Assembly: GCA_008802785.1 (NCBI GenBank) | Contig: VUYT01000032.1 | Coordinates: 149,398-213,397 of the forward strand | Reading direction: 5' to 3' | DNA: 64,000 nucleotides | From: Symmetrospora coprosmae | Taxonomy: Eukaryota; Basidiomycota; Cystobasidiomycetes; Symmetrosporaceae | Part shown: positions 1 to 64,000 of the stretch, piece by piece | How the letters are laid out: each line of letters starts with the position of its first letter | How positions within the stretch are numbered: position 1 is the first letter of the stretch | Program-made: the position numbers and the translations under genes | Notes under the pieces: generated by a model | Database searches by the model: none | Told to the model about the DNA's origin: nothing | What the model saw: only the letters and a program-made list of their open reading frames with translations

Positions 1-868
1 CGACCGAGATCATCGACGAGGCGTGCGAGCGTGAAAGAGTGCTGCGAGCGCCACTGTTGCTATTGATGAACAGCTTCGGCAGGGAGTCGAGCGATTGTGA
101 GCGGGAGTCGGCGGGGAGAGATGCATCACCCGGGCTCTTCCAAGAGGCCGGGGCATTGCCGGCCGCGCTGCCTTTAAGCATATCCATTAGATGTGCGCGC
201 GTTTTTTCGTAGTCGTCTTTCGAGATACCTGCAGCAATTGCACGGTCCATTGCCGTCTGCTGGGCAGCAGCCGATAGGTGGAGGGTATGGGCAACCGTCT
301 CTGGCAGGCTTCCTTCGCTGAGGAGGGCGCGATCGCCGACCGGCAGGTGGTATGCGGCTTGCGAGTATTGACTTGGCTTCTTTGAGGATGCGGGCTTGCT
401 TGCTGATGTGAGTGACGTCCTCGATGGGGTAGGGATCATCGGCGAGGACGACGAGGGCGGCAGCTTTGCGGCTCCTGTCGTGAAGACCAGGGAAGGGGTG
501 TCGATAAGAGATGGTTCGACACTCTGGTATGGACTACTGCTGCTGGCTGTGGTTGTCGCGCTCTTCTCAACCATCTGCGACAGTTGCAGTGATGTCGTCG
601 TTGACGGTGGAGGCGCGTAGCCAAAAGGGCCTGGCCGATACGCGCTGTCAAGGTCGTCTAGATGTAGGCTACTACCCTGTGATAGGTTGAGGTAGCTGCT
701 GCAGCTGAATGACGAGTCGATGGCAGCGAGGTCACCGACGTGAAAGGTGCTGGCGGTCTCGGACTCGAGGCCGACACTCCGAAAGAGGCCAGCGCTGTCG
801 GAGAGCATGGCCGCCCAGTAATCAGCATCGAGCTCCGTGAATGAGGGTGACTGGTGGTGGAGCATCAT
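1..868 (-). CDS. N-terminal part of an unidentified serine-rich protein (runs off the left edge)
   Basis: An open frame without stops runs on the minus strand from an ATG at 868 (a second ATG follows directly) to base 1, about 289 residues. The protein starts MMLHHQSPSFTELDADYW, is rich in Ser, Thr, Ala and Pro, and has no domain I recognise in the visible part. Such disordered N termini are common in fungal transcription factors and signalling proteins, but that is inference. No splice sites are needed to keep the frame open. The gene continues beyond the window, so its identity must come from the missing C-terminal part. The opposite-strand frames in the same stretch are short and look like shadows. 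Confidence 0.6.
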   Translation of the reverse strand, partial: MMLHHQSPSFTELDADYWAAMLSDSAGLFRSVGLESETASTFHVGDLAAIDSSFSCSSYLNLSQGSSLHLDDLDSAYRPGPFGYAPPPSTTTSLQLSQMVEKSATTTASSSSPYQSVEPSLIDTPSLVFTTGAAKLPPSSSSPMIPTPSRTSLTSASKPASSKKPSQYSQAAYHLPVGDRALLSEGSLPETVAHTLHLSAAAQQTAMDRAIAAGISKDDYEKTRAHLMDMLKGSAAGNAPASWKSPGDASLPADSRSQSLDSLPKLFINSNSGARSTLSRSHASSMISV

Positions 869-2587
869 GGTGCGCCCTCTCCTCCTCCTCCTCCTCTCTC
901 GTTCCCTGTCTGCCTCTGCCTGCTTCCTTGCGCCCGGAGAGTGCGGCAGATCCGACGAGGGTGAAGACGGGACACACGGAGCTCTCTGGACCAAAGCAGG
1001 AGCGAGACGACGACAAGCCGGGCAGATGGAACCACTCACTGTCGAAATCAAAAGCAGAGGGGCCGCACTCCTCGTTCGTTCCTTCTCTGCGGGCGGGCAC
1101 GCTGGCACCCCCTTTCCTCTTCCTTTCTCCCTCTGCGGTCCTCCTGAGCCAGAGCCAGAGCAGCGCGCGCGTGCGCAGGCCAGTCAGAATCGTAAAGCGG
1201 GAGAGAGGGGCACAGAAACCCGGACGGCATTGGCAATACGGTCGAGAAATGCGGGATTGCGCGACGATGCAGTGATGGATGGAAGGTGATGGCAAGGGAT
1301 GTCGTGTCAGCTTTCCTTCACATTATGTTCGACGTCGCCCAGCGGTGTCTCCTGCCCGCTGTCGCCTCCCCAACGCACCTGACGGGGGACGAGGTCTGCC
1401 CTGCAAGCTGCCCTGCTGCTGCTACACAGTGTCCAAGCTGCCTGCGCGTGGCGACGAGTGTGGTCGTATAGACGCTGCTGCTAGTGTGCGACGACGCGTC
1501 CGCGGCAGTCCCTCCTGGCTGCTTGCTTGCTTGCTTGTCCTGCTGCGCTGACAGGACCGTCGCGGATGGAAAGTGCAGGATCCACCCAAAGGACTGCACA
1601 GCGAGGAACGATGCTGACGTGCTGCGACTAATTCTGCGCAGAGTAGTCTGCCCCTGTCTCCCCTCTCTGACGTGCAAGTGATGTGGGAAGGAGGGCAGCC
1701 AGCCCACTTAACCCGTCTCTGCGCCCTTCCCCCGCGACTGCTCGAGTGCCGCCGCCTCCTCCCCGCTACCGCCGCCGCGTGCGTGCCTCTCCGCCCTGGC
1801 AGAATTGAGACGCGTCTCAAACGCAAAGTGGCCATGCGGAAGACAGCGGCAGCAGCTACATACATACAGGCGGACTACGGTACACATCACTACGTTGTCT
1901 ACGATCTCACACATCTGGGCTACCCCCTCTCCCCTGCTCTTCTCCAGCAAGGTCTTCGAGCTGCATCATGACAGGACGTTCACGACGCGTCGTTCCGCCT
2001 TTGGCTCTTTTTCGCCACCGCCGCTTCCTCGTCAGACTTCGCGCCCACCGCTTCTTCGCCGGGCCCCGTTGTTGATGGTAAACAAACAACAACAAGGGCC
2101 GATGACAGGACGGATGTTTGGCGATGCACTGGCCTCTCGCAGCGCCTTCGTCTGGTCATTGCCACGTTTTGCGAATGCTCGGAGGGTTGGAGGGTGGATG
2201 GCAGCTGGCCGGGGAACGATCAGGGTGAAGGGGATTGACGAAGCTCAAGCAGTCTTTGCGACGAGTGATCATCCGGATGTGCTTTCGGGCGCAACTTAGC
2301 TTGTACACAGCGAGCATGGCATTATGGTATCGTCGTTATGATCAGGTGGTGCTAAACAGTCGTGAGCGAGACGTGGTTGACTACGACGTTCATTGAGGTC
2401 TGACGCGGCGAAGCGTAAAGAGGCCTTGGTGCCGGGAGCTCCACATCGAAGACAGCTCAGTAGCCAAGCGGATCCATATGCGGCATGTGCATCGACGGAT
2501 GGACCAAGTGCTCGTCTGCCAGACCGCGATGCGAGTGAGGGATGTCGGCTGCTTTTCAGCGTCCAGCTTACCTGTCCTTCATCCCCT
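869..2587. other. Long intergenic region upstream of the partial gene
   Basis: About 1.7 kb without a convincing gene. It contains a CT-rich microsatellite-like run near 876-900 and several overlapping open frames on both strands (for example 822-1295 minus and 837-1289 plus). These have arginine- and serine-rich translations typical of random frames in GC-rich DNA. It is most likely the promoter and 5' UTR of the minus-strand gene starting at 868. Confidence 0.5.
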
Positions 2588-4934
2588 TCAAACGCTTGAC
2601 TCCTGTTCCGACTCACACAGGGATCGCTCGTAGAGAGCGTCCGGACCATTCAGGGGAACATCGAGATCCATGAGCTCGTTGAAGGTGGCCGAGCTGAACA
2701 GAGGCGACATCATCGGAGAGCCGATGTGATTCATCGAGTCGAGACCCGAGCCGAGGCCGTGCATGCCGTGCATGTGGTTCCCAAACAGGGCCTGTGCGAA
2801 GAGAGCCTGATCATTGATCTGTTGAGCGGCGCCACTGACACCGACGCTAACTTACCCCGTGCGTGTGCGATGCACCGAAAGACATGGGCAGTGCTTGGTG
2901 GGCGAGGCTGTCCTGCAAGCGCATCTGGACGAGTGAGGCGCAGAATCAGCATTTGCTATGCGGCCCGTCCCTAATTCTCAACAACTCACACTCTGAAGGG
3001 CTGTGTTGTTGTGCCGCCTGACGTCTTGCTCCTTCAGCGCGGCGAGCCGCTCCTGGACCTGCATGTCGAGCATGGCCTCCTGGCCGACCATCCCAAGCGG
3101 CATTCCCGCCCCAATGCCGTGTCCCAGGGCGTGCGGGAGAGCGCCCAGCATGCCCCGGTGCGGAAGCATGGACGCAGCGTGGGCGTGAGACTGGAGATGG
3201 GCGAGGTCGCGCGCCTGGTACGCTGCAGCTGTCGTGTGCTGCAGCATCCGGATCCGCTGCATCATCACGGCGTTCTCCTGCGCGCGCCTCGCAGACCGCT
3301 GCGCCCGTCCCGCGACCGTCTCGAGCTCCTTGAGCAGTCGCGCGTCGTCGTCCATCCGCTGCTCGAGCCTGTCCTGCTCGCTGCGCAGGTGAGCAACCTC
3401 ACCCTCGCGGATCCGCTGGTCCATCGGTTTCGCATGCCTGCATGTGGGTCCACACAGCAAGCAGCGCAGATCCGAACGCAAATGGACGACGTCAGCCCCG
3501 TCATTATATCACGAGGTCCAGACGCCGCCTTGCTGCAGGCGTGCGGTCTTCCGCCGTCACTCACCAGGCCCTGGCGCGCACAAGTGGTGCCGTCATGGCT
3601 GCTTGTCTTGCCGGGAACTCGTTCCCAGCGCTACTGTGATGTACCGCAATGGTAGGTAAGAAGCAGAACACCGCAGCCGTCCGTGACTGTCGGCTGCGAG
3701 CACATTCCCCGACTCTACTGGGAACCCCTGTTTGGGCGCCCGACGGCCCGCTCGCGGAGATTCATGGCCCTACCAAAAGCGGAGATGCTGGCGAGAAGAT
3801 CACACGTATGCGTTGCAAGCAGACAAGAACAGAGGCTTTAAGGATAGGCAGCTACACTCGAGAGATAGGAGTATGTAAACGGGCTGCGCGCGACTGTGGT
3901 CGTTGAGCTGAGCGTCCGTCAGACGAGCTCATATTTCGATGGAGGCACGTCGCCCAGAGACGACAGCCGGGCTGATAGAGCCGTTTCAGCCTCGCGCTAT
4001 GTGTGTGCATGCATGTTCCGATGACGGGGACCCTCACTGCGCATCAGGGGTGAGGTCCAAGGGCGTTCAAGAAGCCAGCTCGCGCGGCCAATGATCGCCT
4101 AGATAGCCAGATCGAGGTGTAAAGACAGTTGCTGATGCCGCAATGTACGGTGACTGAAAGCGTGAAGTGACTCAGCCTTGTCTCAGTGTTCGGGAAACGC
4201 CGAAATGGCTCACGTAGGGATTATCGACCAGGTTGGTTATTTGCCGAGGCATCATGTCGCATCCGCGCAAACCTGGATGGTCCGCAAACAGGGATTCACG
4301 TCGCAACCTTGTCGACTGCTCCACCATGCGCCGGCCCTGCTCGATCTCGGCCTGGATGGATGTAAACGTGGCCCGTGTCAGTACCGATCTGGTACGGCTC
4401 TAAGTAGACCACCACAGCTCTGGGTTATCTCCCTAGCGCCAGAGAGTACGCACAATGGCGAGATCCCTTTCCACTGTCCTGTTCCGCCGCATCTCCTATT
4501 CCCGCCAAACCATGTGCGCGTAGCCGCATCTCCTGGCCGGCTGGAAGAGCTGACTCCGACCTCCGTCGGTCGGCTGCGAACTGCAGCTGATTCGGCATGA
4601 TTAAATTATGTAGTCCGGAAGACATGTGTAGGCGATGGTCGTACATGTATGCGCCTGGGTGGGATGGAGCAAAGGGCTGCGCATATGCGCCCCGCATCGT
4701 TATTGTTACCCCTCCGAGTGAGTGCCTCCGATGCAAGCGATCTTCCAAGTCGAGTGCGGCCAGGTGCTGGCTCTGCAGCTCGATGTTCCGTACGCGGTTC
4801 AGCATCTGTCGCTCGTGCCTGATCTGCTGGTAGGCATCATACCGTTCGAATGCCATGGCGGTGTCGAGCTCCAGCAGCTGCTGGTCATACGACTTGGCCT
4901 GCCTGGATGGGGCGTGGGAGCGTTGGCAGGTCAT
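2588..4934 (-). CDS. Multi-exon coiled-coil protein of unknown function
   Basis: Several minus-strand exons with coiled-coil character lie in order. One near 4920-4600 (includes QQLLELDTAMAFERYDAYQQ and MYDHRLHMSSGL), one at 4351-4214 (AEIEQGRRMVEQSTRLRRES), one at about 3440-2990 (heptad-like, rich in Arg, Glu, Gln, then Met/Leu/His-rich), and a last exon ending with the stop at 2588 (Met- and Gly-rich, ends SLCESEQESSV). The donor GTGAGC at 4213 and the acceptor before ATCAATGATCAG near 2825 are clear; other junctions are not resolved. The true start may be further upstream: a possible first exon begins at an ATG near 5333 (MFGKPEPEDRQRF). I do not recognise the family. It could also be two neighbouring genes. 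Confidence 0.45.
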
Positions 4935-5616
4935 TAGACGTATAGAGTGTCGCTTTCGACATATACTAGCCGCCTGCTCACCAGGTCCGGGCTCGGAGAC
5001 GGCCTGACATGTGAAATCAGTGCTGCAGGCGCTTCAAGCGTCCCTTCATACGCGCCTCAACAGGCGCGGGAGCTGCAGCCCAAAGCGTCGATTCTCATGG
5101 GAAGAAAAGAGAGGTACGGAAAAGTGCAAGATGTTCTGATTTCCCATGAAAGGTGGCCCGCCTTCGGATCGTCTCGTTGACGGGACGGGACCCAAAGACC
5201 GAAGCTCAGGTTTGGGCGCCGAGGAGTTCGTCACGTCTTCGTGATGATGTCAGATCGGCCGAGCACGCCCCTGCATTGCGGCGGCACTCGGATGCGGAAG
5301 CGTTGACGGTCTTCGGGCTCAGGCTTGCCGAACATGTCAGTCGTGCAGAGGGGTGGCCAGATTGCCCGCCGCTTGCGCGCACACCGAGATCAAGCAGGAC
5401 CCACTCAGGAAGCAAGCGCAGATCCCAAGCGACGAAAGATGGTCCACGCAATGCTGCGTATGGGCTGATGTTGCATATTATTACTCTGACATTGGCGAAG
5501 TGTGATCAACGCTGTCATCGCTACGGTATGTAAATGAGATTATGGAGTATGTCTATGGATGTTCAAGAGGAACAACCCGCCCAGCATGAAACGGGATGTC
5601 AACGCGAGGGAGTCGC

Positions 5617-6976
5617 TTAGACGGCAGTGACGTTGGACGTCCTGTCGGGCGAGCCAGCAACGTGCATCTGGCCAGGGTAGGTTCCAGTGCCCGGAGCTCC
5701 GTGAGAGTGGGCATCAGCGCCTACGTTGCCGGCAGGAACCGAGTGGGCTCCAGGGGCACGCTTCTCGGCGACAACGGGACCGTGGTAGGACTGAGCAGCG
5801 GCTCCCGGAACGTGGGCGTAGGCGCTGTAGTGACCGCTCTGCAGCTGGAAGGACTCGTAGGGGACGGATCGGAGGCTGAAGAGGTGGTAGATGAGGAAGA
5901 CAGGCTTGGCGATCACGTCGAGAACACCGTAGAAAATCATCTCGGAGTCCGGGGTGATGACGTTGCCTGTTTGTGGAGACTTGGTCAGTATGACAATCAG
6001 CGGATGAGAATGGAAGAGCACGCACCACCGTCGGCAAGTCCCCAGGCAATCGGGTAGAGGAACCAGAGGATGGAGAGGATAAGGGCAGACGTAGTGTATG
6101 CCTTGTATGCCTGGGTGCCGAGACCCTTTGCCGCCTTCCTTGCGGGGAAAATGAGCTGGTACGTGATGAAAATCTCCGCAATGCAGGCTCCGGTGAAGTA
6201 GCCCCACTTGTAGCTCGACGGCACAAGGGATCCGACAAGACCACCGATGATCATGATGAGCTACGTGGAGGGGTTGATGACCCAATCAGCGGCATGCCTG
6301 ACGGTGGTCAAGGAGGGAGGAAACGACTCACGTCGAAGAAGATGATGAGGACAATGTCTCCAGTGGGAAGTCCGGTGGCGAGAAGCAGCTCGAGGAGGAG
6401 GAGCGGGGTGGTGATGACCCAGTCGATATACCGGACGTACCAGATCGAGCGGGTGTATGGGTTGATGGCCTCGTTCGTGAACAGGTTGCCTCGGTATCGG
6501 ACAAACTCGACGTAGACGGGCGTGGAGCCGAGGTCGCTCGCCATCGAAAAGTATGCGAAGGAAGCAGTGAAGAGGATAAAGACGCCGATGTAGTGGAACG
6601 CTCGGGTTCCGACTGCAGTGTGGCGAAAGCAGCAGGGGAGGCAGCGGGAGAGGTAGCGGAATTACCAGCGGAAGGGAGAACGGTAAAGATCAAGTCAGTC
6701 ACACAAGCTCCGATATGCTCCAGCATGTATAAAATGCCCAGAGGCTCGAATTGACTCACCTGGCCTAGAGAGACCCCATGCAAGGACTCCGACGCCCGAT
6801 GCGAGCATGATGGCAAAGGCAGCCCAGAGCCAGTCGGTACCTCGCACCGTGATGTCGGCATTGGCGACCGTAGGGTTTGCGTCGAGAGAGCCACCGGTCT
6901 CTCCGTTGACACCCTGTGCGGCAACGAGCTGGGTCGAGGCCGCGAGGATGAGCGCGACGATGGACTCGGAAAACAT
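5617..6976 (-). CDS. Microbial (type I) rhodopsin, fungal CarO-like
   Basis: A retinal-binding seven-helix membrane protein, probably a light-driven proton pump in the plasma membrane. Exons 6976-6760, 6612-6332, 6260-6026 and 5966-5617 join in phase to 360 residues. Visible motifs: helix C WYVRYIDWVITTPLLLLE with Arg133, Asp136 (bacteriorhodopsin Asp85) and Glu147 at the Asp96 proton-donor position; helix G GVLDVIAKPVF with Asp261 (Asp212) and the retinal Schiff-base Lys265 (Lys216). The N terminus begins MFSESIVALILAAS, a hydrophobic leader. A hydrophilic His/Gly/Ala-rich C-terminal tail of about 75 residues follows helix G. Keeping both carboxylates fits a pump rather than an NOP-1-type sensor, but transport is inferred. 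No carotenoid-synthesis genes lie beside it. Confidence 0.95.
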
Positions 6977-8194
6977 CGTGACGGATCTAGGGGGCACGAG
7001 AGTAGCGGAAGGGTGGCGACAAGTCTTGACAGAGATGATGGAGAACGCAGAAGACAAGAGAGAGCGAGAGAGAGGAGCAGACGACAGCTTCCATTACAAC
7101 GCCTTCGTCAGCGGGATTTTCGACGCAACCAGTCTAAAATTGGTGGGATGACCACAGCTGCCGCTAAAAGACCGCGCCGGTGGCGAGTGCTTTTTGCGCC
7201 CCTGACGTCAGGCACTGATGCGCAACGCGAGCGAGCTCGGGCTCGGACCTGACCCCTTCGATGCATTCGGCCACGATGAAAAGCTGCTCGCACGCTGTGA
7301 ATAAACCACCCCAGACCATCGAGTCGCCTCGGATGTGTGTACTTACGTATGGCGGTCCTCGGACGTGACGATATCCCTCTCTATGTGGGCGTTCTGACCA
7401 TGGCCGTCGAGCTCTTTCGAGTCGGGCGGGCCTAGCTGCTGTCCTGAGGATCTCCGAGGAATCGCAGATCCAATCGATGCACTTTGTCAGCGACAAACAC
7501 GTGATCTACTTGTCGCCGTCGAGTCGTCCTGCAAAGAGAGCCTTCATCGATGTCTCGCCCACGCAAGATGTCCAGGACATGACGATCCTCCTAGCTGCGA
7601 ATAACCTCTGACGAAGAGGGTCGGAGTGCAGCGATCTTTCAGGTTGCGATCCATTGCCGCATCAGAGGATCTTCAGGCCCGCGGCCCGGATCTTCCCAGC
7701 TTGCTACGAGTAGTAGGAGGCACGATGGCGCAGCGCAGGAAGCAGCACATCAGATAACGGGTGTGGTACCGCGAGGATACAGTGGCATTGCTAGGTGGCT
7801 CTCCGCTGACTCTGAGAAGCTGGGCAACCTGACTATGCAGGCCGGGGAATGGTTGCCTAAAGCTGTCCGAACATGTTGCGACAATGCTGCGGCTGCAGCA
7901 TAGCACTGGAGGCCATAGCTACGAGCGCCTGCTCACTTATCCGGGGTCAACATTTGATACACTGTCGCGAATATACCGGCCAAGCATCGCCAGGAAACGC
8001 GAGTACCGAGACCCTGTTGGTTGCGAGACTTGAAAGACCTGACTGCGGCTGCATCCCCCCAGAGGAAAGCCTCAAAATGGAAGACCTGGCTTCAACGCCG
8101 CTTTTGCGGATCCCCGTGCCTGTGCGCGAAGGGAGGGAGACACCGTGATTAGCATAGACTCCTCGGCTGCGCCGTGCAGCGGGAAACCGAACGA
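6977..8194. other. Intergenic region upstream of the rhodopsin gene
   Basis: About 1.2 kb between the rhodopsin start and the stop of the next minus-strand gene. It contains only short open frames (such as 7164-7496 minus and 7873-8148 plus) without recognisable protein features. It should hold the rhodopsin promoter. I see no clear repeats or RNA genes. Confidence 0.5.
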
Positions 8195-8899
8195 CTAGCT
8201 TCTTTCCCACGACAGGCTCTCACTCAAGCCCACCTTTTGATATTCGGCAATCCTTGCCGGCATGCTGCGTAGCTTTTCCTCGCGTTGCAGCCGCATTGTC
8301 TCCTTCTGGCGCTCCCACTTGTGCCCCTTGTTGCCCTTCCTGAGCCTGGCCTGCGCCCATGCGCTGGCAGTCGTCGCGCGGTCCAGCAGCTGCACGCCAG
8401 ACTCCTCTGCTTCTGTTGGCGCTGCTGCCTTGGCTCTCGGCGGCTGTGCGGGTGCAGAGCTGCCTGGCAAGCGCGTTTTGGGCCCTTCCGGCAGGGTCCA
8501 AGCCGAGGGTTGCGATAGGTTCTGTTGCGCCAGCGAAGCGACGGTGTATGGCGCTCCACCTGACTGCACGACCTGCAGAGCTCGGAGAAGCTGCTGCTGG
8601 CGGCGCAACGAGTATAGCGGACGTAGGGATTTTGTCCTGCCCGATGTCGACGCGGCGCGCTGCCGCAGGAACGGGTTGTTCGCTTTGGTCCATTGGATGG
8701 CAGGAGGGGCGAAGGCGTCAAGTGTATCAACGGCTCCCGAGGTGGAAGGGCTCGGCTCGCTGCGCGTTGTTGCCGTCGTCGACGAGCTGGGTGATGTATC
8801 GGGTTGAGCCGTGATGGGAGCGGCTTTTGCGGCAGCAGAGGCCAGTCGCGCCGACTCGCGAGCGTAGAAGCGCTGGAGCAGCTGTACTGACTTTGCCAT
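8195..8899 (-). CDS. Mitochondrial large ribosomal subunit protein mL59 (MRPL25-like)
   Basis: A single-exon gene of about 234 residues from the ATG at 8899 (MAKSVQLLQRFYARES), with an in-frame alternative ATG at 8917. Two blocks match the fungal mL59 family: NNPFL followed by LYSLRRQQQLLRAL, and near the C terminus KGHKWERQKETMRLQREEK with RIAEYQKVG. The N terminus is Arg/Ser/Ala-rich and amphipathic, fitting mitochondrial import. Between the blocks is a Pro/Ala-rich linker. The protein would be a structural part of the mitoribosome large subunit. The frame stays open upstream to 9076, but those extra residues look non-conserved. Assignment rests on remembered family motifs. Confidence 0.75.
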   Translation of the reverse strand: MAKSVQLLQRFYARESARLASAAAKAAPITAQPDTSPSSSTTATTRSEPSPSTSGAVDTLDAFAPPAIQWTKANNPFLRQRAASTSGRTKSLRPLYSLRRQQQLLRALQVVQSGGAPYTVASLAQQNLSQPSAWTLPEGPKTRLPGSSAPAQPPRAKAAAPTEAEESGVQLLDRATTASAWAQARLRKGNKGHKWERQKETMRLQREEKLRSMPARIAEYQKVGLSESLSWERS

Positions 8900-9081
8900 G
8901 GTGCCTATTGATGTCATGGTTGTGCGAGCGTGAGGGGATGGCACCGAGCAAATGTGAGGGATGGGCGGCGAAAGCCAGAGAGACGAGTCGACCTGGGCGA
9001 GCTCGGCGTACATGCGCCGTCGAGACAAGCCGGAGGACTCTGCCTTCGCGGTCAAACAGACGACCACTAAGTACATTGACT

Positions 9082-11402
9082 TCAGGTAAGCAATGCGGGG
9101 ATACAGCGCGCGAGAGAACAGAATGCTACGGATATACAGAGTGAAGTCATTAAGCCGGCATCCAGGAGTGCCTCCAGGGCCGACGCAGTCAGGAGAAGGA
9201 GGACCGCCCTGACCGACAGAGCATCGCGCTCGAAGTAATTACCGCGTGCATTATTGCCAAAGAGTGAAATCAGCCCGACGCGGAGAGCGAGGTGACCCAG
9301 CGGTACGAGTTTGCGAGCTCTGTCTCCAGGTCGAAGGAGGACGCCTGCCTGGACCCCAATATTGGAATGTGCGGAATTGGCGTCCCTCGATGAAGCGAGT
9401 CGACCTAGCTTTGCTGTGGGGATCAAGGCAGCACTAGTAGTCTGTGTCTCCGCGGAGTTGGTTGCGGATGCATCGCTAAGAGCCTCGTACTCCGCCTTGG
9501 CTTCCGCCAGGATGTCCAGAACATCGGCGGCACTTGGCCGCTGCGCCGCATCAATATTGATGAGCTGTTCGAGAAGACGAACATAACTCTGCGGCAAGTC
9601 TCTTCGACGATGAGGTGCTGTCAGGCGGTCGAAGCTGCAGAAGGAGCCTGTCAACGGCATTCGTGGGTGTGCAAAGTCGGCATCTGCTCACCCTCGATAC
9701 GCTCGGATCTCTGCTGTCAGCGCATCAACATCGCTAGTCTGCTCGTACGGTAGCTGGAAGAATGCCAGCAAATGCAGGATGAGGCCCAGGGCCCAGAGAT
9801 CCAGGGCGGCCGAGTGATCTCTAGAGTGCCCATTGGGCAAGATGTCGAAAGCATCGGGTGCCAGATAGTCGAGCGTCCCAGTGGTCCCAGATCTTTGTCT
9901 GCGGTTGCTGATTGCGTTTCGCGCCTCGCTTGATCCAAAGTCGCTAAGCATGGCCATCGGAAAAAGTGCATTGTCGTCCACACCGCGATGCAGAAGGACG
10001 TTGTCCGCCTTGAGGTCTAGATGCAGCATGTTGTGAGAATGTAGGAAGGCGAGACCTGAGACAATGTCTTGTGCCAGTGAAAAAATCTCGGTCACACTGA
10101 GCAGGTGGATCGGTCGAGTCGACGTGTCTTGCCCAGGTCTCTGCTTGTTTTGACCAGAGCTATTCTGTCGACGCGCTCGCATCCTTGCCTTAAGCACGTC
10201 CGGCGATTCTTGCTCATCATCTTGAGGATCTCGCAAACCTCCTCGCAAGCGGATGTACCGCTCGAGGCTGTCGAGTAAGATCGCCATTGCGTTGGCTGAA
10301 GTAGGTAGATTGCCGCGAACCAACAAGGACGACTTACCTGCCACCGTTGGCATAGTCCATCAGTGCAAACAGGCATGGAACAGATGGCCCACGAGCGACG
10401 GCGCTGTTTTCTAGCCAGACGTGGTGGACGGCAACGATGTTGCGGTGTCTCAGTGATTGGAGATGATTGATCTCCTTGAGCGCGTGGATGAGGGACGGCG
10501 AGCTATTGCCAACCTGTGCAGATGTACCGTTAGATCAGACGATGCCGGTCCTAATTGTCGTTCACACTCACGGGAATCTTCTTGCACGCAAAAAGGCCCA
10601 GCTTGTTACCGCTTAGCATGTGTTGGCACAGGTATACGGAGCCAGTCATGCCGCGGCCTAGCATTTCCAGCTCGACGAAGAACCGCGCGTAGTATCCATC
10701 TTGAAAGCTTGACGCATCCAGACCTGACGCCGAGCGCGTGGAGGTGATCTCCGCAACTACGGGCGTGCCTGGACGCGAGTTGACGGGCGAAAGCGTCCGA
10801 GGGGAGTTGTGGTGTGATTCCGACAGGATGCCGAAGTAATTGGTGGAGATGTGATCCGCAGCAGTCTGAGCAGCTCGACTTTCCTGCTGGAGGCGCCTCG
10901 GGACCGCTTGTCCTGACGGCAGTGGCGGCAGCGCTGCGCTCCAGGACGGTTGGCGGGGTCGACCGTGGCCACTGTGAGCACCAGCTCCGCGATGAACATC
11001 ATTGCGGTTGCTGAAATGAGACGCCGCTCCTCCCTCGCTGCCTTCAAATGGCCGCTTGCAGGTTGGACAGATCGTCCTCCTCAGTCGCGTGATGCGGTCG
11101 TCTGCCTGACCGGCAGCAGCAGCGGATTGCTCTCCGACTTCCTCGAACGACGACGGATATTCGACAGAGGTGTCTGCCTCCTCCTCGTCGTGCTCAGCAA
11201 CACCATTGTTCAGTCGCACCAGTGCCTGTTCGACGCTCAGGGTGCTGCGTGCTGGGTTCCACAAAACTACCGTCCCAGCTTGTCGCAGCACGACTTGCCA
11301 TTCTTGGTGCAGCGAGGTCACGGCGTGGACCGGCGGCGCATACTGCCGGGCATTGACGATCTCTCCCTGTTCCGATGGAAGTCCCGCGCCCTTGGACGAC
11401 AT
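9082..11402 (-). CDS. IKS1: Iks1-type protein kinase with C-terminal hydrophobic segment
   Basis: Serine/threonine kinase of the fungal Iks1 family. Exons 11402-10572, 10513-10338, 10267-9692 and 9634-9082 join in phase to 711 residues. The N-terminal region has a short beta-like block (EWQVVLRQAGTVVLWNP) and a CPTCKRPF zinc-ribbon-like motif, both typical of Iks1. The kinase domain follows: GYYARFFVELEMLGRG, glycine loop GRGMTGSV, catalytic Lys in ACKKIPV, HLDLKADNVLL catalytic loop (HLD instead of HRD) and SDFG. Near the C terminus are hydrophobic stretches (VGLISLF, VRAVLLLLTASALEALL), consistent with membrane association as in yeast Iks1. Substrates are unknown. Start is the first ATG in the conserved frame. 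Confidence 0.88.
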
Positions 11403-11675
11403 GGGTCGTGGCGGAGAAGCAAGCCGCTTGCGAGATCTGTAGACCTGTTTGTCCTGACGTCTTGACCGAATGCTGACCGTTAACACTTGACAAGGGTTCG
11501 CGTGCGAGCTAATATAACACGATATGTCTCGTTACTGTACATCCGGCTCCTGCAGTACGACTTCTGGTCGACCTCTGTGCTCCATGCAGCTTTGACCTTA
11601 CTCCTCCTGGATGTAGCACGCGGTCGAGGCCGCAGACTAACATACGGTGGCTCCCTTCTGGCAAGAAACACAAAG

Positions 11676-12965
11676 CTAGATCGCGAATCGTATGGAGTCC
11701 GGCATCACAGCAAGAACGTCGGCGTGGTCGAACATTCTGGCGCTGTGGCATTGATCGCAGGCGGCGGCCTCGAAAGGCCAGTGAACACGGCACGATAGCT
11801 GTCTCGCGTTTTGCACCGCAAGTGAGGTCGCTAGCTCGTGAGTCGAAGGAATGTGTGGTGGCTCCATGGATGGTACAGAGAGAAAAGGAAAGGAGAACGA
11901 TGCCTCCGAGTTTCCGGGAGTGAGTGGCCCGGTTGCCAGGTAACCCGGGAATGCTTCAGGGCTGTGGCTGACAGCTCCCGGTGCCTCGAGGTCCGACCCA
12001 CCCTCCTGACCACAAATCTCAGATCTTGGACCCTGGTTGAAGGGGTCGTCACTGGCGAAGGTTGCCATGAGAGATGTGTCGATCATCTCTTGGTCCCGTT
12101 TCGGGGCGGCGCTCGTTTCTGGAAACTCGTTCGCAGAGGCAACATCGCCCGTCTTGCCGATTTCCTTCCTTCCTGCCTCCACCACCCTGGCCTTAGAAGC
12201 CGAAGTCTTCTGCAGCTTAGCCTTCTCCTTACTCCTGCACGCCCGAACATCGTCCATTGTCGATCCGCGGCGCTGGCCGGCCAACGGAACATTCCTTGTC
12301 AGGGCGGAGCCTCCAGCTCTACAAGATCTAGGCGGGCGACGTACCAGGTATTCATGCTTCCAGATAATGGCCTCACACGGCATGCCCTTGAACAGTGCGA
12401 CCTGCTGCCGCATCTTGATTCGGTTCCAGCGGTAATTCTGGCGCGGCAGGAATCAGCTAGCGATACCTGTGAGGCGAGCACCAGGACGTACACGCATCTG
12501 GCGAGTGAACGCCCCGAAAGTAGCCGCTTTCTCCTTCTTCAGCACGTCGGTGCCGATGCACTCGAGCAAGGCAGCAAGATCATAGATGACGAGATGGGTG
12601 CCATCGGTGGTCCAGTCAATCATCCGCTGGTAGGTCGTCGTGTTGAGGACGATGCTGACGTGTTGGGTTTTCGGAAGCATCTTGGCGCGAGCATTCCAAG
12701 GACCGCGCAACGATGGCACTCACCTCCAGAGTTTCGTGTGAAACTGCTCCTTGAGGACAACGCCCATGTCTTCAAGGATGGCTTTGAAAGTGCAAGTCGG
12801 ATTGCGAGAGAAGCAAGAGGAGGTCGACATGCAGGAGTCCACTTGCCAGGTCTTCGGAAGGTGCTTTCGGGATAGGGGTACGTCAAGGCTTGAAATGTTC
12901 GTCAATCCGGAACGTCCACCTCCGTGCGTGCCGACTTCATTCGCGAACACACTTTCGGAAGCCAC
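11676..12965 (-). CDS. HSF-type DNA-binding domain protein, paralogue A of a tandem array
   Basis: Probable DNA-binding protein. Exons 12965-12724, 12654-12492 and 12437-11676 join in phase to 388 residues. At about residues 74-160 it shows a divergent heat-shock-factor fold: FHTKLWSIVLN, then DWTTDGTHLVIYD (canonical W-S-x-D-G-x-x-F), then the recognition helix FGAFTRQMR (canonical SFxRQLN), then NYRWNR and IIWKHEYLVRRPP (canonical YGFHKV and FxHPxFxRG). Intron 1 splits the Ser codon after KLW, and intron 2 lies directly after RQMR in phase 0. The C-terminal half is Ser/Pro-rich with no coiled-coil trimerisation region that I can see. Two relatives lie directly upstream on the same strand. 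Targets are unknown. Confidence 0.75.
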
Positions 12966-13383
12966 CGTATGCTAATTGACAGATAAGGCGGATAGGTCGA
13001 ACCTAGGAAGTTGACTCTCTGTACAGGTAGCAAAACATTGGCATTCCCTGGCGTAAATAGCTACAGTCTGCAATCACGCATCTATGTGCTGGTCGTGAAG
13101 ACTCGCTTCTCCCCGCCCTCCTTCGTGGCTACATACCCTCCACTTATCCCCCACGTAGGTCATTGCTTTCCGCTATACGGACACTCGCCCAGTCTACCCC
13201 TACCTGCTCCATCCCACGCGTGTCTTAGGCTTCTATTCGTCATAGTGCCACTCGTGTTGTCGCTGGAGATAACGCCAAGCAGCGAGATCCTCGCCGGCAC
13301 TGTCTGGAATCCTGCTTCGGTACCGCGAAGGGAGCAGCTTGCGACATTTCTCGGCAACCAACATGCTGCCAACAGGATGCCCA
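12966..13383. other. Spacer between HSF-like paralogues A and B
   Basis: 418 bp separating the stop of paralogue B from the start of paralogue A. It is pyrimidine-rich around 13100-13240 on the plus strand and should contain the promoter of A. No gene is seen. Confidence 0.5.
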
Positions 13384-15061
13384 TCAGCAATGAAGGTCCG
13401 AAAAAGCTGTGAAGCTCATAAGAAACCGGACGCACATGAACATCTTGCGACGGCGAGGCTGCGATAGCAGGGAGCCCTTCAGGCTGAGAGAGCCTTCGAC
13501 CCAAACTTGGAAGGCCTCTGGCGTTGCCCAGATCTTGTCAATCGGCACGGATATTGCGTTGTCGCAGGAGTCGATGTACTCGATGACTTCCTGGCTCGCA
13601 TTTTCGGCTTGCTCGTCCACGGTGTCCATGAGACTTTCAACGGCGAGATGCGAGAGCTCGCTGATTGTCTGATTCTCCTCTGCAGTGATCGTGTTTCCGC
13701 TTGCGCAACTAGAGCCAAGCATTGCGTCGCGTCCGCAAGGTGTTTTGACTTCCTGCTCGATGGTGGCCGTGAACGTATCGTCCCCAGCGGTCGGATGAGG
13801 ACCATGATCCCCCGGCCATTCGGTCGGCATTGAGATTTCTGGGGCGAATTGCTCGGACGAACGTCTGTCCTCCAGGCCAGCGGAGGCCGCGAATATTTCC
13901 GAGAACGCGTCCTCCGTCTCGTCCGGCGCCTCAGGTGATGTAACCGTGTGGTCTGGATGGATGCTGTCAGACATTGAGCGGCTGCCGCTTCTATCATCCT
14001 GCGTGGGTAGAGAACTTCCACCTGATGGCGGCGTAGTGTTGGCGGACGAAGGGCGGGGCTCCAACATCTCCCGGAGACTGCGGGTTCCGGCAAAGCTGAT
14101 AGACGTATCGTCCTCATCGTCATCATCAGTGTCGCCACAGATATCCTCCCTGTGAAGATTGTCGCCGAAGTTCTGTTCACGATCGGAGCCGAAAATGCTG
14201 CTAGCGCAGCTGTTCGAGGTGCAGGAGACCAGGCTCGCCAACGATCCGCAGGATGCGTTGCCTGTGACACTACCGGTACTACTGCCCGTGCTCGTACCAG
14301 AACTGACCGTGCTTGTGTCGGACGAACGACGGCGGGGAAGTATCGTTCTGCTTATTGCTTTCTTCTTCTTCGCTGGTTTGCGAGATCGTTTCGCTGCTGG
14401 CTTGGATGTACGAGGTCGACGAGGGGCCCGTTTCGAGTCTGTTCGCTGCTTTCCAGCCGTTCTCCGTGGCGACTTCTGGGTCGGCAGGGGAGACACCTTG
14501 CTGAGTTCCTCGATGGGTGTGTCTGCGCGCTGGAGTTTCACAAGTACGCTCGGATGTTTGTCAGCCACGCGACTCGTCGACAGAGCGTTCGAAGGGTGCT
14601 CGGTACCCACAAAGACTTCGTGCTCGTAGATGAACTTGCCGAGGTTGTCGTTGGAGAGGGCCCTGGCTGCATTGGTCCTCATGAACCTGTAGGTCTGCAG
14701 AACATGGTTCGAAGACGCTTCAGCCACGGGCGTCTATCGTACAAGCTTGATGGAGGGTTCCGCATACTCGGAGCTGTTTCGAAAAAGCTGTGTAGTCATT
14801 CTTGGTGGAACAGCAGACTCCCTCTAGGCTAGCCACGGACATGAATCCGTGTTCATCGATAATTCGCAGAAAGCGACCGTCCAGCCATTCAACGAGGTGA
14901 GCGTACGCATCATTCTGTAGGATTCTCCTGCAAACCCACATGGTCGGAAAAGGGAGTTGCATCAGTGCATTGGAAAGGTTGCAGACGCATCGCACTGAGG
15001 ACGGCACCAACTCGTATAGCTTCACGAGAAAGTGATCGCCGTACTCCGCCACGTTTGACAT
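13384..15061 (-). CDS. HSF-type DNA-binding domain protein, paralogue B of a tandem array
   Basis: Exons 15061-15012, 14927-14768 and 14694-13384 join in phase to 506 residues. The HSF-like domain lies at the very N terminus: DHFLVKLYE|RILQN (the bar marks intron 1, donor GTTGGT, splitting the Glu codon in phase 2), VEWLDGRFLRIID, recognition helix YTAFSKQLR, intron 2 in phase 0, then TYRFMRTN. The spacing from the Lys of KLY to the Trp of EWLDG is 18 residues, the same as in paralogues A and C. The long C-terminal part is acidic and Ser-rich with a basic stretch (RRPRTSKPAAKRSRKPAKKKK) that could act as a nuclear localisation signal. Function and targets are unknown. The start at 15061 is the only nearby in-frame ATG. 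Confidence 0.7.
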
Positions 15062-15743
15062 GTCAGTGGGCGATGAGGGGCTAGGGCCCAGGTATCGGGA
15101 CTAATTGAGGATCTGTAGTGCAAAGCTGTGAAGAGGAGAAGAGAAGGAAGAGCAGAGCAGCATGTACAGGAGAGGGGCAGCTTGCGCTTGGAAGCCTGCT
15201 TTTACCATTGTGCAGGCATTCTATGGTCAGTGACATGCATCCGCACAGACGGCTTCCAAGAATTAGAGTGGTTCGCGGAGTATGGGCACCGACGAAGACT
15301 AGCGAAGGTTGATCTGAACGTCCTGACGAACTTGTGCTTGACGCAGCACAAGAGCCCGCGGCTCGCAGCCCTGGTTCCACGGGTCCTCGTGTCCCACGCT
15401 GAGACTTCGCAGCGCCGCATATCGCTCGGCGGCACCTTCACGTACGTGCACAACACGACTGCGCTGTCGACCTCCGAGCCCTCTCAGCAATGCTCCGGGG
15501 CTTCCTCTGCTCCTCGAAGCTGCCTGACGTTAGTTACCGGACGGAGGTGACGGAGGTGGAGAAGGGGCTTTGGTCTCTTGTGCTAGATTGACAAAAGCTT
15601 ACAACGACGATGGCTGCTCGAATGCTTGAGAAGTGGAGAACGAATAGGAATATGCAGGTGTGCATCGGTGTGTGGTGATCATGTCACCGTTCCGCGTGTA
15701 CGGACAACGGGCCAGTTGAGCGGATGACCCGACCTGGACGTCG
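15062..15743. other. Spacer between HSF-like paralogues B and C
   Basis: 682 bp. A plus-strand frame at 15128-15550 (140 codons) is open and its translation is not obviously random, but it has no known domain and would overlap the promoter of paralogue B. I treat it as non-coding. Otherwise nothing is recognised. Confidence 0.4.
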
Positions 15744-17369
15744 CTACGAGAGTGACTGTGGTGTGATATCGACTGAAGGCAGTATACGAATGTCGGCCGT
15801 CGCGACGGCTATGGGCGGCTTCTTATCTTCTGAGGCCTGCTGTTCGGCCTGCCCAGGCTGTTCCGCTTCGGCTTCTGCTGTCGCCGAATTGGCGGCGCTC
15901 GCGCTCGCAGCAGCAGCCTTATGTAGCGCCTCCTGCTTCTTCTGCACCTGCTGCAAGTAGTGCTGCGCCGCCTGCTGAGCCTGCTTCATCCGCTGCTGCA
16001 TCTTTGTCGTCTGCGATAGAGCGGCCCACGGGTGGTCAAAGTTCATGGGATTCGCCGCGGCGTGTTCGAGAACAATGTTGGAATTGAAATAGAGCTCGCG
16101 CGGGAAGTCGCGCGTCGCCATGTCGACGGGCGGTATTGGCGGGAGACGCAGCTCGGCCGGAGGCACTTTGGTCAGGTCGATCTTGGCCAGGTGCACGCTG
16201 GCCTCTGGCGCGCGGGGGCCAGGCGCTGGTGCCACATTCGCGCGTTCTAGCGACCGCGTCAATAGGCGGACCTGGGCGGCTTCGGAGCTCCGCTGCAGCA
16301 GGTCGTCCAAGTCTTCGTCCTCATCCGAGTCGTAGTAGTCCGAGTCCGTCTCGTCCCCGACCCCGCCAAACAGCCCGTCATCGCCGTGGAACCCGACAGC
16401 GACACGCCTACCGCCGATGCCTATCAATTGTACGGGCATCGCTGCACCTACGCCCGCAGCAGCAGCCGCGAGCCGGGCCTGCTGTGCTGCCAAACCCGCT
16501 CCTTTCTTATGCGACTTCGGTGGGATGTACTGTGGAGCAGGGGAAGTAGCCGGGCGCGAATGCGCAGGTGCCGCTTGGACAGGCAATGCGGGCTTCGGGG
16601 CTGTCGCCGCCTCAGTACTCTCGCCGGATAGGGCGGGATCGATGTGCAATGATAGCAAGGGACTCTCCTGCGGACTGCCTTCCTCGAGATGCTCCTCCAC
16701 CGCCTTGACCCGCTTCTTTGGCTGGTTAGCGTCCAGCAGAGTCATCAGCTCTGGGTTTGCAAGCTGGGCCCGGTTTGGCTTCGGCGGAGCATTTCGCGTG
16801 ATGTTGGCAACATCGTCAAGCGGCGACTCGCGGTTCTGAGCGTTTCGAGCCAGAACGTGAGCATGGTTCGGCCGGCTGCTTCAATGCGGGTGCCTCGCAA
16901 CTGACCAGGATGGGGTGCCTCCATACTTTGGCGTCAGACGGCCAAGGCGAGGCTCCCGTGTCGTCGACGCGACACCGTCCCCACCGGTATATCTGCGGAT
17001 GTAAGCGGATGGGTCGGCCTCCCATCCCCAAGGCAGAGTTCCCAACGCTAGATCCCTCCTTCAAGCTTACCCTCAATTGGCGCGCAAAGCTATCGTAGTC
17101 TTTCTGCTTGCACACGGATCGTCCTTTTATCTCGTGCATGAGGGCTTCGGTGTCGTAGATGATGAGGTATCTGCCATCTTCGGACCAGCTAGTGATGTGC
17201 TTGCAGGTCGGGTTGTTGAGGATCTGCGTCCAGAACCTAGGCGACCAAGGAGGTTGCAGCTCAGCCCGCATGCGTATGTACGCCAGAGCCGCTGACGGGG
17301 ATGCCCTCACTTGACGAGAAAGAAGTCGGCGCCCTTGTTGCCGGAGCTGAGCGACTTGTCCTTGACCAT
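15744..17369 (-). CDS. HSF-type DNA-binding domain protein, paralogue C of a tandem array
   Basis: Exons 17369-17311, 17236-17071, 16992-16906 and 16835-15744 join in phase to 467 residues. The domain reads DFFLVKFWTQILNN, SWSEDGRYLIIYD, recognition helix YDSFARQLR, then IYRWGRCR and VWRHPIL, closest of the three to the canonical HSF pattern. The intron after RQLR is at the same place and phase as in A and B; intron 1 lies three codons earlier. The C-terminal part has an acidic DSDYYDSDEDEDLDDL stretch, the sequence MNFDHPWAALSQ and a Gln/Lys/Ala-rich coiled coil near residues 390-430 that could oligomerise. The start is uncertain: the frame is open for about 90 codons upstream without an ATG, so a further 5' exon is possible. 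Confidence 0.75.
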
Positions 17370-18143
17370 GTCGTCGGGCTCCGGCTTGTTGCTCTGCGGC
17401 TGCCAGGGCTGGCAAGGCTGGCCAAGCTGCGCGGTGTCGTCCAGCAGTTTCAGAGTCTTGAGCTGAGTACGCACGACTGCCTGATCGCATAGGCCACCTT
17501 GGGCCAGCCGCTCTCCAGTGTACAGAGGTCGTCGAGCTGCTGACGGGGCGTTCTGCCACGACCTGAGAAAACGGACGCGAGAATACGACACGCGCCTGCC
17601 TTTCCAGCGACCGTCGCAGTCCCAGGGCGGAGAGCGAGACACAGACTGCTTATCGCTCCTGCTCAGTATGCGGTGGGAAAGGCGAGTGCTGAAGCATTGC
17701 GACTGCTACGCTGCCTATGTAGCACACCCAATCGAGGATTTTCGCCACCAACGAGGCTTTGGGCTCGGGCAGGCCTGTCGTGCAGCGGCACCTCGTGCAG
17801 TGATGGATGGCGGTACTGTGACAGTTGAAGCAGACTCTTCGATTCAAGACCTCTCTCACAGCCCCAAGCTCCCTGCGCCGGGCAAAGGCTCCTGTTCGTC
17901 CTCGCATTCACCCCATTTCAGGAACGTGACCTTTGCTCGGCGCTGAGGGAGATCTCCCTCTTTTGAGCGAAGCAACCTCTTCTTCCTGCTCACTCGCAAG
18001 CGCCATCGCACTGCACTCGAGCTCGACCAGTCGCATCTCCTTCCCGAGAGAGAGAAGGGGTCATGCGTCCACTGGCCCATTGAGGGAGGAAGCGTACATC
18101 GCGCTCGGCGTGCTGCTACCAGGTCTAAATCGGGCGGGGCAGG
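17370..18143. other. Divergent intergenic region between HSF-like gene C and the SPX-RING gene
   Basis: 774 bp between two divergent genes, so it should hold both promoters. Part of it (up to about 17642, minus strand) is an open frame continuous with HSF-like gene C and might be extra coding sequence. No other gene is supported. Confidence 0.4.
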
Positions 18144-20590
18144 ATGAAGTATGGGCAGCAGTTCGCGAGCGAGCTCAGCGGGACGAGCGCAGAGTACCAG
18201 CAGGCGAGCATCGACTACAAGAAGCTCAAGAAGAGCATCAAGCGCATACAGAACGAGCTGCAGACGCTTGGCCTCGACGCCGAGCTTCTCAAGGAGCTGC
18301 TGAGCGCCGGCAATCCAGCCGCCCAGCCAGGGACGGATGAAGACAGCGAAGAGCAGGATGTGGTGGAGAGGAAGAGTCCTGCCAATGGCGTGTCTCCGGA
18401 GCAGGAGGGAGGGAGAGTCTCCATGCTGCGGCAGAGCCCAAGCTCAAAGAGCATAGCAACCCTCAAGAAGCTCGTCCGGCAGGAGCAGCCCCTGCCTGGC
18501 GGTAACAAGCAGAGGAATGGCGCATCGAAGCCCAAGAGGAAACAGTCAAGAGCGAGGGCGGAGTACGAATTGGCCGGTGCGCTTACGCCTTTTTGTCAGC
18601 CGCCAGTCCTGCCTTTACTTACACGTGTCCGGGCGTCACGACTTTCAGGTACCGTGGACAATCCGACACCTCGCATCAAGCTCGTCTTCAGCTCAGCCTC
18701 GTCCCAAAGCGACAGTGACTCGTCAACCGAGGAGCATGCGCATGTCCGCTCCGGCCGGCATGAAGAGCTGTACGAGCGCATCCGACAACAGGCCGACTCG
18801 AGCCGATTCGTCGAGCTGAACGAGAGCGAGAGCAACAGCGGGGCAGCGAATGGGGAAGAGGAAAGCGATCTTCACGACTCGGGCGTAGAGGACGTCTCCG
18901 CCGACGATGGTCTGATTCTGCCTACGCCGCGGTCAAGCCCGAGAAGCAGACTGTCGCCCCTGGCCCAAGATGCGGACTCGTCGAGCGAGTACAGGGAGAA
19001 GCTCGTTCTGCTTGGCAAAATGTATGGAAAAGGTCTGGCAACCGCGACGGAAGTCCGGTCGCCAGGAAAGACGGCCGAAGAATCGCCGTACTCGCCCACA
19101 GGCCGCCCAAACGAAACAAGCCACTTGCAGTCCGCTCAGGGTGGCTCACGGCCCTCCTTGGAGCACGGAGACAGTACGGATGATGATGAGGAAGCAATAG
19201 TACAGGGACCGCAAGTGCTCCTGGCAGCACTGGATATAGACAGTGACCGCTCAGCCGCCCTAGAGAACGAGTCGGATTCGTCGATCGCGGCAGCCGACGA
19301 TGCGGATGGCGAAGAGGAGGCAGCAGAGGGAGGGTCGCGTTCGGGGGTTTTGGCGTCGTCCCAAACATCGAAGGGCTTGCTGTCTCCAACACGCAGCCCG
19401 ACTCTGCGGGCCAAGCGGCACAAGCGTCGACCGCGCAGGCCACGTCGCGAAGTGACCATCAACCTCGAGTACGACAGCGAATTCTTCGTGCTCCTCAACC
19501 AGGCTCTGTCGTCGCTGAATGCGCTTCTCGACACCGAGAAAGCGTCCTTCAGTGCGGCAGTGCAGTCTCTAGCTGGGACCGTTTCTGCAAATACGTCGTC
19601 CGTCAAGAATCAGAAGGACCTGTACGCTTGGAGAGAGGTCTTCTCGCTCTGGATCGAAGCGCAGATCTTTGAGAGCGAGCGCGAAAGGGATCGTGGCGAG
19701 AGGCCCATAGCGGAGGTTGAGCGCAGGCTGGACTGGTTCGTGGACCAGATAGGGCGGAGGAAGCTTGCAAAGAAGATGAAGAGCAAGGACAGTCGGAAAG
19801 CGCTGGAGCGATTCGTCGAGCTCAATCAGGAGCTGTTGCAGCTGAAACGGTAAGCCAAGCGGGACTCTGGCATATGGCAGTGCGATGGCTCATTTGCGTC
19901 CGAATACACAGCGTTGGACTCGCAAATCGCGAAGCAGCACGGAAGATCCTCAAAAAGCACGACAAGCGGCTGGGCCTGTCTGCCTCTACGGACTTTCCAG
20001 ACTTTGTAGCTGCGCAGCAGCGGACACTCGGCACGAACGGGCACGACCCTGGAGCGCTCGTAGCCCGCTCAGCCCTGGCCAAGACGGCACAGTCGAACGA
20101 GATGACTTCGCTCATCTTTGTCGGCCTGACGACGCTGCCGCACGTCCTCCTCGCCGTCTTCACCAACACGCTCCTGCCCATTATCCCGCAGATTGAGGAC
20201 TATGCGTGCCTGATCTGCGGTGACATTGCCTGGCGACCGATTGCGCTCAACTGTGGACATAGATTCTGTGTCCGCTGTCTGGTCAAGATGCAGAAGCGCG
20301 ACCAGGACGCATGTCCTGCGTGCCGCGCGCCGGTCGTTCTGCAAGCCAACAAAGGTGAGGTGCCGTCCGACAGGACATTGCTGATTGTAACACAAGCTTG
20401 CACGAGCCGAGAGCTGACTCGGTCGGTCAATGTCTGTGCGCCCGCAGAAAATCTGGACGCGGCCATGATGACCTACCAGAAGCGCTGGTTCCCTCGCGAA
20501 GTGAAGCAGAAGGAGAAGGAGAGCAAGCGGGAGATTGAAAAAGAGATCGCTGAAGAGCTGGAGCTTGCCGGCAAGTGTATCGTTTCATAG
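18144..20590 (+). CDS. SPX domain plus RING finger protein
   Basis: Probable phosphate-sensing E3 ubiquitin ligase. Exons 18144-18576, 18649-19849, 19912-20354 and 20448-20590 join in phase to 739 residues. The N terminus MKYGQQFASELSG with YKKLKKSIKRIQ is the first part of an SPX domain, which binds inositol pyrophosphates. The rest of SPX (INLEYDSEFFVLLNQALSSLNALL, then REAARKILKKHDKRLG) comes only after an acidic Ser-rich insertion of about 340 residues. A C3HC4 RING follows near residues 640-685 (CLICGDIAW, NCGHRFCVRCLV, ACPAC), then a Lys/Glu-rich helix at the C terminus. The 72-bp first intron keeps the frame if unspliced, so it is the least certain junction. Substrate proteins are unknown. 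Confidence 0.88.
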
Positions 20591-20719
20591 CGGCCTTTCA
20601 TAGCTATGCAGGGCAGGGGTGTATAGCAGGCGGCTGCTCGATAGGAGGGCATGATGGGGTGAATAATACAGTTATGCAAGCGAGGTTCGGACATGGTCTG
20701 TCATGGTCTCATCAAGTCA

Positions 20720-22157
20720 CTATGGGCCTTCCAGCATCTCGTCCACCTGCTGCTGCAGAGCCCACTGATTGAGCTTGTGAGCCATGATTTCGAGCGACCC
20801 GTCGTCCCCCTCCAAGAAGCCCTCGACGCCGCTGAGAGTAAGCGGCATGCGATGATCCGTAACTCTATCCTGCGCAAAGTTGTATGTCCGAATCTTCTCG
20901 CTTCTGTCCTGGCCCCGCACCTGCGCCCGCCTTGCTGCCCGGTCTGACGCCTGGGTCTCTGCCACATGCAAAGCGAGGAGGCGCGAGCGGAGTACCTGAA
21001 ACGCCTTTGCACGATTCTTGTGCTGCGAGCGGGTGTCCTGCATCGAGACGGTGATCCCGGTCGGTAAGTGGGTGAGTCGTACGGCGGATTCTGTCCGGTT
21101 GACGTGCTGCAGAGGTGGACGCCATCAGTCTGCATATACGACAGTATCACACAGAGAAAGAAAGCACGCTCACCTGTCCGCCTGCACCGCCGGACCGCAT
21201 CACCTCGATCTTGACATCCTTCTCGTCGAGCACTTTGTCCAATGCCTGGTCCTTGTCGGGCGCTGAGGGAAGCACAATCACCGACGCCGTACTTGTGTGT
21301 ACCCTGCCTTGCGTCTCTGTTGCCGGGACCCTCTGCACTCGGTGCACGCCTGCCTCGAAGCGTAACGCTTCATACGCGCCATCCCCGTCGAGTTCGAGTA
21401 TCACCTCGCGGTACGCGTCGCTCGGCCCCCCTCCTCCACCTCCGGCGCTTGCGTTCACGGCAGACGCGTTAACGATTTCGGCCTTCCATTTGCGCGACGT
21501 GGCGTGCCGCGAGTACATGCGCATGAGATCGCCGGCGAAGATGCTCGCCTCGGAGCCGCCGACGCCGGCCTTGATCTCCATCAGACAGCCGAGGGCCGAG
21601 GTCGCGTCCGGAGGCAGGAGAGCATTCTGTAGCGACTGCAGGGCTTCTGATGTTGGCGTATCCAGCTCTTCGATGTCGGCGGAGGCGAGCTCGCGCATCT
21701 CCTCGTCCGGGTCGTTCGACACTACATCTTCGAGGCTTTTACGTAGCTGAGAAGCGCATACGAGAAACGCAATCAGCAATGCGCATCCTGTTGCTGCAAC
21801 CGGGAACTGAGCGCGCGCATGGCCCACAGTGGCGTTGTCCTGCCAAGTTTTGAGGGCGTCGCGCAGGCCTTCGAGCTGCTTTGTCCGCTTTGCTGCCTCT
21901 ATGGCATTCCCGCTCGCTGTGGCCGCTGCGTTATCCTCGGCGGCCTTTGAGAGCGTCTGCCGCGCGAGCCTGACGAGCTTCTCATCCAGAGGGATATCGT
22001 TCGCGGCGGTCGAGCTGGAGGAAGCGTGCCTCTTCTGCCTGATGGTCGGGCGGCTATAGCGCGGGCGTTTTCTCGAGGAAGCAGCAAGGGCAGCACGGGC
22101 TATACCGACGCTATTGCTTATGGCGAACTGGCAGCTGCATCGTATCTGCGAGCTCAT
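20720..22157 (-). CDS. MRF1: Mitochondrial peptide chain release factor 1
   Basis: Class I release factor that ends mitochondrial translation at stop codons. Exons 22157-21828, 21746-21174 and 21106-20720 join in phase to 429 residues. The N terminus is Arg/Ser-rich, fitting a mitochondrial targeting sequence. Visible motifs: [36 protein letters not shown], and the peptidyl-tRNA hydrolysis motif GGQ at residues 299-301 (MRSGGAGGQ), followed across intron 2 by [18 protein letters not shown]. Length matches the family (yeast Mrf1 is a little over 400). It is transcribed divergently from the Ats1-like gene, with 152 bp between the two start codons. Confidence 0.93.
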
Positions 22158-22309
22158 CTACCTTCCCTGATGCCGCCAAATTGTCGTGGTGGCCGAGAGG
22201 AAGAGAGCTCCTGCGGCATGCAGCCGTCCCTCCTCTCAAGCACGCCCACCTCTTCCCTTGTATCGATGCCGACAGCATTTTCACATTGAGATATGACCGG
22301 CTCATAGCA
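22158..22309. promoter_or_regulatory. Compact bidirectional promoter between MRF1 and the Ats1-like gene
   Basis: Only 152 bp separate the two divergent start codons (22157 minus, 22310 plus), so promoters and 5' UTRs of both genes must overlap here. An in-frame ATG at 22181 on the plus strand would extend the Ats1-like protein, but the added residues look unconserved. No specific binding site is recognised. Confidence 0.55.
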
Positions 22310-23632
22310 ATGCCGAAGCTCTGCATCTACGCTGCTGGCTCCAATTCGCACGGCCAGCTCGGACTAGGGTGCGATGACGATGCGCACTCCTTCACGCGCT
22401 GTGTCATCCCGCTCGAGCAGGAGCTTGTAGCTGTGGTGCACGAAGAGGAGCTGGACTTCAAGATCGCAGCTGGAGCGAACCACACGCTTCTCCTTCTACG
22501 GGAAGGAAACGGGACAGACCGGCCTGCCCGCCTTTTCGTCGCTGGCTCATCGAAGCGGGGTCAACTGGGAAGGAGGTCGGACCAGCCTGCACATACCTTC
22601 GAGCCGGTCGCGCCGGCCGAGCTGCTTGCCGCCAGCCGCATCGATGCACTTGCCTTTCCGGAGCAGGCGGAATCTCTTCGCGTGGCGGACATTGCGGCAG
22701 GCTGGGAGAGCTCTTTCATCCTGCTGAGATCAGCAGCGTCAGAGCAGATACCCTCCTTTCGAACGGTATCGACGCTGCTAGCCATGGGATCCAATGACTA
22801 TGGGCAGCTGGCTGTCGAAGGGTCTGCAGTATATGCGAATATTGTGCCTCTCGACGGTATCACCCGCATCTACAGCGGTCCAAGGCACACGGTTGCTCAG
22901 CTTGGCAAGAAGGACAAAGAAAGCATGGCCGGTTGGGGCAGTTCGCGCAAGGGACAGCTTAGTAGCTCATCCAACGATCAGCCGCCGCCTACGACGTGGA
23001 CACCAGCGCCCTTTCGCTTCAACCCAAGCTCGGCGTGTCCGTTCGAAGTCGTAGACGTCGCACTCGGCCAAGCGCACACCTGCATGCTGTTCCGCAAAGC
23101 CGGCGATCATGGCGGACCCTTCCGTCTGACTTGGTGTGGCGCACGCTCGCATGGACAAATCGGCGATTCTGCAGAGGTAGCGCCGGCTCTAGCGTCCATC
23201 CCTCCAGGCCTGCTGCTCAAGCGCGTGTATGCAACATGGAATTCCACGTTCATCCTGGGAGAGTCCGAGGCAGGTGAGACACGACTCTACAGCCTCGGGA
23301 ACAACAGAAATGGGCAGCTTGGGCGCTGTACAGCAAATAAGGCATCCGGCACAGCGGGCGAGGTGCTCTTCGATGGCTCGAGGCGACGCATCCTGCAGCT
23401 CGCGGCTGGCTCAGAGCATATCCTGGCTCTGCTGGAAGGACTGCAGCTTGGATCCAAGAAGGAGATCTGGGGTTGGGGGTGGAATGAGCACGGCAACCTG
23501 GGCTTGCAGGGCGATGGCCAGCTTGAAGACGTGCGATTGCCCAAGAAGCTTCAGGTTCCAGTAGCGGACGACTACCTCGGCATTGCCGCCGGTAACGGCA
23601 CCAGCTGGATCTTCGCCATGGATGCAGACTAG
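22310..23632 (+). CDS. RCC1-repeat protein, Ats1-like
   Basis: Single-exon gene of 440 residues starting MPKLCIYAAGSNSHGQLGLG. It contains repeated RCC1 blade signatures (AGSNSHGQLG, AGSSKRGQLG, GSNDYGQLA, WGSSRKGQLS, CGARSHGQIG, LGNNRNGQLG, WGWNEHGNLG), enough for a seven-bladed propeller. The short N terminus beginning directly with the first blade and the ending with a Trp close to the C terminus (GTSWIFAMDAD) recall yeast Ats1, which partners Kti11/Dph3 in diphthamide and wobble-uridine modification. It is longer than yeast Ats1 (about 330 residues), so another RCC1-family role cannot be excluded. The propeller fold is sure; the Ats1 identity is inference. Confidence 0.8.
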   Translation: MPKLCIYAAGSNSHGQLGLGCDDDAHSFTRCVIPLEQELVAVVHEEELDFKIAAGANHTLLLLREGNGTDRPARLFVAGSSKRGQLGRRSDQPAHTFEPVAPAELLAASRIDALAFPEQAESLRVADIAAGWESSFILLRSAASEQIPSFRTVSTLLAMGSNDYGQLAVEGSAVYANIVPLDGITRIYSGPRHTVAQLGKKDKESMAGWGSSRKGQLSSSSNDQPPPTTWTPAPFRFNPSSACPFEVVDVALGQAHTCMLFRKAGDHGGPFRLTWCGARSHGQIGDSAEVAPALASIPPGLLLKRVYATWNSTFILGESEAGETRLYSLGNNRNGQLGRCTANKASGTAGEVLFDGSRRRILQLAAGSEHILALLEGLQLGSKKEIWGWGWNEHGNLGLQGDGQLEDVRLPKKLQVPVADDYLGIAAGNGTSWIFAMDAD

Positions 23633-24350
23633 GTCTAAGCCAAGCCACAGACTGCCGGGCCGCTGTCTGCCAGAAGGCGCCGTCGCCGCCCAGAATACAT
23701 GCTCTGGCTGGCTGCAACACTTGTCTGGAGAAGGTGAGTGACGTGCCGCCGTTGTGGTCATCGTTTGACTGACCTTAACACTCCCAGACAGGGTGGTTAG
23801 ATAGGCCGATCCCATTCAGGGCACGTCTGGCATCGCTGAGAGGCATAGAGAGGCACAGACCCGTCACCCGCGCAGAGACGACAACAGTGAGCCGATACAT
23901 AGGTACGGCTCGCTCATTCGCTGGTGCCGCGCTGGAGACTCCCACGACGAACACACGCTCGAGCAATGTGGACAGTCAGCGAAGAGCAGCCAGCCCAGCA
24001 GTCGTGCGCGTCGATCTGTACAACGTACGCACTCTCGATTAGCTGTACCTAGACATTGCTGCAGTCTCCAGCGGGCCTCGCAGGTAGACCTGGCCCTGCT
24101 TGTGTAAATCTGGAGCCCCGGACTGCTCCGGGCCGCTCCGACTTCCGCTCGTACCCGAGGGCCTGGCTTAGTCCTGGTTGATCGCGTACAAATAGCCCCT
24201 CTACGAGGGAGAACTGCGGAGATCCTCTCTTGCATTGCGCACACGGCTCTCTGCTTCGCTTCCTCATCATCTGGAGACTCACCTCCTTCCCTGCGTTGCA
24301 CTCCCTGCCTCTATACTTGTGAGCGCCGCGAGCGCACTCATACCTCAAGG
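23633..24350. other. Intergenic region upstream of the carnitine acetyltransferase gene
   Basis: 718 bp between two plus-strand genes, with a TATA-like TATACTT at 24311-24318 shortly before the next start. Minus-strand open frames here (23864-24348) look like shadows. No gene is seen. Confidence 0.5.
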
Positions 24351-27242
24351 ATGACGCAGGACCTCGACATGAAGGCCCCGGCGGGGGACAAGCTGCGCGT
24401 CGTCAGCGATGACAAGGGCGGTGCTGTACCTGCCAGAGGAGGTGGTGAGGGGGACCAAGCTCAGCAGTACCCAGTATAGTCACTGAACCTGGCTGATGTC
24501 TCCGGCGACGATTGTCTGCCCCGCTTTGCGCTCCAGACGGAGGCCTGAGTACGTTTTGACGCTCCTTCCGGGATGCTGGGTCCGGCTGTTCGCTAGCTGA
24601 TAGTGATGGTTCCTGCTCACTCTGTCACAACCCTAACAGCCCTACGCTACCAGACGAAGCTCCCCAAGCTGCCAATCCCTCCGCTCGAAGACACGTGCAA
24701 GCGATACTTGCGCGCTCTCGAAGGTCTGCAGGTGCGCCATAGCATTGAGGCGGCCTCTCTGCCTGTGCAAGCCATCCCTCTGATCCTGACCTACATCCTC
24801 AGACCGCTCAAGAACACGAGCAGACAAAGCGCGTCGTGGCGGACTTCCTCAAGAACGAAGGACCCAAGCTCGACGCCAAGCTGCGCAAGTATGCAGAGAG
24901 CAGAGACTCGTACATCGAGGCCTTCTGGGATGCCGCCTACCTCGACACCACCGAGTCTGTCGTTCTCAACTTGAACCCGTTCTTTGTCCTCGAGGATGAT
25001 CCCACGCCTTCGCGAGGCAACCAGATGGGAAGAGCCGTTGGCCTGATTATGGCTTCGCTCGGCTTTGTGCACGACCTGCGTACCGGTCAGCTCGAGCCTG
25101 ATAACATGCGCGGAACACCGCTCGACATGTACCAGTACTCCAGGCTGTTCGGAACGGCCCGGATACCCACGCAGTGAGTACATGTGCTGCCTTACAATTC
25201 GCGCACTTACATATGAGCTGACTCTGGCAATGGCCCTCCTGCAGAGACGGGTGCAAGATGCAGTCCGATGACCACTCGAAACACATCATCGTTATGCGCC
25301 GCGGCCAGTTCTACTACTTTGACGTACTCGACTCGAAGCACAGGCCCGCTCTCACAGAGCGAGAGCTGCTCAACAATCTGGACGCCATCTGTGCCGACGC
25401 CGACAAGCTGCACCCCGGGCAGGTAGCACAGGGAGCGGTGGGTGTACTTTCGACCGAGAACAGGAAGCTCTGGGCCAACCTGCGCGAGAAGCTTCGAGAG
25501 GACGAGAGCAACAAGTCTTGCTGTGAGCATAGCCCTGCTGTCCCGTTTTCTAGTTGTCGGCAATGCTGAGATACAATGCCGCATCTCAGTGGATGTGGTC
25601 GACTCTGCTCTCTTCATCGTCTGCTTGGACGACTCCACGCCGGAGAGCATCGATGAAACTTGCGCAAACATGCTTTGCGGAACATACAAGCTCGACAAGG
25701 GCGTCCAGACCGGCACATGTACGAATCGATGGTACGAGAAGCTGCAGATCATCATTGCGGCCAATGGCACGGCTGGCATCAACTTCGAGCATTCCGGCGT
25801 GGACGGCCACACTGTCCTGCGGTACGCCGGGGACGTGTACACTGAGCTCATCTTGCGCTTCGCAAAGAGCATCAACTCGAATGCCACGACTCTCTTCAAG
25901 GCAAAGACATCGCCCTGGGCAACTGGCGCGGGCAAGAAGGCCGCAGCCAATGGGAATTGGTCGCCACAGGAGGAGCCAGAGGAGCTCGACACCGAGCCAA
26001 AGAAGCTCGAGTGGAGTCTCACGCCAGAGCTCCGCACGGGTATTCGATTCGCAGAGACACGGCTGTCGGATTTGATCTGCCAGAATGACATTGTCGCGCT
26101 GGAGTTTGACGTAAGTTAGCCCACAACTCTGGAGAGAGGAGCGCAGCTTGCTGATATTGCCTGACGCTTACAGTCTTACGGCAAGTCCTTCATTACGCGC
26201 CATGGCTTCTCTCCCGACGCTTGTGAGTTGCGTTCGACCTTCATCTACAATCCCTCGAGCTGACGACGGTCTTGGGGCTGCAGTCGTGCAGATGGCATAC
26301 CAAGCAGCCTACTTCTCGCTCTACGGGCGTACCGAGTGCACGTATGAGCCGGCGATGACGAAAGCTTTCCTGCACGGGCGCACCGAATCCATCCGCTCCG
26401 TCCAACCGGAGTCAGTCGCCTTTGTGCGCCGCTTCTGCTCGTCCGACGCGACGCCCAGGGAGAAGATGGACGCACTTCGGGCAGCCTGCAAGAGGCACAC
26501 AGACCTCACGCGCGAGTGCAGCAAGGGTCTCGGACAGGACCGCATTCTATATGCCATGGCCGCACTCGCAAAGCACCCGGAAGACGGAGCAGAGAAGCTC
26601 GATGGGAATGGACCTATGGACGAGGGCAAAGTTACGGACCAATCTGTTGGCGAGCCAGTCCTTCCAGCCATCTTCCGTGACCAAGGTTACGGCACACTGT
26701 CGCACTCGACACTCTCGACGAGTAACTGCGGGAACCCGTGCTTGCGCCTCTTCGGCTTTGGCGCAGTCGTGCCGGATGGTTTCGGTATCGGGTATATCAT
26801 CAAGGTGCGTTCTTCAGTTTGGTCGTATCCGCTCGTGCAGCCCTTCTGACCTGTGCATCGCCGCACAGGACGATGCCATTTCCATCTGCGCTTCCAGCAA
26901 GCATCTGCAGACTCGGCGCTTCTTGGACACGCTCAAAGCGTACCTGCTGGAGACACAGCGTTTGCTTGTGCAGCTCCACCGCGAGGCCAACGCGAAACCC
27001 TCGACTGGCTCCGTGAGTCCTCCATTTGCGCCCCTGCCTTTGATCGCTGGACCTGCGCTGACGGGGACGCTTTCATACTCCACTAGTCTATTAAGGGCAC
27101 GGCGGAAGATGACGATGACGATGGTCTGGGAGGGTACGGCTTCTACATGGAGTCTTACGGTGTCTTGGACCAGTTTATGAAGGAGTCGAGACGTCCGAGA
27201 AACAGGAGTGTCGGCACAAAGATCGCAATGTCAGACTATTGA
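24351..27242 (+). CDS. Carnitine O-acetyltransferase, Yat1/Yat2-like
   Basis: Transfers acetyl groups between CoA and carnitine for acetyl shuttling between compartments. Nine exons (24351-24444, 24640-24731, 24803-25173, 25245-25522, 25590-26110, 26174-26222, 26284-26804, 26869-27012, 27087-27242) join in phase to 741 residues. Conserved blocks: YQTKLPKLPIPPLEDTCKRY at the start of the domain, NPFFVLEDDPTPSRGNQ, MRRGQFYYFDVLD, the catalytic histidine in NFEHSGVDGHTVLRY (about residue 346), the STS substrate motif in HSTLSTSNCG and GFGIGYIIKDDAISICASS. There is no clear peroxisomal targeting signal at the end (AMSDY), so the cytosolic Yat type is more likely than Cat2. The 195-bp first intron could hide a small extra exon. 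Confidence 0.92.
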
Positions 27243-27488
27243 GCGGAACGTGTATCATAGTCGCGCTTGAGAAGATTCCTGGAAATGAGCTGCGCATCGG
27301 AGGCCGTCCTGTTCTTGCCCCGCTTGCAGGCACAGCGCGTATGTACTCCCTCAGCCGCGGCTGCTCCCCCGGCCTTGCCCCGACGTCGATGCTGTCATGG
27401 AGAAGCGCGCTCGCATTGCCTTCTTCCCTCAGCCTACCCACCGCTACACTCCATCCAGCCCCATAGCTGCGCCTTCGCATCACGCAAT

Positions 27489-28247
27489 ATGGCTGCCACT
27501 CTGAACTGGATCGTCAAGGATGTCGAATCGATGATTCCGAGCTGGAACTTCTCTTCCTCTGTTAAGGCGGTCCCTTCCATCGGTCAGGCAGCACCGCCGT
27601 CACCACTGCAGCTCCCGAAGCAGCAGGCAGCAGTCCTCTTGTTCACTCGGCATGTGGGCTGCCCATTCTGCGAGAAAGGTGTGCTGGGTGGTATTGGCGA
27701 TAGCGTGCCAGTGCGGAGACGGGCTGACCCTGCTCGCCCCGCACCTCACCAGAGATCAAGCAGCTGGTCACCCTCGCAAGGAAGCCAGAGAACGCCAAGA
27801 TCCAGTTCATCATCATCACACACTCTGTCTCGACGTACGAGCTCGAGAAGTTCGTTGCCGAAGAGCTGGCGCAGAGCCCGGGGTCCAACGTCACGCTGCA
27901 TGGTGACGCAGAGCGCCGCGTGTATGCCGCATACGGCATTGGCGAGCTCAGTCTCACGAGCATCATCAATTCGGACATCATGAGCCAGGTTGGCAAGCTC
28001 AAGGAGGAGGGCATCGCCAACCGTCTGACGCGGGGAACCAGGTGAGCTGGCGAGGAGGCCCACTCCCTGGGCCTGCCTTGACGATCGGTACCCGCGAGGC
28101 TGATGCTGTGGATATGCACCTCGCTACAGATGGCAGACGAATGGCGGCTTTGCCATTGATACCGAGGGCAAGGTGCAGTACGTGCATGTCGGCAAGGACA
28201 GTGGCGACACGACCGATCTCGAAAAGGCCATCAGCAGCGTAATCTGA
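27489..28247 (+). CDS. Peroxiredoxin-like protein (AhpC/TSA, PRXL2/AAED1 type)
   Basis: Exons 27489-27678, 27753-28041 and 28130-28247 join in phase to 198 residues. A thioredoxin-like fold is indicated by VLLFTRHVGCPFCEK (CxxC at the end of the first strand), IQFIIITHS, LHGDAERRVYAAYGIG and NGGFAIDTEGKVQYVHVGKDSGD. This layout is typical of the fungal peroxiredoxin-like/AhpC-TSA group, which probably reduces peroxides or disulfides, though few members have been studied. Intron 1 splits the residue right after the CxxC motif. No targeting signal is obvious. Confidence 0.8.
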
Positions 28248-28993
28248 TGCGGACGCGCAGCTCGTAAATCTATTGCGGCCGACCACAGCATGTCTATGTA
28301 CCATCTTTCGACGCTTGTCAAGCGCATCTGTAGCTTACATAAGTACCACACCTTGAGCCTGAAAGGTCGGGCCGATGCGGTCTGGGCGTCACAGCGACAG
28401 CGACAAGTGCGACAGCTTGCAAGCTCTGCTTTTGCCATCTGTGTTCGTCCTTTGCAAGAGTGTTAGGCCGCACAGGCGTTCTTCCACCGATGGCCCTGGC
28501 CCTGCAGGATGGATGATGCACACTACTGCAAAGGCTCCGCCGCTCTCGCCCGTTCCGCTGGTGACAGTGCGCTACCGTCAACTCCGCGGAGCAGTCTACC
28601 TCTCGACGCACTGCACTGCAAAGGAACAGAGCAGAATCAGAGCCGATATTCATCCGGTTCTCATTTCTTACGCCCTCCCCGCCTGTCACTCGCGTACACC
28701 GCACCTCACAGCCGACGCCGCAGCTCACCCCGCGACTTTTCGAGAGGCCAAGCGCATCCCATCTGCCCATCGACCTCGACAGTCTTTTGCCAGTAGACGG
28801 CAGCAGCAGCGCCGCCCTCACCGCGCACACAGAGACAGAGCAGACTGCAGGCAACCGTACTGGCTCTTCTCGAGACCGGCCCTCCAGCTCCAGCAGCACC
28901 TGCTAAGCTTGCCCGCACGTTTGTCGCCTCGCCCACCCTCGATCAGGCCTCAACAGCTCCGCTCCCAGACTCGCTTGCTAGACGTCCCCAGCA
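28248..28993. other. Intergenic region upstream of the MTHFR gene
   Basis: 746 bp. The overlapping frames on both strands (28318-28899 minus, 28375-29076 plus) show no protein features. The last 200 bp before the start codon are pyrimidine-rich, as usual for fungal promoters. Confidence 0.5.
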
Positions 28994-31266
28994 ATGAAGA
29001 TCTCAGAGAGGCTCGCAGCGGCAGAGACGAAAGGCAGACCATGGTGGTCGTTCGAGTTCTTCCCGCCAAAGAGTGAGTACGGCTTACTTTGCCAATCGTC
29101 TCGGCTGCTGCTCCGCTCACGCTGATCCAACGCCTCTTCTTGGCTCTTTCTCCTCCTCGCCATGCAGCCGGTGCGGTTGACGTTGCTGCTCTTGCTTTCA
29201 TGAAGATACAAGGTGGCTGACGTGTCCTCGTGCCGCAGACGACGGAGTCAAGAACCTCTACGCGCGCATCGAGCGCATGCGCGAGCTCGGTCCTACCTTC
29301 ATCGACATCACCTGGGGCGCAGGAGGCACGCGAGCCGAGACGACTGCACAATTCGTCAAAGCTGCACACGAGGAGTTCGGACTTGAGACGTGCATGCATC
29401 TCACCTGCACGGACATGGCGCGGGACAAGATCGAGAAGGCTCTCGATGTGAGCGCTCTCGGCGGACGTAGGCGCGACAGACATCCGACCCACTCTGACGC
29501 ACCTTTGCCTGACTCCAGGATGCCTACGAGTCTGGCTGCCACAACATCCTCGCGCTCCGTGGCGACCCGCCCAAGGGCCAGACCGAGTGGACCGCACCAG
29601 ACAACGGCTTCAAGCATGCGATCGATCTTGTCAAGTTCATCCGCGAGAAGCATGGCAACCACTTCGACATTGCCATTGCCGGCTTTCCAGAGGGGCACCC
29701 GGACCGCGAGAGCAAGGAGATTGAGATGAAGCACCTCAAGGCAAAGGTGGACGCGGGCGCCACCTTCATCTTTACGCAGATGTTCTACGACTTTGACATG
29801 TTCAAGCAGTGGGTCGCCGACGTGCGCGAGGTCGGCATCACGATTCCCATCATTCCGGGAATCATGCCCATCCAGAGCTACGCGTCGTACAAAAAGACGA
29901 CCAAGTGGTTCGGCACGGTGGTGCCCCAGTCATGGGAGGACGCACTCGCAGAGCACCAACACGACGACGAGAAGGTCAGGGAGGTCGGCACAGAGCTCGT
30001 CACCAAGCTCTGCAAGGACATCCTCGAGGGTGACCTCGACATCCACGGCCTGCACTTCTACACAATGAATCTGGAGAAGGGTACGCGGGTCATCCTGAAC
30101 AAGCTCGGCTTCCTGCCGGACCGCGATGTCGTCAACCCTCTCCCGTGGCGACCGGTGAGTGTCCTTGCCTTCCTCCTTATTGCCAAATGACAGTCCTGAG
30201 ACTCGCGATGCTGTACAGTCTCTCACGCATAAGCGCCGTGGGGAGTCCACGCGACCGATCTTCTGGGCCAACCGTACTAAATCGTATCTTGCGCGCACGG
30301 ACGCCTGGGACGAATTCCCGAACGGACGGTGGGGAGATTCGCGCTCTCCGGCCTACGGTGAGGTCCGCCCTGGCATCGGCGTCGCCATTCAGCAGAGCGT
30401 GAGTCATGATGAAACTGGTGATCGTTCTGCTCCGGAGGCGGAGGCTGAGCCTCTGTTCCTTCTTGCCTGCTGGGGTAGCCCGCCGAGGCGCTCAAGCTCT
30501 GGGATACGCCCAAGACTTTGGCCGACGTGTCTGCGCTATTTGCCCGGTTCTGCCGCGGCGACCTTGCCAGCCTACCGTGGAGCGACGCGCCCGCAGCCAA
30601 GGAGACGAGCTTCATCTCGGAGCCGCTCGCCAAGATGAATGAGCGCGGTTTCCTCACCATCAACTCGCAGCCGGCTGTCGATGGAGCCAAGAGCAATGAC
30701 CCTGTTCACGGCTGGGGCCCGAAGAATGGCTACGTCTACCAGAAGGTGCGTCTGACGTCGGCCGTGTATTGGCGAGGAAATATGAACGATGCTGATCGTC
30801 CTTCTTTGTTGCTTGCATGCAGGCCTACCTCGAGTTTTTCGCTTCGCCTGAGCAGGCCGAGAAGCTGTTCAACACATACGGGGACGAGCAGGATGTGACT
30901 TATTACGCCATCACCAAGTCTGGCCAGCTGTACACCAACAACTACAGCGAGACGCCGAATGCCGTCACGTGGGGTGTGTTCCCGGGCAAGGAGATCCTGC
31001 AGCCCACTGTGGTGGAGAAGGGGAGCTTTGAGGCGTGGAAGGACGAAGCGTTTGAGCTCGGGCAGCAGTGGGCCAACCTGTATCCGAGCGGATCCGAAAG
31101 CAACAAGCTCCTCGGCGACATCTTCTCGACATACTATCTCGTCAACATTGTCCACAACGACTACCGCAACCCAGACCCGCTCGCCATCTTCAAGCCGTTC
31201 CTCGACGACAATGCCGCTGCCAACGGTGTCAACGGCCACAGCCGTGGCTCGAATGGTCACGCTTAG
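28994..31266 (+). CDS. Methylenetetrahydrofolate reductase
   Basis: FAD enzyme that reduces 5,10-methylene- to 5-methyl-tetrahydrofolate for methionine synthesis. Exons 28994-29072, 29239-29447, 29519-30154, 30219-30398, 30479-30745 and 30823-31266 join in phase to 604 residues. N-terminal catalytic barrel: [61 protein letters not shown] and [10 protein letters not shown]. The eukaryotic C-terminal regulatory domain follows ([72 protein letters not shown]), where S-adenosylmethionine would inhibit. It corresponds to yeast Met12/Met13; which one cannot be decided from sequence alone. Confidence 0.95.
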
Positions 31267-32138
31267 AGACGACGACCACCCGATGTGACCCGCAATGTCA
31301 ATGTGCGACTTTCCATCGGCACATCTGTCCAACCGCAATTCGCATACCCCAGTCCTTCTCCCACCCCCTGATTCTTCCGAGCTCTTCAACAGCTTGTCTG
31401 CGATACCAGCACTCGTCTACGCATTCTTTTCCCTTACGCCCCGTCTTTACCATCTAAACAACACATGTAGCTAGACCTGATATCGCATGACAAAATGAAA
31501 CCCTCAACGGGTGTATCCGAACTGGCGGGCTCTCCCGTTGCGTGTTCTTTCGGTTTCTCCGCAGCGATACCCTACCGCCGAGTGTGAGAGACAGCGTCGA
31601 CACTATGCTCGCATGACCACAAGCTTCATCTGCAGGTATAGGGAAGACTGAGTCAGCCTGTGCTGAGACGGCTCCTGCTGGGGTTGTGCTCCGCTGCAAG
31701 TGGTAGTCGACTGGGAGTGGAGTAAGTGGAGGGATCAGGTGGCCCGCCCCACTCAAGAGGGTCGACCACAGTTATTGCCTGCGTCAAAACAGGCAGCCCA
31801 ACTGGTGTTGTCTGTCATCGACACGGCGCCGAGGCTCCTGGAAAGAGTCGGGATGGACACCTCCATTCGCTCGACCCGCGCTCATAGAACAAGGATGACG
31901 GAAGATTGGAATTTCATCGTGTGTGTGTTGTGGAAAGGAGGAGGAGATGATGGGGATGCGATGCCCACACGCGCGCGTACACACATACCTGGTCATCGCT
32001 ATTGCTGTTTGCTTGCTATGCTGTCGCCGGTTGCCCTGCGCAAGAGAAGCGTGACACTGCTGCTGTCCTCCTCCTCCTCCTCCTCTGCGACCCGCCCACC
32101 GCGCGTCTCTCTCCTGCAGCACAAACAGCCAGCCCACG
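31267..32138. other. Intergenic region downstream of MTHFR
   Basis: 872 bp between two plus-strand genes. It contains a CTC repeat near 32065-32085 just upstream of the next start. No gene or RNA is recognised. Confidence 0.5.
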
Positions 32139-35102
32139 ATGAGGCAGCAGCAACGGCAGCGGGATGGAAGAGGAAGAGGAAGAGGAACAAGACGAGCAAC
32201 AGCGACAACGACAAACGCGACCGCTGCGGTGCTGGCCTTTCTAGTCGCAGCCGCCCAAGCCCAAGCTTCCCTCCCGCAGGTAGACACGCCACCCGTCCGT
32301 CCCTTCCAGGTCGAGCATGATACAATCGGGCGCGTCCCAGCCACGGCCGCAGGCAATGGCAACGGCACATCTCCTGCTTCCACTCACGCGGATCCGCCGG
32401 CGTCGCTCGGGCGGTACGGTCACAGCGCCGTCTACCTCCCTTACCAGAAGCGCGTCCTGTTTATCGGCGGGCAGGTCGGGACCGAAGGGACGTTCATCAC
32501 GAACGACGTCCTCGCCCTCGACATGTCGCAAGACTACAGCGCAGACAGTGGCGTTGCGTCCATATCGCCCGGCTCGAGCCTGGCCAACAGCCTGCCCTCC
32601 AACCCGGCAAGGCTCGACGCGCTCTCGCTCAACTTGCCACCGAGCGCGTGGGCTTCGTGCGCCCTCGACGCAATGCAGCGCGTCTGGCTCATCGGCGGCG
32701 TCACAAAGGACTGCGAGAACGACGCAAGCGCCTACGTCCTTGACATGTCGCTCGGTCTCGAGGCTGGGTGGATCCCGCTTGCACCGGGCGGCAGTCGCCC
32801 GCCCCGCCGCAGGCAGGCACAGGCAGTCGCGCTCAGCAACGGGTCCTACGCCTCGTCCATACACGTCTTTGCGGGCATTGCAGAGCCATACACCTGCTCC
32901 CTCGAGACGGTCGGCTACCTCGCCATGGATAGCTGGAATACCACGGGCGTGCAGGACAAGAGCGCAGTTGAGACTGTCCCGTGGAGACAGCCTGGGCAGG
33001 ACATACTTGGCATCCCTCCCCTCCACAAGAGGAACGGGGACGAGACAGAGAGGAAGCGACAGGAGGAGAGAATCGTCAAGCTATATCCAGATGGACCACC
33101 CGTCAGTGATTATGCAGCCGCAGCCCTCGGACAGGGCAAGGATGGACTCGTCTACCTTGGCGGCCAAGATGCGACTGGTCGCTTGCTGGCCATGGAAAGT
33201 GCGTTGCTGTACAACACGACAACTTCTGACTGGAGTGTGCAGGTACGCCTGTTTGCCTCACATCCGGCCCCATGGCCCTTCACTGACGCTCGAGCCTCGC
33301 ACGAACAGCTCATATCGGGACAAGCACCCGACCCGCGGATAGGTCTAACGGCGACAACCCTCACCGACGACCTCATTGTCGTCCTTGGCGGTTCCGGCGT
33401 GCGCGGTGCACCGGAAAGGAGCCTCTATCTCCTCAATGTGTCTCTTCCGAACGAGTGGGCGTGGTCGCAGCCCGAACTCGCGCCTTCGAGCATGCCCAGC
33501 CCGTCAAGAAGCTGGCACACGTCGACCTTGACGAGCGAAGGCGTGCTCGTCGTGGCTTTCGGACTCGATGCAGAGACGCATCAGACAACGGAGGACATCA
33601 TGTTCCTGCAGACGACAGAGAACGGCTCTCAGTGGGAGTGGACGCAGGCCAACCCGCTCGCCTCTGCAGGGACCCGCAGTCCGGTTGTGGCCGCCGTTGT
33701 CGAGTCGCACATGCCCGTGCACGCCGCGTCCGGCACCGTAACGGCGCAAGCGAACGCCCTCGTCCAGGCAGCCGCAGCAACCTTCTTGAGCGATTCTGAG
33801 TCGAGGCCGCACAACCCCAAGGCAGATCTTGTAGCTGGCCTGCCGGGCGGGAACGATCCGAATGGCAATGACGGGTACGTGACGGACCAGCCCGCCACGT
33901 ACGTTCCGGCGACGTCGGCGCCTCCCACGCAGGAGCCGTCCATCGCAGACACAGCGCCGCCTTCTGCGTCTGCGACGCGCTCCTCATCGTCTCGCGCTGC
34001 CGCATCTTCGACTACCTCCAGCAACACCAGCGATGGCCAATCAGCATTCACGCAGACCGGAGCGGGCGCCTCGACCACTACGAAGGCAATCGCGGGAAGC
34101 GTGACAGCCCTCTTCGTCCTCGCAGTCGGCGCCGGGCTTGTCGGGCTATATATGCGCAAGAAGGCTGCGAAAGCGCAGGCAGCTGCCGGTCCCACGCCTG
34201 CGCTAATGAGCGAGGCAGGGCACGATGGTTCCGGCGCCGCTGGGGCCCTCGCGCTGCCACCTGTGTCGCAGCTGCTGTACACGCGCGCGGCACCGAGGCG
34301 GATGCTGAGTCTGGGGAGCTCGATACACACTTCGCTTGGCAAAGGGACCAGCGGCGAGGCTGGCCGGCATACGAGCGCGAGAGGCCGCAGAGGCCACAGA
34401 CACGAGAATAGCGAAGGGGCTTTTGAGGCGCTCTCAGCGCAGGAGGCGCGCGAGGCGGTGGACGAGTTCGGGCGGCTGCCTCAGGTCGCCGAGGGCCCGT
34501 CAGGCGAGGATCGGAGTGACAATCTGGGCGCTGTGCCGGTGCTGCGGCGGACCGTTAGGCCTGGGGTACCGCATATGGCGTCCTCGGCGTCGGTCGAGAG
34601 CCACGCGTCCGCCGCATCTGTCGCATCCATGCCCTTCCTTGGCAGCGTACCCATCATCAGCTCGCTGACTGCCGCTGGTCTGAGCGGAAACGGCAGCGGG
34701 AATGGCATGCCCCCTCGCACGCTGCTGCGAAGTCACTCGATGAGCACCGCCAGCAGCGCCACGAGCCGATCAGATTACTCGGCTGCTGCGCTCACGGCAC
34801 CTATGCCGTCGGCAGAATTTGGGCGGGCGCGACCGACCGGACTGAGTACCGTTCAGTCGGTAGAGCAGCGGACAGGAGACCTGTCGGACCCTTTCGCCGA
34901 TTTTGAAGAAGTGAGTCTCGCAGCCGTTTCGGGAGCTACATGGCACAACGAGGCTGAAATCCCCACGCGTTGTGCCTTTCCGCAGCTCCGGCAAGATGCA
35001 CTCCCCATGCGCCACCCGGTTGCTCCATCATCGCCCGCACGCATCCGGAACATGCACAACCTGCCTCCAGCTCTAAGACCACATATCCCAGCCCATCTAT
35101 GA
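32139..35102 (+). CDS. Secreted/membrane-anchored kelch-propeller protein with cytoplasmic tail
   Basis: One long frame of 987 residues. An Arg-rich start is followed by a hydrophobic signal-anchor (AAVLAFLVAAAQAQA). The ectodomain has kelch-type beta-propeller repeats: GRYGHSAVYLP with VLFIGGQ, WASCALDAMQRVWLIGG, RRRQAQAVAL with IHVFAGI, GLVYLGGQD, RIGLTATTL with LIVVLGGSG, and SRSWHTSTLT with LVVAFG. A Ser/Thr-rich stalk (about 600-640) leads to one membrane helix (TKAIAGSVTALFVLAVGAGLVGLYM, split here by description at about 650-672) and a Ser/Gly-rich cytoplasmic tail of about 310 residues. A GTGAGT site near 34912 and a CCCAG near 35090 would allow an alternative spliced C terminus. The biological role is unknown. 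Confidence 0.8.
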   Translation: MRQQQRQRDGRGRGRGTRRATATTTNATAAVLAFLVAAAQAQASLPQVDTPPVRPFQVEHDTIGRVPATAAGNGNGTSPASTHADPPASLGRYGHSAVYLPYQKRVLFIGGQVGTEGTFITNDVLALDMSQDYSADSGVASISPGSSLANSLPSNPARLDALSLNLPPSAWASCALDAMQRVWLIGGVTKDCENDASAYVLDMSLGLEAGWIPLAPGGSRPPRRRQAQAVALSNGSYASSIHVFAGIAEPYTCSLETVGYLAMDSWNTTGVQDKSAVETVPWRQPGQDILGIPPLHKRNGDETERKRQEERIVKLYPDGPPVSDYAAAALGQGKDGLVYLGGQDATGRLLAMESALLYNTTTSDWSVQVRLFASHPAPWPFTDARASHEQLISGQAPDPRIGLTATTLTDDLIVVLGGSGVRGAPERSLYLLNVSLPNEWAWSQPELAPSSMPSPSRSWHTSTLTSEGVLVVAFGLDAETHQTTEDIMFLQTTENGSQWEWTQANPLASAGTRSPVVAAVVESHMPVHAASGTVTAQANALVQAAAATFLSDSESRPHNPKADLVAGLPGGNDPNGNDGYVTDQPATYVPATSAPPTQEPSIADTAPPSASATRSSSSRAAASSTTSSNTSDGQSAFTQTGAGASTTTKAIAGSVTALFVLAVGAGLVGLYMRKKAAKAQAAAGPTPALMSEAGHDGSGAAGALALPPVSQLLYTRAAPRRMLSLGSSIHTSLGKGTSGEAGRHTSARGRRGHRHENSEGAFEALSAQEAREAVDEFGRLPQVAEGPSGEDRSDNLGAVPVLRRTVRPGVPHMASSASVESHASAASVASMPFLGSVPIISSLTAAGLSGNGSGNGMPPRTLLRSHSMSTASSATSRSDYSAAALTAPMPSAEFGRARPTGLSTVQSVEQRTGDLSDPFADFEEVSLAAVSGATWHNEAEIPTRCAFPQLRQDALPMRHPVAPSSPARIRNMHNLPPALRPHIPAHL

Positions 35103-35342
35103 ATATCAGAATGTGCAGGAGCCTCCCGCTCAACTTCGACTTTCCGCATGCTTGCGCTGAAGCAGATGGTCCAGCCGCTATATCCCTCTATACTCCGCAG
35201 CTGGGCCTGATGGTCCACCAAGACATGGTCACACCGGTAAAAAGGGGATGGCGCAATGAACGAGGGTACGCGTGCTATTTCGGCGCGATAGGTGTACAAG
35301 CTATGACAGAGGTGCTCGTTGTACAGCAGATCATCGTTGCGC

Positions 35343-37087
35343 TCAGAGCGAGAACAATGTCCATAGGAGAGGAAGCAAAGCTATCCGAAAGTCGAGCTGC
35401 TGCCACCTGCCCATCGCGGCGTTCTTGATTGCACTGCCTGACCATCTCCGCCTCTCGGTGAGGGCAATGACGCCCATCTCGTTGCAGATGACGTTGCCCC
35501 ACCGGTCCTTTGCGCGAGTAGCCTGGCCGTCCTTCTCGAGCGCTGCCTGGAGATAGCGCTGATCGTCTCCGCCTTGTGCGACAGCTTGGCCCCAGGCCAG
35601 TAGCTTATCGTCGTCTGGCTCCTGCAGCGTGAATGGGCGTGAGTACGACTGCGGGAGGGTGACTGCCTGTGCAGGGCACTGCCACGAGGCGCTGATGGGC
35701 GGCGGGCACGATGCGGCGACGAGATGGCAGACGTCGATGCATGGCGGCAGTTCCGAGTATGGGAATGCGGCGTCGGGCAGGAACTCCGTCCGGGATGTGT
35801 TTGCCGACGCGTGCTGGTACGTGTAGATCCGGCTGGCCCCGCTGTCATCGTCGTCGTCGTCATCCTGCCGCTTCTCCTCCTCGAGCGTGGGGGCCTGCGC
35901 AGCTGCGCCGGTGCGGTAGTCGACGCACCGCGGCATGCGGATCGCGCACAGCCACGAGCGGTACGCCTCGAGGCACTGCGAGCACGTCCGGACGCGCGAG
36001 TACATGCCTTGCTCGCTGCGCATCGGGCCGCCGCACGTGAAGGTCGACAATGTGAGATTGAAGCCCTCGATGTGGGGAGCGATCGAGGCGTTGTATAGGT
36101 CTAGTAGCGCGCCTGTGTCCAGAGCTGGTGGGGCTGGTACGCTGTAGGCCACGTCTGGACAGAAAGGGACGTCGAAAAGCAGGCGGCAGTTTGCATCTGT
36201 TCAGAACGGGCATGGGGTCAGCATGTTGCATGCCTGCATGCGTTGCATGACAGTCGCCACTCACTCCTTTTTGTGGCCAGGAATTGCCGCGAGAAGAGAC
36301 GGGCACTCCCATCTACCGTTTGGCCATCTCTCGGCTGTATTCCCCACACGGTGTAGTTGGATCCCGTCTCGAGCCCGCTGATAGCGTATTGTACCTTCCT
36401 GCCCAGCGCTTCCGTCTCGTTCACTTGCCCACCCTCGGCAATGTCGAGCTCGACTACACCTCGCCGAGTCGTGGATGACGTGATGTTCCTGCCTCCAATC
36501 TGCGGGAGGGAGCGGATGTAGCAGGAGGAATTGGCGAGGTCGTTCCTGACGTCAGAGGAGAGCGCCAGCAAGGGCGTGTATGCAGGCTGGGCGTCGCTTC
36601 TCGCCGCGGAGTAGGTTGGACTCGTTAAGAGAGCCGTGACGTTGTCGGCGTCCTCGAAGGCGAAGAGGGGCAGCTTGTCGAGAGTGTGCCACGGCGTGTC
36701 GACCTGCGCTATTCCCAGCTCGAAAGTCCAGTCCTCTGGCCTTCCTCTCCCAGACGGCGTCTGCGTGTCGAGGTGGATGACGAGGTCGCCGTTCGAGACG
36801 CTCCCGCTGACGTGCTCGTCGGGCGAGATGACGGGGACGGTGATGTTGCCGAAGCCGCCGTAGAGGCGTGAGCCATAGGTCCAAGTGTCGTTGGTGAAGG
36901 CTGTGAGGATGTCGACCTGCGACTGGTTGTACCCCTCTGGGGCGCTGCACAGGTTCAGGGTGAGCTGGACGGCGGTCTGCGCGGAGGAGAAGAGAGATGC
37001 AGGGAGAGTGTACGAGATGGCAGGGAGGGCTGCATTGGGTGCGAAGGTGACTGCAGTGGGGTAGGATGAGATGGTGGTGGCCGACAT
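35343..37087 (-). CDS. MID1: Stretch-activated calcium channel subunit Mid1
   Basis: Regulatory subunit of the high-affinity calcium uptake system (with Cch1) in the plasma membrane. Exons 37087-36265 and 36196-35343 join in phase to 558 residues. Family features: N-glycosylation sites in the N-terminal half, ANCRLLFDVPFCPDVAYSVP, then the cysteine-rich C-terminal block with CGGPM, CSQCLEAYRSWLCAIRMPRC and PCIDVCHLVAASCPPPI. The C terminus ends in a hydrophobic stretch (FRIALLPLLWTLFSL), compatible with a GPI signal or a membrane anchor. The start is uncertain because no signal peptide is visible after the ATG at 37087; an upstream exon may supply it. A divergent gene starts 315 bp away. Confidence 0.88.
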
Positions 37088-37402
37088 CCTGCGGCCTGGT
37101 GCCACTGCGAGGCCACACAGGGGGGGAGCTGCACCCTGCAATGTCTTGCGCTTTCGTCCGTTCCGTTCAAAAGAGCGCTATGAGTGTGCTTTCCCCAGGC
37201 TGTGTGTGCATGTTGACGGTGGATAGCCGAACAGAGAGGGTCGGATGAGGCGCGTCCAAGTCTGTCGTCAGATACAGTATCAGGAACAAGCACGAGGGGA
37301 CAGCCGCTCTCTCTCCTCCTCCTCACGCACATTATCAACCATAGCACAGCAACACTGCACGCACGCACGCCACTGCAGATACAAGCACGGACAGGGACAG
37401 AG
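37088..37402. promoter_or_regulatory. Divergent promoter region between MID1 and the USP-PDCD2 gene
   Basis: 315 bp between two divergent starts. A CACG-type repeat (gcacgcacgcacgcc) lies near 37355-37370. It may also hold an unannotated 5' exon of MID1. No defined site is recognised. Confidence 0.4.
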
Positions 37403-40400
37403 ATGGGCGCGTACGACCGAGCGTCGGTGCTCGAGATGGGCATTGACGCAGAGGACGTCGACAAGGCCGAGCGGCACTTTGGGCTGGCCAGCGTCACGAC
37501 AGAAGGCGCCGTCAACTGGATATTCGAAGGGATGCCAGGCTATGACCCGGGCAGACCACTGCAGAACAGCAACAGCCACGCCGTCGTTCCGTACAATGCG
37601 TCTGGCCCGCCGGATCTCCCTGCCCCACCACCGGGCTGGGAGACGCACGAGAGACGGCCAGACCACTCTGGATGGGAAGCAGCAAACAGCCTGACGAGCA
37701 TGCGCAATGAGGATGGCAGCAGCTCGCGGTACACGAGCTACAGGCATGACTCCAGCAACATGCACGAGGATGTGGCCCGGGCTGCGCAGCACGACAAGCA
37801 GACTCAGGAACAGCAGCAGCATCACCCGTCGTCGCACGACGAGGACAGAGGGATTGCAGGAAGGAACGTCACGCCTGTCGGAGGCATGGACGGAGCAGGA
37901 GCAGGAACAGGGACGCGGACGGGGCCAGGAACAGCAGCCGGCTCGAGCTCGGGCAACCCGATAAACCTGACCTCGGCGCACGACTCGCCAATGCCGCCAC
38001 TCGAGGATGCAGACGACCCAGAGCTTGCGAAAGCGCTAGCCTTGTCGCTCGCAGATACGCACCCGCAGCAGAGTCAGAGCCAAAGCTACCGCCACGGCAA
38101 CACCCTGTCCGTAGACACGGACAGGTCGGGGATGCCTCCGCTCGTGGCAAATGGCGGCACAGCCGGTCACTCTGCAGCCATGAGCCGGCAGACCTCGCGC
38201 ACGCAGCAGCAGGAGGACGATGACATGGCCAAAGCGCTCAACATGAGCATGGCCGACATGCAGGCGAGTGCCACTCTCTCTGCTGCGGGAGGGGAAGAGG
38301 AGAGCATCGAGAAGCGGATACGACCGAACCTCGAGACGCCCATGGCGCTCGTCACACCCTCGTCGCTCTTCCTCTCCTACGTGCCTGCCGTCATCCACAC
38401 GTTCTTCTACAACCTGCCCTTCCGTAACGCGCTGTTGGCGCTTGACTTTGGCTACGACAGCAAACCGGCCTCATTCGACAAATTCGAGACGGAGAAGCCG
38501 GCAGTGCTCACCCGTGCCTTGCTCAGTAGCACGTCGACGCCGCCACTCGATGCCGCCGTCAAGCTCGCCGCCTTGCAGCGCCTCTTTGCCTTCATGCTTG
38601 GCAGCCGGAAAGCGCACGTGGCCTTGACAGATGTGATTCATGCATTCAGCATCGCCCCGCCCAAGACGACGCATCGCAGTCCCGCTTACGATATGAAAGG
38701 TTGGTTTGCCACGTGTCTGGCTGGCTGCAGACCCGTAATGAACGCGACCTGACTCGCTCTCGACAGAGTTGCACGATACCATCTGCAGAGCGTGGGCAGA
38801 CCACCACCACCACCTTGGCGCTCGGCAGGTCGCATCGCAGGCCATGACGGCAGAAGCCGCAGCCGGTTTGGTCGAGGGGGCCAAGTCCCTGCTGTATAGC
38901 GAGGGTCTGCAGCTGGACCCTTCAGAGGCTGCACTCATCGAACAGGACCCAGATCCCGAGTTCTTCACGAACCAGGTTCAAGCAGGCGGCAATATGGTCC
39001 CCCGCATAGCTTCCATCAACACAGGCGAGGTTCCTGTCTGGTCACCCGAGGTTAATGACACGTACGCCTCCCTGGATGCCTACATCTCGCCCCAAAACGT
39101 TCGTCGTGACTTCTGCCGGGCCGGGGCATGAGGGAACGTTGTCGCTGATATCCGCCACTTTCCTGTGTGTCACGCTGCGACTCAGCAATCGCTCGGAGGC
39201 TTCCTTTACAAGACGAGCGCCTCACTCTACCTTCACCTCAATCGCCAGCCTCGCCCATTCGGACACAATACTGGTCCGTCACCGAATGACACGGCAGCGC
39301 AGCGCAAGGCATTCGTCATTCAGGATCCGCTCTTCCTCGACCGCTACAGCTGGGACCTCCGCCAGCAGATTACCAAGTTGAGAGCGGCCCAGAATGCCGC
39401 CAACGCGGACCTCGGCAGGCTGCAGGCCCGCATCATCAAGCTTGGCGTGTACGGGCAGACGGGGCAGATGATCGTAGAGCCGCTGTCGGACGCCGCCGAT
39501 AAGCCGGCAGAGGTCGATCTCGATAGGAAAAAAGCACTCTTGCGCAAGTCAATAGACTACCTCGAGAGGTCGAGCCTGACTGAGGAAGACGAGCAGAGGC
39601 GGCTCAGCCAGATCTACCTGGTTGAAAAGCTCACAAAGCTTTCGAACATGCTAGGCGAAGAGAGCAAGAGTGAGCTGCCTTACGGCTCCCGGAGAGGTCT
39701 AGCAAGGCAGCTTGAAGAGCTCGGCTGATTGTATTCAACTTTGGCATCGCCTTACAGGACTGGGCGAGCAGATCCAGCAGCTGCAGCGCGAAAATCTGGA
39801 ACGGTGGAACGCGTGTCCGAAGAAAATGGGCCCGTACAACCTGCGCAGTGTCGTCTACTGGAAAGGTCTGCCCGGCCGCGAGTCGATACATACATACGTG
39901 CAAGCAGGCACGAAGCAAATCTCTGTCGAAGGCAAGGAAGTAGAGGAGGAGCGGTGGTTCCGCATCACGGACGCGCTCGTCGAGGAAGTTAGCAAGCACG
40001 ATGCGCTGAACGACCCTTCTGGCGCGTACATGCCTGGCGGAGGAAGCCTCGTGCACGGCTACACAAAGCGAGAGAAGGAGACTGAGGCTGTGCAGGGTGG
40101 AAGCCGTGTTGGGGATTTCCTTGCGCAAGCACTCGACGAGGACAACGCCAGGGTCGAGGAGGAGCTGCGGGCCGCTGCTGCAAAGCAGGCAAACGCTGCA
40201 GAGCCAGGATTCACGCCCAACACCGCTACCATTGACGCCATTCCGATGGTGGAGGACTCGACAGTGCTCGAGGCGCCTGCCAAGAGCATCGATGCAGATG
40301 TCCAGATGGTCAACGATTCGCCAGATACGCCCACGCCTGCGCAGGTATTGTCCGAGCCTCTCCGCCTGGCCGGAGGTGCGTCTCCGGGCCTGGTTCCGGG

Positions 40401-41999
40401 CACCCAGGGCGGAGCTCGGAGGAGGCGATCGAGCATATCCTCGGACACGGGCTCTGTGGCCAGCACGAGCAAGGTGCGGATAGGCGACGACGATGGTGCG
40501 GACGGAGACGATGTATCTGATGAGGGGGAAGAGGCCGAGCTGGTCGAGCTGGGCTTTGCGGAAAAGATGCCCAAGAAAGGATTCAAGGTCGTCCGGGATG
40601 TCGGAAAGATCGGGGGCAAGCCGGTGAGCTGCCATTGTTGGCTCCTGGGCTCCTTCTGACGAGCTTTCCCTGACCTGGTCACCTGACTTGCACAGACCTG
40701 GCTCAACCCTGCCCTGCCCTTAGACGCGGCCCGAATCCTCTGCCCGTCGTGCAACAAGCAGATGACTTTCCTACTGCAGATCAACGCGCCGCTGGACGAT
40801 CTGCCCCAGGCCATTTATCGCACCTTCTACGTCTACACGTGTAGGAAAGCCGCATGCCTGTCTGAAAAGATCGCCAATGGCAAAAGGATCGCTGGCGCGG
40901 GGGTCAAGGTATTTAGAGTCCAGCTGCCAGCGGACAACCCATTCTACGAGGTCAAGGGCGAGGAGGACCAGGCTGTGCTGCAGCGGTTCAAGGACAAGCA
41001 ATGTGAGCATCGGGTAGAGGGCAGGAGTCACAAGTCCTGTCACTGACAAAACAATCTCTAATGCGTCTCAAGACTCAAGCCTCTGTGCTTCGTGCAAGAT
41101 GGTTCACGAGCAACCCTGCTCAGCCGCAGCACCGTGGCAAGATTGGCTCATCGAGACTGGTCCCGAAGAGCTCGACGGAAGCGACAGCGGGAACGGGCCG
41201 GAAGGTGCGCCCCGATTCGGTTTGATTGTTTGTCCGGGGAGAAAGGCTAACGCGCGCCTCGACTGCATGCAGACATCGAGGCTACAATGAAATCCGCCAC
41301 GCTAGGCAGCGAGGAGTCAAGTCCAGACGATGCCAAAGAGCCAGATACGAAAGCGCCCGTCGATGCAGCCTTTCTGCATTTCCAAGAGAGGTTGCACAAT
41401 GAGCCTGATCAGGTCTTGCGGTTGGTGTCGAGGGTGCTGCTAGTTGTCGCAGTGAGACCAGCAGAGCTAAGATCACGACGTGATCCTCTCCTGCAGATAC
41501 TATTACCGGGACGCAGCGAGGAAAGCGCAGCCTCTGTGGGTGTCCGACGAGCACAAGGCGAGTGAAGACGCCATTCCGAAATGTAGTTGCGGTTCCAGCC
41601 GAGTATGCGAGTTCCAGGTGTGTTGGCCGAGTCCTCTTGGAATATTGCGGGGTACCGGCCTGACACAGTCTCGCCCGACATCCGCAGATCCTATCGACGA
41701 TCCTCTCGTACATTGGCGTGGACGACATGGACAAGGAATCGCTGGACTTTGGCACGATTGCCGTTTACACGTGCGAGAAGTCGGTGGGTGCATGGCGTGC
41801 CTAGTGTCCTTCGCGACAGGCGCCGGTCGCAGCTGATTGATGCTGTACTCTGTGCGCCTCTTTGCAGTGTGCGTCGGCCCCTGCTCCTATGTTTGTGCCA
41901 GCGGACGAGTCATTGGCCCGCTTCGCGCCGGATCACGGATGGGAGGAGGAGGTCGCGTTTGTGCAGAACTACTCGCTCCGAGGTGTCCAGTTCCGGTAG
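37403..41999 (+). CDS. UBA-UIM-USP-like protein fused to a PDCD2/Tsr4 domain
   Basis: Ten exons (37403-38699, 38767-39098, 39186-39669, 39758-40623, 40696-41002, 41073-41204, 41273-41420, 41497-41617, 41688-41783, 41868-41999) join in phase to 1304 residues. Order: UBA-like helix (about 9-45), two ubiquitin-interacting motifs (ELAKALALSL near 205, DDMAKALNMSM near 275), a USP fold from about 310 (FFYNLPFRNALLALDFG) to about 800 (YNLRSVVYWKGLPGRES, EEERWFRITDALVEEVS, LNDPSGAY), an acidic linker, then PDCD2: ELGFAEK, GGKP|TWLNPALPL, CPSCNKQMTFLLQINAPL, QVLRYYYRD, PLWVSDEH, CSCGSSRVCEFQ and YTCEKSCASA. PDCD2/Tsr4 proteins chaperone ribosomal protein uS5. No catalytic Cys box of USPs is visible. 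Exon 39758-40623 carries both domains without a stop. Two separate genes with an unseen end and start remain possible. Confidence 0.75.
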
Positions 42000-42403
42000 C
42001 TGCGGGCGGTGCAATGGATCTTCTGCCTGCCTGCTGGGTCGGACGCATGTCCTCTGCTAGAAGCCCGCGACGCGTATACGTGTGAAACCTGTGGCGAGAC
42101 TAACGCATTGGCCTGTGCCGGGCACATGGGAGGGGCCGGCTGCTTTGGGCGAATGCATCGTTTGCGATGCGCGAAGATACATGTTGCTGCCGCGATCCGC
42201 CCTACGTGCAGTTAACCTCCCCTTATCTGCGTGCCATTGCCCTTTCTGTTCCATTGCGTAAGCTTTGTGCTGGCTGGCTGGCTGTTCCTGCGGCGTGCCT
42301 GGATGCCACTGGCGGACCCCTTCCGCCGCTTCGCCTCTTGCCCATTTCAGAGAGCACGACCCGACAGCGATATCCATCCCTCTTTGAGCAAGAAATACAC
42401 AAT
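42000..42403. other. Intergenic region upstream of the PDI gene
   Basis: 404 bp between the PDCD2 stop and the PDI start, pyrimidine-rich toward the start codon. No ER-stress element is recognised with certainty. Confidence 0.45.
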
Positions 42404-44714
42404 ATGAGGACATCCACACTCTTCAAGGCCGCCTCGGCCGCGCTGCTTGCAACGTGCGTCGCCGCCAGCGACGTGCTCGACCTGCACAAGGACGACTTCC
42501 ACTCCATCGTCAACCCCGAGGACCTCATCCTTGTAGAGTTCTTTGCGCGTGCGTGCCTGCGTCCAGCTCCATGTCTCGAGGCCACGAATGCAGAGGCTGA
42601 CCACCCCATCTTGCCTGCCTGTCTGTGCTTGCAGCTTGGTGAGCATGAGCATCCCCCTTGTCCCGTCCTGCCTGGGCGAACGCGCACACGGGCAGCCCGC
42701 GCTGATGCATCAGCATGCCCCTGCGCGCCCTGCCCTGCCCTGACCCTGCCACGTCGACTTGCCCAAATCCACTCTTTGCCCTCAATGGATACGCCATCAC
42801 ACACGCACGTACAAACAGGTGTGGTCACTGTGAGTCTTCCAGACTGTTGAAGTATCGCGGCCCTCAATGCTCAGCTGGCACTGACTGATGCCTTCCCTCG
42901 ACGCGTTTCACTTGTCCACCACAGGCAAGGCCCTCGCACCGCACTGGGAGGAAGCCGCGACCGCTCTCAAGGAGCAGAACATCAAGCTCGCAAAGGTCGA
43001 CTGCACGGCTGAGACCGAGCTCTGCTCATCTTTCGGGATCCAAGGTAGGTCTCCCTCAATCTCGGCAGCTGTTCGGACGTCTGAGCGATGGCTGACATGC
43101 GAAGCCGGTCACCATTCACAGGGTACCCGTACGTCGACAGCCGTTGCGCAGATGAGGTCACTGTGGTCGTGCGAGCTGAACCGCGTTCTTGCATATGACC
43201 CCTAGCACCCTCAAGGTCTTCCGGAAGGGAGAGGCCTCCGAATATGCCGGCACCCGCAAGGCCGATGGCATCATTAGCTACATGAAGAAGTAAGCGACAG
43301 GCCGAGCCTTGCGGGTAGCCATGCTACTTCTTGCTGATTGCCATGGTCCGCGAAATAAAAGGCAAGCACTCCCGGCCGTCTCGCCCATCACACAGGACAA
43401 CCACGTTCAGTTCCAGGGCCAAGACAAGATTGTCATCATCGCCTACCTCGACGAGGCCGACTCGACCAACAACGGCATCTTCAGCTCGTTCGCTGAATCG
43501 CACCGAGACGACTACCTGTTCGGTCTCTCGACGGACCCGACTGCCATTTCCTCGGCTGGTGTTACCCCGCCCGCGGTGGTCATGTACAAGACCTTTGACG
43601 AGGGCAGGAACGACTTCACACAGTCCTTCACCACGGAGGGCCTCACCACGTTCGTGGCTGAGCACGCCGTCCCGCTCCTCGACGAGATCTCGCCCGAGAA
43701 CTTTGCAATGTACGCAGAGGCCGGCATCCCGCTCGCATACATCTTTATCCCTTCGGACGACGCCAACCGACCGGCACTCATCAAGACCATCGAGCCCATC
43801 GCCCGAGAGCACAAGGGCAAGATCAACTTCGTCTGGATTGACACCAACAAGGTGAGCGCTTGCGGCATGCTATGGCGTCAGGCAGCTCGGCGATACTGAT
43901 GATCATTTTCCACATCTTTTGCGATCCAGTTCGCCGATCACGCCAAGTCGCTCAACCTTCCCGAGCCAAAGTGGCCCTCGTTCGCCATCCAGCAGGTCCA
44001 GGAGCAGCTCAAGTTCCCTCTGCCCCAGTCGACCGAGGTCAACGCCCAGACGGTTTCTGACTTTGTCGCACGATTCGCACGAGGCGAGATCCCCGCGAGC
44101 GTCAAGAGCCAGCCGGTGCCCAAGACACAGGACGAGGCCGTCTACAATGTCGTCGCCGACACCTTTGACGAGGTCGTCATGAAGGACAACAAGCGTGACA
44201 TCCTCATTGAGCTGTACGCCTCGTGGTGCGGACACTGTGCGTATTGCTTCTTCTGTTCTCGAGACAGCATCGGTGCTGCAAGCCAGCTGATTCGCTATCC
44301 CCTCCGCGTTTGCATCATGTAGGCAAGCGACTCGCGCCTACCTGGGAGACGCTCGGCGAGAAGTTCAACAACTCGAAGGACAAGATCCTGATTGCCAAGA
44401 TGGACGCGAACGAGAACGACATCCCTCCCTCGGCCGGATTCCGCGTCCAGGGCTTCCCAACCATCAAGTTCAAGCCAGCGGGATCCAACGTCTTCCAGGA
44501 CTACGAGGGCGACCGCTCGCTCGAGTCCTTCCTAGAGTACATTGAGACCAACGCGGTCAACGGCGCCAAGCCCGACGAGATCGTCGCTGGCTCCGCTGGA
44601 GCTGGTTCCGCACAGGTCCCTGTCGGCGGCGCGCACGACGAGCTGTGTGAGTGCCAACCCCGTCGGCTTTCGGGAGTCTGCACTGACTGGCGTGGTACTT
44701 GCGCCTGTGTAGAA
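42404..44714 (+). CDS. PDI1: Protein disulfide isomerase with microexons
   Basis: ER-lumen oxidoreductase that forms and shuffles disulfides. Exons 42404-42548, 42635-42638 (4 nt), 42819-42829 (11 nt), 42925-43044, 43122-43128 (7 nt), 43206-43289, 43362-43851, 43930-44236, 44323-44646 and 44713-44714 join in phase to 497 residues. A signal peptide (LFKAASAALLATCVAA) precedes domain a, whose active site PWCGHC (Cys51, Cys54) appears only if the 4-nt and 11-nt exons are used. The 7-nt exon supplies GYP. Domains b and b' follow, then a' with YASWCGHC (Cys387, Cys390), an acidic tail and the HDEL retrieval signal. The last intron splits the stop codon (T|AA). All junctions are GT-AG. A model skipping the microexons would lose the first active site. 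Confidence 0.93.
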
Positions 44715-45025
44715 ATGGCTCGAGCCGCCTTGAGCAACAGGGCATACGGGATTGCCGGCAGTAGGGGGCGTTACTGGCTTGCGGACAAGTGCAGGAGGTC
44801 CCCCTCTACCTTACCGCCGGCGGTCTTGAACCTATGATCTGTCACTGCCTACTATCATATGTCAGTAGAGCAGAGCAGAAGCGTGAAATGTAAGCGATGG
44901 AGTGCGTGTCTGTGCGCGAGGCCTGCAAACCGAGAGCGACACTTTGCCCGTCAGGAGTCACAGCACCTGGCTGAATATCTGTACAAGCGCAACGGTCCCT
45001 GGCCCTATATTCTTTTCCAGACTCC
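44715..45025. other. Convergent 3' spacer between PDI and SDR genes
   Basis: 311 bp between two convergent genes, expected to hold both 3' UTRs. No gene is recognised. Confidence 0.45.
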
Positions 45026-46153
45026 TCAACCACGTCCAACCATGCTGGGCATTGCGGTCGCCAAGCTGAGCGACGCAATGGCAGGAAATCAGCATTACCC
45101 CTCTGCGAAACCTCCCGTAACGAGAAGGGCTCACATAGTGTGGTTGAGGACAGAGACGCCAAGAGGCAAGCTTGCCATGTAGGCGACAGAAGTCGCTACA
45201 TGCTGGACGTCAAACAGCGGCTCCACCTTGATGGTCCCGTCCGCCTGAGGCGCTCCGTTGTTGCTCTTGGAGCCCATATCGGTCGCAGCATTGCCAATAT
45301 CAATCTGTGAGACGGAGATGTTATACTTGCGCCCATCCAGCGCGGCAGTCTGTATATGTGTGATAGGAAGGAGTCAGCCAGACTCAGCGAACAGCTTTTC
45401 CAGGAGAGATACAGCATTAGGGCTCAGCACCTTGGTCAGACCGGCCACGCCGTGCTTCGACGAAGTGTACCCCGCAGAGCCCGGCCTGGGGACGTAAGCT
45501 GAGATGCTGCCATTGTTGATGATGCGCCCGCCCTGAGGAGACTGCCGCTTCATGTGCAGGAAGGCATGCTTGATGCAGTTGAAGGGCGCGACAAGGTTGA
45601 TGGCGATTGTCTTTTCGAAATCGGCTAGATTCACTTCTTCGAATGACTTGGCACCGATTGAGAGGCCAGCGTTCTGAGCATCATCAACCAACGAAGAGCA
45701 GGTGCGTCAGCTGCGGACCATCCTCCTGCGCTCGCTGGGTCCGGCGGATCTGTTCAGGCGACCAACATTGAAGAGGAGGTCAACACGGCCTGCGAACAGA
45801 TCCAATCAGCATCACGAGTCTGTATCAAGCTCGCAGCGACGCGTCAGCTCACCGAACTTCTGGGCTGTTTCGCTGAATAGGCGCTCTACGAAGCTCGGAT
45901 CCGTCAAGTCGCCAGCTACGACAAGATGCGACTCGATCTCGCTCGCGGTATTCTTGAGGTTCCCTTCGTCGCGCGCAGTGATGACGACCGTCCAGCCTTG
46001 CTTGCCTAGCTCGATAGCTGTTGCTTTGCCAATGCCTGAGAGTGGCCGCATCTTCGTGTCAGCTCTTGCGGAGACGTTCAGGACTCCGGCTTAGCGAGAC
46101 TGCGCACCGCCGCTGGCTCCGGTCACGATGGCGATCTTGCTGGTGGAAGTCAT
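45026..46153 (-). CDS. Short-chain dehydrogenase/reductase
   Basis: NAD(P)-dependent oxidoreductase, substrate unknown. Exons 46153-46108, 46035-45853, 45789-45767 (23 nt), 45673-45431, 45349-45135 and 45065-45026 join in phase to 249 residues, the usual length for classical SDRs. Motifs: cofactor site IAIVTGASGGIGKATA (TGxxxGIG), DLLFNNAGLS (NNAG), active-site Ser in NNGSISAYVPRPGS and the YTSSKHG Tyr-Lys pair. The C terminus NHTILATAMPSMVGRG is found only with the last 40-nt exon and is typical of a large fungal SDR group. A simpler reading would stop at 45130 and lack this end. No biosynthetic cluster is evident around it. Confidence 0.88.
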
Positions 46154-46811
46154 ACTCGGTAGCTCTGCGAGTGCCTACAACAGTTGTATATCGATGTCAG
46201 GCGAACAAGCTATCAACGCGAAGCTGCTTCGCGAGCTCGTGTGCGGCTAGCTTCGGGGCTCTTCCGCACCGGTGCCAGCTTGACCGCTCCTTGCCGTCGT
46301 CGGGCCGAACCGCGCTCCGAAGGCTCTGTGCTTGATGACGGGCCAAGGGGCGGCTGTTCTGACAGGCCTGTGCACTCTGCACGTCACCTCCATCCAGCAT
46401 GATGTCCTCGCGTACGATCGTGGCAGCACCTCGAGCGATGGTATCGGGGCGAAGCGCCCTCCTCCCCTCCCTGACGAAGGCAGCAGCTATCCGCCTCGGT
46501 CGGGGGAAGCCGCTCGCTCCCCGCCGCTTGCCAGACACCCGCCCCACTCCTCGGTCATGCAGGGAGCCCCGGTCTATCTTGGGCTGTGTGCTTGGTGACT
46601 CCACAGTGGCATGCGGTGAACCCACACTGGCAGCTCTGCCTCTTGTCAGCACGGTCTTCATCCCCAATCTCCTTACCGGGGCCGGATCCGGATCCCGACG
46701 TTGTCTCTCTCGCTTTCCGGATCCCATCTGCCACAACCTTTCCTCCCACCTCCTCCCTCTTGCCTCCCGTTCCCTCCGCATCACGTCTCGACTCTGAACA
46801 TCATTCGTAGC
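46154..46811. promoter_or_regulatory. Divergent promoter region between SDR and transporter genes
   Basis: 658 bp between two divergent starts. Long overlapping frames exist on both strands (46197-46898 minus, 46399-46797 plus), but their Arg/Ser/Pro-rich translations have no domain and they cross the transporter start, so I regard them as shadows. Confidence 0.45.
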
Positions 46812-49265
46812 ATGGACAAGCTTGACAAGAAGACGCTTGGTGAACGGGGAGACGAGACCCTTGAAGAGAGCTCGCAACTCGGAACGAAGCACGTCCATGT
46901 CTCGGAAGAGGATGTGCGTCGACCAAGATGGTTCTTATATGGCCTCCCGGATGCCCCTACTGACAGCCGTTTGCCCCGTCTCCCCGCAATCAGAACCGCC
47001 GGATCAAGCGGAAGACGGATATACACATCCTATCCCTTCTCTGCGTCGTCTACTTTCTGCAGATCGCAGACAAGACCATCATCGGTGAGGGGTCTTCAGC
47101 ATTAGCATCTGCGCGATGGTATGCTAAGTATCACTGCGCCCTTGATAGGCCTGACCGCCATTTACGGCCTGCGCCGCGATGCGAACCTCGTTGGTAAGCG
47201 GTGTTCCTGCCGGCTGCTCCTCCCATGCGCTCGACATCTCATCTGACCGGACTGTGCTTCGCTGTGCCAGGCAATCAATACTCTACTATCGGCTCAATCG
47301 GCTACTATGCCCAGCTGGGGGCTCAGCCATTGGCCGCTTACCTCCTCGTCAAGATCCGGTATCGCATCTTCATGCCTGTCATCGTCATCTGCTGGTCCGT
47401 CGCCTTGTGTGGTATGGCTGCTTCGACAAACTTTAGCTCGCTGGCAGGTTGCCGCTTCCTCCTTGGCTGGTTCGAGGCGGTGAGCCCTGGTGGGCGACCT
47501 ACAGAAGCAGGCAGCAAGTCATGACGTCGATTGTTCCCATAGGCATGTCTCCCTTTATTCAGCTTAATCACCATAGCGTACTACCGCCGCTCCGAGCAGC
47601 CAATAAGAATAGCGGCATGGTACGGCACGAACGGGATCGCTACGATTCTATGCAGTGCCATCATCTACGGACTGGCGCGTATCAGATCCGACACATTGCA
47701 TACGGTACGTTGTCTCGCCGACACACCTTGATCAGGTGGCAGCTGACCCTGCTTCCCGCCTCCGAACAGTACCAAATCGTGTACCTCTTCTTCGGTCTCA
47801 TTACCTTCGTCGTCGGCGTCGCCAGCTACTTCTGGCTGTCTGACTCGCCCGCCACCGCGCGCTACCTTACACCGGAAGACCGCTTGAAGGCTGTCGAACG
47901 ACTCCGTGCCAACCAGCAAGGCAGCGCCTCGACCGCGTTCAAATTCAAGCAGGTCATTGAGATGGTACTCGAGCCCAAATTCTGGCTTTTCATGCTGCTG
48001 ACCTTTTGTGGGTGTCGCGCGCCTACGTGAGGCGACTGCGATACCAGTCAGGCTGAGACCTGAATTTGCGCGATTCAAATAGGCTGCAACGTCGGAGCCG
48101 CCACCTCCAATGTTTTCGGTGAGCATTGCTCGCGCTCTTTGTAAGGACGGGCCTTGCTGACTTGGAGTTTCTGCACAAATTACAGGTCCCATCATCCTGC
48201 AAAGCAGTATGTACCGCTCCTTCGCGAGTAGAGGATCGAGAAACTCTCGCTAAGTTGTCGTATCCCACACCAAGTCGTCGGCTTCACGGCGGATGAGAGC
48301 GTACTGCTCAACATGGTATTCGGTGAGCTCCTAGTCTGGGCTTCGTTTCTACGGACAATGGAGAGCTAACAGGCTCCTCCTACAGGCTTCCTGCAGACCT
48401 TGATGTGAGCCACAAGGATGGGCGGCTATGACCTGACTATGCTAGAGCTGATGAGCGTTATTCTATTGACAGGATCCTCGTTTCGTCGTGGCTCGCTCAA
48501 CGATTCGCGAGGAAGGGCCTGATTCTCTTCATCTTCATGATGCCCGTCATCCTGGGAGTCGGGCTGCTCTATGGTCTGCCAAAGACGGATCAGTACCAGG
48601 GAGGCTTGCTTGCTGGTTATTGTGAGTCACTTCCTGCTAAGTTGGAAGGGACCGCCGCTCACGCCCGAGTCATTCGAACATTAGACCTCTTTTCTTTCCT
48701 CTTCAGCGCCAATCCGCTGATTGTTTCGTGGATGGGAGCCAACGTGGGTGGAAATTCAAAGAAGAGCGCATACTACGTGAGTGTCTTGCTGTCTTGCGCG
48801 CATTGTCCAGCCTTCCGCTGGCCCTGGACCTGAATGATGTCATCCGCACGTCCACAGACAAGCTTCAATGCGTTCAGCGCGGCTGGAAACATCGTGGCGC
48901 CATATCTTTTCAAGTGAGTTGTGCTCGCTGGTCTAGGATGATGACAGACCTTTGGACTGACCCGACGTTGGCCAACCCGCAGGGCCTCTGAAGCGCCAGG
49001 GTACCGCACCGGCCTCATCTCTGTTCTCGCCATCTTTGCAGCCATGGCCGTCATCATTGTTGCTCAAATCTTCATCCTGCTCGGGCTCAACAAGCTCAAG
49101 GAGCGTCAGCGGGTCAGCCTCGGTATGCCGGCCAAGATCGAGGACGCGTCGATGGCAAAGAGATTTGTGGAGACGGAGGAGCACGTCGACGAGCCAGCAG
49201 GCACAACTGCTGCTCAGGAAGACCTGACGGACCACCAGAACCCCATGTTCGTTTATCTCACATGA
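46812..49265 (+). CDS. Major facilitator transporter, Dal5-like anion:cation symporter family
   Basis: Plasma-membrane permease of the allantoate/ureidosuccinate family, about 500 residues and twelve membrane helices. At least 14 exons; resolved ones are 46812-46913, 46994-47084, 47149-47193, 47271-47479, 47543-47704, 47770-48007, 48083-48118, 48186-48206, 48275-48322, 48386-48404 and from 48473. Family blocks: ILSLLCVVYFLQIADKTIIG, GNQYSTIGSIGYYAQL, GCRFLLGWFEA|ACLPLFSLITIAYY, EQPIRIAAWYGTNGIAT, VGVASYFWLSDSP, VGFTADESVLLNM and PLIVSWMGANVGG, SFNAFSAAGNIVAPYLF. The junction near 48621-48707 is not certain (donor GTGAGT leaves the wrong phase; GTCACT two bases on would fit). Substrate is unknown. 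Confidence 0.85.
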
Positions 49266-49519
49266 GCGATGGGGGCCCCCAAAGTCAGGCTAGCACCGGG
49301 GATTAGCCTGGCACTTGCTCTGTGTATAATCGCCTGCCTCTAGAAGTAGTTGAAAAGTTATCGCCTCGCTTGTGCTTGTCTGCATTGAAGTTGACATGTC
49401 CATCCCCGAACGGTCGCCCATTGTACTTGTGGAGCTCCTGCTTGCCGACCGCGCGGCCGCTTGCTTTCCGACCTCTCCAAGCTCGCCGGGACTTAGAGGG
49501 AACGGGCAGATAGACCAAG

Positions 49520-52364
49520 ATGACCTCCAATCAGCGGCACGACCGCGGTGCTCGTCAGGCCGTCACTGCTGATATCGGCAATGTCGGGCGGTGAGTCCAA
49601 GGCAGTCGGCCGGGGCGGCGGCGTGACTTGGACGAGGTTGTTGACGCAGAGACGCTCCACCCAGGCGGACGGGTGCAGCCATGCCCAGAGAGGGCGACGT
49701 CAGATTGACGCAGGACGGCTACGAGGACATTGACGACTTCTTCAAGAGCCCACCTCCTTCCTTCCGGCCCACTGCGAACGCGAATGCGCATGCCAGGGCG
49801 GCATCGAGCAAGAAGTCGGCTTCGAAGCGGCACGCGACAGCAGCAGCAGCAGCCCCCGCCCCGCTGGAGGCGCCGGGGAGCGCGAGCCGCCGACAGCGAG
49901 CAGGCTACAGGCCTGATGTGACGCACGAGATTGGTGTCAGGGGCAGGTGCGCTGATCTGCTCACGTCGCTTGACCGAGCGGGCCACGCTCGACGCTGGAG
50001 GGAGGAGGCTGGACGAGAGCTGACATCGACCCTTGCGCAACAACAGAAAGACTGGAGTCGCGATTGCGCCCACGAGCACGGATGGGAACATCAGACGCGA
50101 TAGCAACGGGATGGAAGACATGGACCTGTATTTCTCCCAGGGACCGGCGAGCGTTCCGCCCATCCGCAAGAGCAGTGGCAAGAAGCGTCAACAGCCGCTG
50201 GCTACGGTTGAAGACAGCGCGCAGGAGGACGAGGACGAGGACGATGATGACCGTGACGCTCAGGCAAGTGTATCGAACGAGGAGGAGAGCGACGTCGAGA
50301 ACCAGACTGCCAACTACGGCGCCAGAGGTCAGACGTCACGCGTCAAGGCGAGAAGGTCCGAAGCAAGTACAGTAGACGAGAGTGGGTCAGATATGGAGCA
50401 AGACGAAGATCAGGGCGAAGACGACGGTGACGATAACGACGAACAGGTAGACGAGGGGAGCACGCCGGAGACTCAGGTCGGGAGGAGGCATAGCCAGGCC
50501 AGCCGTGCCGATACAACGTATGGCATTGGAGGCTACTACAACGGATCAGAAGGCGAGGTCGATGGTGGCGGAACTCAGACAATGGACATCGAAGGCAGTG
50601 CGTTCTGTCGTCGACATAAAGATACAGCACAAGAGACAGCACTGAATCTTGCCCGTGTCTCGCAGGCTCGTACTACAACAAGTCGAACAAGTCTTTCGCA
50701 GCCCAATTGGGTAACAAGAGCTCGCGCGTCGATGATCGCACGACGGACTTCGACAAGGTACCATCCTCTCCATCTACGACGACTCTGTCCAAGCACGCAG
50801 CTTCGACAAGCAAGCGCGGCGCCATGCTGCGAGATCTCAACGAATCTTCGGACGACGATGAGGACGAAGAGGGCATCCAGGCAAGCTTGACGCGATCTGC
50901 GTCCAAGCATAGCAGGAGTGCGCAACGCAACCGAGACTCGCCGCCAAACGAGACGTCGGCGTCCATCAAAGGCAAGGAGCGCGCGCGCGACGAGCCGTCT
51001 GACGACGAGGATGGCGATGACGACTTCGATGATGCTGGCGCCGGAGGCTACGAGCCTGCTGATCAAGATGGGTACCCAGACCAGTCCGGCTACGAGGATG
51101 AGGAGCCTCAGCAGGATGACAGAAGTGCCGATGAGCAGGAGGACGAAGACGATGATGGCGTTCAGGATGACGGGGATGGTCCTCTCGAGCCTCTGGCAGA
51201 GGAAGATGAAGATGCTGGCAGTCAGGAAGAGGACGCGGCGATCAGCCAGACTGCTGCAGGCAGCAAGAAGCGCAAGCGGGCGGGGCCTCACGCAGATGAC
51301 TCTGGCAACGCAAATGCATCGGGATCGGAGCAATCTGCAAGGGGAAAGCAGCCAGCCGCGCGAAAGAGGAAGAAGACGGTTGAGCATCCTGATGGTGAGC
51401 TGCCCAGCATGCAAAGCATGGGCATCTTGGGTCCGAGCGAGGCTGATGTTCATGCTTCTATATCAGGCGTTCGGCGCTCACAGCGCGACCGGACAAGTCC
51501 GCTTGAGTTCTGGAGGAATGAGCATGTTGTGTACCGGCGACGCGATTCCGGACTCGCCACATACTACGAGAAGGTCGACGTGTACACGCGGCCCAAGCCG
51601 CCCGTACGACATCTCGGCGTCCAGGGTCGCAAGGGCAGTGCAGCTGCGCAGAAGCGGGCAAGGTCAGCGAGTCAGGCAGCGGCGAACGGCAAAGGCAAGA
51701 CGAGGAGCATCTCGGTTGGACCGGCCGGTGATGCCCACGCGGGTGATGGAGTCAATGGACCGGGGGCTCTCGCAGGCGATGGGTACTGGGCTGAGTGGGA
51801 CGAAGAGACTGAGCCGGACGGAATCGTCTGGGACTATGTTGATGGGGCCGAAGTCAAGAAGCGTGAGTGGATGTGCATTGCGAGTTAGGCGCGGGCGGAG
51901 AAAGCTGACACTACACGCAACGCGGCTCATCCTAGGCGTCGCTTTTACCAAGGCCATGCTGGACCCAAAGCCGACCAAGAACCACGCGTACAAGTTCCAG
52001 CGCATCTTTACGGACGGCGACTTCATGGCGGGCGGCGTGCTCGTCATCCCGCCGGGAGAGGCCAAGCCGCTCAAGCCTGCTCGGGACAATACCTACGTAA
52101 GTCAGACTCGCGTATCCATTAACGGCTACCCTGTCTGACATTCGCCTTCTGCCTATCGCCTTCCAGATGCTATACTGTGTCCAGGGCGCGGTCAGGGTGC
52201 TCGTTCATCGCACCGAGTTCACCATCTCGCAAGGCGGCTTCTTCATGATTCCGCGGGGCAACTCGTATCAGATCAACAATCTCACCGAGGTGGAGGCCTT
52301 CTTGGTCTTCATGCAGGCTAGAGAGCTGACGGCAGTCATGGAGGGTGATGGGAATGGCAACTGA
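49520..52364 (+). CDS. MIF2: Centromere protein CENP-C / Mif2
   Basis: Inner kinetochore protein that binds CENP-A nucleosomes. Exons 49520-49590, 49650-49946, 50047-50597, 50666-51862, 51936-52096 and 52167-52364 join in phase to 824 residues. The N-terminal part has two similar blocks: PPRRTGAAMP...GYEDIDDFF and GRKTGVAIAP...GMEDMDLYF. Long acidic Ser/Asp/Glu stretches follow. The CENP-C signature is GVRRSQRDRTSPLEFWRNE at about residues 572-590. The C-terminal cupin dimerisation domain is clear: GGVLVIPPGEAKPLKPA, YCVQGAVRVLVH, GGFFMIPRGNSYQI. The start at 49520 depends on a first 71-nt exon; the ATG at 49681 is an alternative. Confidence 0.92.
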
Positions 52365-52747
52365 GATGGGCCGTCGAGCTTGCGAAATCGCCCCTGGAGA
52401 TATCAAGTGTAATACGGCAGTATGCCATTATCTGTTATGCCTTGACGATGTGTTGTTATACTCGCGAGGCTCTCTCGATCAATGTCAAGCAATGCTACAG
52501 GATGTCAAGCACTTGGATCTGTGTACACTGGACCATATACGAGGAGGGCCATTTGTTCACTGCCTTGCGGGGTTGACCGCCTGGCGCGAGAAGGGACGCG
52601 TCAGAGCCCGCCTGCATACTCCTTTGCCGCCCTGTGCGCTAGATACCGTCGTCTTTGTACTCGAGATAGGCAGTGGATGTCGAGCCTCTGTCCCGTCCAG
52701 GAACAGGGCCGGTGAGCGGGACGGAGGGTAAACCGCCTGGAAACGGA

Positions 52748-53297
52748 TCACTCGGAAGACTCGATAGGCCATACCTGGTCGTTCGTCTTGTACATGCAGC
52801 TGATGCAGAGATTGCCAGTGTAGAACATGCTCGTAGGCCCGACGATGCTGCGAAAAGGTGTCGTTCGCAGGGGAACATTGGATGCCGAAAACGAGTCAGA
52901 TGTGCCTGCGAATACCACAAGCACATCCGGCTACCGGTGTTGGACAGACGCGCACGAATCCAGCCCTCCGCACCCACCTGTCGCATGCTTTGCAGTATCG
53001 CTCCTTGCACGTCTCTTTCGCCACGGCCGGCTGGATCTCCGCATGGCCTGGATACGCGAAGCAAGCGAGAAACAGCTTCCAGGTCGACTCGTTATCGAGT
53101 GCGGCGTGTAACGCCCTGCACGTCCGAGCGAGCTTGCATGTCGCAGAGGGTCCGCACTCGAGGGATATCAGAGCCAGCAGCTCCTCCGGCGCCTTGAGGA
53201 TGGGCGACGACGTCACGGATGGTGGTGTGACGCCACTGCCAGTCTCGACGCTATGCTGAAAGATGTGTGGGAGACGGATGAGCGCGAAGCTGCTCAT
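52748..53297 (-). CDS. Small F-box protein with a paired-CxxC segment
   Basis: Probable substrate receptor of an SCF ubiquitin ligase. Exons 53297-52978 and 52847-52748 join in phase to 139 residues. An F-box-like helix bundle spans about residues 33-80 (LKAPEELLALISLECG, CKLARTCRALHAALDNESTWKLF). It is followed by YCKACDS and, across the intron, FYTGNLCISCMYK, giving CxxC-x15-CxxC, a likely small zinc ribbon. The stop follows soon after (NDQVWPIESSE). Without splicing the frame ends at 52896 and the second CxxC is lost. It lies between Mif2 and XPB and is convergent with Mif2. Confidence 0.65.
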
Positions 53298-53478
53298 TGC
53301 CAGTTAGTCAATCATAGCGAGGACCTGGCTCCCACCTGGGTCGATCCCATCTCAGCCCTGCTCCACCTCGACTGCCTGACTCATCCTCGGAACCGCCGGA
53401 AAGCAGTCGGGACGAGAGCAAGAGACTCACCGCTGCTCTCTGCCGACACATCGACTATCGCGCAAACCTGTAGCTGGA

Positions 53479-56814
<3,336 letters not shown>

Positions 56815-57115
56815 TGGTCTGCGTTTCACTGACTTTGTTGTGGTAATGCCAGTTGCGTATGGTGTAGGAGCGCTGTAATTGGCAAGAACGTACAAGAGCC
56901 TTGGTTTGCAACGGTCTACTTTCCCGATAAGCCCGAAAGCACACTCTTATTTGTCCACCACACGCGTTCCTATGATAAGATGCCCATGCACTAATGGCTA
57001 CAGACCATACGGTCTTTCTTCGGGTAGCCGGACCAGGCGAATCCACCCCCGACCGCGAGAGCCGGTGGTAGACACCACTGTAGAATGGGCCAGGGCCCGG
57101 CTACCACGACTCCTC
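56815..57115. other. Convergent spacer between XPB and the Fanzor-like gene
   Basis: 301 bp between the stops of two convergent genes. I looked for inverted terminal repeats against 60575-61116 and found none by eye. No gene is recognised. Confidence 0.45.
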
Positions 57116-60100
57116 TTACATTGTATCAAGGAAGTACTCTATCTGTTCATCTAGCGTTGCATTTGCGTGCAATCCTGCATGCCTATCGGTCAGATACGGG
57201 CCAGTGAGCTCTTCCCACATGTTCCAAGCTGGAGGTCTACCGTAGTGGAAGATTTCGAGAAAGACCTGGTAGATATTGCGTGCGCCGAGACGATCTCTGT
57301 CCCAGATCACACCGACATCATCGTTCTGGTGAGGGGCCTTTGGCCGAAGCTGGTCGTCATTGGCGAAGTTGATCTCCTCCAAGCCTGTGCCATGCGTCCT
57401 GCCATGATCGTCAGCGGAGTAAAGGAGGTGATGTGCGGGTCGCCCTAGAAGAAAAGCGATGCATTGGTTGGTCAGCATATATGCCCTACAAGCGAGACGG
57501 CAGCGCAGACTTACATCGAGCCCCAGCAGGCACGGTACCGTGATTTCCGAGTGGGGTAAGGTTGTGCTGTGCGGCAGCGTCTTGCGAAGTATCGCACGAC
57601 ACGCGCACGCCATGGTGGCCGGCCTTGGGACGCGTCCTCCGGTTGACCGTTCCCCTAGCAGGAATGATTCAGCCGCGATGCTCTTGACTGGCAAGCTGCC
57701 TGGACTGCTCAGGTGTGGTTACTTACTGGTGATCTGGCATAGCGCATTCGATCCCGCGCCTAACGAAACGCTTCACTGTCTCGACTGCGAAATGCTCGCC
57801 TTCTTCTAGCAGAGGTGGCAGAGGGCCCTCGCCGGATCTGCTCTCGAGAACCGGGTAGGTTCGAGGGTCTATCTGGCTAGTGTGCTTCTCGTTGACTAGA
57901 ATGGTTGTGAACTCTTGATTTGCGGACTCGACTGCCAGACTCTGTGAGTGCGATGCGCTCCCTACGTCAGCTCTTGACCTTTCACTCTGACATAGAATCA
58001 ACGACTCACCTCCGGAGAGAAGCCTGAGACAAATCCACGCCCGCTGCCGACAGACGCGTCGCCGTAGACGGCTATTGGTCTGGGCTTCTTGTCAAGGTTC
58101 AAAGGACCGCCACGCGCATCGTAGCGATCCCGGCGTCGCTCCCGACTCTTCTTGGTGTGTCGGAGCTTGAAGCCCTCGCCCATGAACTCTTTGTGCGAGA
58201 TCGCAAAGTTGTAGTACTGAACGAGCTTGGCCTTGTACGACTTGATGTTGTTGCTGATGGAGAATCGGTCTGCCGCGCTCCTGTTGTGGTCGTTGACCCA
58301 CGCAATCGCCTTGTCCTGCAGGCTGTTCATCATCCGGAAGGCGGGAGCCGCCTCCATGATCGTCTTGCCATGAACGCGCGCTTCCGCCTCTCGAAGGAGA
58401 CCTTCCACCTCGTTCCAGCTGAGCTCGTTGGGGCCAACGTTCTCCCGGTTGATCGCCTCGCGGTGCTCGTCCTTGTTCTCCTTCCAGTTTTTCAGCGTTT
58501 TCGATTTCAGGAGCCGGTTCGTTGTCTTGCGCGTCACCGCATGAAGACGGTTGTTGCAGCGGTCCATCTCTGCGCGCCATTGCTCCGACCTCACATCTTC
58601 CGCCAATGTCTGGTCTGCTCGGATTGCCCGCAGGTTGGCCAGGCAGTCATCGATAATGGGGACGACGTCGGCCTTGATGCTGTACGTAGCGTTGTGTCGG
58701 CCGCCATCCATGGCGATGAGCCCGTTGTCCAGCGTGCTCTCGTGGAACTGTGGCTTCTTCTGTAGGTTGACGAGGGAGCCTTTGACCTACGTGCCTGGGA
58801 TGGGCTCGTCTGGACCTCGCACTCGCCGGCCGGATGCACCGAGTTTCCGCTCACTCTTGGACGGCGCACGATCTGTGCGCAGAAGGAGTAAGCCTATGTT
58901 GTTTTCTATGCTCTAACAACGACCTCACCTTTGAGAACGAATTTCGCCAGCTCTTTCTCTTCAAGCGTGTCATGATTCGGATGCAGGGCGATGGTGTACG
59001 AATGGCTGTAGCCATCTGAGTTGAGCAGCTTGGCGCACGGGACGAGGTAGTTGTAGCGCTTGTAGTGATGAGGACCGTACAGCTGATTCTTGATGCGCGG
59101 TCGCGTACCGTCGTCGACGTCGCCGGGAGCAAGGTAAGGCCGAGTGTCGGCATGGCCAAAGAAGCGGTGCAAGATCTCGTTGTAGCTGAAACAATCGAAA
59201 GTTCGCGAGTTGAACGGGCGCAGGGTATTTGGGGCAGCCTGGAGACGCACATTGACTTAGCTATGGACTTCAAGCGCGATAACCGCCGGTGCTCACCTCT
59301 CTAGGTATTTGAAACTTCAAAGAGTCAATGGCAGGCAAGACTCTCCCGTTCGGCATCGGCAGAGGACGCAAAGCAGGTTGCACGACCAGAGCGAAGAAAG
59401 TAGCCGCATCATACTTGACCATCGATTTCTTGAACTTTTTGTGCAGAGGGCACACCTTGATGACCTTCGCATCCATTTGCTGCATGCGCATGGATGCCCA
59501 GACGAACAAGAGGTATGCTCTATCACACAAGGGCTTTCCTGCTCCTGCTCGCATGACTCTCTCCCATGTCCCAAAGCGCCTGTCCCTATAGATGCTTGAG
59601 ACTGATGGGAAGGCGTTGGCCCCAATCATGGCAACCAGGTCGACCACGAATGGGTGGGTAGAGAGAAGGATGTAGCGCAAGAGAACATGCACTGGTCGGA
59701 GATGCTCCAGCCATATAGTCTTCTCGGCGAGCGTTTCGGCAGTGAAGACCGGATGATCCACGTCCCAATCAAGCTGAGCGACGTGACGTGGGCTGAGAAA
59801 GAACGCCTTCGTGCGCGCCAGGAGAGGGCCAGGCAAATCCGGCAGCAAATCGTCCTTGAGCGCTGGCAAGAGCTTGTTGAGTGTGATAGCAACGTGGCTC
59901 CTGCCGAACTGCCATGCGTTGACAGCGGCGGTGGCCGCTCGCGCATTGCACAGACCGCTGTACGTGCGTCCTCCTTCTTTGTCCCAGATCGCTGTATAGT
60001 CGGCGAGCAGGTTGCCGTCGTGGTTATGAAGCACGCTCGGGCCGATGTGTTCGGTGACCATCCGCTGCATGAAGCCATTGCGGGGGTTGGGCGCATCCGG

Positions 60101-60574
60101 TCCTTCAGCGCATGCAAGATAGATCTGGCGCTGCGTTTCGCGCTCGGACGGGGAGAAGTGGCCGGTCAAGCCGTCCGCGAGGCTAACCGGGAACGGCTCC
60201 TGCGCTTCGTCGAGCTGAAAGGTAGGTGGGAGAGTGACGACCGGGCGAATGTTCCATATCTGTCCGGCCACGCGACGCGGTTGCTGGCCGTCTACGGCTG
60301 CCAGACCTATGGCGAGGAGGCCAGCTCCCGCGCCCAGCATGGTGGCCGTATGTAGGACCTGCCCTTTGAGGTGGTCGAGCCGCGCGGCAGTTATGGCATT
60401 GAAGCTCAAGATCTTGACAATCTTGGTACTCTCGTCATCGTTGAAGTAGGTGGTGTTCGGTTCCAGTGGCCGAGTCGGGCCGGCTCGTGGAGGCGCGTCC
60501 GTGATGGCCTGTCGCACACGACCAAGACGGACGTTGAAGGTCTTTGTTGGACCTTTCGGAGCTCTAGGCGCCAT
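57116..60574 (-). CDS. Fanzor-like RNA-guided-nuclease-family protein (eukaryotic TnpB/OMEGA homologue)
   Basis: Proposed exons 60574-59297, 59238-58929, 58779-58010, 57941-57727 and 57695-57116 join in phase to about 1050 residues. The C-terminal half has the split RuvC layout of Fanzor/TnpB: RuvC-I LIAMDGGRHNATYSI (Asp about 554), the block KKPRPIAVYGDASVGSGRG typical of Fanzor, RuvC-II TTILVNEKHTSQ (Glu about 804; canonical DExxTS), and RuvC-III VIWDRDRLGARNIYQVFL (Asp about 992; canonical WNRDxNAARNI) followed by GRPPAW. The N-terminal half (about 530 residues) is unassigned and longer than in most described Fanzors. The usual CxxC zinc ribbon between RuvC-II and -III is not clear. An in-frame TAG at 58787-58789 is avoided only by the chosen acceptor. 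No transposase gene is next to it. Family call is by motif memory, not search. Confidence 0.72.
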
Positions 60575-61116
60575 GCTACCTGTACGGAGAACACGAATGG
60601 TCAGCAGATGTGGAGCGGCGCCGCGTTAAAGGCACAGAGAGACCCACCGCGTAGAGGCTAGCCTAGGTCCAGGCCAAGATTGAGGGGGTTGACGGGCAGA
60701 TCGACAACTGACAGATAAGAAGTTGGTCAGGCCTATCCTGGGTGCAGTCATTGGAGGTATCGCCGCTCACTTGGTCTGCGCAGGAGCAGGATTGGCGGTC
60801 CGGTCCAATTTGCGAGGAGCCAGAAGAGCAGCTCGGCTAAGATGCTCCAGTGGCCCAATGAAGGCACCACTGAAGCTCAAAGCGCGAGCGCGAGAGCTGC
60901 GAGGAAGATTAGGTTAATGAGAGCGCGGGGAGGGTTGGAAAGGCTGGTGGCAGCAAATTCGAAGGTGGGACAGGCTAAGGGCAAGCGGTACGCGCGGTGG
61001 GGGATGGGGAGTGATGAGGAGAAGAGAAAAGAGAAGGAAACGAGCGCTGGATGCGCTTCTTGTACTTGTGAATCAGCTTTTATCAATTGGGATGCTTGTG
61101 TCGGGTTGCAGACAAT
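60575..61116. other. Spacer between the Fanzor-like gene and the TTCGAA-rich region
   Basis: 542 bp with no supported gene. It should contain the Fanzor-like gene's promoter. A purine-rich stretch (gagaagagaaaagagaaggaaac) lies near 61018-61041. No terminal inverted repeat is recognised. Confidence 0.4.
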
Positions 61117-62160
61117 GTGAGCTTTGCGCGGCTGTCACAGCTCGGCACTTTCGAAGCTGATTCGAAGCTGTTCGAAGGGCGTCTCGAAGCTCGAATGGGT
61201 CTTCGAACCCTTCGAGCTGCCTTTCGAACCTCGAAGCGACGCTTCGAACCTCGAATTCGATTCGAGTTCGAACTTCGAATCACGGCCTCGAAGACCTCAA
61301 GCTCCGCCTCTCCCGCTTCGGTCTTTGCGCCACCGATACGCTCACATCGCATGGACAATCTTCTGGCCTCTCCACTCCTTTCGAACCGCTTCGAACCGTT
61401 CGAGGCGCTCGAGCCCAACTTCGAAGCGCCATCGGCGCTCGGGCCTCGAGCCTCCAACGGTCCGCACGGACCATCCCTCGTTCCCTGTCTTGGCCGCCCA
61501 ACGGCAAGACGTTAGAATGCACGGACACCCCTTACGCACTGTTCTTTGGCTCTAACATCTTTCCTCTTTGTTCCCGTGCGACTTCGAAGCACAGCCTCCC
61601 CGCTCAGTCCTCTTTCCACTTCTCTACAAGTAGCACGATGCTGTACCATACTCTCTCCTCTTCTCTTCGTGCTAATATTATCAATCGAACCTACTCTAAA
61701 GGTTTGAGTGAGCCTTCGAAGTCGTTTCCGACCTTCGAAGCTCAGGGTTCCTTTCGAACTCAGCGATATCCACCACCCCTCACTTCGACTTCGGTTCCTC
61801 CGTCCTACCGACACAGTAACCCACGTCAATCCACGTCTCCGAAGCGTGGCCAACCCTTTCGACCTCCTTTCGAAGTCGTTAGTCCCTTTCGAACCTCCTT
61901 CGAACTCCCTTTGAACTTCGAAGTCACTTCGAAGCTCGAATTTCACTTTGAACTACTTCGAATCAGTTCGAACCACTTCGATACACCTTTCAGCAACCCC
62001 TTCAACCTCTCTACAATACATCCGAGCACCCTCCTTCTTCCTTCACTATCCACAACCTCCCCTTCCTCCGTCGAACCTCGATTCGAAGTTCGGGGTCACC
62101 GTCGAACTTCGAATTCGAGATTCGAAACTCCTCTCTCCTCGCTTCCGCTCACACGATATT
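61117..62160 (+). repeat. TTCGAA-dense region, probably LTR/leader of a Ty3/gypsy-like element
   Basis: Roughly 25 copies of the palindrome TTCGAA, plus many one-base variants (CTCGAA, TTCGAG), lie between about 61150 and 62135, in two clusters (61150-61440 and 61580-62135). One copy per about 4 kb would be expected by chance. It ends about 20 bp before the gag start of a gypsy-like element, and a few copies continue inside that gag (near 62694, 62727, 62767). A possible LTR start is TGTGAGC at 61119. I could not define LTR ends or a primer binding site. Confidence 0.6.
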
Positions 62161-62180
62161 AGCACCCCCAACGTGGTACT

Positions 62181-62808
62181 ATGTCACACCCAATCATTCG
62201 TAACTCCGCGCGCACTGCAGAGCAGCTCCGCGCCGAGCAAGAGGAACTCGAGCAAGCTCGAGTTGCCGAACTGGAAAGACTTCGCCTGGAACAGCTCGAA
62301 CGAGAACAGTCCGAACTGTCCCAGCGCGACACACCCGGCCTCGTCAAAGACGACGAAGAAGACGACGACGCCTCCGAAGGCCGTCGAGCCTCGACTCCTG
62401 GACAGTCGGCTCCGGTCCAAAGGCCTCCTCCCTCAATTGAGGAGATGCTCCGCGTCCTCGTCCAAGCCACCTATCAAGACAGAACTCAACGCTCACCACG
62501 AGCCGATTCTGAGCCCATCGTCGTCCAAGACACCAAGGGCATCAACGCAAAGGCACCCGATACTTTTTCGGGCAAGGACCCTGCTGATCTCAGCAAGTTC
62601 CTCCTATCTTACCGGCATCGCTGGCGACTGGTTCGAGCCATTCACCGACCTGGACGTCGACCCGAACAAGCCTATCCTCACCGACTGGCGAGCTTTCGAA
62701 GCCGAGATCACAGGCATGTTCGGTGATTCGAACGCCGAAGCCACGGCCGAATACAAGATGGATACGCTTCGAATGAAGGCCGACCACAATGTCGCTGTCA
62801 GCACGTAA
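62181..62808 (+). pseudogene. Broken gag of a Ty3/gypsy-type LTR retrotransposon
   Basis: The first frame starts MSHPIIRNSARTAEQ, has a Glu/Leu/Arg coiled coil and reaches the gag core KAPDTFSGKDPADLSKFLLS near 62610. The core then continues in another frame as SSYLTGIAGDWFEPF and DWRAFEAEITGMFGDSNAEATAEY to the stop at 62808. Typical gag has about 40 more residues between these blocks, so a deletion has removed them and shifted the frame at the TCCTCCTATC junction (62600-62612). The capsid C-terminal part, protease and polymerase are absent; the sequence breaks off at a putative copia LTR. The element is not functional. Confidence 0.75.
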
Positions 62809-63047
62809 GGCTCTTTGGGCGCAATAGGCCCGAGCTCACCCCCTGTCTGGGAGCTGCCCGCTTGACGGGCGGGGACCTCATAGGGGCTGAGGCCCAAAGA
62901 GATGCACGAGCGCACCGCATGCAAGAGCCAAAGCTCTGCATGCGCTGCCAAGAGAAGGGAGCTGCCCAAGAGGGAGCTGGCGTCAGCCTGCCCCTCTCTT
63001 CTCTGTATCGTAGCATCACCTCTGCCAGGAATCGGTTAAGACTCACA
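62796..63047 (+). mobile_element. Candidate 5' LTR of a Ty1/copia element inserted in the gypsy gag
   Basis: The gypsy gag similarity stops near 62800 and a copia primer binding site begins at 63056. The 252 bp from TGTCAGCACG (62796) to ACTCACA (63047) have the TGT...ACA ends usual for copia LTRs and contain no gene. The left boundary could also be at the TGT at 62790. The matching 3' LTR lies outside the window, so the limits are inferred. Confidence 0.5.
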
Positions 63048-63055
63048 TCTTGATC

Positions 63056-63069
63056 GGTTATGAGCCCTG
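63056..63069 (+). other. Primer binding site complementary to the initiator tRNA-Met anticodon arm
   Basis: GGTTATGAGCCCTG is the reverse complement of CAGGGCTCATAACC, which as I recall is the anticodon stem-loop sequence of fungal tRNA-iMet. Several copia elements prime reverse transcription with a half-tRNA cut in this arm. It lies 8 bp after the candidate LTR end, as expected. The ATG inside it (63060) is also the start of the gag frame. Confidence 0.65.
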
Positions 63070-64000
63070 GCTCTTCCTCTGCCCCATCCACATCAGCTCT
63101 ACCGTTCAGTACCTCTACACCTCTGTCACCTACCTCGCCGACTGTCGGCCCTATCCCTTCCAGCTCCATTCTACCTCCTTTGCCGCCATCGCCGAAGATG
63201 GCGTCGCACGACAAGCTCGGCAGCTTCAACCTGCCCGACTCCGCCAAATTCGACGGGTCCAACTTCGATAGCTTCAAGCGTGCTTTCCGCTTGATGCTGC
63301 TCCTGGCCAACAAGCTCTATGTCATCGATTCGAAGGAGGTTACCCCCGAGGGCACCACCCTGCAGGACAAGCAGCGCGACAGCCTCATTGTCGCGCTCGC
63401 CCTGTCGATGAACATCAATGATCAAGCCAAAGGCATTATCGTCAGCTGCCAAGACGACGGCACCAAGGCCTGGCACGCCTTCGTCGACCACTACGGCAAG
63501 GTCGATCTCGGCACGACGCTCACCCTTGCCAGCGAGCTGGGCCATCTTCACTGGCTCGGCGGGGACTACGATTCCTTCACCACCTTCCTTTCGCGCTTCG
63601 AGGCCATCGTGGCCGACCTTCAGCAGCGCGGCTTCCCCTACGAGGACTGGTACCTTGCCATCCTTCTCATCGGCAAGGTGCCCATCGACTTCGTCAGACA
63701 CCAGATCAAGCTGGAGAAGCCGCAGGAGGTCAAGCTCAAGGACGTTATCAGCGTGCTGTCCTCCAACATCAACTTCGAGGAGAGCGCCAAGACGCAGACC
63801 GCCCTCTACGCAAAGGGCCCGGCCCATGCGCCTTCCTCCGACAAGATCCGCGAGTGCCCCCACTGCCGCGACGTTTTGAAGAAGGCACACCCAAAGTACA
63901 TCCATCCCGCCGACCGCTGCTATGCGCAGTTCCCTCACCTGTATGAAGAGGACAAGAAGCGAAGGGAGAAGAGGCAGAAGAAGGAGAAGGAGGACGATAA
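63060..64000 (+). CDS. Gag of a Ty1/copia LTR retrotransposon (runs off the right edge)
   Basis: Open frame from ATG 63060 (MSPGSSSAPSTSALPF; an alternative internal start is MASHDKLGSF at 63198) to the window end, 313 codons without a stop. A Ser/Pro/Thr-rich start leads into a copia-type Gag core: KFDGSNFDSFKRAFRLMLL, KQRDSLIVALALSM, DGTKAWHAFVDHYG, FTTFLSRFEAIVADLQQRG and ILLIGKVP. It continues to a Cys/His motif (CPHCRDVLKKAH, HPADRCYAQF) usual for nucleic-acid binding in these elements and a Lys/Glu/Arg-rich stretch. The frame is intact so far, so this copy may be recent. Protease, integrase and reverse transcriptase would lie beyond 64000. Confidence 0.85.
   Translation, partial: MSPGSSSAPSTSALPFSTSTPLSPTSPTVGPIPSSSILPPLPPSPKMASHDKLGSFNLPDSAKFDGSNFDSFKRAFRLMLLLANKLYVIDSKEVTPEGTTLQDKQRDSLIVALALSMNINDQAKGIIVSCQDDGTKAWHAFVDHYGKVDLGTTLTLASELGHLHWLGGDYDSFTTFLSRFEAIVADLQQRGFPYEDWYLAILLIGKVPIDFVRHQIKLEKPQEVKLKDVISVLSSNINFEESAKTQTALYAKGPAHAPSSDKIRECPHCRDVLKKAHPKYIHPADRCYAQFPHLYEEDKKRREKRQKKEKEDD

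Follow-up and report, generated by a model that had tools for sequence, protein, structure and literature searches.

The whole stretch of DNA analysed, 64,000 nucleotides long and referred to as the window, contains on its minus strand a gene that most likely encodes a very divergent relative of the Fanzor1 proteins, as judged from its sequence. Fanzors are RNA-guided nucleases of eukaryotes that belong to the TnpB/Cas12 lineage. An XPB-type helicase gene lies downstream of the Fanzor1-like gene in the opposite direction, and a copia-type gag is located upstream (63054-63998, Pfam E 1.1e-7). The preliminary description placed the gene next to LTR retrotransposons, and this one gag supports that placement. 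The window also includes a homologue of Mid1, recognised by Pfam, which is consistent with a fungal source. The gene has the following organization:

57116-60574, minus strand: Fanzor1-like gene from ATG to stop, six exons and 1013 amino acids in the chosen model
60574-59297, 59238-58929, 58779-58010, 57941-57727, 57654-57515 and 57444-57116, minus strand: exons of the gene
58780-58928, minus strand: intron 2 with an ambiguous junction, 149 nt long with an AAAG acceptor in the chosen model

The coding sequence begins with the ATG at 60574 and ends with the stop codon at 57118-57116. The five introns are 58, 149, 68, 72, and 70 nt long, and all have GT-AG borders. The coordinates and motifs reported previously are reproduced in the spliced protein, in which AMDGG is found at residue 552, IAVYGD at 765, NEKHTS at 803, and WDRDRL at 952. 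The GC3 of exons 1-3 is 0.68-0.79 and that of exons 4-6 is 0.58-0.63, compared to 0.65-0.78 in six long frames elsewhere in the window. The best-looking acceptor of intron 2, CACAG at 58873, leaves a TAG in frame at 58789-58787. Among the alternatives considered, an intron of ordinary length that keeps the frame open needs the unusual AAAG acceptor at 58780. An arrangement identified by eye also leaves the frame open: a 56-nt intron at 58928-58873 is followed by an exon of 18 nt and by an intron of 75 nt that ends at the same AAAG acceptor. Intron 2 may hide a premature stop codon.

Resemblance to Fanzor1 nucleases

The spliced window protein matches no Pfam model and no PDB sequence at a cut-off of E 10, and its parts searched separately against the PDB also have no match. 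Bacterial TnpB and Cas12 share the logic of a split RuvC domain with the window protein (PMC11423790 and general knowledge), but none of their Pfam or NCBIfam models matches it at the cut-off of E 10; the HMMER filters remove most matches above about 0.1. Pieces of the gene have matches below the curated cut-offs to unrelated models, namely DUF7449 in Pfam (E 0.23) and lipo_FAD_I_fam (0.077-0.08) and phageSPP1_gp7 (1) in NCBIfam. The proven Fanzor SpuFz1, represented by 566 residues, has no TnpB-type Pfam match either, and the missing library match of the window protein is therefore uninformative. The preliminary description proposed a comparison with profiles of Fanzor, TnpB, and Cas12 and regarded the lack of a significant match as a refutation; the libraries provided no significant match, which does not refute the Fanzor reading given the missing TnpB-type Pfam match of SpuFz1. 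Single-sequence structure models of exons 3 and 1 are too poor for use in a fold search, with pLDDT of 52.0 and 33.2.

The window protein was compared to a Fanzor1 profile of four sequences. Three of them have solved structures: SpuFz1 of Spizellomyces punctatus (PDB 8gkh), PpFz1 of Parasitella parasitica (PDB 9cf0), and GtFz1 of Guillardia theta (PDB 9cer). The fourth, L003, was found in viral contigs by a codon pattern for DE[YF]RTS..C..C, and its matches in the PDB are PpFz1 (3.9e-35), SpuFz1 (2.7e-34), and GtFz1 (4e-23). It is a 655-residue Fanzor1 with intact motifs, encoded at positions 1833-3797 of a 4.1-kb contig classed as viral (IMG/VR contig 3300042867_001586). Codon patterns had indicated 14 loci, from which hmmsearch with the Fanzor1 profile recovers L003 alone; two others, L001 and L002, looked like chance matches and were not recovered. 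No relatives of the window protein were detected in the searched viral contigs or genome contigs. The Fanzor1 alignment used as a query returned L003 alone from the viral contigs and nothing from the genome contigs, and L003 used as a query returned only itself.

Counterparts of Fanzor1 blocks are distributed along the window protein as follows:

58990-59028, minus strand: LLNSDGYSHSYTI, residues 497-509, a weak candidate (block score 0.2, fourth in the protein) for the equivalent of the TDG strand in Fanzor1
58676-58726, minus strand: RuvC-I NGLIAMDGGRHNATYSI with Asp554 at 58708-58706, best RuvC-I match in the protein
58052-58081, minus strand: RPIAVYGDAS, the protein's top-ranking match to the GDW/GNW block of Fanzor1
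57861-57911, minus strand: RuvC-II FTTILVNEKHTSQIDPR with Glu804 at 57890-57888, best match in the whole window
57260-57310, minus strand: RuvC-III VIWDRDRLGARNIYQVF with Asp955 at 57295-57293, found by the block chain, profile alignment, hhalign, and window scan

An ordered chain of seven Fanzor1 blocks with generous spacing has a score of 46.8 in the window protein, which none of 3000 shuffles reaches (maximum 33.9); the blocks were picked with the window protein already seen, and the shuffle test is therefore optimistic. The chained position is the best-scoring one within the protein for five of the seven blocks; TDG and RP each come fourth. In a gap-tolerant alignment, the C-terminal half of the Fanzor1 profile scores above all 400 shuffles (z 4.24). 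The N-terminal half has no detectable homology to the profile, as 79 of 400 shuffles reach its score, and the score of the whole-profile alignment is matched by three of 400. The whole-profile trace agrees with the block chain in the block preceding GDW and again from the Glu of RuvC-II onward. It places the LLNSDGYSHSYTI stretch elsewhere, misses RuvC-I NGLIAMDGGRHNATYSI, and leaves RPIAVYGDAS unaligned, so that the TDG, RuvC-I, and GDW stretches are misplaced or skipped. A conventional HMM of the four Fanzor1 proteins gives the window protein an E of 14 and ranks it 8th in a set of 1002 sequences that includes 1000 shuffles. The hhalign comparison with Fanzor1 is also not significant (E 0.058, probability 0.9%), and its top segment is the RuvC-III block.

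In six-frame scans of the whole window with four blocks, the top match for two of the four lies in this gene, and the two are in order. The DEFRTS block scores 14.9 in the gene and a nearby 13.1 at the next-best position elsewhere, and the corresponding values for WNRD are 19.3 and 17.7. The RuvC-I and GDW blocks of the gene are absent from the six best matches listed. Among 510 six-frame tiles, the best score of 37.7 belongs to the gene's own unspliced region, followed by two tiles at 31.5.

Leave-one-out block scores are 166.2 for L003, 140.7 for SpuFz1, 155.9 for PpFz1, and 57.8 for GtFz1. With the same proteins held out, the window protein reaches 48.6, 52.0, 42.9, and 49.9, respectively. 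The window protein thus appears somewhat more remote from the other Fanzor1 proteins than GtFz1, since the scores on the same blocks are 49.9 and 57.8, although the two distances are comparable.

The catalytic residues of SpuFz1 are D383, E541, and D606 (PMC11423790). In the numbering obtained from the PDB chain by subtracting the 394-residue tag (1032 minus 638), D383 falls by count in VIDPNKRD, E541 in DEYKTS, and D606 in WNRD. The motif blocks, which are a comparison of sequence alone, pair them with D554, E804, and D955 of the window protein. Fanzor1 proteins have a catalytic D, an E between strand 5 and the TNB, and a D or N (PMC11423790), and in sequence D554, E804, and D955 match these sites. 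The third residue of GtFz1 is N (PMC11423790), and variation at the third site is therefore tolerated in the family. The Asp/Glu/Asp triad of the preliminary description thus corresponds to positions in solved Fanzor1 proteins. Its reading stands in part, with support for the Fanzor1 kinship and the triad and little for the unusually long N-terminal half.

The window protein has the order of RuvC blocks and the D/E/D positions in common with SpuFz1 (PMC10432273, PMC11423790). Both proteins have the E beside TS, an HG stretch that precedes the region of the second cysteine pair, a WNRD block, and an RP near the C terminus; the last is represented in the window protein by GRPPAW after RuvC-III, which resembles the C-terminal RP motif of Fanzor1. 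RuvC-I of PpFz1, MDPGRRDLLYC, resembles MDGGRHNATYS of the window protein. The likeness to L003 includes WNRDVNGATNIY, which resembles WDRDRLGARNIY of the window protein, and the FGDY and VDEFRTS blocks. Unlike the window protein, L003 has 655 residues, an intact zinc ribbon, and a Pfam match to a Cas12f1-like TNB domain (1.5e-6). GtFz1 also retains the zinc ribbon, and its third catalytic residue is N, whereas that of the window protein is D.

Zinc-ribbon region and protein length

The unusual part of the gene lies between RuvC-II and RuvC-III, where SpuFz1 has its zinc ribbon:

57296-57860, minus strand: degenerate, expanded zinc-ribbon/TNB region, two introns included, with at most one of the four expected cysteines (C878)

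The first cysteine pair is located in EYKTSSVCPRC of SpuFz1, to which EKHTSQIDPRT corresponds in the window protein, with the cysteines replaced by D and T. The region of the second pair reads HGVRVSCDTSQD in the window protein and HGLLGCTNPNC in SpuFz1. C878 could match either cysteine of the second pair, and at most one is kept. No usable CxxC is present in any frame of 58010-57115 on the minus strand, where the sole CHLC adjoins a stop codon. By alignment, at least three of the four zinc-ribbon cysteines seem to be lost. If a zinc ribbon has been lost while the active site was kept, the protein would show how far a working enzyme can drift.

The published Fanzor motif is D-X(125,275)-[TS][TS]-XX-[C4 zinc finger]-X(5,50)-RD (PMC3627910). 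The window protein has 252 residues between D554 and T807-S808, within the motif's range, and it lacks the C4 zinc finger. R954-D955 is present, with 75 residues between C878 and R954, a distance to be read against the 5-50 of the motif with the end of the finger undefined. Because the defining C4 zinc finger was tested for and is absent, the window protein is not a canonical Fanzor.

Most Fz1 proteins have 600-700 residues (PMC11423790). SpuFz1, with a complete zinc ribbon, has 638, in contrast to the 1013 of the window protein with its degenerate one. The E and the last D are 151 residues apart in the window protein and 65 in SpuFz1, a difference of about 85. PpFz1 is a large Fanzor1 with extra length inside RuvC, like the window protein. 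However, the added part of PpFz1 is one cyclophilin-binding RuvC insertion of about 100 residues (PMC11423790) and its zinc ribbon is kept, whereas the extra length of the window protein appears to be distributed among four regions. The catalytic Asp is preceded by 553 residues in the window protein, 382 in SpuFz1, 385 in L003, and roughly 485-500 in PpFz1, the last figure counted from the PDB chain numbering with an assumed tag length. The "unusually long N-terminal half" of the preliminary description is thus better called moderately long. The more unusual feature, absent from that description, is the loss of zinc-ribbon cysteines together with the insertion in the same region.

Hairpin behind the stop codon

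A potential RNA structure is located directly downstream of the coding sequence:

57020-57109, minus strand: stable hairpin of about 90 nt, 7 nt after the stop codon, candidate guide-RNA scaffold or unrelated inverted repeat

On the strand of the gene, the segment 57119-57000 has a folding energy of -60.4 kcal/mol (z -3.83), and none of 200 shuffles is as low. On the opposite strand, the value is -45.7 (z -2.29), with five of 200 shuffles as low. The fold of 421 nt around the hairpin is unremarkable (z -0.89). In the folding scan, the segment that contains the hairpin (57000) ranks 16th of 540 on its strand, and its stem comes 6th among 54 long stems there. Neither an Rfam scan at gathering scores nor a tRNA scan found anything in the window.

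The guide RNA of SpuFz1 is structured and directly follows the stop codon (PMC10432273), which is where the candidate hairpin of the window gene is positioned. The correspondence is suggestive only, and the hairpin is regarded as a lead to a possible guide RNA encoded at the gene's 3' end. It is slightly more probable that the hairpin is unconnected to the nuclease and is either a scar of an inverted repeat or a 3' end signal between convergent genes. Stems with at least 12 contiguous pairs number 87 on both strands of the window, some of them overlapping; the XPB gene converges from the opposite side; and the wider fold is unremarkable. The position and strand of the hairpin, which match the anatomy of the SpuFz1 guide RNA (PMC10432273), argue against such an origin. 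An unrelated hairpin is compatible with the Fanzor1 reading of the protein.

Function and origin of the gene

We consider it probable that the gene encodes a highly divergent RuvC nuclease of the Fanzor1 type belonging to the fungus, and the protein probably works like a RuvC nuclease. The window protein would still form the split RuvC domain fold and bind a structured RNA derived from the hairpin directly behind the stop codon. DNA that pairs with the sequence after the hairpin would be nicked or cut. The gene probably originated as transposon cargo and now lies between the XPB gene and retrotransposon remains, without recognised transposon ends.

The SpuFz1 element has 30-nt inverted repeats and many copies (PMC10432273), neither of which was seen in the window. 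Among the 25 listed of 46 inverted pairs in 56500-64000, none makes convincing terminal inverted repeats, and no convincing second copy appeared when the gene and flanking DNA were compared with the window. Pfam identified no DNA transposase among 27 stretches that cover part of the window, five of them pieces of the Fanzor1-like gene, in agreement with the earlier remark that no transposase is visible.

It is possible, but rather unlikely, that the gene is a domesticated Fanzor1 relative with a regulatory role in binding RNA and DNA instead of cutting. The results on inverted repeats and copies within the window are in line with domestication, as are the five introns, the lost zinc ribbon, and the adjoining housekeeping gene of the XPB type, whereas the intact catalytic triad would not be needed for mere binding. 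If the gene is a single-copy host gene, it would be a candidate for addressing the open question of the function of domesticated Fanzors. Similarly tentative is the idea of a separate Fanzor1 lineage, an intron-bearing host gene in which a RuvC domain free of the zinc ribbon cuts or nicks DNA with a compact guide RNA encoded behind the stop codon. If correct, the fungus would have kept, independently of any transposon, a programmable nuclease that serves the fungus itself.

Less likely still is a decayed Fanzor1 pseudogene with a nearly intact frame, in which decay has reached the zinc ribbon and the TAG at 58789-58787 stops translation ahead of RuvC-I. The best-looking acceptor of intron 2 keeps this TAG in frame, at least three of the four zinc-ribbon cysteines are gone, and GC3 drops in exons 4-6. 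However, a frame-keeping AG acceptor is available at 58780, the three catalytic residues are retained, and the chosen introns leave roughly 3 kb of exon free of any further stop or frameshift. A chance resemblance, or membership of another RNase-H-fold family, in an otherwise unrelated fungal protein is very improbable: the libraries and the PDB offer no significant match (the lowest E values, 0.077 and 0.23, belong to unrelated models) and the HMM and hhalign scores are weak, but SpuFz1 also lacks a TnpB-type Pfam match, and the block chain, the C-terminal alignment, and the held-out scores argue against it.

Fz1 proteins are highly spread in fungi (PMC10432273). In open-licence main texts, supplements excluded, no paper was found that pairs Fanzor with basidiomycetes or Basidiomycota.

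Upstream of the Fanzor1-like gene, dense degenerate TTCGAA-rich repeats occupy positions 61150-62130, and many of them are short inverted pairs. On the plus strand, the frames of 62163-62808 look by eye like a frameshifted gag of the Ty3 type, with no Pfam match, and the plus strand of 62163-63998 possibly contains nested retrotransposons. The segment 62900-63019, just before the copia gag, has the lowest fold z of the 53.0-63.8 kb scan (-5.57 on the plus strand), and this fold could be part of an LTR.
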